Assembly (NCBI GenBank): GCA_964017185.1
Contig: OZ024869.1
Span: 56,012,761-56,076,760, forward strand
Length of the DNA stretch: 64,000 bases
Direction: 5' to 3'
Source of the DNA: Rugalucina vietnamica
Taxonomy: Eukaryota > Mollusca > Bivalvia > Lucinida > Lucinidae
The notes under the pieces were generated by a model. The model did not search any database, was not told the origin of the DNA, and worked only from the letters and a program-made list of their open reading frames with translations. The translations under genes were made by a program, and so were the position numbers. Of the stretch, positions 1-64,000 are shown piece by piece. Position 1 is the stretch's first letter, and every line of letters starts with the position of its first letter.

Positions 1-2743
1 CGACACATTGCAATACTGTACAGAAATTTCCATTTTCGGTCATTTTTGTACCCCTATTTTTTCGAAAACTAGAGTTTTCCCGGCATAGCCGCTTATGTGG
101 TTTAAAAGTACGTCCATTCTACTGTAAATCCCACTAGGTCGTTTGCTCCCTAAACTCCGCGCACGTCAATGACAGGGGTGCCTCTTACCCCACCCCCAAA
201 CCCATGAATGTTCACGTTTCCCAATGTTTGAGTTGAAATTTCCGACAAACCAGAGTTTTCCCAGTATAACCGACCTATGGGCTGTAAAGGCACTTGTATG
301 GACTACAAGCCCCACTGGGTCTCGAACTCCCTAAACTCGGTGGGGTTCTGTGAGAAACCAGCCCGAGTTGGTACCGACACATTGCAATACTGTACAGAAA
401 TTTCCATTTTTGGTCATTTTTGTACCCCTATTTCTCGAAAACTAGAGTATACCCGGCATAGCCGCTTATGTGGTCTGAAAGTACATTCCTTCTTCTATAA
501 ATCTCACTAGGTCGCTTGCTCCCTAAACTCCGCGCACGTCAATGACAGGGGTGCCTCTTACCCCACCCCCAAACCAATGAATGTTCACGTTTCCCAATGT
601 TTGAGTTGAAATTTCCGACAAACCAGAGTTTTCCCAGTATAACCGACCTATGGGCTGTAAAGGCACTTGTATGGACTACAAGGCCCACTGGGTCTCGAAC
701 TCCCTAATCTCGGTGGGGTTCTGTGAGAAACCAGCCCGAGTTGGTACCGACACATTGCAATACTGTACAGAAATTTCCATTTTCGGTCGTCTTTGTACCC
801 CTATTTCTCGAAAACCAGAGTTTTCTAGACATAGCCGCTTATATGGTCTAAACGAACATCCCTTCTACTGTAAATCCCACTAGGTCGCTTGCTCCCTAAA
901 CTCCGTGCTCGCCAATCACAGGGGTACCTTATACCCCACCCCCAAACCCATGAATGTTCACGTTTCCCAATGTTTGAGTTAAAATTTCCGACAAACCAGA
1001 GTTTTCCTATGGGCTGTAAAGGCACTTGTATGGACTACAAGCCCCACTGGGTCTCGAACTCCCTAAACTCGGTGGGGTTCTGTGTAAACCAGCCCGAGTT
1101 GGTACCGACACATTGCAATACTGTACAGAAATTTCCATTTTTGGTCATTTTTGTACCCCTATTTCTCGAAAACTAGAGTTTTCCCGGCAGAGCCGCTTAT
1201 GTGGTCTGAAAATACATCCCTTCTACTGTAAATCCCACTAGGTCGCTTGCTCCCTAAACTCCGTGCACGTCAATGACAGGGGTGCCTTATACCCCACCCC
1301 CAAACTCATGAATGTTCACGTTTCCCAATGTTTGAGTTGAAATTTTCGACAAACCAGAGTTTTCCCAGTATAACCGACCTATGGGCTGTAAAGGCACTTG
1401 CATGGACTACAAGACCCACTGGGTCTCGAACTCCCTAAACTCGGTGGGGTTCTGTGAGAAACCAGCCCGAGTTGGTACCGACACATTGCAATACTATACA
1501 GAAATTTCCATTTTTGGTCATTTTTGTACCCCTATTTCTCGAAAACTAGAGTTTTCCCGGCATAGCCGCTTATGTGGTCTGAAAGTACATTCCTTCTACT
1601 GTAAACCCCACTAGGTCGCTTGCTCCCTAAACTCCGCGCACGTCAATGACAGGGGTGCCTCTTACCCCACCCCCAAAACCATGAATGTTCACGTTTCCCA
1701 ATGTTTGAGTTGAAATTTCCGACAAACCAGAGTTTTCCCAGTATAACCGACGTATGGGCTGTAAAGGCACTTGTATAGACTACAAGCCCCACTGGGTCTC
1801 GAACTCCCTAAACTCGGTGGGGTTCTGTGAGAAACCAGCCCGAGTTGGTACCGACACATTGCAATACTGTACAGAAATTTCCATTTTTGGTCATCTTTGT
1901 ACCCCTATTATTTCGAAATCTAGAGTTTTCCCGGCATAGCCGCTTATGTGGTCTGAAAGTACATACCTTCTACTGTTAATCCCACTAGGTCGCTTGCTCC
2001 CTAAACTCCGCGCACGTCAATGACAGGGGTGCCTCATACCCCACCCCCAAACCCATGAATGTTCACGTTTCCCAATGTTTGAGTTGAAATTTTCGACAAA
2101 CCAGAGCTTTCCCAGTATAACCGCCCTATGGGCTGTAAAGGCACTTGTATGGACTACAAGGCCCACTGGGTCTCGAACTCCCTAAACTCGATTGGGTTCT
2201 GTGAGAAACCAGCCCGAGTTGGTACCGACACATTGCAATACTGTACAGAAATTTCCATTTTCGGTCATTTTTGTACCCCTATTTTTTCGAAAACTAGAGT
2301 TTTCCCGGCATAGCCGCTGATGTGGTTTAAAAGTACGTCCCTTCTACTGTAAATCCCTCTAGGTCGTTTGCTCCCTAAACTCCGCGCACGTCAATGACAG
2401 GGGTGCCTCTTACCCCACCCCCAAACCAATGAATGTTCACGTTTCCCAATGTTTGAGTTGAATTTTCCGACAAACCAGAGTTTTCCCAATATAACCGACC
2501 TATGGGCTGTAAAGGCACTTGTATAGACTACAAGCCCCACTGGGTCTCGAACTCCCTAAACTCGGTGGGGTTCCGTGAGAAACCAGCCCGAGTTGGTACC
2601 GACACATTGCAATACTATACAGAAATTTCCATTTTCGGTCATCAAAGTTTTCCCGACATAGCCGCTTATGTGGTCTGAAAGTACATCCCTTCTACTGTAA
2701 ATCCCACTAGGTCGCTTGCTCCCTAAACTCCGCGCACGTCAAT
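1..2743 (+). repeat. Tandem satellite array, unit about 373 bp
   Basis: The landmark ATGGGCTGTAAAGGCACTTG recurs at 277, 650, 1009, 1381, 1754, 2128 and 2502, so the unit is 373 bp with one 359-bp unit where about 14 bp before the landmark is missing. Units differ by scattered substitutions and small indels. The array enters from the left edge already in phase. The last unit has an internal deletion near 2643 and the array stops near 2743. Each unit carries a short open frame of about 61-77 codons starting at the landmark. The period is not a multiple of three and indels truncate some copies, so I regard the frames as incidental. No known satellite name is claimed. Confidence 0.95.
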
Positions 2744-2895
2744 GCGGCTGTTTCGGCTACATATGCCAGCAATTTCTGCTACTTCGGCTGGTCAGGCTAC
2801 TCCGGCCAGCCGAAGTAGCCTACCTCGGCTGGTCAGGCTACTCCGGCCAGCCGAAGTAGCCTACCTCGGCTGGTCAGGCTACTTCGGCTAACTTC
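2744..2895. repeat. GC-rich 41-bp tandem repeat with hairpin potential
   Basis: CGGCTGGTCAGGCTACTCC recurs at 2785 and 2826, and a third, less complete copy starts at 2867, giving a 41-bp period. Each unit contains CTTCGGCTGG and its inverse CCAGCCGAAG, so a single unit can fold into a stem. It abuts the satellite directly and is much more GC-rich than its surroundings. Confidence 0.8.
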
Positions 2896-2935
2896 ACCCA
2901 TCTAATCATTATTACATATGATCTTAAGGATACTA

Positions 2936-3380
2936 TACTGAAAATCAAAATTTTTGCACCACCCTATTTTTGTTATTTATTATGACCAAGTAGAACTATT
3001 TTTATTTCTAACATTATTTTTGGTTAATTCCAATATCAAAACTTTGACTTTGCAGCAATTTCAATAATGCGGATGATAATGCAAATTTTTTAGAGCAAAA
3101 CGAGTAAAAATGCATTTTTTGGGAAAAATTGATTATCAATGAAACTTTTCAATGAGTTTTCATTGTACATGTGATCTGCATCATGACAGTAGCAGAAAAG
3201 CAATAGAACATTTTGAATTTTAGGGAATTCGGAGTTTTTACAAAATTTTGAAAATTTGCATTTTCGGAAAATTAACCGGTGGTTTTAAAAATTTCCTTTA
3301 AACAGCAGAGAAAACAAATAGAAATGTTAACCAGTTCTACTTGGTCATAAAAATAACAAAAATATTTTTGATTTTCAGTA
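2936..3380. mobile_element. MITE with TACTGAAAATC termini (Tc1/mariner-like ends)
   Basis: The left end TACTGAAAATC and right end GATTTTCAGTA are inverted and lie next to TA dinucleotides (2934-2935 and 3381-3382). The inversion continues inward for about 60 bp (GACCAAGTAGAAC near 2980 against GTTCTACTTGGTC near 3333). There is no coding capacity. The same ends and left-arm sequence occur in the fold-back element at 30907-32298. A TA target and short non-coding body fit a Tc1/mariner-type MITE; the superfamily is an inference. Confidence 0.7.
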
Positions 3381-3384
3381 TAAT

Positions 3385-6006
3385 ATGGTATACTCTGAAA
3401 ATGAAGACAATGCGGAATTACGAACGAAGTATATATTTGATCGAAATAACATAAATCAGTTCAAAGAGAGGATAACGGACAATTTAAGTCGTGGTCAGTT
3501 TGACGACATTTTGAAAGATATTGATTCAAAAGACTCAAATATTGAACATATAATACTTGAATGTCAGGGATTATTACTTGAAAGCAGTGACTGTTGTAGA
3601 AAAACGTATACTACAGGATTACCAAAGGATAAACCTTAGTTTGATGATATATGTAAATATATGAAAACCCAAAAGAATAAAACCTTAAGACAATTCAGGC
3701 GCGCGAGAACTGCCGAAAATCTGAACAAATATAAGAACGCTAGAAAAAGTTTTGAACAGCAATGTCGTATTGCTAAAACGAAATATAATAATGAAAAAAT
3801 GGAATCGTTGATTGACGCATCATATAGTCCAAAGTCATTTTGAGTCATTTTGAAGAAAACTAAAGGTGCTGTCCAGCAGAAAAGCAACAGTGAAAAATAA
3901 CATAACATTAGACGAGTGGAAGCAGTACTTCGAACGACTATTTGAATATAACGATGAACCTAATGAACGCGAAAATGAGATACAATTTTTCGAAGAACCT
4001 CCAGAACTGGACGATGTAGAAGACTTTATTTTCAATTCCGAAATCACGCAGGAGGAAATCTTATGGCTGGTTCAGGCGCTTAAAATAGACAAATCAGCAG
4101 GTCCAGACAATATAGTACCCGGATTATTTATACATAGCCTTGAATTGATATTACCGATATTACACAAACTCTTTAACAGACTCTTTGAATTCGGTGAATT
4201 TCCTGAGGACTGGTGTAACTCTATTATAGTTCCATTGTATAAACGTGGTAACATCAATGAACCGTCAAACTACAGGGGGATTTCGCTTTTAGATGTGTTT
4301 GGAAAGATATACACTGGTGTTTTAAACAGAAGGTTAACTTTTTATGTCAATATGTTCAATAAACTATCAGAGTCGCAGTCCGGGTTTCGAGAAAACTATT
4401 CAACTATAGATAACGCATTCATCTTGCAGTCATTAATAGATCGTTATATTTCCCGTAAAGGTAGGAAGTTATACGTGGCCTTCGTGGACTTTAAACAGGC
4501 CTTTGACCGAGTAGATAGACATAAGTTGTGGTCTGTTTTACAAAAGACTGGCATAAAGGGAAAATTATTTCGCTCACTGAACCAAATTTATAAACATGTA
4601 AAGGCCCAAGTGAGGTCATATGGTGGAATTAGTCACTCCTTCAGATGTTTGAATGGCCTGAAGCAAGGATGCATGTTGTCACCGGCATTATTTACATTAT
4701 TCATCAACAAATTTGCAGAACTGATTGAAAATAGTGGGATACCAGGTGTTCAGTTATTTCCTGAAGTCATTCAGGTTATGATTTTACTATTTGCGGATGA
4801 CATAGCATTAATCAGCGACACGATAGTTGGTCTTCAACGTCACCTGAACTTACTTAGAGAATATTGTGTGAAAAAAAAAATAGTTGTTAACATTATAAAA
4901 ACAAAAATAGTAGTTTTCAAAAAGGATGGTACATTATCCAGGCATGAAAAATGGTATTATGATGGAAATTTGCTTGAAGTAGTAAACTGTTTTACATATG
5001 TAGGGTAAGCATTTACTATGCAATTATCACTAAACCGAACGTGTTCAGACTTAGCAAAGAAAGGCAAACGTGTTTTAGTAACCCTCCTGTCATCACTATA
5101 TGAATACGGAAAAATGCCAAAACATGTGTTTTTTACATTATTTGACATGAAAGTAGTGCCTATCTTGATATATGGGTCCGAAATTTGGGGTTTCAAAAAG
5201 TAAGATATTTTGGAGCAGATTTAGCTTTATGCGTGTAAAAGGTATATGTGTGTCGGCATAAAATCCTGCAATGCTGCGGTTCTGGGTGACTGTGGTAGAT
5301 TTCCCCTTTACATTGAAACTGCAAATCGGTGTTTAAAATACTGGATTAGGATCTTGAAAATGCCAGAACATAGATATGTAAAAAAGTGCTACTATATGAT
5401 GAAGTACTTCGACGATTTAGGTAGCAGTAACTGGTGTTCAAGAATAAAACTGTTATTAAATAGTGTGGGTTTAAATTATGTATGGGAAGCACAAACAATA
5501 ACGAATGAAACGGGTTTTATTACTGAGTTTGTCAAAAGGCTCAAAGACCAATGTAGCCAGAACTGGTACACAGATGACAATACAAACCGAAAGTTGATAT
5601 TATATAAAGACTTCAAAGTGAACTTTTGTCATGAGTACTATTTGGATGTTTTAAAGATACGAAAATTCCGACATGCTTTGGCACAAATACGAACTGGTCA
5701 TCATCCCCTAGGAATTGAAAGCGGACGATATATAAAGACTGCAAGAGAACGAAGACTGTGCAAATTATGTATGCTTTATATTATATTTTATTTGATACTG
5801 AGGATGAATACCATTTTGTCCTTAAGTGTGATAGATACACTGACCTTCGAAATATATATTTACCAAACAAATACTACATGAATCCAAATTTACATAAATT
5901 CAATATGCTATTTAGCTTGCGTTCAGAAGATGTATTACTTTCTTTAGCAAAATTTATATATTACGCAATAGAAATACGTTCAGAGTTATTGAAGTCTCTT
6001 GAATAG
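3385..6006 (+). pseudogene. LINE ORF2 remnant (reverse transcriptase), frameshifted
   Basis: Reverse transcriptase of a non-LTR retrotransposon, which would copy the element RNA at the target site. The frame runs 3385-3843 (frame 1, with a stop at 3637-3639), shifts to frame 2 near 3843-3866, and is then open to 5008. In the same frame, stops at 5006, 5201 and 5222 interrupt an otherwise continuing C-terminal region to about 5760, where a second shift to frame 1 leads to the end at 6006. The RT palm motifs FVDFKQAFDR (near 4480) and FADD (4790-4801) are intact. The C-terminal cysteine motif (CKLC then HFVLKC) is split by the last frameshift. No endonuclease is present upstream. It is decayed and cannot make a full protein. 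Confidence 0.85.
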
Positions 6007-6109
6007 TTCAGCTACTGGTGTACTGTTGATATTTTATATACTTTGTATGTATTGTATTATTGTTGTCATGGGCTGGAGGCCTAAATCCGAAATAAATAAA
6101 CTAAACTAA
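3385..6109 (+). mobile_element. LINE-1 copy: 5'-truncated non-LTR retrotransposon, I/Nimb-like
   Basis: This is a LINE lacking its ORF1 and endonuclease. It keeps the linker before RT, the full RT core, a C-terminal cysteine motif and a 3' end reading CTAAATCCGAAATAAATAAA followed by an AAACTA-type tail. The 5' boundary coincides with the right end of the MITE at 3380. The RT text (FVDFKQAFDRVD, FADD) and the tail resemble I/Nimb-type LINEs known from molluscs. The clade assignment is from memory of the family and needs a phylogeny. Confidence 0.8.
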
Positions 6110-6110
6110 A

Positions 6111-6830
6111 GGTTGATACTCGTAAGGGCGATAACAAAATGGCAATGTTATAATCTGTTTATCACATCCTAAAAAGCTTCAATTCAAAGCATTTTCATAC
6201 AGAAATGCAAAAAATGTCGATTTCTTAGGAAGAAAAAGTAAACGGCACCATTAAAATGACGAAACGTCATTTCAGTTGACGCCACATATTCCGTCGCGCA
6301 ACAACGTCGCATGCGGGCATGATAGCCTCTCTCCATTCTAAATTAGTTCCGCGGAAACTATGCATTATCACATTATATGCAAACTCGAGGTTATCGCTTG
6401 GAAATATAGGCCTAAGTATGTGATAAATGTGATAATTAGAAATTATCAGATGATTAGTGATTATCACATCACCGAGACTGCATTATCATGTCCGAGAGCT
6501 TTAGCTCACGGGCTGATAATGGTCGAGGGTTGATACTAAGAGCGATGGCCAAAATGTACATGTTATAATCTGTTTATCACATCTTTAAAATCTTCCATTC
6601 AAAGAAATTTTATATAGAATTTTTATAAACTATCATGTCGAAAGAAAATGGTGCCATTTAAATGACATAACATCATTTCATTTGACGTCACATATTTCTC
6701 TCTCCACTCAAAATGCATGATTTCCGCCCGTTCGTGCTGATAACCAAAGAGCGAGAAACATCTTACCACATATGCAAATTTGAGGTTATCGCTTGAAATG
6801 TAAGTCTAAATATGTTGTAAGTTATAATAT
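6111..6830 (+). repeat. Two diverged tandem copies of an about 415-bp repeat
   Basis: GGTTGATACT followed by a shared GTTATAATCTGTTTATCACATC block occurs at 6111 and again at 6526, and the two copies stay alignable through GAGGTTATCGCTTG near 6390 and 6781. Between the copies, 6480-6520 holds CATTATCA and TGATAATG flanking a short palindrome-like stretch. There is no coding content. It begins directly at the 3' tail of the LINE. Confidence 0.65.
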
Positions 6831-8435
6831 TGCACACTAGGTCCTTTTCCGTGATCAGTTTTATTATACATGCTACTAACCATCAATGCCAAGAAACAAC
6901 TTTAAATACACTGTCAGTTTAAGTGCTTTATTCGTCATAAACTCTCAAAAGCAATAACGTAATTTTGGCGTCTTGCAACGGTTTATGAAACTTGTTTGTG
7001 TATGGTGCTTACGTGCTTTCATATGATAGTGTCAACAGTATTTAGTATCATTGATTGCAGTCTTGCACTGACTATTATTTGGTCATTTTGACAAAGCATT
7101 GCCACTAAATTTGATTTTACTATTATAATTAGATAGTACATGTAAAAGTGTTATTAGCATGAGTTCTTTATTATACCCGACAAAATAAGAAACACAAGGG
7201 TACCATTCGTCAATTTTTCACAAGGATCATAAGAAATGACACAAGTTCATTTATACAGTTTCAAAGACATACTATTCAGGTATGTATAACCTATCGTTTG
7301 AAACCAGGTGTCAAAACAAGGCTTAGGTAGCCGAAACCACAGATCTAATTTTTATTTGCTATTACTGTAACTGGTGTTGTGTCGTGTGGCGGCACTAAAA
7401 GTCTCACCGTACATCATCCATAGTGCAGATTATATTTTCCTTTTGATCCCTTGAGATCAGCGAGGGCATTCTGAGTAATCAGAAAACGGTTATTGGTTCA
7501 GATACATTTTTAAACCAAGAATTAATATATTTGGCCCTATTTGGATAATACTAGTCTTTGTATAGACTACCCTGTTGAACGTATGTCTCATTGGCGCTAT
7601 GCTGCCAAATCTAAAGGGTCAATGAGGCTTAAGTAGTCAAAACCATTGTTTGGCACATACAATTTCACTGCTCTTAAAGGATCTCAGTTTTAAATTTATT
7701 TGCTCCGGAAAAAATGCTATAGCCATATTGGGGTCAAATGTTAAAGTCGCAATTAAAGTTTTGCCATTTTTCATTCGCTTTACAACGATGGCATATTCTG
7801 AGTACACCTGAAGGAACTCAGACACATATTCTCTCCATTTTTTACCTGCATTTTGTTCAAACACGGGTTCTACAAGCTTGGCAGCTCATGTTATTTGACG
7901 CACTTTTCAACAACAATTGCATACCGGAGATAAACCTTATATAAGAACAAAACTTCCCTAATATATGGTACAGCATATAGTGCTTATAATGTCTATAATA
8001 CCTTTAACTACAAACGCGTAATGCTGGGTAGCTCTGCAGTTGGTCAGTAATGATGTATGTTCTCTACCTTGAATTTTCTGTTTGTTCGATATACGTCCTA
8101 GTTTGTGCGTACAAGCAATTTTAATGTCGCCGAATCCCATCGTTTTAGAAACGCAGTACTTGCGGTATTCTTGAATAATACTATAGGTTTGTGCAATATT
8201 TTCGCTGTAATTATCTGTTACTTCTCATCACCATTTCGAGAAGAGGGGTTATCGTGTCAGTTTGATTCTTACCTTAGTGTGAGAAGTGTAATTTGGCGAA
8301 CACCCATTTGTTTTATTTTACAAACCATTTCTGTACCGAATTCCTTTAAATATGAAGAGTGTCTTTTGATTAAGTTTTGTAATATATGACTGACGCTTTT
8401 ACACAGGCTAAATGAATCAGATTGCAAACATAAAA
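6831..8435. repeat. Diverged dispersed repeat; no gene seen
   Basis: 7290-7710 is the inverted counterpart of 18710-19060: both carry GAGATCAGCGAGGG/CCCTCGCTGATCTC and the CTTTAAGAGCAG block. 6850-6960 resembles 18560-18660 and 45980-46050 (CTCAAAAGCAATAAC). The rest of the stretch shows no recognisable domain or RNA gene. Confidence 0.5.
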
Positions 8436-8672
8436 TGAGCCTCGACGCGAGAAAACCGGTCTTCGGGATTTCCGACCTGGTCCGACACAAACCGGCCTGT
8501 ACAAGCTCAGAAAAGAGCTAGAAGCTTGAAATTTCGGATTTAAGTAGAAGAGAAATTGTACTATCCGAGTAGCGAAAACAAAGGCGCTGATCAGCTTCGC
8601 GGTTACCGCGAAGCTGATCTGCGCCTTTGTTTTCGCCTAGGCAAAAATCCGGTTTTCTCACGATGCGGCTCA
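8436..8672. mobile_element. Palindromic MITE family H, copy 1
   Basis: The ends TGAGCC...GGCTCA are inverted, and the centre is a near-perfect hairpin: GGCGCTGATCAGCTTCGCGG, a short loop, then the inverse. Two further full copies (9628-9864, 23706-23949) and one fragment (20229-20300) occur in this window. It is non-coding. It lies inside copy A of the long modular repeat. Confidence 0.8.
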
Positions 8673-9627
8673 AATATTCTGAAAAGAAAATCCAGGAATC
8701 ATAGACTGAGACGACGACATTCAGGTTATTAGATTCTCGACAAATTGCTTCCATGTCTGAGACAAGCAGACATAAAGAATACCTTTTCAATGATCGATTT
8801 TTGAGCGTTTAAGAAACTGGTGGGATGCCTTTGAAAACTCTCAAATTAGGTTTACAATGTGCACGGAATAAAAGTGAATACACGTCAGATTATGTATTAT
8901 TGGTAACTAGGCTGCGTTAGAATACATTACGTTAACACGACTATAAAATGTTATATGATAATCTGTACTGAACTCATATTTTTGTATTTTTATGACAACT
9001 CTGGCAGTATTTAACACTCACAGGAGGATATCCCTATATATTCATTTGGCACCCCTATGGCTACATGCTCTACAATGGTCGTTTGAATATGCATGGAATG
9101 GGTTTGAATTCAACGTCATTTAAAGTTGGTTTATGAATAAGAATTTCGCAGTTTCTTTGCTCTGGAATGACCGGGTTCCCTTATCGTACTTACCACTCTA
9201 TTTGCTTTCTCATAAACCCCCCCCCCCCATAAAATGTATTGAAAGCTATGTTCTGGATTAAGCAAAATCGACTTATAATAGAAACTATAGGCTAAAGTCA
9301 CGCATCAGACTCAAATGAACCATCGGCTTTGTTATGAGTTTCCGCCTAATTTAAACTATCTCTTTTATGATTGTTAATCTGCTTTCATTAGGTTGCTAGA
9401 GAGATGTTAATCAGAGGCTAGTTAGAATCGCATAATAACTCAGACACAATAGAACACAATCAAGAGGGACTATTTGCGTTTGAAAGCAGGTTGTTCACTT
9501 GTCATTGACCTTATTGATGTGCAAAAGGCAACATCTTGCCTTGTTATTATACACCAGGTAGGCGGCAGCATTTAGCTAAATGCGCATGGGGAAAATACTA
9601 TAAAGCACTATCAGATATTAGATTAAA

Positions 9628-9864
9628 TAAGCCTGTGCGTGAGAAAACCAACAATTTGGGTATCCGACCAGGTCCGACACAAACGAGGCTGTGCAGTCAC
9701 AGAAGCAGGCTAGAAGCCTGAAATTTCGGATTTAAGAAGAAGAGGGATTGTACTATCCGTGTAGCGAAAACAAAGGCGCTGATCAGCTTTGCAGTTACTG
9801 CAAAGCTGATCTGCGCCTTTGTTTTCGCCTATGCAGATTGTTGGTTTTCCCATGCGGCGGCTCA
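9628..9864. mobile_element. Palindromic MITE family H, copy 2
   Basis: It has the same internal hairpin and right end (CGGCTCA) as the copy at 8436. The loop-proximal stem has compensated changes (CTTTGCAG/CTGCAAAG instead of CTTCGCGG/CCGCGAAG), so both arms changed together. The left terminal TGAGCC is degenerate here. Confidence 0.75.
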
Positions 9865-10164
9865 AATGGCTTTCAAGAGAAAGTGCTGTATCTAAAGATG
9901 ATTTTACATGTAGCTTGGCAATAGAACCGAAATTTGATCAACATGTTGTCTAGTTAACGAATCTGTTGCAATATAAATAGCGAGTACTCAAAATGAAATG
10001 GGTCCAATCACCTAAATCTAATTTGTATGTTAGCATATTGGTAAGGAAATAATCATTTTTCCGCCTGAATTATCGTGTCCACATGAGCCCATTTAATTTT
10101 ACCTGATTATAGCAGAAAAAGCAATTTTCAAACACTGACTGTACTAATCTGGTACCAGCTTGTT

Positions 10165-10460
10165 AAATATTATTATTATTATTATTATTATTATTTTACT
10201 GAAATATTTACAAATGAATTTGTTAGGCAAAAGCAAACGTACCGTAGGAAGGAAGATAACTCAAATATTGACCAATAGGTCATCCGAGCAGGAATCGAGC
10301 TCACAGCATTGTGGTGATCGAATGATTTGATCCACTCTGCAATAGACGCTGCATTGATCTTGTTTGACCTCGAGTTTCTCATGTCTCACAAATGAAATTT
10401 CGAACAAATGTTCCGTCTCGGCATGACCTTAGCTGTTGGTGGACTGTAAAGTCCAAAACA
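10165..10460 (-). mobile_element. Decayed tRNA-headed SINE with (ATT)n tract
   Basis: On the minus strand a tRNA-like head (an A-box-like stretch near 10330 and AGCTCGATTCC as B box near 10296-10306) is followed by sequence ending in a trinucleotide AAT/ATT tract at 10168-10195. Similar decayed versions lie at 16380-16680 and, with less support, near 28090 and 32400. No intact acceptor stem is visible. Confidence 0.45.
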
Positions 10461-11791
10461 ACAACACCAGCATAATCTTGATCATACATGTAATTATATA
10501 AACGTACTAAATATGCTATAATTGCTTTTAAAATAATATGTCTCATTTTATTTGTTAGAATTGTTCTGTAATAGCAACGCTATCAGACTCACTGCCAGAC
10601 TAAATGAAACCATGTGGCGTCTATTGTTTTAATACATGCTCAAGTCTTTTTATTGTAATGTAGATATTTGATAACGGGCATAACCAGGATTATAAGAATA
10701 TGGAAAAGACAATGGGATTACTAAACCAGTAACTGGAAAGATTCACAGTGGCACTATAGATTGCTTTGCTTCAAATATGTTCTCAAACATGGATACGCGC
10801 TGGCAATTCAACCTTTTTCTTCAAGAAAATAAATGTACTTTGTTTGGGCAAAACTTAATAAGAAGCAGCTATGCTTGAGATTTGTATTTGATGAAAATTT
10901 CAGGGCGTGGGACTGACGCCCGACCCACCGGTGTGCAATAAGAGAAGGCAGCATAGTCAACCTGACACTAAAAAACTAAGAATGCAGACTGTCGCATAAC
11001 ATTCAAGTTATAACCTATACGTCTGTAACGTATTATGATTTTTCTGAACTGAAAAGAAAATCTTTCCTTCCTATAAGTTTCTTAAATTTGTAAACCAAGT
11101 CACCATAAAATTCTGGGGTTAGTAACTCAAAGGCATCGTAAGTTCACCAAGATGTTCGCAAGATGGCCCCCTTAGAATTTATGCCATTGCTATTCCAGCT
11201 ACTCTAAACTATCCTTACTTTTTGAAATGAAAGGTGCCACATTGTAAGATGATACGATGCCAAGGTGGCCTGAGCTGACCGTATAGTTACGATGCTGTTA
11301 AGTTGTCACCGTAACTTAAGGTCCTTTTCGGTTATTCACCATAATCCCTAAGAGATACTTAAACTGGTCGTAAGATGATCTTAAACTTAAGATGGCTTTT
11401 AGTAAATCTAGTTCTGAAAGGTCGCGACTGCCAATGTTTGGGCTTCCTTAGATCTATATTAATGAATTAGTTAACGTCACAATGATGGTCAAAAGAGATT
11501 AATTGCCCCTACAAGAAGACTCGTCCCTAGTCTTGGCCTGTGAATTACATGGATAAGGCAACTCCGGTCCGCTAAAGCACAAGTCAAAAATGATTTTATC
11601 CAAATGAACCGAGGCCGTTAAGAAAGCTTCACCCACAAAGGGACTTGTGACAATGTGCAAGGAAATAGTAAGCATCACTCTGTATATTTTGTGAAATGAC
11701 TTGTATCGTATGAAGTTTCATACAAAACACAGACTTGTAGGCAATGTCCCAGGTTTCATTCTCAAGACCGTATTTCCAATCGCCTTGCTTA

Positions 11792-12632
11792 TGCCTAGGT
11801 CACACTAGGGCTTACGTACGCTGCGGACGCTGCGGATAGGTGTTCCGTATCTGTCCGTCCTATCCGTAACGATTCGTATCTAATCCGTAATGTCCGTAAC
11901 TGTACGTATCCTATCCTCAGTGCGCGGAAGATCCGCGGGCAAATTTTCAGATTTGTCAAAAAATAATGCGCGGATGGAAGATCGGTAGTGGTAGGTAATG
12001 GTACGTAACTGAAGGCATTTAAACGAAGCTGTCCGTATCTAATCGGTATAAACACGTATCTAAATGCATCATTCCGCGATCAAGCATTTGTTGCGGATCG
12101 ATACTGTTCCATACGTGTTGTTTCGCTCGGTTGCGGTCTTTGTCGTTTACATACTTTTCGATACAATTTAATACGTTCAGATACGAACACGTAATGTTAC
12201 GGTTCGCCTGTGTCACAAACCCGGTGGCACCACTGCGTCACGCCACAAATGTGAACATGTAAGTATTTCAACGTAAAAAGACTTTATTCGAAGGTACCAG
12301 TCAGTAACAAACATTATTTATCCGTATGTGAAAGTAACTATAGTCGCCATTTTCCGCAGAAAAAAACAAAGCATATCAAAACTTGCCGATAAAATTGGTA
12401 TTTTCATTGATATGAAATTTCACTAATACAAAATCTCACTGATATCAAAAGTCACTAGTGACTGATATCAGCCTATATCTTCACTGTATATTTTGGATTA
12501 CTTCTGACGTTTCAATTTACTTGACGTCATTAAATGTGTCTCACTTCAGAACTTCAAACGCCTATAACTCCGTCATTTATGAAAACATAAAGTGTGGGTA
12601 TTCATTTTCTTAGTTAGGAACAATGTGGTACC

Positions 12633-12679
<47 letters not shown>

Positions 12680-13809
12680 TCATTTTCAAGGCCTGCCTTG
12701 TGAATTGGAAAATGCCCGTGTATTGTATAAAATAAAAAGAGTTTTAGGTGAAAACCAAATACCGTATTCGTTCTAATTAGCGCACATGCTCCAATAAGCG
12801 CACAGCCCGGTATTTTCTGAAAAACACACTGCTTCAATAGTATATTGGTATTTTACACTAATTCTACACATTAATACCGCATTAGAGGCATTAAAACTGA
12901 ACCTTAAATGATCGAAAACTACTTTCAAACAATTTGAATACATGAATGACATCACCATTGATAGATTTGAAGTTGTTATTTAAGCATTCTGATGAGCCGT
13001 TTTCCTAATTAGAACGGTATTTTGTTACCTTAACTTTAAGTTATTTTGAAAAGTTAACCGCACTGTGCGCTATTTAGAACGAATACGGAACATGTTTATT
13101 TCATCTCGTGAGTTGAAAACATAAACATTTTCATACGTGCTGCGCACTCGTGTCGTATCTGTCGGCAGCCAATGCTTGATTGTGGGTTGATGCGTTCATT
13201 TACGGTGTAGATACGTTTGTGTTACGGTTAAGATACGGAAAGATTCGAATCAATGCCTTCAGTTACATGTCATTACGTATTGTTACGGATGTTTCATCCG
13301 TGCAAAATTTTTGACTTTTTTCAAAATTTGGGCGCGGATGGAATCGGACTTGCATATACAATACGTTAAGATACGGACATATACGGAAAAGATACGAATT
13401 GTTACGGATATGACGGATAAATACGAAAGGCCAGTCCGCAGCGTCCGCAGCATCCGGATGTGCTAGTGTGACTGTAGTTTGTCCAAAACCTGCGTTTTCT
13501 TGCATCAGATTTCACCGTTATATACGCAAGAAAACGCAACATTACGTACCTGAAGGTGTATGTCTGTATCTAAACGGAACAGATGGTATCGAAAGGTATG
13601 TAGTTAAGTATCTTAACCGTATGTATTCGAATTTATCCGTAACTATCTACGAACGTATCCGTATCTTTCCTGAACTACCCGTATTTATTCGCATCTAAAA
13701 GTAATAAATTCATTAAGAACCGTTAGCCCCGCCCACAAAATTTTCGGATCGCTACGTACAGTATTCGCAACTATCTGCGGCATCCGTAAGCGCTAGTGTG
13801 ACCTAGGCA
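11792..13809. mobile_element. TTA-flanked DNA transposon, CCGTA-rich, non-autonomous (PIF/Harbinger-like?)
   Basis: The left end TGCCTAGGTCACACTAG and right end CTAGTGTGACCTAGGCA are perfect inverses, each next to TTA (11789-11791 and 13810-13812). Copy B of the surrounding repeat lacks the element at this point. A 3-bp TTA duplication fits PIF/Harbinger-type elements; the superfamily is inferred. Subterminal zones (11810-12215 and 13130-13800) are packed with ATCCGTA/TACGGAT-type motifs. An extra internal copy of the end (GCTAGTGTGAC) near 13460 suggests a composite element. No transposase frame was found. Confidence 0.7.
12762..13090. mobile_element. Nested MITE with CCGTATTCGTTCTAA ends
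   Basis: CCGTATTCGTTCTAATTAGC near 12763 is inverted as TTTAGAACGAATACGG near 13072. The body is AT-rich and non-coding. It sits inside the TTA-flanked element, which indicates a later insertion or an internal module. A 42-base T run lies just upstream at 12637-12678. Confidence 0.5.
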
Positions 13810-14280
13810 TTAGTAAAGCTCCAATGGCAAGTATGTACAATATAGCTTTATTACAGGGTTTGTACAACATAAAAGAGAAAAAAATATATCAGGCGGAAAC
13901 TATTAGCAATAAAATCAACGCAGATTGCGCTGGTGGATAGGTTAAATCTATGAAACATTGATCTTCTAAAGCCGATTAATGCTTCTTGTCTGAAAAGACT
14001 TACTATTGTATCGCCGGTACAGTTAAGTTCCAAATACTTGTTACTGTAATTTGTTAAAACAGCTTGGTTAAAGTTACGTGGCGGAAAGAAGCGTCTGTTC
14101 TTTAACTTATTGCGACCTAAGTATTGAGCCGATTTTGACTTAATAATGACTACGTTATAAAGCTTCAGTTGGTTTGTTGAGGTTTGATGATTGTCCATGC
14201 CTGAAACCACTGTTGTTCACCTCTATTCTTACCCTCTATTCTTACTCAGTCTTTAACTCTAGCATAAAGCGTTGAACGAT
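13810..14280 (+). repeat. Long modular repeat, copy A (right part)
   Basis: It continues copy A beyond the inserted element. TTATTACAGGGTTT, TCAGGCGGAAA and GCGCTGGTGGATAGGTTAAA here recur at 18076-18176 (copy B), 45317-45412 and, inverted, at 25565-25665. No gene is seen. 14281-14377 is unassigned AT-rich spacer. Confidence 0.65.
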
Positions 14281-15040
14281 TGATATTTGACAGCCATGGA
14301 AAAAAATATTATATCTTTTAATCTATGACTACTGCTAGAACTCGGCTTAAATAAATTAGATGGGCAACATTAACTATTCTGAAAACAAATTTAAAAGAAA
14401 ATCCAGGACTCATACACGATGGCGACGACATTTAGGTTATTATTTCTCATTAAATTGCTTTCATCTCCGAGACAAGCAGACATAATGAATACCTTTTTAA
14501 ATGATCGATATTTTGGTGTTTAAGAAACTGACTAGTGGGATAACCTCCGGAAAAAAAATTAAAACCTGCACGAAATGAAATTTGCTTGCACGTCAGATCA
14601 TGTCATATTGACCCTTGCGTCAAAATCCATTACGCTAACACACATATAAAACAATATATGATAAAAAAAATCTACGTATTTTTAATATTTTTATTTTGTC
14701 ATTGCAACTCTGTCATTTTAGCAGCAATATACATGTTTACACAATTACATGTGAGTGTCATTGCATCTATTAAACAAACATATTTTGAAGCCTTATGGTT
14801 GTCTACGCTAAAATGGTCGTTTAAATAGGCATGTTCTAGACTAAAATTATAGAAATTGCTGAAGTTCAATGTCATTTAGTATTGTTTTATTAATATTAAA
14901 TGTTTTCGCAGTTTATTTGTTCTACCATGACAGATTTCCCTAAGCATACTTGTTATTCTATTTACTTTCACATGAAAAGCCCATAAAAGGTATTGAAAGC
15001 AATATTCTGGTTTGTGTATCATCGACTATATCATCAGGAA

Positions 15041-15157
15041 AACATGTCCGTGCAATATATACCCCCTTAAACCCCACTTTTATATAGCAAAACTGGGGTT
15101 TGCAGGGGCATATCTATTTTTCTCATTTTTGCTCCAAAACATAGATTGTGGGTACTA

Positions 15158-15202
<45 letters not shown>

Positions 15203-15606
15203 TTTGTTTGATTCAGTTTTACGTCCCTTTCAAGCTTTTTCACTCATATCGAGACGAATCAATCGGTAGGTGGGGCGAAAACCGGAGTACCCGGGGAAAA
15301 ACCACCTGACACACCCGCAAGCAGAACATGGCTTGTCTCACATATGAATTCGTGCCCCGTGCGAGGCGCGAACCCACATCGGTGAGATGATCGAATGATC
15401 AAGAGCACTGAAGTCAGCGACCTTAACCACTCGGCCACGGGGGCCGCCCGGGTACTCGTTAGAACCGCCTCAGCGAGTCGGTTCTAACATATACCCACAA
15501 TCTATGTTTGGAGCCAAAATAAGAAAAATTTAATACCATTTTTTTTCTACTGAACATTTTCATTTTTTACAACTTTAAAAATCTCTGTATATTGCATGGA
15601 CATGTT
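15041..15606. mobile_element. Palindromic MITE family P, copy 1 (interrupted by a SINE)
   Basis: The ends are AACATGTCCGTGCAATATA and an inverse ending GGACATGTT. The arms share GCTCCAAAACATAGATTGTG and its inverse. ATCGACTATAT occurs immediately outside both sides (15019 and 15618) but only once at the matching place in copy A (near 9268). This points to a direct duplication of about 11 bp, as seen with Mutator-like elements. A SINE fills the loop. Confidence 0.75.
15157..15449 (-). mobile_element. tRNA-headed SINE, copy a
   Basis: On the minus strand: a tRNA-like head with TGGCCGAGTGGTTAAGG (A box) and GGGTTCGCGCC (B box), a central block CTGCTTGCGGGTGTGTCAGG through TTTTCGCCCCACC, then a tail region and an (AAT)n tract. 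It is flanked by 7-bp direct repeats GGGTACT (15150-15156 and 15450-15456), so it landed in the loop of MITE P. Copies occur at 47806 and 58121. The architecture resembles the tRNA-headed, conserved-domain SINEs described from clams (RUDI/V-SINE type); the name is an inference. Confidence 0.85.
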
Positions 15607-16388
15607 TTCATAATGCCATCGACTATATGATAGAAATGATGGAATTGGAATTTCTAAAGTCAACTTTGATATGAATTTCCGCCTAATTAAAACTATCACT
15701 TTTCTTGTGGTGGTTGCTAGAGAGACTTTGAACAGAGACTAGTTAGAATTGCTCTTCAACTAAGACACACTAATAAAACAATCGCGAGACCGGGGTACAT
15801 TCTGAATCTGAAGGGTTTACTGGTTAACGTACGGAAAGAGCCACAGGTTGTTGAACTGACACCGAAAGGGGACATCTTGCCTTGATATTATACACAATGT
15901 ATGCATCATTGGGTCTTTAGCCAAAGTCGCATGCGCAAAAGCTATCAGAGAAGATCGTGTTAAATGGCTTTGGGATAAAAAAAGGACTGTATTTAGAGCA
16001 GAGTTTTTTTGTTAACGATGGAACTGAAATTGACCATCATGTTGTCTGGTAAACGAAATATTTCAATAAAAACAGCGGGCTACCCGAATGAAATGTTTCC
16101 AATCTCCTAGATCCAATTTGTCTTTCAGCATATTGCCAAGGAAAATAATCATTTTTCTCCTTAAACTGGCGTTTCCACATGAGCCTATTTCATTTCATCT
16201 GATTACAGCATAGATATGTCCTTTTCGAGACACTTTGTTAATTTGACACCAGCTTGGCATCTTATTCAAATGTCAAATGACTTAGTAAATCTATCCCTCT
16301 CGTGGTTTAAAAAGCCTCAAGGGAGAAATGGCTAGGCTAACAAGGTCTACAGTTTCTCAAGATTATTTCACCAAAATTTACATTATTA

Positions 16389-16448
<60 letters not shown>

Positions 16449-16974
16449 TGGGGGGGGGGGGTGAAGGCGAGAGAATCCTAGGAGAATAATTAAATCCATA
16501 TGCGAACAGACAGGTGACCCCAGCAGACATTGTCATGGTCGATTGATTTTAACAACTCGGCAATGGGGATCGCATTGATCTTGTACAATCTCGAATTTCT
16601 CATGTCTACACAACAGGGGTTGTCTCAAGGCATACTCCTAGCTGGTTTTGAGATGTGAAACCCATACAACAACAACAGCACAATACGCTGTATTATTCAT
16701 TTCATATAATAAGCATGGATTGTTTTATTATCGCCACCATTAATAGTTGTTAGAATTGAAATGGATTTTAACATTGTTACCGTGACGACAATGTAGGCTC
16801 ATTGCCAGACTGAATGAAGCCATGTGGACAAAGCGTCCATTGCAACTAATCTTTTAACGGAATGGATAAGCTAAGCCTGGCCATTTGGGATGCTTTGAAT
16901 AGAAGAAGTAGTTCGCACAGTCTCTCTTGTAGATTAAGATTCTTTTCTGTAATCCTACTACTGTTACATCAGGA

Positions 16975-17240
16975 AAACATGTCCGGGAAATGTGTACCCC
17001 TCAAAACCCACTTTTATATAGCAAAACTGGGGTATACAGGGGTATACCTATTTTTTTCTTATTTTTGCTCCAAAACATAGATTGTGGGTACTCGTTAGAA
17101 CCGCCTCGGCAAAGCGGTTCTAACGCGTACCCACAATCTATGTTTTGGAGCAAAAATAAGAAAAAACGCAATAAATTTTATACTGATAATTTTCAGTTTT
17201 TACATCTTAAAAAATTCTATGTATATTTCACGGGCATGTT
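16975..17240. mobile_element. Palindromic MITE family P, copy 2
   Basis: The arms are intact: AACATGTCCGGGAAATG against CACGGGCATGTT at the ends, and TTGCTCCAAAACATAGATTG against its inverse around the loop GTTAGAACCGCCTCGGC. TGTTAC lies just outside both sides (about 16962 and 17249). It is the uninterrupted form of the element at 15041. Confidence 0.8.
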
Positions 17241-18710
17241 TCTGCTTAGTGTTACCCCGTTGTCTTAGCTTGTTTTCGTAATGATCAGTGCAGGTACACA
17301 AACAACAACATGTTCATAATGAAAATAAAGCAGCAGATATCGTCGATGAATACTATTAGAGAGATGCAAGGTCTATAAACCCCAATTTAATAACTTCAAT
17401 AATGGTTTTGATGGTATAAAATACACAATAGAGACGATTAATTCAGTTGATCCTCGCTGATTAGCAGAAAAATCCTCTCATCATTTGACTGCCACTATAA
17501 CGTCAACAAACTCATAGGTATGGTAAACTGAGGAGTGCTGATAATTAACATCCCTGTCAACCATTTTAGTCATGCCGGGAAGAAGCCATGGGTATTTACC
17601 AGTAATATGAGAAGCTACTGTGTCTTGCTCAATGATACTATGCAGTGGAGGTAGGTATCGAACCTAGGACCTGTCACCCAGGAGTTGGTGACAAGGCGAA
17701 GTTTAGAATCTTATCTCAATGTTCTTATTTGCCAATATCACACGCGATTCTAAACAGAAAAAAAGATGTCGGTTCTTTCGGCACCAGTTGAAATCAGGGC
17801 ACCCAAAGGATGTACATCACAAAGTCCAAACTCATTTAATCCATTCGAACCCAGACAGTTTCGAGGTGCATAGCTACAACCGCATAGGGAAGTGTGACCG
17901 TGTGCCCGGTAGTAGTGTATGTAATTATCACGTTTAGTTTTCTTTGAAACGACTTGAAATTATATACAAACACAAGCAGGATGGTTCTTGGATATTATGT
18001 CCCGGGTTGCATCCTTAACATCGACTGTCCGATTGCTTTGCTTACGTAGTAAACTCCTACAGCAAGTATGTAGCCTTATTACAGGGTTTTATATAACAAT
18101 AAAGAGAAACTTTTAATCAGGCGGAAAGTAGTAACAATAAAGACAATGCATTTTGCGCTGGTGGATAGGTTAAATCTGTGAAATATTGATCTTGTAAAGC
18201 CGATTAATGCTGCTTGTCTGTAAAGACAAATATCACGACACAACAAAGTTCTATACTTGTTGCTACCATCGAATTGAAGAGCTTAGTCAGTGCTACATGA
18301 TGATGATTTGCGAAACGAAGCTCTTGTTTTGTAACTTAATACGAACTAAGCATTGAGTAGATTTTTATAACGACAACGTTATAACAATGTCAGTGTTATA
18401 TAGCTTCAGTTGTTTTCGTTGAGAATTTATTTGTGCGCTGTAAAGGACTTGCTAACCCCTGTCCATTCTATGGCGGTTGTTTTGTTGTTATTCCTTCTTG
18501 ATGTTACTTTGATTATAAATATTATATGCCGTTCTATGATGTTTTTTTTTAATTTGATTACGTATGTATTATACCGCCACTGTCAAGAAACAATTGAAGT
18601 TCAAGGCCAGTTTCAGTTTCCAAGTCGTCTTTAACTCTCAAAAGCAATAACCATTTACGATCGTCCATCCACCCTACACACTTCAGTACAGATGTTTCAT
18701 GAATAAAAAT

Positions 18711-19100
18711 TAAACTGAGATCCTTTAAGAGCAGTAAACATATTAATGAGAAAGGGTATGGGCCATACCGCGGTTTTGGCTACTTTAGCCTCTTCAGTGA
18801 CCCTTTTGATTTGGCAACATGGAGCCAAAAAGAATTACTGTAATATTGCAATTTTCAACAGGATTGACGACAGAAAGACTATAATAATAATCCAAATGGG
18901 GCCAAATGTATTAAACGTTGGTTAGAAAATAAATATAAACCGATAATAATTTTCTGATTTCTCAGAATACCCTCGCTGATCTCAAAGGACCAAAAGGAAA
19001 ATATAATCTGCACTATGAATGATGTACGGGGAGACTTTTAGGGCCGCTTTATGGAAAACCTGTTTTGTGTGGAACTTATGTAGTTTCGTGTGATGGCCTG
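18711..19100. repeat. Diverged dispersed repeat, inverse of 7290-7710
   Basis: CTTTAAGAGCAGTAAAC, GCCTCTTCAGTGACCC and CCCTCGCTGATCTCAAAGG match the reverse complement of 7450-7700. No gene is seen. Confidence 0.6.
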
Positions 19101-20853
19101 TACTGTCACTGATTACAGTACTAGTAGTCCGGCAGGAATATGGGATATTTTCACTGGACCTGGTAATCAGGTATAAAGTTTTTTTCTTGATGGATTCCTT
19201 TACTATATGCATTGTCTTTCAAGAATCTGACTGATGACACTTTGTCATCATTGGGGGTTTTGAGAAATTCAAGATGGTGTCCAATATGTCTGCCAAATAC
19301 AGGGATTTCAAATATAATTTTAGTTATAATAAATTTTAAAGTATTTCTGTGCTTATTTTGTCATCAAATCATGACTGATGATTAAAGGTGAAGCTTCACT
19401 CTTTGTAAGAAAGCTGTAAACATCAATCTTTTCAAGATGGCATCCAAAATGGCCGCCAGAAATATATTTTTCAACCAAATCATTATTCATTGACCTAAAA
19501 GTATTGTTGTTTTTATTTTAATGACATTAATAATGGGGACAATTAAAGGTGAAGCTTAATTCCTTTTAAGAAAGCTGTTAACATAAGATCTTTCAAGGTG
19601 GCATCCAAAATGGCTGCCAGAAATATGTGATTTTTCTATAGTTTTCATGTCGGTGCAAAATTGGCTAAAAAGGCCTGGGTATGATGATGCCATATATCTT
19701 ATTAAGTCCATTAACAAGTATTTTGCCTACATTTTAATGAATAAAAGTGTTGATGCATCTCAATATCTAATGAAAAGTACAGATTTAACGCAATAGAAGA
19801 CTATATGCTCACAGTTCTAATATTGTATGAAATGACATGAAATGACAAGTCGGTGAATATGATCCACGAATAAATGGCTTCAATGTAATTGTATATTTAA
19901 CACAAAGCAGTTATCGTTAGGCAATAACTTCAACAGTAGCATAAACATAAACAGTGTAGCATAATAGGTTGACACAAAGATTTGTTAGCTTGTATATGTC
20001 TGTCCAATTTGATCAGATTCTTTGCTCCATACGTGGAAATAATAGTGACAATCTACTAAGCACACAGTGGGTACTTATATGGTTTATAATGTCCAGGTTT
20101 CCATATTAATAAGTAATGCTGTGTATGAATTGTTATATTCTTACCAGACCAGATGCGTCTGCTGAAAATTAGAATGAAGGGTCTGGTTTCCTGTCCACTG
20201 AGTGGTTTGACTCAAAACTCAACTATAATTGAGCCGCGACGTGAGAAAAAAAACAGTCTTCGGGGTTTCCGACGAGGTCTGACACAGAAACAGCTTTAGC
20301 TTGTAAATTTGCTTTGAACTCAATTTCATGTTGAGGTAAAGAAGACTGTATTAGAATAGAACTTCCACCAGAAGCTCTGGCACAATCACAGTGGCTGTGA
20401 TTGTAAACATTAATGACTTAAAAAGTAAAGTTGTCGTCAGTTTTCAGAAAAGTTTCTTGAAGACAGAAAACAGACGGTCCTAGAAGAGTTAAAGAGTAAC
20501 ATCAATTCATCATAACGTGGTTTAATTCCTCGACAATTCCACTGTATACATGTAATTCTTTGTTTATTCTTTCCATCAAATAATTTTCAGAGAATTAAGA
20601 ACTTGACCTTTCTTTATTATAAAAGACAGGAACCTACTTTCAGTATTGGTAATTCTAGGAAGATGCAATTTGCGAGGACTAGGAGGAGTGATATCCTCTT
20701 CCATGCTCTTACCAAGACAGTCATAGTAATTCTCAGATCTAAAGAGGTCATCAGCCCCTTTAGGTATTTTCTCGGACAGAATATTCTGGGTTTTTTTCCT
20801 TTGCTGAGTGAGGTTTTGATGGTGGAAGAGGCTTTCCTCCAGCAGCTGAAGGT

Positions 20854-21880
20854 TTACCCCTTGCTTTGCACATGGGAAGGATTGCCTCCTGCTAGTGCAG
20901 GGGATACTTTACCTCCTGCAGTCTGGTTGGTACCAGAAGGGGCATCGCCTCCTGAATTTTTATGTTTTTTTTTAATCTGAACGTCATATGTTTCATCAGT
21001 TTGCGTCATGGCATCAACTAGTTTGACTTGTGTGCCAGCACTTTTTATGATGCTGGCGTAGTTCTTGTTTGTCGTGGACGATTGCTGTTCTACAATTTTT
21101 CGCGCTTCGATGAAGGGCAGATTTCTTGTATATTTTATCTTAAGGAGCTCCTTTTCTTTGTGCCAAGTCGGACAGTCATGCGAAAAAGTTGGGTTTGGGT
21201 CACTGCAGTTGACGCACTTTGCTGCTTTCTCAAAGTTGCGATCATCACTGCAGTGTTTCTCTTCTCCAAAGTTTGAGAAGCCTTCGTGGTGCAGTGGTTA
21301 TGCCACTTGCCTTGTAAACCAGGGGTCGCAGGTTCTCCAGTCCGTCGGATGGGACTATAAACCGAGGTCCCGTCTCCATATGACCTTAGCTGTTGGTGAG
21401 ACGTTAAACCCCAATCAACCAACCTCTCCATAGTTTGCACATACTTTTTTCCTGGTACATCTACTTTCATGATGGCCGAAAAACTGGCAATTGTAACATC
21501 GTAGAGGATTTGGTACGCATACCTCTACGTTCACAGATGTATATATGCTGCTTTTATTTTCTTTGGCAATAAGGGTGTATTGAAAGTCAAAACGTAAGTG
21601 TTTGTTCGTTTGAGGACACCGTTTCTGTGAACGTGAATGTTTCGAATCTCTTTGACACCTTGAGTTTTGAGTTTTCACTTTGAGACTGCACGACTAAGAA
21701 GCGCGATACATTCGAAGCTGACTGTGACGTTGATTGTGTAATGGGGTGTTGAGTTGATGGTTCATAATCCGAAGATTCAACCGACTCTTCAGTGAATTTC
21801 TTACTCTTGGATGTAGTTTGTGACGATTGTTATTCGGATCTCTCATAATTAAATAGATGGATGATTCATCTCAAATGCGC
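20854..21880 (-). pseudogene. LINE ORF1 (gag-like) remnant with zinc knuckles, split by a SINE
   Basis: The minus strand encodes a nucleic-acid-binding gag-like protein of a non-LTR retrotransposon, which would coat the element RNA. Reading downstream: a Ser/Thr-rich lead, the motif VPNPLRCYNCQFFGH with a complete CX2CX4HX4C knuckle (near 21470), a degenerate second knuckle (CANYG, where a Cys is replaced by Tyr), then the SINE. Beyond it follow CVNCSDPNPTFSHDCPTW and an EKELLKIK...PFIEARKIV segment, ending at a stop at 20854-20856. This order is typical of ORF1 in Jockey/I-type LINEs. No ORF2 is attached. Long plus-strand frames here (20603-20980, 21028-21433) are antisense shadows. Confidence 0.75.
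21276..21424 (+). mobile_element. tRNA-Thr-derived SINE
   Basis: A tRNA-like head (TGGTGCAGTGGTTATGCCAC as D arm/A box, and a CTTGTAA anticodon loop giving TGT, threonine) is followed by a degenerate B box and a tail ending GACGTTAAACCCCAATCAAC. It is flanked by 13-bp direct repeats TCTCCAAAGTTTG (21263-21275) and TCTCCATAGTTTG (21425-21437), with one mismatch. It sits in the antisense orientation inside the LINE ORF1 remnant. Confidence 0.85.
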
Positions 21881-22219
21881 TCCGCCCTCCATTTAGCACT
21901 ACAAGGGAACACATAAAATGAGTGGCTTTTCAACTCAAAAGTGTTAGAAATACACAGAGATATACTCGAACAATCTTGATGCTTACACGATTGGCCCGTT
22001 GAGTCGCCGCCTTCTAGGAATGATAAAGATAGAAAGACGTTTATGGGCATATGGTAGGTATCAAGGACGATACTGGTTCCGCAAGAGGGGGGGGGGCGAC
22101 CGGCCAATTCTAACGCAGGTCTGGCACGGGACGGATTTAAATCATGTTTTGTTTTTAATCATGCACCTTATTGGACACATTTTTCTATGTAATGGCTGAG
22201 AAGTGCTTATATCTGATGA
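21881..22219. other. Unassigned spacer
   Basis: No gene or RNA is recognised. It contains a 10-base G run near 22087-22096. Confidence 0.5.
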
Positions 22220-22920
22220 GTTCATAATCTCCCTATTGTCAAAACTATTAAACATCACAGACTTTCCACATTATGGCAGCCATCTTGGACATCATCTATG
22301 ATTAACAAATGTTAATGCCAAGACTGTTGAGTTAAAAGCACTACGAATGAATCCATAATTGCTATGAACAATATCACTGAAAATCAATATTCTGGCAGCC
22401 ATCTTTGAAAACTATTGGCAATCAAATAAGAACCATATTGTGGCAGCCATCTTAAACATCGTGATTCAACGACAAATCTGTGAAATTATGACACAATCAG
22501 ATATGTGAATCTGGACAGTTTTTATAGAAAACAATGTATGTTGATATGCTAAATGCATTGTCAAAACTGTTAAAATTACCGAAAATCGATATTCTGGCAG
22601 CCTTCTTGGACACCATCTTTGATTCACCAGTATATTTAGAATGGCTATGGTCAGATAAGTTGCTGTGTGCAATATGTGAAGGAAAAATGCATTTTTGATT
22701 CATTTACGGGGCGAAAAGTACCATTATATCAAAACTTTGAATTTCAGGAAGACCTTTTGGACGCCATCTTGATTTTCTCAAATTCCCCAATGATGACAAG
22801 GTGTCATCAATTGGATTCTTTGAAGACAATGCCTAACCAACACGAATCAGTAAAGAAAAAAACTTTATACCTCATTACCAGGTCAAATTGATTTCCTGCT
22901 GGACTATAGGCATACACTGG

Positions 22921-23225
22921 TAGGATGCAAAAACAGGACAACAACACGAGACTCGATTTGACTATAATCTGAAAGAATGCTCCTAAAAAGTGCTGATAGC
23001 TGATAGTTACATAGACCCATTCGAGAGCAAGGACTTTTATGTACTTCTTTTTGAGTATTGTAAAACACCTATGCTTTATCAATTTGACGACAAGCCATGG
23101 TATACTCTCAACTTTGGTAAATCTGTAAAAGAGACGTAGTCAATCGATTTTTCGCCACGGTTAGCCAAGTGAGCAGCTATTTCTCAAATGGTGGCTACTC
23201 ACTTACCTGCTCTGAAGTATGAAAA

Positions 23226-23256
<31 letters not shown>

Positions 23257-23430
23257 GACGTAAACATAACAAACGTCTACACCAAAACGTGATGTAAAGA
23301 GAACCACCACAGAAATACTGTCTTGGAACAGTAAGTATAACAAAACTACTGCGGAGCTTAAACAGGTGAAATAGACGCTTAAACTCCCTCTCACACACAA
23401 CTATTACGCAGAAAAAACCGGTTTCGTAAG
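22921..23430. other. Unassigned AT-rich stretch with poly-A
   Basis: It holds an A run of 28 bases at 23221-23248. Frames here are short and are driven by the homopolymer. No domain is recognised. Confidence 0.5.
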
Positions 23431-23705
23431 CTTAGACCTTAACATCAGATTAAGATTATTAGCTTTTCAACAAATTGCTTCCATCTTCGAGACAAGGAGA
23501 CATAATGAATACCTTTTAAATGATCGATATTTGAGCGTTTAAGAAACTGACTGACGGGATGTCTATGAAAACTCTCTAATTAAGTTTAATCGTGCACGAA
23601 ATATAACTTGCATGCACGTTTGATAATGCCATATTGACCCTGGCGTTTGAATACATTACCCCTATAGGTCTATAAAATGAAAATTGTTAAACATCATCTG
23701 ATAAA
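23431..23705 (+). repeat. Long modular repeat, copy C (fragment)
   Basis: CAAATTGCTTCCATCTTCGAGACAAG, the CATAATGAATACC block and GATCGATATTTGAGCGTTTAAG match 8734-8810, 14450-14530 and, inverted, 29440-29520 and 35680-35740. Confidence 0.7.
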
Positions 23706-23949
23706 TTGAGCCCCGACGGGAGAAAACCGGTCTTCGGGGTTTCCGACCAAGTCCGACACAAACCGGTCTGTGCAGCCACAGAACTTGAGTGGCTAGAAAC
23801 TTGAAATTTTGGATTTAGGAAGAAGAGGAATTGTACTATCCGTATAGCGAAAACAAAGGCGCTGATCAGCTTCGCAGTTACTGCGAAGCTGATCTGCGCC
23901 TTTGTTTTCGCATAGGCAAAAACCCGGTTTTACTCTCGATGCGGCTCAA
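23706..23949. mobile_element. Palindromic MITE family H, copy 3
   Basis: This is the best-preserved copy. The ends TTGAGCC...GGCTCAA extend inward as imperfect inverses (GAGAAAACCGG against CCGGTTTTACTC), and the central hairpin GGCGCTGATCAGCTTCGCAG/CTGCGAAGCTGATCTGCGCC is intact. Confidence 0.85.
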
Positions 23950-24461
23950 TAATTGTTTGATTTGTGGCTTAACGGCCCAGTCAACAGCTATGGTCGGGAC
24001 GTTGACTCCATTTCATGGGGCTTCTTTCCAACATAAGACACCCAAAATGTGCAGATGGTCAGTCAGTAGTCTATGAGCTTTGACTGGAGGATTAAGCAGC
24101 CCATCTATATCTCAGCGTCAAATACTGACAAATAGGCGTGAGGCCATATAGCAAATGGGCCGTCAGTGTTAAATTCAAATGATTAGGTCGCTTAAATTCA
24201 ATGATTAGGTAGCAGTGAATAAACAAACAATCGGGATTCAAGTAAAGTATAGGGGGCATGCTACCCAATCTCTAGCCTCCAACACCTAAAATCTTAGGAC
24301 AGATCAGCAGAATGGCCATAAGGTAGACGCATGCGCTGTAGGTTTTAATTACCTACCAGTGATGAATATCTAAATTGCTGGTTGTGAATTGATACCTCCT
24401 CTATTGAATTTTACCAACATCCTTACCTATAATTGCCCAATGCTCAACTTTTTATCAGTTC
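23950..24461. repeat. Diverged repeat, shared with 28160-28460
   Basis: CTTAACGGCCCAGTCAACAGC, TGACTCCATTTCATGGG, GATGGTCAGTCA and CAGCCCATCTAT have close counterparts at 28187-28415 in the same order. No gene is seen. Confidence 0.55.
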
Positions 24462-25460
24462 CGTCGACCTGTCAACCTCCAAAATAAACATACCCTCGCA
24501 CGTCCATTGATCATATCCCTTTGGTCACCGGTCGATCTATGTTCTTGGACACATTAGCAGACATAAGATATATTTTCAATACACTATAGCGATTTAAAGG
24601 CTTCCATGGTGAATTAGTCTCGTCAAGTATGGAAACTCGCTGGTCGACATGTCTACGGATATACATACAAAGCGCATGAGCTGTAGGGTCTATCTTAATC
24701 GCGATTGACGAGTTTCATGATACTACATAAGTGATCGTAACAATCGTCCTACTGGTCACCTTATATATGGAGTATTCTCTTTATCTTATGCGCGTGCGCT
24801 GTGATCTCACCTCCGTCGACCTGTCGACCAGCAAAATTAACCAACACCCTCGCACACTGGCTTTTACCTGCTCTGTTAAGTCTTTCTGCATTATCAGTTC
24901 AACACATGCGCTGTGATCTCTCTTCCGTCGAGCTGTCGACCAGCAAAATATAACTAACTCCCACGCCAATTGGCCCTTTCCCTTTAGCCACCGGTAAATC
25001 TATGTTTTTGGACACATACCCAGACTTAAGTTGATATATGTTTATTATGATATTCGATTCAAAGGTGTTTTAAGGGTTAATTTTTCTCGAGTATGAAAAA
25101 ATCTGGTTGATGGGTCGATAGATATGCTTACAAAGCGCATGCGTTGTAAGGTCTATCTAAATCATGACAATGTTCAATAATTCATTCTGAGTGATGTAAA
25201 CAATCGTTCTATTGGTAACCACTTTCCGTAACATGGTTATATATTGAGTATCCATTCTGTTTTGTGTGTGTGTGTGTGTGTGTGTTGGGGGGGGGGGGTC
25301 TGGGGTGTCCCCCAGGCATTCCGCTGTGAAGCAATGCCTCCTCCATTAAACTTTACCAACATCTTTCTCTATGATTGCCTATGGTTTGCAAGCATGACCT
25401 GTCGACCACCAAAATAAACATACCCCACCCCCCTCACACACGCCCAATGATCAGCATTGA
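24462..25460 (+). repeat. Tandem repeat, unit about 465 bp, about 2.1 copies
   Basis: A CTGTCGACC/CTGTCAACC box followed by CAAAATA recurs at about 24467, 24932 and 25397, each about 465 bp apart. GGACACAT, the CAAAGCGCATG box and the CAATCGT block recur at the same spacing. A partial box is also duplicated at 24813. Between units lie a (TG)n tract (25262-25285) and a G run (25286-25299). Confidence 0.65.
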
Positions 25461-25499
25461 CCAAACCGCTAAAAGAAGCGGCAGAAACAAATATACGGA

Positions 25500-25800
25500 A
25501 CACATTTGGTCCTTGCAGAGAAAAGCAACATTTAAATCGGCTTTGAAATATCAATATTTCACAGATTTAACCTATCCACCAGCGCAAACTGCATTGTCTT
25601 CATTGTTATTAGTTTCTGCCTGATTAAAAGTTTCTCTTTTATGTGATATAAAGCCCTGAAATAAGGCTGCAGACTTGCTATTGGAGCTTAATATAAGCAA
25701 GGCAATCAGACATGTCATGTTAAGGATGAAACTTGGGGCTTTATATCCGAGAACAATTCTGCTTGTACTATTTCATACGAGACAATCATTTTACAGAAAC
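25500..25800 (-). repeat. Long modular repeat, copy H (inverted fragment)
   Basis: It is the reverse complement of the 17945-18200 and 13850-13990 block: ACCTATCCACCAGCGCAAAC, CTGCCTGATTAAAAG and AAGCAAGGCAATC. No gene is seen. Confidence 0.65.
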
Positions 25801-26038
25801 AAACGTCACGGCGATGCTTACAACTCCAGGATACATGGTCACGCACACCTTTGTGGGTTTAGCTGATGAATCTCGAAATCGTCTCCGTTTATATGGATTA
25901 TATAAGTTTAGATTTGCGATTTTTATTCTTGTAGAACTAACAAATAGAAACACATCATCGTTTTTTTTATGTTTTTTTTTTGCCTGTGCCTGTGTGGTAT
26001 TGGGAATTAAAAATAACAATGACGAGTTTCATTATTAG

Positions 26039-26480
26039 GGGAACGCGGTGCCTTAGTGGTAGACTAGGTACGAAGTAAATTGGTACTCAAGTCAATTCGT
26101 ACTCAAGTCAATTCGTACTCATTTTGGTCGTGTCGTACTCAACTGTCGGTCAGTTCAACATTTAGCCAACTCGTACTCATTTTGGCCAATTCATACTCAT
26201 AATGGTACTCATATTAATTAATATTTTTACAACATTCGCTTTTTTCATGTAAATGAATGAATGAATGAATAAATGTTTTATTGTTTTATCCAGTTTATTT
26301 TCATTTCAACCGCCCCTAGAGTTCATAGCTCCGAGTGCATTCCTTGTTCGTATTGGGGACATTGAAACCAAACTTACACAAACAAACATCAAAGTTGTCG
26401 AAATTGAGAACTGAGTCAATAGTTCGATGACATGAATTCCTCAACAAAGGTGCACAAGTTTGACATACGAAAACTACATG
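26039..26480. repeat. GTACTCA-motif cluster and (GAAT)n spacer
   Basis: 26079-26218 contains about eight copies of [GA]TACTCA separated by AGTCAATTC or TTTTGGCCAA. A tRNA-like A box (TGCCTTAGTGGTA) at 26050-26062 precedes it with no B box. A GAATGAAT run lies at 26253-26271. 26280-26480 has no recognisable gene. Confidence 0.5.
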
Positions 26481-26496
26481 GGGGAGATGAAAATTA

Positions 26497-26850
26497 ACGG
26501 ACGAAAATCAGTCACTGAAGGCTGTCAGTCGTAAAATCAAGGACGATATTATAGACTTAAAGTGTCGGTCGATGCGGGACAACATCCTGTTTTTCGGGAT
26601 ACGAGAGAGTGTCAGCAAGCCTATTGACACTGCATTTTGTACTATGGGTGCTACGGGCGGTCCTGATGACGTCTTCGGTGGTGCCATGGGTAGTTCTGCT
26701 CCCATGAAAGGATTATCCAATGCAGATAATTCGGTTGGCTCAACTCCCCACTTCTTTCGGTGGTCGAAACTGGTTAAGGTTGTGCGGAAAAGAGAAGAGA
26801 ACAATTTTCTATTAAACCGCGAGATTCCTCTGAATTCACATTTCCATTAA
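26497..26850 (+). pseudogene. LINE ORF1 coiled-coil remnant
   Basis: A short plus-strand frame reads SLKAVSRKIKDDIIDLKCRS then MRDNILFFGIRE. This resembles the coiled-coil to RRM junction of L1-type ORF1 proteins (the family pattern is a basic/hydrophobic helix followed by R-x-N-L-x-F-x-G-I-x-E). The similarity is lost after about 26640 and the rest to 26850 is not recognisable. It is short, with no start or partner ORF. Confidence 0.4.
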
Positions 26851-27183
26851 AGAGTCTCTATTATGCCTTTTATTCCACCAAAACCATTATTGAAGTTATT
26901 TCATTGGGGTTTCGCGACATTATAGAGCTTGCATCCCTCTGTTTGGTATTCATCAAATACAAAGCTTCCAACTATATCCTGCTTCATGGTCGACATATGG
27001 ATGTTTGTGTATAGGCACTCATGACCGTAGTATGGTAAAAAACTGATGATCTGCCAGGAACAAATTCTTCTAAGCAAATTCAACCCAACTATAAGCATTT
27101 GCATTCAGTTAGAGGTTTTCGAGATTCTTAAACTCGTGGTTATGCCCGTTGTCAAATACCTACACAAAATAGGTGAGTGTTAG

Positions 27184-27439
27184 TGTTATGTCCCATTGCA
27201 CCACTCATTCATTCGAGATTATCTATGGTGCGTAGCTTCTATAAATAGCACAGCTATTCGATACAATGTATCACATATGTACAATCTCTGACATACTGCG
27301 TCAGGGAGTCGACTCTTTGGCTCAATGGTTAGAGCATTGGATTTCTACCCCGGCGGTCGGGGTTCGAATCCCATCTGGGACGTGGGATTTTTTCAAGCTA
27401 TGCATCACTTCTTAGTTACGAATTTTCATATTCGTAAGA
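27184..27439 (+). repeat. TRIM-1 left LTR
   Basis: 256 bp, starting TGTTATG. A TATAAATA box lies at 27240-27247, and the tRNA-like module is at 27311-27384 with a T6 run at 27388-27393. It differs from the right LTR by a T/A near 27226 and a T/G in the T run. Confidence 0.92.
27311..27384 (+). promoter_or_regulatory. tRNA-like pol III promoter module in TRIM-1 left LTR
   Basis: A box TGGCTCAATGG (27318-27328) and B box GGTTCGAATCC (27361-27371) both match the pol III consensus. The D stem GCTC/GAGC is intact. In tRNA register the anticodon would be TCT (Arg), but the anticodon stem (TTGGA/CCCGG) and acceptor stem do not pair, so it is tRNA-derived and not a functional tRNA gene. A run of six T follows at 27388-27393, a plausible pol III terminator. 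Confidence 0.8.
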
Positions 27440-27457
27440 TGGGGGCTCGTCCGGGAT
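27440..27457 (+). promoter_or_regulatory. TRIM-1 primer-binding site (tRNA-Pro)
   Basis: TGGGGGCTCGTCCGGGAT directly abuts the left LTR. It is complementary to the conserved 3' end of tRNA-Pro including the added CCA. Minus-strand DNA synthesis would start here. Confidence 0.9.
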
Positions 27458-27532
27458 GGACCATTTGAGTCATTTAGTCATTATAATGACATTCTCGTAA
27501 TCATAAATGATTACTTCCTCGAAATGGGTGTG

Positions 27533-27788
27533 TGTTATGTCCCATTGCACCACTCATTCATTCGAGATTATCTAAGGTGCGTAGCTTCTATAAATAGCAC
27601 AGCTATTCGATACAATGTATCACATATGTACAATCTCTGACATACTGCGTCAGGGAGTCGACTCTTTGGCTCAATGGTTAGAGCATTGGATTTCTACCCC
27701 GGCGGTCGGGGTTCGAATCCCATCTGGGACGTGGGATTTGTTCAAGCTATGCATCACTTCTTAGTTACGAATTTTCATATTCGTAAGA
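27533..27788 (+). repeat. TRIM-1 right LTR
   Basis: 256 bp, two mismatches to the left LTR. The tRNA-like A box (27667-27677) and B box (27710-27720) are unchanged, but the T6 run is broken to TTTGTT (27737-27742). The GAAATGGGTGTG sequence just upstream is a weak polypurine tract. Confidence 0.92.
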
Positions 27789-29789
27789 GTTAGTATTAAA
27801 ACAAAGGACGCCACATGGCTTTATTTAGTCAGGTAGTGAGTCTGTAGGTATTGCCATTACGGAAACAATGTTAATGTGTTTCAATTTTGACATATAAAAC
27901 ATAGTCGAGACGATTATAATTTATAAATAATTTATTCTTATGAATTATAATAATGATCGCGATTGTGCTGGCGTTGTTTTATGAACTCAACACCCCGCAA
28001 ACAGCTAAGGTCATACCGATACGAAACATCTGTTCAAAATTTCATTTGTTAGACAGTAGACATTAAGATCAAACAAGAACAAAGCGGCATCCATTACCGA
28101 GTGGTTAAAATATTTCACAATGCTTTGAGCTCCATGCCTGTTCTAATGGCTTGTTAAGATATTTTTTGTTTGAACTGATGCTTAACGTCCCAGCAAAAGC
28201 TATGGTCATGTCGGGCCATTGACTCCATTTTATGGGACTTTTACCCCAAAATCAGATGCCATGACATCCATAAAGTGCTTCAATTATAACCATCCAAGTA
28301 AGCCACTAAGGCTTATATTATATTGATGGTTTGATATGAACCAATTTTCTTGAGTAAGAAGATGGTCAGTCACTAGCGTAGAAGCTTTGCCTCGAGGCAC
28401 ACAGCCCATCTATTTCTTTAGGCCCCAATGTTCGAGGCCAATATTCCCAACCGACCACCCTAAGTTGCGTGTTTGAATAAATTTGATTGGATATGATGTT
28501 TTTCAGTGTACACCCTTATTTTTCCTACTTTGTACTTAGCTGAGTGATTAAATAATAATACTAAATAATAATTGTGATAATAATACTGATAATTAATAAA
28601 ATTATGATGAAATCATTTTAAGAAACTGTAGAATAAAAATAATTGTTAGATCCTTTGGAAGCAGTAGAACTTGCTCGCCTCACCATTTATTTACGGGGGT
28701 TTCTTAAGTCACAAGGGTTTGTATTAACAAAGTCATTTGACATTTGCATAAGATGTCAGCTGGTATGTCAGATTAACGAACTGTTTAGAAAATGACGTAT
28801 TTGTGCTGTAATCAGATAATATTAAATGGACTCAATTGGAAAAGGCAATTCAAGGACAAAAGAATGATTATTTTTCTTATAGCTCGGCAAATAGGTCACT
28901 GTATGGGCGTTACCTCATGAATACGTTATTGGGTATGGTCTACCTTTGACTTGGGTAAGAACTAAAGGTGTACAGTTAAAAGATTCAACTCACATGTTTT
29001 CCGTTACAAAATAAGAATGAAATTCGAGTTTGTCTAATTCACTGGATTGGACAAAATACAGGTAGCTGATTTCTAACGGTAAATATGTGACAGCGGTCCA
29101 GGCTGACTGAGTTCGATTTTCCTATAAACCCCCTACTTGAACAGATGGACTAGCCGACCACGCCCAGATATGAATATTTAAGTTGACGCCCATACAGTGA
29201 CCCATTTGCCGAGCTATACCGATATGCTGAAATACAAATTGGATTTAGGGTATTGGCATTCGAGTGACCCGCTGTCTTCGGTTTCATTGTCGCTTAAAAT
29301 ATAGTATCGAAGTGGTAAGGTAGATAGTGCTTAAAAATATAACACTTGTAGTTTTTTCTGAAATCCATTTAACGTGATTTTCTCTGAGAGTTTTTTTGTG
29401 CAATGTGAATTCAGCTTAAGTCTAAGTTTCTAAACACTAAAATATTGATCATTCAAAAGATATTCATTATGTCTGTTCGTCTCGGAGATGGAAGCAATTC
29501 AGAATCTAATAACCTAAATGTTGTCATCTCAGTCTATGATTCCTGGATTTCCTTTGGATTGTGTTTTCAGAATATCTAATGCTACCCATCTGATTCATTT
29601 AACCTGAGTAATAGCGTCATTCACGGATTAAAAATATAAACTTTTTCCATAGCAATAAAAGTAACCGCATGCTTGCTTTACACTTACAGAAATAGAACTT
29701 TTTTTTTCTTCTTCTCCGCGTCATTGAAATTGGTTCGACGCACAAACTATGAGTAGAGTGTACAAACAGAAAATTCAATGCAAAGAACA

Positions 29790-30022
29790 TACCAACGTGA
29801 ACATTGCCATTTGATATGTAGATTGTTCCTAAATTGTAAAAAATGAAAATTTCAGTTGGAAATTTTGATATTTTTCTTATTTTTGCGGGGCGGTTCTAAC
29901 GTGTACTCACAATCTATGTTTTGGAGCAACTATAAGAAAAATAGGTTTTTCTCGTGCATACCCCAGTTTTATTAAAACAAAGTGGGGTTTAAGCGGTAAT
30001 GCATTACACGGACATGTTTTCC
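29790..30022. mobile_element. Palindromic MITE family P, copy 3 (left arm deleted)
   Basis: The right arm is complete: GCGGTTCTAACGTG, CTCACAATCTATGTTTTGGAGC and the terminus ACACGGACATGTTTTCC. The left arm survives only as TTTTTCTTATTTTTG directly joined to the loop-proximal sequence. Confidence 0.7.
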
Positions 30023-30906
30023 TTATAATCAGCTCTGCATCTCTTAACTGCCTCTGCACATCTGAATAAAATCAGTTTTGACTTGTTTGTGATTAAGTTG
30101 ACTGGGATTGCCTTACCCATGAAGTTCCTAGGCCAAGACTCGCTTATTGTAGGGGAAATTAAGGTGACGATGTGTTGCAAATAGAAATGCACACTTCAAA
30201 CAAGGTAGATTGTGAAATCAGGAAGCGTTGCACATATAGCGGTAAACCACCCTTTGTGAGTGAGCATGCTTTTCCACTGACTTGGCTTAGGTGTTGCTTG
30301 TCTCGATTATACGTTACAAATCGGTAGGACTTCCATTATTATATATGGGCTTCTTCAGATCTAAATTAATGAGTTTGTTAACGTTACAATGATGGTCAAA
30401 GAGATCAATTTTCTTCTAATCAGCGAGGAACATCTGAATTCCTATTCGCATAAAAGCGTCTCGAGCTTGCCTTTTATTTCATTAGAGTAATAATTGAAGT
30501 GTTAACACTGGTCTTCTAGACATGATTACAGACCACGCACCCCTGATAAGTTTTATCAAATACACAGCTTCAACAATATCGGCTTCTTTATAGTTCATGG
30601 TCGACATATGGACCCACTGATGACCGTATTATTGTCAAAACAAAGTGCATTTTCTTTAAAGAAAAATGTTGATCTGCCAGCGAGTATACAATTATGAGGA
30701 CATTTTCTTCTATGCAAAGTAAACTATAGTGCCACTTTGAGCCTTTTCTTATTTTCAGAGTTATTAGTCTTGTAATTCAATTGTCTTTAACTCCCGGTTA
30801 TGCCCGTTATCAAATCTACGTAACAATAAATAATGGAGGCAACATGGATTCTCTGATAGCATTGCCGTTACGAAAAAAAATGCTCAGAAAAGCATTTCAC
30901 TAAATA

Positions 30907-32298
30907 TACTGAAAATCAAAAATCTTGCACCCCCTCTGTTATTACATACTTTTTTTTTGTAATAAACTTGAATTTTATTATTTCTAATATTATTTTAGGT
31001 TACTACCAATATCAACTTTTTGACTTTGAGGGAAATTCAAGAGCGTGGATGATAATGCAAATTTTTCAGACAAAAAGTAAAATTGCAAGTTTTTGGGAAA
31101 AAGAAGGTTACCAATAGAAATTTTCAATGAGGTTTCATTGTACATGTGATCTTTATAGTGTCAGTGTTGCATGTAAAAAAAATAGAAATTTCGTGAAAAT
31201 TTAGTTTTTACAAAATTTTGAAAATTTGCGGAAAATTAATTGGTGGTTTTGAATTTTTTCTTTAAAAAGCGAAGAATACAACGAAAATGCATTCTAAGGT
31301 TAAGACAGATTAGTACATGCCCCACATAACTGGTTTGGCAAGGTTCATGAACAAAAGTCAAATCCGTTTGCTGTACTTCCGGTTTGGGTGCAAGAATTTT
31401 TATTTTTGATTTTCCAAGACCTGTTTCCTTATTGTTCGATTTTTTATGGACCATTTTAATGGGTGGGCGTTGTACAGCTTGTCTAAAACACTAAATTGAT
31501 AGGAACAATGCAAACTGTCCCCTCCAAGCAGCGTAAAATTGGTGCTTCATTTGGTCCAGTTAGATTGTGTTTTAAAACTCTACGAAATAATGCACCACCA
31601 ACTTTACGCTGCTTTGCTGGGACAATTCGCTATGTTCCTAACAAATTATTGTATGGGACAAGTTGTTCTCAGTACAATGGCACATAAAAACCGAAACCTA
31701 ACAAATTATTGTATGGAACAAGTTGTTCTCAAATCAGTACAATGACACATAAAAACCGAAACAAATACTGAATGGTAGTTGTAAAATCAAAATTAAAAAT
31801 TCTTGTATTCAACCGGAAGTACAGAATTCGGATACGACTTATGTTTATGAAACACACAGAAACAGTCATTCGGGACATGCGCTTATCTGCCATAACCATA
31901 GAATGCATTGGTCTTTGTAACCTCTGTTTTTTAAAGACCATTTTCAAAAACACTGGTTAATTTTCCGAAAAATGCCTATTTACAAAAAATTTGTAAAAAT
32001 ACAAATTAGATAAAATTAAAAATGTTGTGTTGTTTTTCTGATACTGACATTACATAGATCACATGCACAATCAAAAATTAGTCAAAAAATTAATTGGTAA
32101 TCAATTTTCCAAAAATGTGCAATTTGACACTTTTTGATCCAAAAATTTTGCATTATCATCAACATTCTTAAGTTTTCTGCAAAGTCAAAGATTTGATATT
32201 GGAACTGACCAAAAATAACATTAGAAATAAAAATAATTCTAGTTGATAATAAAACTTACCAAAAGCTGGGTGGTGTAAGACTATCGCTTTTCAGTGTA
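30907..32298. mobile_element. Fold-back element with about 500-600-bp inverted arms
   Basis: The ends TACTGAAAATC (30907) and CTTTTCAGTGTA (32298) are inverted. Left-arm blocks (ATTATTTTAGGTTACTACC, CATTGTACATGTGATCT, CTGTACTTCCGGTTTGGGTG, CAAGAATTTTTATTTTTG) recur inverted to the right (near 32206, 32058, 31810, 31786). The centre holds an inner inverted repeat (AAGCAGCGTAAAATTGGTG against CACCAACTTTACGCTGCTTT, 31526-31614). It also holds a tandem duplication of about 60-65 bp starting CTAACAAATTATTGTATGG at 31638 and 31698. It shares its ends with the MITE at 2936. No transposase was found. Confidence 0.75.
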
Positions 32299-32802
32299 TT
32301 ATACATGTAATTGTATGATAATGATCGCGATAGTGTTGGTGTTGTTTTATGGAGGTAACAGTCCACCAACAGCTCAGGTCATTTGGAGATGGAACATATG
32401 TTCTAAGTTTGATGCAGGGCTATTGCTGAGCGATAAAAATCATTCAATCATTACAATGTTGTGAGCTCGATCCTTGTACTTGAGTAATTTTCCCATGGTA
32501 CTCCTGGTTTTGCTTTACTGAGTCATTTGTAACAATTTGAGTGAATGCCAATAATAATGGATTTAATAATAATAATAATAATAATAAACGATATAAATCA
32601 TGGTGAAATCATTATTTTAGAAATGTTGACCTTGTCATTTCCTGAAAATGTTGACCCCGACATTTGTTCAAGGGGGTTATAAATGTCAAGGTAAAGATAT
32701 AAAAACAAATTCATCCGACTTTTTCAAAATCTGTCAAGCTTGTATCAGATTAACAAAGTGGCTCAAACATGGCCACACCACTGCTACTGTAATCAATAAC
32801 AT

Positions 32803-32962
32803 TGTGACGGGATAGCCTCCCTTGGAAATATGCCAATTTCAAACTCGAGACTTTGTGAATCGAGTAAGTGATGGGTATATAGCGCAGTAAACCACCCTTG
32901 GTGGATGAGCATGCTTTTCAACCGACGGGGTTTGCTGTGGCTTGGCTCGGCTGTTCGTTACA
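32803..32962 (+). repeat. TRIM-2 left LTR
   Basis: 160 bp, TG...CA. GGTATATAGCGC near 32874 could serve as a TATA-type element. It is followed by TTT before TGG of the primer-binding site at 32965. Confidence 0.9.
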
Positions 32963-33067
32963 TTTGGTGGCAGCGGTGGGATAATGACAACTGCCAGAAC
33001 GGAGTTGTCTTGCCCATGTAGTCCCCAGGCCAAGACTCGGGACGAGTCTTCTCGGAGGGGGAAGAAA

Positions 33068-33227
33068 TGTGACGGGATAGCCTCCCTTGGAAATATGCAA
33101 ATTTCAAACTCGAGACTTTGTGAATCGAGTAAGTGTTGGGTATATAGCGCAGTAAACCACCCTTGGTGGATGAGCATGCTTTTCCACCGACGGGGTTTGC
33201 TGTGACTTGGCTCGGCTGTTCGTTACA
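33068..33227 (+). repeat. TRIM-2 right LTR
   Basis: 160 bp, about 97% identical to the left LTR, and preceded by the polypurine tract. Confidence 0.9.
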
Positions 33228-34057
33228 ACATTAAATGGGCCCATGTGGAAACGATAATTCAAGGAAAAATTGATTTTTTTTTACAAATATGCTAGCATAC
33301 AAAATAGATTAAGGAGATTGGACACATTTCATTTGATAGTCCGCTGTTTATATTGCAAAGTTTCGTTTACCAGACATGTTGATAACATTTCGATTCTATT
33401 GTCAAACTAAAATACAACACTTTCTCTTGAAACCATTTAATCTAACATGATATTCTCTGATAGTATTTTGCTCATGCGAATTCGGTTTACGGCCAAATGC
33501 TGCATACATGATGTAAAATATCAATGCAAGATGTATCCTGTTGCACTTTTTTAAGGTCGGCGACAAGTTTACGCCCTTTGGCTTCTTTAGTACGCAAATA
33601 TACCGCGAGTTATTATGCGATTCTACCTAGCCTCTGATTAAAATCTCTAGCAACCTAATGAAAGCAGATTAACCATCATAAAAAGGATAGTTTTAATTAG
33701 GCGGAAATTCATAACAAAGCCGACGGTTCGTATGTGTCTGATGCGAGACTTCAGAAATGTCTAGCCTATAATTTCTATCATACAGTATATGATGCACAAG
33801 CCAGAGCATTGCTTTTAATGCTTTCAGTTTATGGGCTTTTAATGAGAAAGTAAATAGAATGGCCAGTACGCCAAGGGAAGCCTGACATGGTAGAGCAAAT
33901 AAACTGCGGAATCATTATACATAAACCAACTTTAAATGACATTGGAGATATTGAACTTCGGCAATTTCAACAATGCAATTTCAGATCTGTTGAAACTTGA
34001 AATGTATCACATGCCTGTTCAACGACCATTTCAGCGTATGCTGCAATCGGTGTTTAA

Positions 34058-34965
34058 GGATGTTCGCTGCAAACATTTGACATTACAAAACTTCCGGTTT
34101 TTCTTTTGTTGAATATCTCGTAAACGGTTGCAGATATTTTCATAATATTTTATATTTGGATACGTATTGATGATATGCATTGAATGAGCCATGAAAATTG
34201 TCAGTCTAAGGAACTTCATTTTTTTCACCCCATTTTCTGCAACTTTTCAGAAAATTTTAGCTGTCTGTAAAATTTAGGGTGTAGGTTAGATTAAACATGA
34301 TTAAACGCATCTTCAAATCAATTGTACTAGTTCGATGTTTATTCTATCAGCAGTATATGTGTACATGGTCTTCTAAGACAGTCTTTCTGTCTTTGGTGCG
34401 CTAGTTTTAAAATTCTGGGTGGTTTTATTAAATAGGCTTTAAGAAACAAAATGGTTGGTTCTCTCTTATATGCATACTACCCTATAAATTTCTTTCTTTT
34501 ATTCGAACAATTATAAGAAGTTCTATGTTGTGTGAAAACAACAAGAAAAAGTTTGAATCTACAAACATAGGCTTGGCACATTTCAAAATATTAATTTTTT
34601 GGACTTTTCCAGTATGGGGGTAGGGTTGGAAAACGACTCGTAAAAGTTTTTCATCTGCTTCAAGTTGCAAATTTTTCTATGCTTTTTCTCCGAAATGGTC
34701 TTCATGACGTAAATATTATAACTTTTGAAAGCAATCTAGGCGTATTTTTGTTAAAGATAGGAATGTTTCAAAGAATTGAAAATTAAATTAATTTTACTTA
34801 ATTTAAAACATGGTGTTCAGAGGTCTCATTCACAGGCCTGTAGCTTGAAAAAATGCACACTACCCTATACTTATTTTGTTTTCAAATGCCTTGTGTTGTA
34901 GTTTGGAATAAAAAAAGAGTGGTTAGAAAAATGTTTGAATACTTTTTCATTGGCAGCGAACATCC
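34058..34965. mobile_element. TTAA-flanked non-autonomous DNA transposon
   Basis: The ends GGATGTTCGCTGC and GCAGCGAACATCC are inverted and flanked by TTAA (34054-34057 and 34966-34969). The body is 908 bp, AT-rich and lacks any transposase. TTAA targets are used by piggyBac and Kolobok elements; the ends do not start CCC, so I lean to Kolobok-like, at low confidence. Confidence 0.7.
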
Positions 34966-34969
34966 TTAA

Positions 34970-35444
34970 TTTATAAAGGAATATCACAGCTGATAAACAT
35001 GTGGTATGGAATGGGTGACGCACAATGCAATTCTTCCCGAAGTTCTTCCCGAGTTTTCTCCTCCTATACCATTTACTCTATTGACTGATAGATAGGCGCA
35101 GTCAATGCAGAAATTGAACATTTATTGAATGAAAGTAACATAAGAAATCCAGGTAATTTCGTTTTCGCAAACACTTCCGCCCCATGAACATATAGTGCTT
35201 ACAACACAATAACATTGAAGTGTTTGCGAAAACGAAATAACCTGGATTTCTTATGTTCAATAAATGTTTAATTTCTGCATTGACTGCCCCTATCTATCGG
35301 TCAGAAGAAGAAACGCTGTAAGAGAAAACTCGAAATTCTAACCTCAACTTCGTTCTCAATTTCAGTGTGTGTCACCGATCATTTATCGGTTTGTATGTAT
35401 ACAATACCACGTGATTGTCAGTAGTGAGTATGCCTATTCAAAAG
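34970..35444. repeat. Hairpin MITE with about 130-bp arms
   Basis: GAAATCCAGGTAATTTCGTT then TTCGCAAACACTTC (35146-35179) is inverted at 35217-35255, with CATTTATTGAA, TTTCTGCATTGACTGC and CTATCTATC blocks continuing the inversion outwards. The outermost match is CGAGTTTTCTC (35050) against GAGAAAACTCG (35322). The loop is about 40 bp. The flanks to 35444 are unassigned. Confidence 0.7.
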
Positions 35445-36061
35445 ACAAGGAATACTGTCATATTATAAAACATAATTGCTACACACTGCCACAGTTGCCT
35501 TGATAAAATCAGTAAAGTAATGTTTAAAACATTCGTCAAATAAGCTTTATGGGCATGTAAGTGTAATGATTTTAACCACATGGTCAATATTACATGATCT
35601 GACGTGCATGCAAATTTTATTCCATGCACGGTGAAACTTAATTTGAAAGTTGTCAAATACATTCCACCAGCCAGTTTCTTCAACGCTCAAATATCGATCA
35701 TTTCAAAGGTGTTCATTATGTTTGCTTGTCTCGGAGATAGAAGCAATTTGTTGAAAAGCTGATGGCCTAAATGTCATCGTCTCAGTGTATGATTCTTGGA
35801 TTTTCTTTGGAATTCCTTTTCAGAATATGATATGTTAGACTGGCTCCCATCCTATTTCAGTATTACTTTATTATTATTTTCCATAACCTCCACAAATATT
35901 TTTTGTATCAGTTACCTATCTTCTTGGGCCCAGAAAATAGTTAAACTCAGCCATCAGAAGAGTTCAAGCAAGATAAGATGTGCATGTTTTACTGACTAAA
36001 TCATCAGTTAAAAGGCAGACTACTAGTAATTATAAGTAACCCATCAGATTTAATTAACCTC
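35445..36061 (-). repeat. Long modular repeat, copy F (left of gypsy-1)
   Basis: CATGATCTGACGTGCATGC, CAACGCTCAAATATCGATCA and GTCTCGGAGATAGAAGCAA are inverses of copies A-C. CATCAGATTTAATTAACCTC is cut by the gypsy-1 insertion and resumes as AGTAATACAGTC at 44732. Copy D (29592-29625) has the uninterrupted equivalent. Confidence 0.7.
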
Positions 36062-36890
36062 TGTTACGTGCCAGGCGTAACTAGAAGATTAAGGAAACCA
36101 ACAAGTTGGTTAGCCAGCAACAAGCTTTGTTTAAAATTTAACAAATCTATTTAGAAGTGATTTAACCAGTAATTACATGTTAAACAATCAAAAGCATATA
36201 TACAATCAAACAAAAATGAATGTACAATACCTTTCAAGATGTTAATTCCCTTAAAGAATGTCTGAATGTCCCTCAGAATTTTTTAACACAAGTCTGTATC
36301 AGTTTCTGATCCCAAGAATTAAAGTTTGTTTCAAAATAGCACTATGTCCCAATCCAGAATCGAATATCACAAAGTAATCCAAGAATAAGTTTAAATTCCA
36401 GTAAGATAGATTTTGACTTCTTAATAGTAACAGTACCCAAAGATTGTCCTTATGAAAATTTGTAGCCCTTATATAGCACTGAGGAACATTCAGGATTCTT
36501 CCAGCAAATTCTATGATATCATATACTAAAAATAACAAGTTGTTTACCAAAATTTAATGTTCTGGAATATTCTAGAGAGGCCATTATCCTTCCAGAAAAT
36601 TCCACAATATTCTTTTGACATAAAAAAAAAATTTTTCTAGAAGATTCTACATCTTTGGTTCTTCCAGATTTTTCCGGACTTTTCCGTCAAAGAACAATTT
36701 GAAATTTCTAGAAAATTCTGAAGTAAACAACCTGTTTATGTCCAATATCTGGGACACTAAAAGTAAATAATTGCTAAGGACAACAAGTAAACATCATATG
36801 TATAACATCATACTTTCCTGGGCATACTCCCTTGGGAAGTTTATCAGTACTGAATGCACATCTTTCAACAAGTAACTGTCATACATAACA
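36062..36890 (-). repeat. Gypsy-1 3' LTR
   Basis: 829 bp; on the minus strand it begins TGTTATGTATGACAG and ends GGCACGTAACA. It matches the 5' LTR almost throughout; visible differences include an A-run length change near 36622 and about four substitutions. Confidence 0.95.
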
Positions 36891-36905
36891 CTTCCCCTCT
36901 TCAAA
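36891..36905 (-). promoter_or_regulatory. Gypsy-1 polypurine tract
   Basis: On the minus strand GAAGAGGGGAAG directly precedes the 3' LTR, the expected primer site for plus-strand DNA synthesis. Confidence 0.85.
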
Positions 36906-37036
36906 GAAAAGAAAGTTTTATAAAATAAAGCTTTCTTTTGCAATACTGGATAATTGTATACAATATGTTTAGCAAAATTTGTGCAAACTAATCAAATACA
37001 ACAACACAAAGCTGGACATCAGCATTGTAGAGGCAC

Positions 37037-39658
37037 TTAAGCTCTGCTTAGGGTGTCTGGAATGATATTATCTCTTCCTCGGATATGTCTGATGTCAAGA
37101 TTGTGCTCTTGCAACATGAGACTCCACCTGAGTAAACGCTGGTTCTTGTTTTTCATTTTATGTATGAAAGTCAGTGGATTGTGGTCACTGAAGACAACAA
37201 TTGGTGCATGTGAAGAAGCTAAGTAAACTTCAAAGTGCTGAAGCGCAAGGATTAGAGATAGGCATTCTTTCTCTATGGTAGAGTAATTTCTCTGATGCTT
37301 GTTAAACTTTTTGGAAAAATAACAAACAGGATGGTCAACACCATTGTCATCTTCTTGCAACAATACACTGCCTGCACCAACATCACTGGCATCTACAGCC
37401 AACTTGAACTCTTTGTCAAAACTTGGTGCTAAGAGAACCGGGGCACTTCTAAGTATGGCCTTGAGCTTATCAAATGACTTCTGGCAGTCATCTGTCCAAA
37501 CATACTTGGCCTTCTTACCAAGCAAGTTTGTCAGAGGCTCAGCTATAGCCGAGAAGTTGTTGCAGAATTTCCTATAATATCCAGACATACCCAGAAAGCG
37601 CATCAGTTGTCTTTTGCTAGTAGGTACAGGAAAATCTGAGATAGCCTCAACTTTAGCTTCTACAGGTTTTACCTGACCTTGACCTACAATGTGTCCAAGA
37701 AATGTCAAGTTTGCATGGCAAAATTCACTTTTTGCCAAGTTCACAGTTAGTTTAGCATCACTTAGCCGGTCAAAGAATGTTCTGATTGTCTGCAAGTGTT
37801 GTTGCCACTCCTCACTGAAGATAATAGCGTCGTCGATATAGGCTTTACAGCCATCCAGATTGGAAATCAAACTGTTGACCAGCCGCTGAAAAGTCGCAGG
37901 CGAGGTCTTCATTCCAAATGGCATGACTTTATACTGGTACAGTCCATCTGGTGTAACAAATGCCGAAATCTCCTTTGCTCTGTCCGTGAGGGGTGTCTGC
38001 CAAAATCCCTTTAGCAGATCGAACTTTGTAACATACTTGGCATGTCCAATATTATCAATGCAATCATCGATTCGTGGGATGGGAAAAGTGTCTGTTTTAG
38101 TGACAGAATTGACTTTTCGATAGTCTGTGCACATTCTAAATGTCCCGTCTGGCTTTGGTACAAGAATACAAGGAGAACTCCATTCACTTTGGCTGGGTTC
38201 AATGAAATCACTGTCTAGCAAATATTGAACTTCTTCCCTGAGATATTGCTGTTTTACAGGGTTCATTCTGTAAGGATGTTGCTTTACAGGTTTTGAACCT
38301 TCAATAATGTCAACATCATTATAGATTTTGTCAGTTCTGGATGGAATGTCCGGAAATAAGTGCTCATATTCGAGAATTAACTGTTTCAGTTCAAGTCTTT
38401 TGTCTGAATCAAGGTGAGACAGTTTCTGATCAAGATTCTGTAGTATGTCAGAATTCTTGAGTTTCGATGACGAGGGATCAGATTTCTCCAAGTTGAAGTC
38501 CTCAGAGTCCATTTGATTTTGTTCATGAGGGACAGAATTAACTATATTTACTGATGAAATAACAGAACTATCCCTATCAATATACTTCTTGAGCATATTA
38601 ATGTGACATAGCTGTTTTTGCTTGCGCCTCCCAGGAGTGTTAACAATGTAATTCACGTCACTTAACTTTTTATCAACAGTATACGGGCCATAATATCTAG
38701 CTTGTAAAGGTCTGCCAGGAATGGGCAAGAGAGCAAGTATCTTGTCTCCAGGTTCAAAATTTCTGTCTTTAGCATTTTCATCATAACGAATCTTCATTTT
38801 GCTTTGAGCAGATCTGAGATTGGACTGAGCTGCATCACAGGCCTTTGATAGTCTGCTTTTGAAATCAGACACATACTGAAGTAAGTTCAAAGAACTGTCA
38901 TCATCTGAGAGAAATTTCTCTTTTAGAAGTTTTAACGGTCCACGTACAGTGTGCCCAAAAACAAGCTCAAATGGGCTGAACCCCAGAGACTCTTGTACAG
39001 ATTCTCTTACAGCAAATAGAAGCAAGTGTATGCCTTCATCCCAATCTTTTTCAGTGTCAAAGCAGTAAGATCTGATCATGTTTTTCAAAGTTTGATGGAA
39101 TCTTTCTAAGGCACCTTGGCTTTCAGGGTGGTAAGCCGATGACTTGTATTGCTTAATTCCAAGTTCGTACATGACTTGCTGAAAAATTCCTGACATAAAA
39201 TTTGAGCCCTGGTCTGACTGGATAGATTTTGGGAAATCTATGAAGAACTTCACAAGTGCATTAACTATTGTTTTAGCCTTGATATTTCTGAGTGGGATAG
39301 CTTCAGGAAAGCGAGTTGAAGCACACATTATGGTCAGAAGATATTCACAACCTTTCTTTGTTTTGGGTAAGGGACCTACACAATCAATAATCACTCTGCT
39401 GAAAGGTTCATCAAAGGCAGGAATGGGCTGTAACTGAGCTTTAGGAATAGTCTGATTGGGTTTTCCTACCATCTGACAAGTGTGGCAGGATTTGCAGTGT
39501 TGAGATACATCAGATTTTATTCCTGGCCAGTAGAAATGATTAAGGATCTTGTGATAGGTCTTATTTACACCTAAATGGCCTGACATTGGAGTTTCATGGG
39601 CCAAGTTTAAGATTTCAGGGCGATAAACCCTAGGGATCACAATTTGGTGGTTAACAGT
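37037..39658 (-). pseudogene. pol: Gypsy-1 pol: integrase, reverse transcriptase, RNase H
   Basis: Open minus-strand frame of about 870 codons. In order: the integrase HHCC zinc site (HETPMSGH ... CKSCHTC), the integrase core with D (39383-39385), D (39212-39214) and E (39104-39106) at D-35-E spacing, a GPY/F-type C-terminal module (YYGPYTVDKK), an acidic linker, RT with YIDD at 37829-37840, and RNase H (LAVDASDVGAG, EKECLSL, FSDHNPL) ending near DTLSRA. Relative to gypsy-2 it lacks two residues of the conserved segment just before the second catalytic Asp (near 39232-39240). The start shown is the codon after a nonsense codon; the true frame continues upstream into the protease. The upstream breaks make it non-functional in this copy. 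Confidence 0.93.
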
Positions 39659-40684
39659 CTACTCATCTTCTGCGGAGACATCCGGAGGACGCCATTTTCG
39701 CATTAATATGCCATTTTTGACATAATAGCAAACAGGGACCTGGGATATTTCTTTTTCATCTAAAGCCCTTTCAAATAAAGGCGAGATCTCAGAATCACTG
39801 TGTTGTTCTTTACAAAGCTGTGACCTTGACATCTGGTCATGACCTTGGTCATTTGAGTTGGAAGGTGAAAGGTCATTTTCTGACCCCGACCTTGAATTGC
39901 TAGGGTCAGTCTGAATATCAGACTGACTAGGGGAAAGAGATGTTGAAATCTCTTTATTAAAGGACTGACCTATCAAAGTGTCAGTTAAATTTATGTCCTG
40001 CATCCCATCATATAATTTGGCTTTCTTAGCCATTGCCCTAGTAACAGCACAAGAAGGGTAAAGGTCAGGAATTTCCTGCTCAATGGGATCAGGCGGTTTA
40101 TCAACACATGGTGTGCTGGTCAAAAGTGGGTTTACCACAACCTTATCCCCTGCCAAATCATTGCCTAACAGCAAATGAATACCTTTAAAAGGTAAGGAAG
40201 GTCTAATACCTACAGCCACGGGACTTTTAACTAAGTCTGAGGACAAATAGATATTATGGAGCGGTACATTAACAAATCCACACTCTACGCCCTGGATAAG
40301 GACACTTGTCCCAGAAGAAGACTTCTCGGAAAATGGCAAGGTATCTGCCAAGATAAGGGATTGAGAAGCTCCGGTATCTCGTAAGATTTTGATAGGGGTA
40401 GACTGGGCAGAGTCACTGTTGAGCGACACAAAACCATCTGATAAGAATGGTTCATAAATCTCCATAATAGAATCCTCAGAGACTGACTCTTTACAAGTTC
40501 TGGTCAGTATAGGGTTTTCTTCCTGGATACAAGACTGTGGTTTAGCCTTTAAGGAGGTGAGGCCTGTTGGTTTAGCACTATCTAGATTTTCTCTTTCTTT
40601 CTTTCGTTTCAGTGCCAAACATTCAGAAATAATGTGGCCAGTTTTCTTACAATAATTACAAATTGGCTGGGATAAGGGATTTTG
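39659..40684 (-). pseudogene. pro: Gypsy-1 zinc knuckle and protease segment
   Basis: Minus-strand continuation of gag-pol between two nonsense codons: TGA at 40685-40687 (glycine in gypsy-2) and TAG at 39659-39661 (tryptophan in gypsy-2). It starts with the nucleocapsid knuckle CNYCKKTGHIISEC (CX2CX4HX4C), followed by a basic stretch. It then carries an aspartic protease with the active-site DTGAS and a later LLLGNDLAG segment that matches retroviral-type proteases. A long Ser/Asp-rich linker leads to the integrase. In the sister copy this is one uninterrupted frame with gag and pol, so no frameshift signal is needed. Confidence 0.88.
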
Positions 40685-40687
40685 TCA

Positions 40688-41876
40688 TTTGTTTTCACTA
40701 GAAAATTTGGGTTTTGGACTGGAATTGTCAGTTGGATTACTGGGATTGGCTTTGGGACCGGACTGAGGGGAATATGGTTTTGACTGAGGGGTAATTTGCT
40801 TTGATTGAGGGTTATATGGTTTCCTAGGATATGGCTTAATGACAAATGAAGCCTTATGAGTCAAAGCATAGTCATCAGCTAAACGTGCTGCTGTTTCCAA
40901 GTTTTCAACTTCTCTTTCGTTCAAGAAAGCCTTAACATCAGAATTTATGCACCGTTTGAATTCTTCAACAAGCATGAGCTGCCTTAGCTTTGCATGATCA
41001 GAACCTACTTTCTTTGAAGAACACCATCTATCAAATAGTTGCTCTTTTGTTCTAGCAAACTCAACATGAGTCTGGTCATGTTCTTTTCTACAGTCTCTAA
41101 ATTTCTGTCTGTATGCCTCAGGGACCAGCTCATAAGCCTTAAGGATAAGCTCTTTAACTTTGTCATAATCAGAACTTTGCTCAAGAGAAAGCTGAGTGTA
41201 AATTTCTCGAGCTTTACCAATTACAACACTTTGCAAAAGCAAGGTCCAGTGCTCTCTTGGCCATTTCAAGTTTTCTGCCACCTTCTCAAAATGTAAGAAA
41301 TATTTGTCAACCTCTTTTTCTTGAAATGGAGGAACGAGACGAATGTGTTTTGTGACATCAAATACTGTACTAGTAGCCAAAGGCAAAGATTTTGATTTTG
41401 ATTTGTCATTAAGTTCAATTTCCTTCATTCTTAACTGAAAATGCCTTTCTCTTTCTTTTTCTTCAATTTCAAATTTAAATTTTTCTTTTTCAATTTCAAG
41501 CCTTTCTTCTCTTTCTAATTTTTCTTTTTCTAACTCAATTTTTTCTCGTTCTAATTCTCTTTGTTTTTCCTTCTCTCGTTCTTCCATTTCTAACTTTTGT
41601 TTATGCATTCTTTCTTCCCGTTCTAAAGTTTCCAATCTTATTCTTTCTTCCCTTTCGGCCTTTTCTGCCCTTATTCTTTCATCCCGTTCTAAAGTTGCCA
41701 AGCTTATTCTTTCTTCATACTCAAATTTTAGTTTTTCCATCTCAATTTGTCTTTTGATTTCTAGTTCCCTCAACTGCAAGTCAGTCTGAGTGACTAGAAT
41801 CTGAGAAGTAGCCGAGGAATCAAAAATTTCCTCGTCAACAAAAAACTGAATCAAAATGTTCTTAATTTCATGTTTT
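40688..41876 (-). pseudogene. gag: Gypsy-1 gag, main part (coiled coil and SCAN-like capsid)
   Basis: Minus-strand capsid protein fragment. Its first ~120 residues after the helical start are an extended Glu/Arg/Lys coiled coil. A capsid region follows (LVPPFQEKEVDKYFLHFEKV onward), and then a segment EAYRQKFRDCRK ... LRQLMLVEEFKRCINSDVKA that matches the spacing of SCAN domains. This is consistent with the published view that SCAN derives from Gmr1-like gag. It ends in a Pro/Gln/Ser-rich tail at the TGA at 40685. The first 40 codons are displaced by the transposon at 41882-43661. Confidence 0.88.
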
Positions 41877-41881
41877 AACAT

Positions 41882-43661
41882 CACGGGGTCTATTCTCTAA
41901 GCCTCTATAATCTGGTGTCGTCCAGGTATAAGCAGGTTCCGGTAGTGGTTTTGTGAAATTGAATGTAAACAAAGAAATGGAGTAGACAGGTGAACAGGTA
42001 AGTTGCATTATTTCTGTTTTATCTTTTAATTTTGAATAAAATCCTGATGTGCAGTCTCAAGAGAATTTATAAACGCTAGTAGAAATCAAAACTAGAGTGG
42101 CGAAGATGCAATAGGGAACTAGATTTTGATGTTCAAAGTTTCGATACGTGGCTGTTTTGATGTAACAGTTTCGGCCAGATTCACAAGTTTGCCCTACATT
42201 TTGAATATTTATGCACCGGACATTGTCCGATTCGACCCACAAACAAATATAACCAGTATGTACATTCCTGGGAATCGAAATAGCTTCATGAAAGCGAGTC
42301 CAAAATAAAAAAATCTTGGTATAAGCACATTTTTTCAGGTGGTAGTGAATGTTAAGACGCTTTAGTACGGTAGACGTGCAATCTGACTGACACTGTACCA
42401 GGTACTCAAATTGCTTATGCAATCACAAGCACTCTCAAATTTGAAATAATTGAGCTTGTTTATAGTGGCTGAGAGACATATTCGCTCAAAAGCTTAACAA
42501 GGATCTTATTCCATCCCAAAACATAAAATGGTTCCTCATAATTCTGGCGTTAGTTGCATAATGCGAACTCTTGTGATATTGATGACACCATTTGATCTTC
42601 CTTATTCCTTAGCAACGGCGGGTTGCTTTCAGAGAGGCAGCTCCTGGGAACGTTAGGGGCCTACGTAGCGCTGGGAACATTTTTTTTCAACATACCGTTG
42701 CCCCGGTGACATCGTCGCTAGATTTCGCACTGCAAAAATGAAAAATAGTATACTTATTCAAACCTCAACAAAAATCACATGATTTGACAGTATTATTGAA
42801 CCGTATAAACAGAATAGTAATTTGCATGTAACTGTTGTTCAGATGGATTTGAATAAAAGATAAATCTTACGTTTTGGCCATATACGTTGAAAATACAAAT
42901 TCTTGAAGTTTATGATGATATAAATTTATGAAAATTGCGTTTATTTTCGCCGTTTCTACAATACCATAAAGAATCGCAATGCGTCATATTGACAATGTAC
43001 GCCAATACTCGAGCGCAATACTCGGTTTACCCCGGTTCGCCCCGGTTTGCCCCGGTTGTCCACGGTGCCGCTACGGTTCTACCCCGGTTCGTCCCGGTTA
43101 ACCCCGGTTTGTCAAACCGGGGTGAACTGGGGAGCTAAACCGGGACAGTGAGAACAGAGCTTTAACAGTTTCATGTTTTTTGGAAATATCTCACCACCCA
43201 TGATTTTGTGCTTTGCATTCACACCACCCCTACATTTTATTCTTATACGTTACATGTTTACATGCTGTTCTTCCTCCAAAGCAAAATGACACGTTATTTC
43301 TTGAATATATAAATCATTGTAGACCAACAAGTGTACTCACCTTCAGCAATCTGCTCAAAATCACAAGTGTATCGACAAATCAACCAAAATGCACCGCTAG
43401 TTTATCTTCTCGCGGATGAGGCACGTGCTTTTATGACCTTTGAACATTTCCGCTGAACGCTTCTCAAACGTTTGCAAAGATTTGTTAATGTTAATTTGAT
43501 GTTTTAATATGTATCTAGAGACTGCACTTCAAAAAATGTACATTGCTGACCTAAGTTCATATATTTCTTTCATTTTTCGAAGAAAGCAATGAAACACCAG
43601 ACTAAACTGACCTTAACCAGCACAACTCCCGAGCAAATTGGCTTGAAGAATAGACCCCGTG
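41882..43661. mobile_element. DNA transposon inserted in gypsy-1 gag (CACGGGG ends, 5-bp duplication)
   Basis: The ends CACGGGGTCTATTCTCTAAG and CTTGAAGAATAGACCCCGTG are inverted. AACAT is duplicated at 41877-41881 and 43662-43666, and removing element plus one AACAT gives colinearity with gypsy-2 gag. The 1780-bp body has no recognisable transposase; a 121-codon minus frame (42057-42422) matches nothing I know. A CCCCGGTT-rich patch lies at 43020-43150. Ends starting CAC plus a 5-bp duplication are features of Transib/RAG-like elements, while CMC elements also start CAC but usually duplicate 2-4 bp. The superfamily is left open. Confidence 0.85.
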
Positions 43662-43666
43662 AACAT

Positions 43667-43786
43667 GGAAGTCTTGATATTTGACAACCCATAATGATCA
43701 GCTATGTCTAAGAGGTCACTCTTTTTGGCCTTATCTAACAGCTCCTGAGAAGGCGCAGCAATAAAGTCACTTAGTTTGAATGACAT
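43667..43786 (-). pseudogene. gag: Gypsy-1 gag, first 40 codons
   Basis: Minus-strand start ATG at 43784-43786, encoding MSFKLSDFIAAPSQELLDKA and 20 further residues, before the transposon insertion. The start is supported by the identical position and context in gypsy-2 (59249). The leader between the 5' LTR and this ATG is about 110 bp. Confidence 0.85.
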
Positions 43787-43865
43787 GGTTGCTTTTTGCT
43801 GGCTTTAGCTATTTAAACAGCAAACAGTGAAGATACTTTAGAATTTTAAATAAATTTGGTGCACA

Positions 43866-43899
43866 AGAAATTTCAATCCCGGACTCGAGCCCCCAATTC
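43866..43899 (-). promoter_or_regulatory. Gypsy-1 primer-binding region
   Basis: On the minus strand, TGGGGGCTCGAGTCCGGGAT follows the 5' LTR after a few bases (GAAT). It equals the tRNA-Pro primer site except for two extra bases (AG) after CTCG. The same form is present in gypsy-2. Confidence 0.8.
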
Positions 43900-44727
43900 T
43901 GTTACGTGCCAGGCGTAACTAGAAGATTAAGGAAACCAACAAGTTGGTTAGCCAGCAACAAGCTTTGTTTAAAATTTAACAAATCTATTTAGAAGTAATT
44001 TAACCAGTAATTACATGTGAAACAATCAAAAGCATATATACAATCAAACAAAAATGAATGTACAATACCTTTCAAGATGTTAATTCCCTTAAAGAATGTC
44101 TGAATGTCCCTCAGAATTTTTTAACACAAGTCTGTATCAGTTTCTGATCCCAAGAATTAAAGTTTGTTTCAAAATAGCACTATGTCCCAATCCAGAATCG
44201 AATATCACAAAGTAATCCAAGAATAAGTTTAAATTCCAGTAAGATAGATTTTGACTTCTTAATAGTAACAGTACCCAAAGATTGTCCTTATGAAAATTTG
44301 TAGCCCTTATATAGCACTGAGGAACATTCAGGATTCTTCCAGCAAATTCTATGATATCATATACTAAAAATAACAAGTTGTTTACCAAAATTTAATGTTC
44401 TGGAATATTCTAGAGAGGCCATTATCCTTCCAGAAAATTCCACAATATTCTTGTGACATAAAAAAAAATTTTTCTAGAAGATTCTACATCTTTGGTTCTT
44501 CCAGATTTTTCCGGACTTTTCCGTCAAAGAACAATTTGAAATTTCTAGAAAATTCTGAAGTAAACAACCTGTTTATGTCCAATATCTGGGACACTAAAAG
44601 TAAATAATTGCTAAGGACAACAAGTAAACATCATATGTATAACATCATACTTTCCTGGGCATACTCCCTTGGGAAGTTTACCAGTACTGAATGCACATCT
44701 TTCAACAAGTAACTGTCATACATAACA
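43900..44727 (-). repeat. Gypsy-1 5' LTR
   Basis: 828 bp, with a TATATAAG box on the minus strand (44307-44314). An 83-codon open frame (44137-44388 minus) is also present in the other two LTRs of the family but shows no domain. Confidence 0.95.
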
Positions 44728-46060
44728 CCTCAGTAATACAGTCATATTACAGATTTACAAGCGATTCTGTATGGCAACAGTTAAACAATTATTTTCTATA
44801 ATATTATCGCATGCTTGTTTAGTACTAAAAATAAAACCAGTTGATAAAGTAATAATCTTTTCCTACACTTCTTTATTGCCTGAAAATGATAATTAGAACT
44901 AACATATACGGGTAATATAGGTAGAAATATTGCATAGCTAAATATGCAATATGACTCGATCTCATGGGTTCTTTAGCTCAGTTAGGTAAATATCAATGTT
45001 ATATTCACACTGGATTCCTTTAGCGTCTTTATCATAACAATGAGTTGATACAGATGCTTTACCTTATAAACCATGAAAAGTTACGAGCTGTAGCGGTCAA
45101 GACTGATCAAATTAGAGTCTCTTAAAGACAAAAAACGTTATTCATCTTCCCAAGCTTCATCATATTTAGTTCTCTGTGAAATGACTTGTCTTGTATAATT
45201 TTAATACAAAACACAAGCAGGCTGGTACTTGTATGTTAAGCCTCGGGTTTCAGCCTTAACATTGGCAGTCCGATTGCCTTGCTTGATAAGTTTCTGCAGC
45301 AAGTCTGTGGCCTTATTACAGGGTTTTATATATCATAAAAGAGAAACTTTTAATCAGGCGGAAACTAATAACAATAAAGACAATGCATTTTGCGCTGGTG
45401 GATAGGTTAAATCTGTGAAATATTGATCTTCTAAATCCGATTAATGCTGCTTGTCTGTCAGGACAAAATAATGTATCGCCGGCACAGCGAAGTTCCGTAT
45501 ATTTGTTGCTGCGTTTGCCTTGAACGGTTTAGTGGAAAGAACTTATTGCGACATAAGCATTGAGCTGAATTTGGCTTTGTGACGGCAAAGTTACTATAAA
45601 CGTTTGTTAATATTTTGAGATTTGATGATTGTACATGACTGGATCCACCGTAGTTAAACTCATGGGTTCTTTAGCTCCGGTAAATATCAATGTTCTATTC
45701 ACACTGGATTCCTTTAGCGTCTTTATCATAACAATGAGTTGATACCGATGTTTGTTTCTGTGATCATTCTATGACTGAATTTGGAAGCCATCTTGCGAAT
45801 CGAACATTTTTGCTTCATGTTCTGGGAATTGAATTGGGCACAGTTACGGACTTCGAAACCCCCGTCTGTTCTAAGCCGATGGTATCGGTGGTATTCCTAC
45901 TTGATGTTACTTTGATAAGGTATCAAATGTCGATGTACTTCGATGCCGTTTTCTTATTTTCTTATGGATCATCTACCACCAATGCCATAAAACATCTTGA
46001 AGTTCAAGGCCAATATCAGTTTAACTCTCAAAATCAATAACCATTTTGGATCGCCATGCA
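44728..46060 (+). repeat. Modular repeat fragments with a 95-bp direct duplication
   Basis: 44728-44810 completes copy F. CATGGGTTCTTTAGCTC ... CAACGAGTTGATAC-like sequence at 44964-45055 is repeated at 45660-45745 (shared ACTGGATTCCTTTAGCGTC). 45170-45620 matches 17945-18200 in the same orientation, and 45870-46050 matches 18460-18660. No gene is seen. Confidence 0.6.
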
Positions 46061-47089
46061 TCCAAAACCCATCGGTAAACATTATATCTATTTTGTGTGC
46101 TTACATGTATGTGCATGTATTTGCATGCGTTAAATTGGTGGATATGCATGTATAGTTTATAACGTACCGTCATTGATCCAAGTCATCTGCGTACACTTAT
46201 TATATGGCAGTTACACTAGGCTCGACTTGCCTGGAGTAAAAACTGTTAACAGCGTGGGTATGTTATTAGATTAAACAGTGATTTGGTGCTTCTGTCCACA
46301 CAAAGGTTACAACTTTCCAAAAAGGTGCTAATGGCTATTCCTTAAAATACAGAGGCGTTATGCTGGTCTTCTCTGTCGACAAAATAAGTAACGCAATGAC
46401 CCCATGAACCAATTTTTAATAAATCTCATAATAACTAACAAAAAAAAAAAAAAAAAAAAAAAAAAAAACATTAATACCATGTCAAAGATATGTATTGCAT
46501 ACACTTTTTTACAAGGGATCCAAAACTGTGCTTCAAAAATTAGCCAGCAACCTGGTGGGGGTCAAATGTTAAAGTCACATGAAAATTGCACCCTTGCATC
46601 CATAAGAATCAAATTAGTCTCTTATAGACAAAAAAGCTTCTAAAATAATGCAAAAAATATCGTTTTTGCACCTTACCACTGAAATAATTACCCGAAATTT
46701 CTGTTTATGGTACCTTTGAATAATCACGTCCTATAGATGCTCGCCGAATGCGGAATTCTTTTTTCTTCTTTATATTGGTATAGAACACATGTAAATGTAT
46801 GCTCAACGTGAATTTAAGCAATATTTGATTACAAATAGACATTGATAACGTTTGTAATTTGAGCAATTTATGAAGGACTTAACGAGAAAGTCTCACCATT
46901 GCGTTTCATTTTGTGGCGGGTATACTTCTCCCGGGCACATGAACACGCTTTCCTATGTTGCGGTTCCATTCGTATGGATCAAATGAATTTCGACGTGTGA
47001 TTTATATTCTGTGTGCCGTGCATTGCAAAACAAAACACGCTATCGTTTTCTGTAGTTATATATTGGCGAATAATAACAATAAGATAAAA
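46061..47089. other. Unassigned AT-rich stretch with poly-A
   Basis: No domain or RNA is recognised. There is an A run of 29 bases at 46440-46468. Confidence 0.5.
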
Positions 47090-48200
47090 TGATAAAACTT
47101 CGCCGTGGCACCAACCCCTGGGCGAGAGGCCCTGGATTCGATACCTACCTCCACCACGTTATATCCTTGAGCAAAACACATTTAGCTCCTCATAGTACTA
47201 GTAAATACCCATGAAGTTATGGCTTATTCCCGACATGAGTAAGATTGTTGACAGGGACGTTTGTTATCAAAACTACTTCACCATATTTATGAATTTGTGA
47301 ACGTACGTGTACATGTAACAGTGGCGGTCAAATGATGAGAACAATTTTCTTCTAATCAGCGAGGATCAACTGAATTCCTATTTCCATAAAAGCGTCTCTA
47401 TTGTGTCTTTTATTCCATCAAAGCCATTATTGAAGTTATTAACGTATGTAAGCCTGGTGTCTCTTTTATGGGACATAGGTAAACAGAATAGCCACAGATG
47501 GGACGCCGCAGAACGCGGCGAAATTCTGTTTGCTAAGAGAATTTTCATCGAAAAATTGAATAAAATTTGAAAATCACTCCTGACGCACCTAAAAATGAAA
47601 GTGGACTCATCCTAATGATAATAAGGGGCAGATCCATTCGTCAAATATGGGTTAAAATGGGGTTTATAGACATTATAGAACTTTCATCTCTCTTAAGTAT
47701 TCATCAAATAAAAAGCTACAACGAAAGCTGCTTCTTAATTATCATAATCGAAATGTGGATGTCAACCTGCACTGATGGCCGTAGTATGGTTAAAACAAAC
47801 AATGAGGCGGCCCCCGTGGCCGAGTGGGCCGAGTGGTTAAGGTCGCTGACTTCAGTGCTCTTAATCATTCGATCATCACACCGCTGTGGGTTCGCGCCTC
47901 GCTCGGGGCGCGAGTCACATGTGGGACAAGCCAAGTTCTGCTTGCGGGTGTGTCAGGTGGTTTTTCCACGGGTACTCCGGTTTTCGCCCCACCTACCGAT
48001 TGGTTCGTCTCGATATGAGTGAAAAAGCTTGAAAGGGACGTAAAACTGAATCAAAAAAAAAAAAAAAAAAAAAAGAAAAAAAAATATCGATCTGCCAGCG
48101 GGTGACCTGTGTGAACTATTTCTTTTATGCAATACAATCTAAAGAACCACTTTTAGACTTTTCTTTTCGTCAGAGACATTAGTAGATATACACGTAGTTG
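47090..48200 (-). repeat. Long modular repeat, copy G (inverted)
   Basis: 47100-47440 is the inverse of 17370-17700 (GATACCTACCTCCACC, CTTCTAATCAGCGAGGATCAA). 47660-47800 and 48075-48190 match copies D and E (TATTCATCAAATA, GATCTGCCAGC). A SINE separates the two parts, and the LINE-2 copy is inserted after about 48200. Confidence 0.65.
47806..48084 (+). mobile_element. tRNA-headed SINE, copy b (A box duplicated)
   Basis: Same family as 15157, plus strand, complete to an A-rich tail. The head reads GTGGCCGAGTGGGCCGAGTG then GTTAAGG: a 10-base direct duplication puts two A-box-like motifs in tandem. The B box GGGTTCGCGCC and the conserved GCTTGCGGGTGTGTCAGG block are intact. Confidence 0.88.
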
Positions 48201-48567
48201 AGTAAAAAATGGACCAAGGGAACCAGCTATTGTAAACAAATGTTAAAATCGTTGGTCTTAAAATCTTAATTTAATAGTGGAAATAACTATCTTTAAACAC
48301 TGAAACTTTGTAAATGATAGGATTATCACGTACATTTGCCAAAATAGTGAGTTGATGAGAAATATTATCATACTTTTGAAGACAATTTTTCGATAGTTTA
48401 ACAATAGAAACTTATATTCAAGACCACACTAACACGCCCAGAGGCCATATTATCGATATATGAACTGACTATTCTTTGTGAATACGGGTCACGCTGGATA
48501 ATAGTCGAGACAAGGGAGACTACTCTGCTACGACTAACGTATCTGTTGTGATTCATACTCTTTGAAA

Positions 48568-50521
48568 ATGGCTACAGATCCTGAACTGTTAAAAGCAGAA
48601 GATTCTGTTAAACAAAAATATCTTGACATTGTGGCGGACTTGTCAGTCAAAGAATTGAAAAAGTTAAAAAAGAATGAGTACCAACAGCTGGTCCTGATTG
48701 ATCTAATGGAACTCCTGCCTGACTTTGAAAAATCTCAGTTAAACGAAACCGCACATTACGTGTCAAATGCCCTCAACAATTCAGTACAAAGACTGTTACC
48801 CAAAAAGCAGCGTGACCCCTCAATAAACAGAAAGAGGAGCACCGTGTTGCTTTCTGATACAGTCTTAGAAGACTTAGATACAACTATGCAGCCTGCGAAT
48901 AGCCAAATAGCAGTTGAATCTGAACTTCAACCCGGGTTACAGCATGAGTCGGAGGGCGATCAAAGTGAGATGAATGATAGTATTACTATATTAAAACAGA
49001 CAATATCATCCGGAACAGATACAACAGACAAGGGTAACAAGGACAATACGAGTACAAAATGCTGTGATGGATTCATCTGTGAAACACAAACCTAGGAAAT
49101 CATACTCCATGACAAGATGTTCACTTTGTGTCACATGGTATCACGACCAATGTGTCGGCTTGAGCAAAGATGAACCTGTTGGTGTATGGTTGTGCGTTTC
49201 CTGTCGCCAAGTTCCACAAGGTCTCCAAGACAGCCTGGTAGATATCAAAACAGATGTAGAACTGCTAAAAGAAACTTCGGAATCAGTAATTACTATATTA
49301 AAGTCATTGTCGGCGGAAGTTACGACAAGCATCCAAAGTATAAATGACAAGTTGTCAGCTTTAAGTAAACAAATAAACTGTAATGATAAGAAGGTAGCTG
49401 AATCTCTTGAAACCTTGAATGTTGCATCTGACAATATAAAAACAGGGTTTGAACAGAAAACATGCCAAATTTTGAACAAAACAACGTCAATAATGGACAA
49501 AATTAAACATTACAATGAAACACCAAAGCTAACGCCTACCAATCTAGTTGCTGGAGTTACACCGACGAACAATTCAAATGAGAAACAAAATAAATCAACT
49601 GATGTTACCAACGTCGACAGAAATGCCCAAAAACAATTAACGACACAAAAAGGCGCATCTCAAAACAAACAGCAGCCCAAAAAAACTAACCATAAGAAAA
49701 CTACGAATATCACTGATCAACATAACATAAATGAAGATGAAACAATCGATCTGACAAAAACTGCCACACCAAAAAAGCAAATAAATCAATCTACCCTCCT
49801 TGTGGGCAGTTCGATCCTGAAAGGAGTGAAAACTAATGACTTGAACAAAAATACTGCCGTCAGGACCTTTCCCGGAGCAACAATAGAAAAATTACAAAAT
49901 AAACTGAATCAGTATGATATAAGCAAGTGTGAAACCATAATCGTACACGTGGGTGGCAATGACGCAGATGAAGGTACCGAGTTAGACAGTTTTCGGTTGA
50001 AATATTCATCACTTCTTGACGAGTTGACATCCGAAAACCGGCGTGTTGTAGTATCGGGATTGCTCCCAAGGGCCAGTGTAGACCTCGACCCATATAATCT
50101 ATGCCTTAAGGATCTGTGTAATGGCCAAAGTGTAGAGTTTGTCGACCATTATAATGGCTTCCTGCTTGCTTCTGGTGACATTGCGGACTCGTATTACCAT
50201 AAGGATAAGCTACACCTAAACAGTTTTGGTACGCAAAAATTACTCAGAAACCTTGATGCAGTACACCGTGTAACAAGGCCGAATACTTCGTTTCAGTCTG
50301 CCGGTCAGACGAGGCGAAACGGTTCGTCAGCTGGGGTTGCAGGGTTTCAACACAAACAGAGAGGCTACCGAAATGGACGATATCTTAATGGGCCACGTGT
50401 GAACACCCAACATCATAATGGACGAAAATATTGCCACATTTGTATGATAAGTGGACATCTAACAAATGACTGCTGGTACAATGGCAGAAACACTAGTATG
50501 AGTGGATATTTTGCTCATTAG
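48568..50521 (+). pseudogene. LINE-2 ORF1: PHD-like finger, coiled coil, SGNH esterase, CCHC
   Basis: RNA-binding/accessory protein of a CR1-type LINE. The start is ATG at 48568 (MATDPELLKAED). Frame 1 is open to 49095, then the reading continues in frame 2 from about 49064-49090 to the TAG at 50519, so one frameshift splits the PHD-like finger (CSLCVTWYHDQC ... WLCVSC). Then come a coiled coil of about 90 residues and a basic/Asn-Thr linker. An SGNH hydrolase follows: VGSSIL with the nucleophile Ser near 49808-49813, GGND at 49952-49963, and DKLHLN with catalytic Asp and His codons at 50204 and 50213. Last is a CX2CX4HX4C knuckle (50432-50473). The esterase domain is known in CR1-like ORF1 proteins. 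The domain order is complete. Confidence 0.88.
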
Positions 50522-53500
50522 GAATCTGATGGGTGCATTGAACAATTTGATAATTTATTCTCAAATGTAAATTTTAAACTTAAAACGTACAATCGTTTTT
50601 CCTGTCTAAGTAAAGGCGAAAACATTGAATTTTCTTACACTGAAACCAGTCATGACAGTGTTTCTGACACATACAGTAGTCTGAATCAAAGTTTTTCGTG
50701 TGAAAATGACACGTCTACGTTACATGATCAAAGCATATCTTCTGACTGTACGGGCGAACTTTCCGACTTTTCTAATGACTGTACTGAAAAATTATCCAAC
50801 ACATATTTGAGTCAGCCATCGGAAATGAAATTTTGTTCAAAGGGACTACACCTTTGCAATTTAAATATCAGGCACATAGTTCGCAAAGTAGACGATTTAC
50901 GTATTTCAATGGCACAAGATAACTGTCCAGATGTACTTGGTTTATGTGAGACATTTCTCAGTAGTTCCGTTTCTGATAATCAGATTGCGTTAGACGGTTT
51001 TGATCTTATTCGAAAAGATAGGTCGGACACACAGACAAAGAGTGGAGGGGGTATAGTATTGTATTATCGACAGTCGATAAACTGCAGGCGAATGTCTGAC
51101 ATTGAAATCTCCAATATTAAAACTCTTTGGACAGAAATATCACTACCTAATTCTAAACCATTCCTTGTATGTACTGTCTACCGCCCTCCACACTCGAAAT
51201 CTGAGTGGATAGATCTTTTTGAAAAGGAGCTATCAATAGCCCAGACAACTGGCCTGGAGTTTATTATTATGGGCGACTTAAACATCGACTTGAGCTTAAA
51301 CACAAACAGAAAATGGCAACACTTGATAGAATTATTCGATTTAACTCAATTAATTAAAGATCCTACTCGAGTCACCGAGACCAGTTCTACCATAATTGAT
51401 CATATTTATACCTCAAACCCGGAAAACATTGTAGAGAGTTTCGTTTCTAATTATTCATTGAGTGACCATTTTCCGGTCTGTACAACACGAAAGATAAATA
51501 ACAAAATATCTAAACTCGATCATATAACGACTTCGTATCGATGTTTTAAAAATTTTAACGAAGAGGCATTTATTTCAGGTCTCGCGAATGACCTAGATAA
51601 TTTCTCAGCTAATAAAATGGACATAAATGAAGACATTTCCATTTGGTATAGTATTATTTTAAAGCATTTAGATTATCATGCTCCCTACAAAATTAAACGT
51701 GTAAGAACAAAACATTTACCAGAGTGGTATAATGATGAAATTGCTAGTGCTAGAAAAATGAGAGATAATTGTAAGCGTAGACAATTATGGCCAGAATACA
51801 GAAAATATCGTAACAAAGCAAAGCAACTAATAAGGGTGGCGAAACGAAAACTATTTACTGATTCGGTTATGAATTCAAAAGATACTAAAACCATATGGCA
51901 GCACTTTAAGAAAGTTAACAATAAACATAACTGTTCTAGCAAAAAATTACCCGATGAAATTATAATTGATAACAACCGGTTTACGTCTTCGGAAGACATT
52001 GCATCTGAATTAAACAAGTATTTTGCAACTATTTCTAAAATATTTGGCAGCAATGATAAAGACGAATTAGAAACTGATTTTAATCATTTAGAAAACTTTA
52101 TAAACGATAAGGTGCCGATTGATGTGCAGTTTAGAATTCCGTTTATTACACCTGATCAGGTAACGGAGATAATAAATGCTCTAGACTCATCCAAAGCAAT
52201 GGGACTAGATGGTCTTGGGCCGCGGATCCTTAAGTCGGTAGGATGTACAATATCTCACAGTCTTGCTGAACTTATCAATAAAAGCATAGAAACAGGTTGC
52301 TTTCCTGACCGGCTCAAACTTGCAAAAGTCTTCCCCGTGTATAAGAGCGGTAGCAAATCCGATCCGAACAATTATCGGCCAATTTCTATATTGCCGACTA
52401 TCTCCAAAATATTTGAAAGACACATCAACAAACATTTAATGTCTTACTTGAATAAGTATTCTTTAATTCACGAAACCCAGTCGGGGTTTCGTCCAAAACA
52501 CAGCTGCCAAACTGCACTGGTAAAGTTAATAGATAAATGGATGTCCTGTATCGACCAGGGAGATGTCATTGGCTCTCTGTTTATAGATTTTAGAAAAGCT
52601 TTCGACCTGGTCAATCATGAAATTCTTTTACAAAAACTATCAAAATATAAGATATGTAACACATCACTGAGCTGGTTTAAGTCTTATCTTGAGTCACGTC
52701 AGCAAACTATACAAAACGATCAAGGGATGTCTTCCTATGCAAATATCATGTCTGGCGGCTACAGGGGTCCATTTTGGGACCAACACTATTTCTGCTTTTT
52801 ATTAATGATATGCCTCTTCTGTTAAAATATTGTTACGCTGACCTCTTTGCTGATGATGCAACATTTCACAAAAATAGCCCAGACGTAGACGTAATAGAAG
52901 ATGAAATACTCACTGACTTCTTAACAATAGTGCATTGGAGTAAACAAAATAAACTTCCTATCAATTTTAATAAAAGTACATACATGCTTCTTGGAGCCAA
53001 AAAACGTACTCCAGACGATTTTGAACTACATTTGATTATAGATAATAATAAAATCGAAAAAGTATCGAAACAAAAACTTCTCGGAATTTTCATTGATGAT
53101 AATCTTACATGGACGCCGCATATTGATTACCTATGTTCTTTACTATCATCTAAAATTTCGCTTCTTAAACAATTATCGGCATATGTGCCACAAAAAGTAC
53201 AAAAACTATTTTATCAAACTTATATCTTACCATTAATCGACTACGGATGTAATACATGGGGAGCTACAACGACTGCAAATATTGAACGCATTTCCAAGCT
53301 ACAAAAAAGAGCTGCTCGCATCATTCTGCAAGCAGATTACATGACCTCATCTACATATATGTTTGAAGAATTAGGATGGCAAACCATTCCCAAGCGATTG
53401 ATGTATAATAAAGCGGTACTAACTTTTAAAGCCTTAAATAATTTGACTCCTTCGTATATTTCAAATTTACTAAAGCCAATGTCAGAATCACATCAACTGT

Positions 53501-53670
53501 CACTGAGATCATCTAATAATGGCCTATTGTCTATACCCAGGTCCAGGTCTGCTCTATTTGATCGCTCGTTTTCATATTCCGCATCAAAATTATGGAATTC
53601 ATTTCCTCAGGCGTTAAGAACAACAAGCTCCCTACAAGCATTTAAGACAGGTCTTAAAAATCACTTATAA
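50522..53670 (+). pseudogene. LINE-2 ORF2: APE endonuclease and reverse transcriptase, one frameshift
   Basis: The frame opens right after the ORF1 stop, in the same frame; the first ATG is at 50825. The endonuclease motifs run from LNIRHI through CETFL, GGGIVLYYR and GDLNIDL to SDHFPV. They are followed by an RT with MGLDGLGPRILKS, NNYRPISILP, QSGFRPKHSCQTA and FIDFRKAFDLVNH. Frame 2 ends at 52825, but similarity passes to frame 1 near 52760-52775 and continues to 53670 with FADD at 52846-52857, the thumb and the C-terminal region. The damaged spot lies just before the conserved GPTLFLLFIND motif. The catalytic residues of both enzymes are present, yet this copy cannot make a complete protein. 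Confidence 0.9.
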
Positions 53671-54055
53671 ATGCTGCAAGATGCATACTTAACAGTTTCT
53701 TAAGTACCTCTCACGTAACAACATATTCCTGTACCAAGTATATTAATATTTTGAAAACAATTTTACACGTCTGTGCAAGCTAAATATTTTCAATTTGTGA
53801 GCTTTTAACATTTTTACCAAAAACAAAACTTAAAACTTCTCAGGGATTTTTAGCTCATTGCAGCAGTTACATGTTTTAATGCATCCCAACTTTTATCTGT
53901 GATTTTATAGTTTTATGTACAGTTTGTATATACGGGCCCGTAGTTGTATTGTGTTTTATTAGTTGTTTATAGAGGGCCACTTGGTAGACTGGCTTATAGC
54001 TAAAAGTGTAACCCTCTCAAAATATTGTATAAATAAAATAAAATAAATAAATAAT

Positions 54056-54840
54056 TCGATTGTCTTTTCTACCTTCTGATTGATTCTGGTTATGTCTGTT
54101 ATCAAATGAAGGTATTAGCGCAAGAACGTGTCTTAGTCCATTTTTGTAAGTTTTAAGAAAAAAACGCGAAAAATAGACAATTTTGACAAAGGTTTGGCAA
54201 ACATTTGAAAATAGTACCAAATTATTGGTCTTATCAAATAGAGTAAAAAGCTGATGTATCATGAAATTTCTATGAAAGATACGGGAGAAAATTAAGAAAT
54301 TCAAATATTTATGAAATGTGTTAATGCAAGAATGTGTCTAAGTCCAAACCCCATTTTTTTCTCATAGCAGTTTTGGCTGGAATATAATTAAGGTACATCG
54401 TTTTACAATGATGCAATTGCTAATTTGCCTAATGTGGATGTTTTGAGCTCCTAATACCATATTAAAACAAATTATTTTTACACCACCAGATAGTGGCATG
54501 TTCTTTGGACTTAGGTATGTTCTTGCATTAAACAATGTGCAATGTGTGGATTTAGGCATTTTCTTGGACTTAGCACCCTTTGTAAAAATTTTAAATACAC
54601 ACAAATTTCACACAAATAAAATGTAAAAGGTATCACAGACTGTACGAGTCGTACATCCAAATTCTGACAAATTTAAAATGAGGCGATTATAATTCATGCA
54701 CATTCCATGCGTATAGTATGTAGCATGCATCGCAATCTATAACTCATCAAAATAACTTGTGTTGTGCAAGAAGAGTTGCCAATTTATGTATGAATATTGC
54801 AGGGGTAGTTTAATAACTGAACGCAGCTGTACGTAAATGA
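54056..54840. repeat. Repeat with four copies of a GCAAGAA-CTAAGTCC box
   Basis: GCGCAAGAACGTGTCTTAGTCC (54117) and GCAAGAATGTGTCTAAGTCC (54325) are direct. GGACTTAGGTATGTTCTTGC (54509) is inverted, and a shorter inverted TTCTTGGACTTAGC lies at 54571. This could be a MITE with repeated subterminal sites. No gene is seen. Confidence 0.5.
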
Positions 54841-55100
54841 AATGTGTAGTTTATGATTGTTTTCGTAATGGCAATGCTATGAGACACACTGCTAGACTAA
54901 ATGAAGCCATGTGGCGTCCATTGTTCTAATACCAACCGTCATCTATTGTTACGCAGATATTTGATAATAGACATGAGCAGGATTTTAAGAGTCTGGAAGA
55001 GGCAATCGAATTACTGAACTAATGACGCTGTCGGAATGGAAATGCTAAAAGTGGTCCACTTTTATGGAAATTGCTAGTTATATGATTGTATTTGGTTTAG
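54841..55100 (+). repeat. Long modular repeat fragment
   Basis: GACTAAATGAAGCCATGTGGCGTC-type sequence, AGATATTTGATAATAGACAT and CTGGAAGAGGCAAT correspond to 10597-10720 in the same orientation. The copy at 54056-54110 is inverted, so the two face each other. Confidence 0.65.
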
Positions 55101-56040
55101 AGAAAATTGTCCTGTTAGGCGGATAGAGCTTATTTTCACGTTGGCATTTGATGTCAACTGAGTCTGACGGCGGGAAATTGAATAACTACCTAATATGTCA
55201 AAACAGCTGTATTTCATCTGCGTTTGAGGTTCTCAGTCGAGTCGGTTGTCTCTAGACACGAACATTTTGATATAGCCCTGGCAATAAGGTTTAATATATT
55301 ATCCATTTCCTGTCATTTGCAAGTATCGCATAAGCTATGGTGAAAGATGACGATAACGTGTTTCTAATTTTTTGTTGCTCTTGTTTTTGTTGCTTTTTTT
55401 AAATAAATGTAAGTGTTTTAATTTTGTATCATACAATGTAAGCTGGTGATACTGCTATGTGATAGGCACGTATTACATCGAAGATAATTCAGCATTACAT
55501 TGAAGGTAATGTGAATGTATGTGGTCAGTCCCGACAAAATCAACTGAAGCACCGTCACTAATTCTATGGCCCCTCAAATAATACCGAACCATGAGTATAA
55601 TAATAACACACGTCAAAAAGTATTCAAGAAATTTGCTCGGTCCCTCTGAATTGTAAGCAATCGTACGATTGTCTAATCATAAGTTTACTGATAAGACTGC
55701 GTATGAAAAATTTGTAAAATGTTTTCCAATGTGTTTCTGCTTTCTTACTTTGCAAATCGGGGTAAAAAATGACTCCCAAATTAATATTAAGATAATCGTA
55801 TGACGATTTTAAGCGATCTTAGGCGCAGGGGGACTGGGACTGAAGTAACCTAATTGTGACACGTTGACTTCTATTACATATTCAATATGAAAGATTTTAA
55901 GTCCTAGGTCACCGTGTCCATTCGAAACGCATGAAAAGAGGTCGTAACGCATGATCGGCGACACTTTCACGTATGATTGCGGTAGTTTCCTTCGGATTCG
56001 CCGCCATTTTTGGAGGAAACTTTAGCGGTAAGTTTTTACA
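55101..56040. other. Unassigned; possible non-coding exon edge near 55990
   Basis: No repeat partner was found in the window. 56000-56034 reads CGCCGCCATTTTTGGAGG and then TTTAGCGGTAAGTTT, which looks like a CpG-containing 5' UTR followed by a splice donor, but no TATA box or downstream exon can be defended. Confidence 0.25.
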
Positions 56041-56058
56041 AACTTTTATTTGAATTAT

Positions 56059-56508
56059 TTAAATAGACCTTTCTAACGAACGATCTAGCCTATCCGGATC
56101 TACATACATGCCTCTAATTGCCGAGTGTTCTACTGATGCATAGGCTTCGATAGGACTCGCAAACATTCGAGGATTCGAGGAGATTATTGTTTTGCTAGTT
56201 CGGCCATACACGAAAATAACATTCGCCCAAAAACGTTTCGTACTTTTCTCATTTTCTTCAAAGTTTTGACTAACTGTTGGATGATTTTGCTTTTTGACAT
56301 CACACTTTAACTTAAGAAGCCAATTTCTCATGAATTTTTTTCCCGAACAACCACGGGTTAAAACAAAATACGTCAAAATTAAAGTAACGCACGATAATAC
56401 GGCAACCTGGTCTTTCGAACTTTGCAAGTATTTACAATGAATAACATATTTTAAGGGGTAAAAGAAAAGAGAAAAAAGACGATTTTCATGAAAACGAAAG
56501 TAGCACAC
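56059..56508 (-). CDS. Uncharacterised 149-codon frame with one hydrophobic segment
   Basis: Not recognised. The minus-strand frame encodes a hydrophobic, membrane-span-like stretch (VAVLSCVTLILTYFVL) followed by a Lys/Asn-rich soluble part and a charged end (DPDRLDRSLERSI). It is the only longish frame in the window that neither overlaps a recognised transposable element nor is low-complexity. It could be a terminal exon, an unrecognised element fragment or chance. The ATG is only the first in frame; no upstream exon or promoter is identified. Confidence 0.18.
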   Translation of the reverse strand: MCYFRFHENRLFSLFFYPLKYVIHCKYLQSSKDQVAVLSCVTLILTYFVLTRGCSGKKFMRNWLLKLKCDVKKQNHPTVSQNFEENEKSTKRFWANVIFVYGRTSKTIISSNPRMFASPIEAYASVEHSAIRGMYVDPDRLDRSLERSI

Positions 56509-58120
56509 TTCTGTGTAAATACTGATATATTGAGCAATGATTAAATCCCTCCCAAGTACAATTGATTGACTGATGGTTTAATTTGAGTTGAGTTTTTACA
56601 GGTTTTACTATTCGGATACCATTTGATTTATATCAGTCTTTTGATTGACTGCATTGCTGAAGCTTGAAACTGTACATATTATATCTGTTCATTGCCAGTT
56701 TATTCAGGGTCACTGAGGAGAATTTATTACTCGAAACAGATCTGTCTGGCCCAACCTCTTCTTTTGAATTTTTGCATAGCTCAAGGGAACTCAATTTTAG
56801 ATCATTATTGGTATTCATCATGGTATTTCCGTATCTACGGCACCGTAGAACATAACTATTTTTAGAGCTATTTATAGCAGTGCCGAGCCGAGCTGCAAGA
56901 GTCATTTTGGTCACGGTATACGTGGTCATACACTGAAAAAAGTGCTGAGAGATCGCAAGCGTTTTTGAAAAGCTTATGCTTGGTATATATTAGAGTCATG
57001 CTGTTTAGGTAGCAGGGGATAGTTTCGTACTTTGACCCCCTTCGATTTTTTTAACTATTTCACTACCTACTATTTTACTACTTGGCTTGGAAATGGCATT
57101 GCTGACTCTAGAAAAAGAAGTCTTATAATTGTTTATTGTCTTTTCCTGTTTGTAGAGTGTTACAATATAGTACCTCAACACGCGGATTTGTGCTCAAGAG
57201 CAGGTCCACAGATTGTTGGACGGTTCAAGGTCATGTCGGCACCTCTAAATTTCTCTGCTACCGCCGTGCTTGAAACGGTGGTATAATTTCAAGACTGAAT
57301 GCTGGAAAAGTATACTAGTCGTGACACCATTTACTTTCTACTTTTGAAATTGCCTTCTGTTGCTGTATCAATGTAAGGCGGTGTGAATGTCCAGGTGTTT
57401 GCAAGTAACTCTCCACATTAGGGGCAACCTGTGTAGGATCGGTCTGATTTTCGTACGGAAAATTGGAGGTCTGGTGTACTAATAGACATTTTTCACTTTT
57501 GAACGTAAAGTTTGCTGGCGCTTGCGGTTACGACTTTGTGTGTGATGGGCGACGACTCGTGAGGGCATATTTGAGACGAAGGCGAGGGGCGATATGAAGA
57601 ATTACTTAGTCAAAACTACCAACAGCCCCGGAGGTGTATTAAATGAGACACGCAAAAAACGAATTGTCCAGGACGCCTAGCTGAATAGTTCAGTAGGTAG
57701 AGTGTAAGACATTGAATCGAAAGGTCCTGGGTTCGAGTCCGGGTAGGACAAAAATTATTTTTCCTTTTCTTTGTTTCTTCCTTTTTTCGCACCTGTGACA
57801 ATAAAGCTTAGAAAATTAAAAAGAAATGGAAAAAAAGGAAAAAAGCAAATAATATTTTATCCATTGGCAAATGCAAGAATCACAAAATTCACTGCTGCAT
57901 TTAATACTAAATCGTAAGTTTCTGGATTAAACTGTCTAGTGAGAAGGCAGACCGCATGTATAGTTTTTTCAACCATTGAAGCCGAGAACTCGATCGTCAT
58001 TTTCGGCAGAAGAACGGATCAGCGACCGATCCTAACGTCAACATTTATTTCCTGACTGGCTGGTACAGATAATGTGGATAGGATAAGCTGATCGCCTCTA
58101 ATGACTAAAAAAAAATACGC
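56509..58120. other. Unassigned stretch
   Basis: No protein domain is recognised; the short frames at 56633-56929 and 57032-57286 show no motifs. One tRNA-like sequence lies at 57675-57752. Confidence 0.4.
57675..57752 (+). other. tRNA-like sequence (pseudo-tRNA or SINE head)
   Basis: A-box-like TAGTTCAGTAGGTAGAG and B box GGTTCGAGTCC sit at tRNA-like spacing, but the acceptor and anticodon stems do not pair. No conserved SINE body follows. It is not called as a functional tRNA. Confidence 0.5.
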
Positions 58121-58318
58121 AAGCGTCCCCCGTGGCCGAGCAGTTAAGAGCGCTGTTTCATAATCACTTAATCATCTCACCGTTGTGTCTGGTGTAAGTT
58201 CGAGACCCACAATGGCCACATGTGAGACAGGCCAAGTTCTGCTTGCGGGTGTGCCAGGCGGTTTTTCTCGGGGTTCTCCCGTTTTCGCCCCACCTACTGT
58301 TTGGTGCTTTTCATATGA
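58121..58318 (+). mobile_element. tRNA-headed SINE, copy c (cut by gypsy-2)
   Basis: Head GTCCCCCGTGGCCGAGCAG, degenerate B box (AAGTTCGAGACCC), and the conserved AAGTTCTGCTTGCGGGTGTG and TTTTCGCCCCACC blocks. It stops abruptly at the first base of the gypsy-2 LTR, so the LTR element landed in it. Confidence 0.85.
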
Positions 58319-59135
58319 TGTTATGTATGACAGTTACTTGTTGAAAGATGTGCATTCAGTACTGGTAAACTTCCCAAGGGAGTATGCCCAGGAAAGTATG
58401 ATGTTATACATATGATGTGTACTTGTTGTCCTTAGCAATTATTTACTTTTAGTGTCCCAGATATTGGACATAAACAGGTTGTTTACTTCAGAATTTTCTA
58501 GAAATTTCAAATTGTTCTTTGACGGAAAAATCTGGAAGAACCAAAGATGTAGAATCTTCTAGAAAAATCTTTTTAATGTCAAAAGAATATTGTGGAATTT
58601 TCTGAAAGGATAATGGCCTCTCTACAATATTCCAGAACATTAAATTTTGGTAAACAACTTGTTATTTTTAGTATATGATATCATAGAATTTGCTGGAAGA
58701 ATCCTGAATGTTCCTCAGTGCTATATAAGGGCTACAAATTTTCATAAGGAGAATCTTTGGGTACTGTTACTATTAAGAAGTCAAAATCTATCTTACTGGA
58801 ATTTAAACTTATTCTTGGATTACTTTGTGATATTCGATTCTGGATTGGGACATAGTGCTATTTTGAAACAAACTTTAATTCTTGGGATCAGAAACTGATA
58901 CAGACTTGTGTTAAAAAATTCTGAGGGACACTCAGACATTCTTTAAGGGAATTAACATCTTGAAAGGTATTGTACTTTCATTTTTGTTTGATTGTATATA
59001 TGCTTTTGATTGTTTCACATGTAATTACTGGTTAAATCACTTCTAAATAGATTTGTTAAATTTTAAACAAAGCTTGTTGCTGGCTAACCAACTTGTTGGT
59101 TTCCTTAATCTTCTAGTTACGCCTGGCACGTAACA
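58319..59135 (+). repeat. Gypsy-2 5' LTR
   Basis: 817 bp, TGTTATG...CGTAACA, with TATATAAG at 58722-58729. It is closely similar to both gypsy-1 LTRs with small indels and substitutions, and has the same 83-codon open frame at 58647-58898. Confidence 0.95.
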
Positions 59136-59165
59136 GAATTGGGGGCTCGAGTCCGGGATTGAAAT
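59136..59165 (+). promoter_or_regulatory. Gypsy-2 primer-binding region
   Basis: TGGGGGCTCGAGTCCGGGAT begins four bases after the LTR: tRNA-Pro-like with two extra bases, exactly as in gypsy-1. Confidence 0.8.
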
Positions 59166-59248
59166 TTCTTGTGCACCAAATTTATTTAAAATTCTAAAGT
59201 ATCTTCACTGTTTGCTGTTTAAATAGCTAAAGCCAGCAAAAAGCAACC

Positions 59249-62200
59249 ATGTCATTCAAACTAAGTGACTTTATTGCTGCGCCTTCTCAGGAGCTGTTAG
59301 ATAAGGCCAAAAAGAGTGACCTCTTAGACATAGCTGATCATTATGGGTTGTCAAATATCAAGACTTCCATGTTAAAACATGAAATTAAGAACATTTTGAT
59401 TCAGTTTTTTGTTGACGAGGAAATTTTTGATTCCTCGGCTACCTCTAAGATTCTAGTCACTCAGACTGACTTGCAGCTGAGAGAAATTGAAATAAAAAAT
59501 CAAATTACATTAGAAAAATTAAGATTAGATCAAGAGGAGAGAATAAGAAGAGAGAAAGAGGAGCGAGAAGAGAGAATAAGGTTAGAAACTATAGAACGAG
59601 AAGATAGAATGCATAGAGAAAAATTAGAACTTGAGAAATTAAGACTAGAAATGGAAGAACGAGAGAAGGAAAAACAAAGAGAAATGGAACGAGAAAAGTT
59701 AGAAAGAGCAGAAAAGCTTGAAATTGAAAAAGAACGGCTGGAAATTGAAAAGGAAAAGTTACAATTTGAGTTAAAAATGAAAGAGCTTGAGTTACAAGGC
59801 AAATCTAAATCAAAATCTTTGCCTTTGGCCACTAGTATGGTATTTGATGTCACGAAACACATTCGTCTCGTTCCTCCATTTCAAGAAAAAGAGGTTGACA
59901 AATATTTCTTACATTTTGAGAAGGTGGCAGAAAACTTGAAATGGCCAAAAGAGCACTGGACCTTGCTTTTGCAAAGTGTTGTAATTGGTAAAGCTCGAGA
60001 AATTTACACTCAGCTTTCTCTTGAGCAAAGCTCAGATTATGATACAGTAAAGGAATTTATTCTTAAGGCTTATGAGTTGGTCCCTGAGGCATACAGGCAG
60101 AAATTTAGAGATTGTAGAAAAGAACATGACCAGACTCATGTTGAGTTTGCTAGAACAAAAGAGCAACTATTTGATAGATGGTGTTCTTCAAAGAAAGTAG
60201 GTTCTGATCATGCAAAGCTAAGGCAGCTCATGCTTGTTGAAGAATTCAAACGGTGCATAAATTCTGATGTTAAGGCTTTCTTGAACGAAAGAGAAGTTGA
60301 AAACTTGGAAACAGCAGCACGTTTAGCTGATGACTATGCTTTGACTCATAAGGCTTCATTTGTCAACAAGCCATATCCTAGGAAACCATATAACCCTCAA
60401 TCAAAGCAAATTACCCCTCAGTCAAAACCATATTCCCCTCAGTCCGGCCCCAAAGCCAATCCCAGTAATCCAACTGACAATTCCAGTCCAAAACCCAAAT
60501 TTTCTAGTGAAAACAAAGGACAAAATCCCTTATCCCAGCCAATTTGTAATTATTGTAAGAAAACTGGCCACATTATTTCTGAATGTTTGGCACTGAAACG
60601 AAAGAAAGAAAGAGAAAATCTAGAAAGTGCTAAACCGACAGGCCTCACCTCCTTAAAGGCTAAACCACAGTCTTGTATCCAGGAAGAAAACCCTATACTG
60701 ACCAGAACTTGTAAAGAGTCAGTCTCTGAGGATTCTATTATGGAGATTTATGAACCATTCTTATCAGATGGTTTTGTGTCACTTAACAGTGACTCTGCCC
60801 AGTCTACCCCTATCAAAATCTTACGAGATACCGGAGCTTCTCAATCCCTTATCTTGGCAGATACCTTGCCATTTTCCGAGAAGTCTTCTTCTGGGACAAG
60901 TGTCCTTATCCAGGGCGTAGAGTGTGGATTTGTTAACGTACCCCTCCATAATATCTATTTGTCCTCAGACTTAGTTAAAGGTCCCGTGGCTGTAGGTATT
61001 AGACCTTCCTTACCTTTTAAAGGTATTCATTTGCTGTTAGGCAATGATTTGGCAGGAGATAAGGTTGTGGTAAACCCACTTTTGACCAGCACACCATGTG
61101 TTGATCAACCGCCTGATCCCATTGAGCAGGAAATTCCTGACCTTTACCCTTCTTGTGCTGTCACTAGGGCAATGGCAAAGAAAGCTAAATTGAATCATGG
61201 GATGCAGGACATAGATTTAACTGACACTTTGATAGGTCAGTGCTTTAATAAAGAGATTTCAACATCTCTTTCCCCTAGTCAGTCTGATATTCAGACTGAC
61301 CCTAGCAATCCAAGGTCGGGGTCAGAAAATGACCTTTCACCCTCAACGTCAAATGATCAAGGTCATGACCAGCTGTCAAGGTCACAGCTTTGTAAAGAAC
61401 AACACAGTGATTCTGAGATCTCGCCTTTATTTGAAAGGGCTTTAGATGAAAAAGAAATATCCCAGGTCCCTGTTTGCTATTATGTCAAAAATGGCATATT
61501 AATGCGAAAATTGCGTCCTCCAGATGTCTCTGCAGAAGATGAGTGGACTGTTAACCACCAAATTGTGATCCCTAGGGTTTATCGCCCTGAAATCTTAAAC
61601 TTGGCCCATGAAACTCCAATGTCAGGCCATTTAGGTGTAAATAAGACCTATCACAAGATCCTTAATCATTTCTACTGGCCAGGAATAAGATCTGATGTAT
61701 CTCAACACTGCAAATCCTGCCACACTTGTCAGATGGTAGGAAAACCCAATCAGACTATTCCTAAAGCTCAGTTACAGCCCATTCCTGCCTTTGATGAACC
61801 TTTCAGCAGAGTGATTATTGATTGTGTAGGTCCCTTACCCAAAACAAAGAAAGGTTGTGAATATCTTCTGACCATAATGTGTGCTTCAACTCGCTTTCCT
61901 GAAGCTATCCCACTCAGAAATATCAAGGCTAAAACAATAGTTAATGCACTTGTGAAGTTCTTCACATTTGTAGGCCTCCCAAAATCTATCCAGTCAGACC
62001 AGGGCTCAAATTTTATGTCAGGAATTTTTCAGCAAGTTATGTACGAACTTGGAATTAAGCAATACAAGTCATCGGCTTACCACCCTGAAAGCCAAGGTGC
62101 CTTAGAAAGATTCCATCAAACTTTGAAAAACATGATCAGATCTTACTGCTTTGACACTGAAAAAGATTGGGATGAAGGCATACACTTGCTTCTATTTGCT

Positions 62201-64000
62201 GTAAGAGAATCTGTACAAGAGTCTCTGGGGTTCAGCCCATTTGAGCTTGTTTTTGGGCACACTGTACGTGGACCGTTAAAACTTCTAAAAGAGAAATTTC
62301 TCTCAGATGATGACAGTTCTTTGAACTTACTTCAGTATGTGTCTGATTTCAAAAACAGACTATCAAAGGCCTGTGATGCAGCTCGGTCCAATCTCAAATC
62401 TACTCAAAGCAAAATGAAGATTCGTTATGATGAAAATGCTAAAGACAGAAATTTTGAACCTGGAGACAAGGTACTTGCTCTCTTGCCCATTCCTGGCAGA
62501 CCTTTACAAGCTAGATATTATGGCCCGTATACTGTTGATAAAAAGTTAAGTGACGTGAATTACATTGTTAACACTCCTGGGAGGCGCAAGCAAAAACAGC
62601 TATGTCACATTAATATGCTCAAGAAGTATATTGATAGAGATAGTTCTGTTATTTCATCAGTAAATATAGTTAATTCTGTCCCTCATGAACAAAATCAAAT
62701 GGACTCTGAGGACTTCAACTTGGAGAAATCTGATCCCTCGTCATCGAAACTCCAGAATTCTGACATACTACAGAATCTTGATCAGAAACTGTCTCACCTT
62801 GATTCAGACAAAAGACTTGAACTGAAACAGTTAGTTCTCGAATATGAGCACTTATTTCCGGACATTCCATCCAGAACTGACAAAATCTATCATGATGTTG
62901 ACATTATTGAAGGTTCAAAACCTGTAAAGCAACATCCTTACAGAATGAACCCTGTAAAACAGCAATATCTCAGGGAAGAAGTTCAATATTTGCTGGACAA
63001 TGATTTCATTGAACCCAGCCAAAGTGAATGGAGTTCTCCTTGTATTCTTGTACCAAAGCCAGACGGGACATTTAGAATGTGCACAGACTATCGAAAAGTC
63101 AATGACTGCATTGATAATATTGGACATGCCAAGTATGTTACAAAGTTCGATCTGCTAAAGGGATTTTGGCAGATACCCCTCACGGACAGAGCAAAGGAGA
63201 TCTCGGCATTTGTTACACCAGATGGACTGTACCAGTATAAAGTCATGCCATTTGGAATGAAGAACTCGCCTGCGACTTTTCAGCGGCTGGTCAACAGTTT
63301 GATTTCCAATCTGGATGGCTGTAAAGCCTATATCGACGACGCTATTATCTTCAGTGAGGAGTGGCAACAACACTTGCAGACAATTAGAACATTCTTTGAC
63401 CGGCTAAGTGATGCTAAACTAACTGTGAACTTGGCAAAAAGTGAATTTTGCCATGCAAACTTGACATTTCTTGGACACATTGTAGGTCAAGGTCAGGTAA
63501 AACCTGTAGAAGCTAAAGTTGAGGCTATCTCAGATTTTCCTGTACCTACTAGCAAAAGACAACTGATGCGCTTTCTGGGTATGGCTGGATATTACAGGAA
63601 ATTCTGCAACAACTTCTCGGCTATAGCTGAGCCTCTGACAAACTTGCTTGGTAAGAAGGCCAAGTATGTTTGGACAGATGACTGCCAGAAGTCATTTGAT
63701 AAGCTCAAGGCCATACTTAGAAGTGCTCCGGTTCTCTTAGCACCAAGTTTTGACAAAGAGTTCAAGTTGGCTGTAGATGCCAGTGATGTTGGTACAGGCA
63801 GTGTATTGTTGCAAGAAGATGACAATGGTGTTGACCATCCTGTTTGTTATTTTTCCAAAAAGTTTAACAAGCATCAGAGAAATTACTCTACCATAGAGAA
63901 AGAATGCCTATCTCTAATCCTTGCACTTCAGCATTTTGAAGTTTACTTAGCTTCTTCACATGCACCAATTGTTGTCTTCAGTGACCACAATCCACTGACT
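59249..64000 (+). CDS. gag-pol: Gypsy-2 gag-pol polyprotein, partial (runs off the window)
   Basis: One open frame of 1584 codons to the window end, from ATG at 59249 (MSFKLSDFIAAPS). In order: a helical N-terminus and Glu/Arg/Lys coiled coil (to about residue 190), a capsid with SCAN-like segment (EAYRQKFRD ... LMLVEEFKRC), a CCHC knuckle (60545-60586), a protease (DTGA at 60827-60838), an integrase HHCC site (61607-61729) and a core with D 61820, D 61997 and E 62105, a GPY/F module (near 62510), RT with YIDD (63329-63340), and RNase H up to FSDHNPLT. The integrase-before-RT order identifies the Gmr1-like group. Relative to gypsy-1, a 42-bp in-frame deletion at about 63103 removes 14 residues of RT between the TDYRKVN and DCID segments, probably inactivating it. 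No frameshift separates gag and pol. Confidence 0.92.
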   Translation, partial: MSFKLSDFIAAPSQELLDKAKKSDLLDIADHYGLSNIKTSMLKHEIKNILIQFFVDEEIFDSSATSKILVTQTDLQLREIEIKNQITLEKLRLDQEERIRREKEEREERIRLETIEREDRMHREKLELEKLRLEMEEREKEKQREMEREKLERAEKLEIEKERLEIEKEKLQFELKMKELELQGKSKSKSLPLATSMVFDVTKHIRLVPPFQEKEVDKYFLHFEKVAENLKWPKEHWTLLLQSVVIGKAREIYTQLSLEQSSDYDTVKEFILKAYELVPEAYRQKFRDCRKEHDQTHVEFARTKEQLFDRWCSSKKVGSDHAKLRQLMLVEEFKRCINSDVKAFLNEREVENLETAARLADDYALTHKASFVNKPYPRKPYNPQSKQITPQSKPYSPQSGPKANPSNPTDNSSPKPKFSSENKGQNPLSQPICNYCKKTGHIISECLALKRKKERENLESAKPTGLTSLKAKPQSCIQEENPILTRTCKESVSEDSIMEIYEPFLSDGFVSLNSDSAQSTPIKILRDTGASQSLILADTLPFSEKSSSGTSVLIQGVECGFVNVPLHNIYLSSDLVKGPVAVGIRPSLPFKGIHLLLGNDLAGDKVVVNPLLTSTPCVDQPPDPIEQEIPDLYPSCAVTRAMAKKAKLNHGMQDIDLTDTLIGQCFNKEISTSLSPSQSDIQTDPSNPRSGSENDLSPSTSNDQGHDQLSRSQLCKEQHSDSEISPLFERALDEKEISQVPVCYYVKNGILMRKLRPPDVSAEDEWTVNHQIVIPRVYRPEILNLAHETPMSGHLGVNKTYHKILNHFYWPGIRSDVSQHCKSCHTCQMVGKPNQTIPKAQLQPIPAFDEPFSRVIIDCVGPLPKTKKGCEYLLTIMCASTRFPEAIPLRNIKAKTIVNALVKFFTFVGLPKSIQSDQGSNFMSGIFQQVMYELGIKQYKSSAYHPESQGALERFHQTLKNMIRSYCFDTEKDWDEGIHLLLFAVRESVQESLGFSPFELVFGHTVRGPLKLLKEKFLSDDDSSLNLLQYVSDFKNRLSKACDAARSNLKSTQSKMKIRYDENAKDRNFEPGDKVLALLPIPGRPLQARYYGPYTVDKKLSDVNYIVNTPGRRKQKQLCHINMLKKYIDRDSSVISSVNIVNSVPHEQNQMDSEDFNLEKSDPSSSKLQNSDILQNLDQKLSHLDSDKRLELKQLVLEYEHLFPDIPSRTDKIYHDVDIIEGSKPVKQHPYRMNPVKQQYLREEVQYLLDNDFIEPSQSEWSSPCILVPKPDGTFRMCTDYRKVNDCIDNIGHAKYVTKFDLLKGFWQIPLTDRAKEISAFVTPDGLYQYKVMPFGMKNSPATFQRLVNSLISNLDGCKAYIDDAIIFSEEWQQHLQTIRTFFDRLSDAKLTVNLAKSEFCHANLTFLGHIVGQGQVKPVEAKVEAISDFPVPTSKRQLMRFLGMAGYYRKFCNNFSAIAEPLTNLLGKKAKYVWTDDCQKSFDKLKAILRSAPVLLAPSFDKEFKLAVDASDVGTGSVLLQEDDNGVDHPVCYFSKKFNKHQRNYSTIEKECLSLILALQHFEVYLASSHAPIVVFSDHNPLT

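Follow-up and report, generated by a model that had tools for sequence, protein, structure and literature searches.

A short non-coding LTR retrotransposon with tRNA-like sequence in both LTRs in the bivalve Rugalucina vietnamica

Two short direct repeats, each with the internal promoter boxes of a tRNA gene, lie near the middle of a 64,000-nucleotide (64-kb) stretch of Rugalucina vietnamica DNA (contig OZ024869.1; this whole stretch is termed the window). The locus raises the questions of whether the repeats belong to a mobile element, where their tRNA-like sequence came from, and which RNA polymerase would transcribe it. A preliminary description had viewed the locus as a miniature LTR retrotransposon with a tRNA-derived module in both LTRs and as an undescribed system. 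The structural part of this view was upheld by our analysis; the novelty was not, as such elements are already known as Helenus (PMC10886601). We conclude with high confidence that the locus is one copy of a protein-less, Helenus-type TRIM (TRIMp3) with LTRs that include decayed sequence derived from a tRNA or a SINE head.

Anatomy and insertion of the element

The element spans 605 bp of the forward strand (27184-27788) and is composed of a 256-bp 5' LTR (27184-27439, +), a 93-bp interior (27440-27532, +) and a 256-bp 3' LTR (27533-27788, +). The first bases of the 5' LTR are TGTTATGT and the last are CGTAAGA; thus, the LTRs end in GA and not CA. By alignment of the LTRs to one another, 2 of the 256 positions were found to be mismatched (T/A at 27226 and T/G at 27391), in agreement with the preliminary description. 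The duplication GTTAG noted there was likewise found on both sides of the element, at 27179-27183 and 27789-27793. Because the base that precedes each LTR copy is a G, a 4-bp duplication GTTA (27179-27182 and 27789-27792) with 257-bp LTRs fits equally well as GTTAG with 256-bp LTRs; if the LTRs are read as starting with TG, the duplication is 5 bp.

Directly abutting the 5' LTR is an 18-nt primer-binding site for tRNA-Pro, TGGGGGCTCGTCCGGGAT (27440-27457, +), as had been proposed; the identical 18 nt are given as a tRNA-Pro primer site in a passage of PMC1769482. No stop-to-stop open reading frame of at least 90 amino acids overlaps the element. Of the features by which TRIMs are recognized, the element has an LTR pair, a total length below approximately 1000 bp, an interior with no coding capacity, a primer site and a target-site duplication. 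Taken together, the two direct repeats, the short non-coding interior and the duplication are the anatomy of a TRIM.

The remainder of the interior includes a perfect palindrome of 14 nt (27477-27490) and a hairpin with an 8-bp stem and 2-nt loop (27497-27514). When the 75-nt core was shuffled 5000 times by mononucleotide, two hairpins (arm of at least 7, loop of at most 4) were never obtained, and at least one hairpin was obtained in 136 of the shuffles. The fold energy of the interior was unremarkable (z of -0.30 for the whole interior and -1.85 without the primer-binding site, with 8 of 200 shuffles equally good in the latter case). Whether these hairpins have a possible role in RNA dimerisation or packaging is a matter of speculation. 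A weak candidate for the polypurine tract, GAAATGGGTGTG (27521-27532, +; 9 of 12 bases purine, by inspection only), precedes the 3' LTR.

The insertion was examined by an empty-site approach, in which both flanks were joined without the element into 1200 nt (junction at 600) and aligned to the window. The joined flanks matched a diverged repeat at 10707-10274 across the junction (join 533-962) with 71% identity (446 columns, 317 identical, 28 gap positions), with 68 bases of the left flank covered. They also matched a repeat at 54998-54851 across the junction (join 535-681) with 77% identity over 148 columns. As diverged repeats of the window run through the junction, the element is a genuine insertion. 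The length of the duplication is not settled by the repeat at 10707-10274, since two bases are missing there near the junction. When the element was compared to the 64-kb window by BLAST, no copy was detected beyond its own LTR pair. Pattern scans of viral and prokaryotic contig collections returned 0 matches, a result that says little on copies in bivalves.

The tRNA-like part of the LTRs

Each LTR includes a tRNA-like stretch of 72 nt on the + strand, at 27311-27382 in the 5' LTR and 27660-27731 in the 3' LTR. The A box TGGCTCAATGG (27318-27328) and B box GGTTCGAATCC (27361-27371) of the 5' LTR are both intact and at tRNA spacing, and those of the 3' LTR are at 27667-27677 and 27710-27720. 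The Rfam tRNA model (RF00005) matched both stretches over its full length (model positions 1-71) with 27.8 bits and an E value of 0.0012 (631 bases searched); the score falls 1.2 bits short of 29, at which gathering is set for this family. An Rfam scan of the whole window at the gathering threshold reported no family, and nothing is listed for this locus because the tRNA match scores just under 29. A strict pattern of A plus B box was found twice in the window, both times in these LTRs, and in none of 100 shuffles. With a looser pattern, the pair occurred once in the LTR compared to 0 of 20,000 LTR shuffles and, on the scale of the window, twice compared to a mean of 0.005 and a maximum of 1 in 200 shuffles. 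By the Rfam alignment and these shuffles, the claim that each LTR has A and B boxes at tRNA spacing together with an intact D stem was confirmed.

The rest of the cloverleaf is decayed. By manual count on the Rfam alignment, 6 of 21 pairs are non-standard (3 in the acceptor stem, 1 in the anticodon stem and 2 in the T stem), and none of them is in the D stem. In its minimum-energy fold the stretch does not form a cloverleaf, and it folds no better than most shuffles (z of -1.18, 27 of 200 equally good). ARAGORN at default settings found no tRNA. Based on the broken pairs, the non-cloverleaf fold and the negative ARAGORN result, a functional tRNA gene was rejected. When loosened, ARAGORN reported a low-scoring tRNA-Arg(tct) in both LTRs as well as an undefined call on the opposite strand; this isotype was not relied upon, and further loosening raised the number of calls to 389, which is noise.

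Both LTRs of a new LTR-retrotransposon copy are made from one RNA template. Since the two LTRs derive from a single RNA, and their tRNA-like stretches differ at 0 of 72 positions, the tRNA-like part was aboard before the present copy moved. The single late tRNA insertion that the preliminary description feared is thereby answered for this copy, as the stretch pre-dates its landing. A related explanation, that the A and B boxes arose by chance or came with an independent late SINE insertion and are no part of the element, might draw on the fact that a single copy was examined; the identity of the stretches, the 20,000 LTR shuffles and the match to the full-length tRNA model stand against it, and we give this explanation almost no weight. 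We infer that the tRNA-like part came from a captured tRNA or SINE head.

Transcription and mobilisation of the element

Two candidate promoter signals compete in the LTR. In addition to the A and B boxes, which would serve pol III, the TATA-box-like motif TATAAATA noted earlier was verified at 27240-27247 (+) and is repeated at 27589-27596; as a motif only, it is a candidate signal for pol II. Pol III normally stops at tracts of T, and a terminator-like T6 tract (27388-27393, +) is located 5 nt behind the tRNA-like stretch of the 5' LTR. A T4 tract follows near the end of this LTR (27423-27426, +; repeated at 27772-27775). Both tracts are between the A and B boxes and the primer site; hence, a pol III that starts here could reach the primer site only by reading through T6 and T4. 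The T6 of the 5' LTR should halt pol III before the primer site, which counts against a full-length pol III RNA. At the matching site of the 3' LTR the sequence is TTTGTT, and one of the two forms is a later change or copying error. Transcription of the element by pol III is plausible; a full-length pol III transcript from this copy is hypothetical.

Signals for the pol II 3' end were also examined. Neither AATAAA nor ATTAAA is present within the element, so that there is no obvious site in the 3' LTR for an ordinary pol II 3' end. The interior does contain CATAAA, a weaker hexamer of the poly(A) type, at 27502, and an ATTAAA is in the flank at 27795; a pol II transcript might therefore end somewhere outside of the LTR.

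While the primer site and the LTRs can be read from the anatomy, the working model that we favor otherwise draws on what is known of LTR retrotransposons in general. In this model, transcription would start in the 5' LTR, at least partly through pol III acting on the internal A and B boxes, and the RNA would extend across the 93 nt of the interior to end in the 3' LTR. Reverse transcription would then be primed by tRNA-Pro at 27440, and the enzymes of an autonomous Gypsy-type element would act in trans, integrate the copy and duplicate 4-5 bp. We lean, with some reserve, toward pol III as a polymerase that transcribes the element; this inclination is suggested by boxes that are intact although the rest of the tRNA has decayed, and by the missing AATAAA and ATTAAA. 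Mobilisation by a Gypsy-type element is probable.

Alternatively, pol II may transcribe the TRIM by way of the TATA box at 27240, and the tRNA-like part would then be a SINE fragment carried passively in the LTR. The presence of TATAAATA is consistent with this explanation, as are the 6 broken cloverleaf pairs and the T6 behind the tRNA-like part of the 5' LTR, which would end pol III early. By contrast, a passive fragment does not readily account for the survival of the two promoter boxes and the D stem in a stretch that has otherwise decayed, nor does pol II transcription fit well with an element that has neither of the two common poly(A) signals. On balance, we view transcription by pol II with a passive tRNA-like part as possible but rather unlikely. 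The polymerases might also have divided the work, such that the genomic RNA comes from pol II and pol III produces an RNA of approximately 80 nt that ends at T6 and has a separate effect (e.g., competing or regulating). An upstream TATA box and a T6 directly behind the tRNA-like part of the same LTR would suit such dual use; however, the T6 is in just one of the two LTRs and may have arisen by mutation in this copy alone, and we find dual use improbable. Still more doubtful is an LTR that acts as a two-polymerase switch, in which the TATA box would give the genomic RNA and the state of the T tract (T6 or TTTGTT) would decide whether pol III makes a short tRNA-like RNA or transcribes the full length. 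If such a switch did exist, single T-tract changes would turn copies on or off as sources of retrotransposition.

Returning to the favored model, with its enzymes supplied in trans, the window includes a Gypsy-type element with LTRs of 828-829 bp (36062-36890 and 43900-44727, - strand); another copy of it occupies the window from 58319 to its end. The frames of the Gypsy-type element match integrase, reverse transcriptase and RNase H families. Its LTRs share the first 8 bases, TGTTATGT, with the TRIM, and its primer site reads TGGGGGCTCG-AG-TCCGGGAT, such that 10 identical nt, a 2-nt insertion and 8 identical nt are seen compared to the TRIM site. Unlike the TRIM, the Gypsy-type element is protein-coding and has a 4-bp duplication (GAGG) and a purine-rich polypurine tract. 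Comparison of the TRIM to the Gypsy-type LTR, leader and 3' end yielded only matches of 8-13 nt (best E of 0.36), the primer site and LTR start included. The Gypsy-type family of the window is a candidate partner by primer site only. In the view of Kojima (PMC10886601), animal Helenus elements use Gypsy enzymes; the likeness found here agrees with this view and does not identify the partner.

Additional features of the window were recorded. The gag-like frame of the Gypsy-type element matched the SCAN domain. We take this domain to be linked to the Gmr1 clade of Gypsy elements. At 37037-41896 (- strand), the integrase (residues 8-178) is upstream of the reverse transcriptase (500-658) and RNase H (721-851) in one frame, and integrase before reverse transcriptase, an unusual arrangement, is described as the order of the Gmr1 clade in a passage of PMC6238403. 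An insert of 1780 bp in the Gypsy-type element (41882-43661) is missing from the second copy and has inverted ends of 22 bp (91% alike) that start with CACGGGG as well as a 5-bp duplication, ATGTT. This insert is a DNA transposon, presumably Transib-like. A tandem array of a 373-bp unit (1-2642; 7.1 copies, 93% matches) runs off the window start, and a long imperfect inverted repeat of the fold-back type is at 30955-32254 (66% self-complementary over 1392 columns).

A LINE was also found at 48995-53670, with a first open reading frame that is GDSL-esterase-like and has a PHD match below the Pfam cut-off, and a second that encodes endonuclease and reverse transcriptase. For the first frame (48995-50521), 74 relatives were found among the best 8000 candidates scored; 3 of the 74 were named, two from Candidatus Thiodiazotropha MAGs and one from a Sedimenticola MAG. 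For the second (50522-52825), 282 relatives were found and those named among the best 120 of the 282 were five from Thiodiazotropha MAGs and one 'hypothetical protein'. Thiodiazotropha and Sedimenticola are clam-associated symbionts. The LINE relatives in these bacterial MAGs appear to be host contamination, and their presence fits a bivalve host because the bacteria are associated with clams.

Comparison with Helenus and other TRIMs

Helenus was named by Kojima in 2024 for TRIMs that have tRNA-derived A and B boxes in their LTRs (the 'TRIMp3' group). Pteriomorph bivalves account for 51 of the families, the primers reported in bivalves include tRNA-Pro, and the published length range is 311-1263 bp (PMC10886601). 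Thus, the statement that no tRNA-bearing TRIM was known from molluscs does not hold, and with bivalve families described in 2024 the claim of an undescribed system fails with it. Similarly to the bivalve Helenus, the present element has A and B boxes inside both LTRs, a primer-binding site just downstream of the 5' LTR, a tRNA-Pro primer and, at 605 bp, a length within the published range; as in Helenus, its boxes are kept even though the RNA probably could not function as a tRNA. It differs in that its polypurine tract is weak and its duplication is 4 or 5 bp, compared to the 4 bp of animal Helenus (PMC10886601). By the features described for the class, the present copy is assigned to the Helenus type. 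Pol III transcription of the class is without experimental validation according to PMC10886601. Within this recently named class, the locus provides a copy that is well preserved and has LTRs that are almost the same, and the T6/TTTGTT difference between its LTRs bears on pol III use for the genomic RNA of such elements; otherwise, it is one more copy for a known group.

Among other TRIMs, the bivalve biv-TRIM of 2019 (PMC6934838) similarly has an interior with palindromes or inverted repeats. By contrast to the element described here, no canonical primer-binding site was identified in it, and the passages of that paper on which this comparison is based do not mention a tRNA-like LTR. The plant Cassandra TRIMs also have a pol III promoter derived from a small RNA in their LTRs and no coding capacity. 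Membership in Cassandra was rejected, as tRNA was the only Rfam family found for 27170-27800 up to an E value of 1; the LTR sequence is tRNA-derived in the present element, whereas in plant Cassandra it is derived from 5S rRNA.
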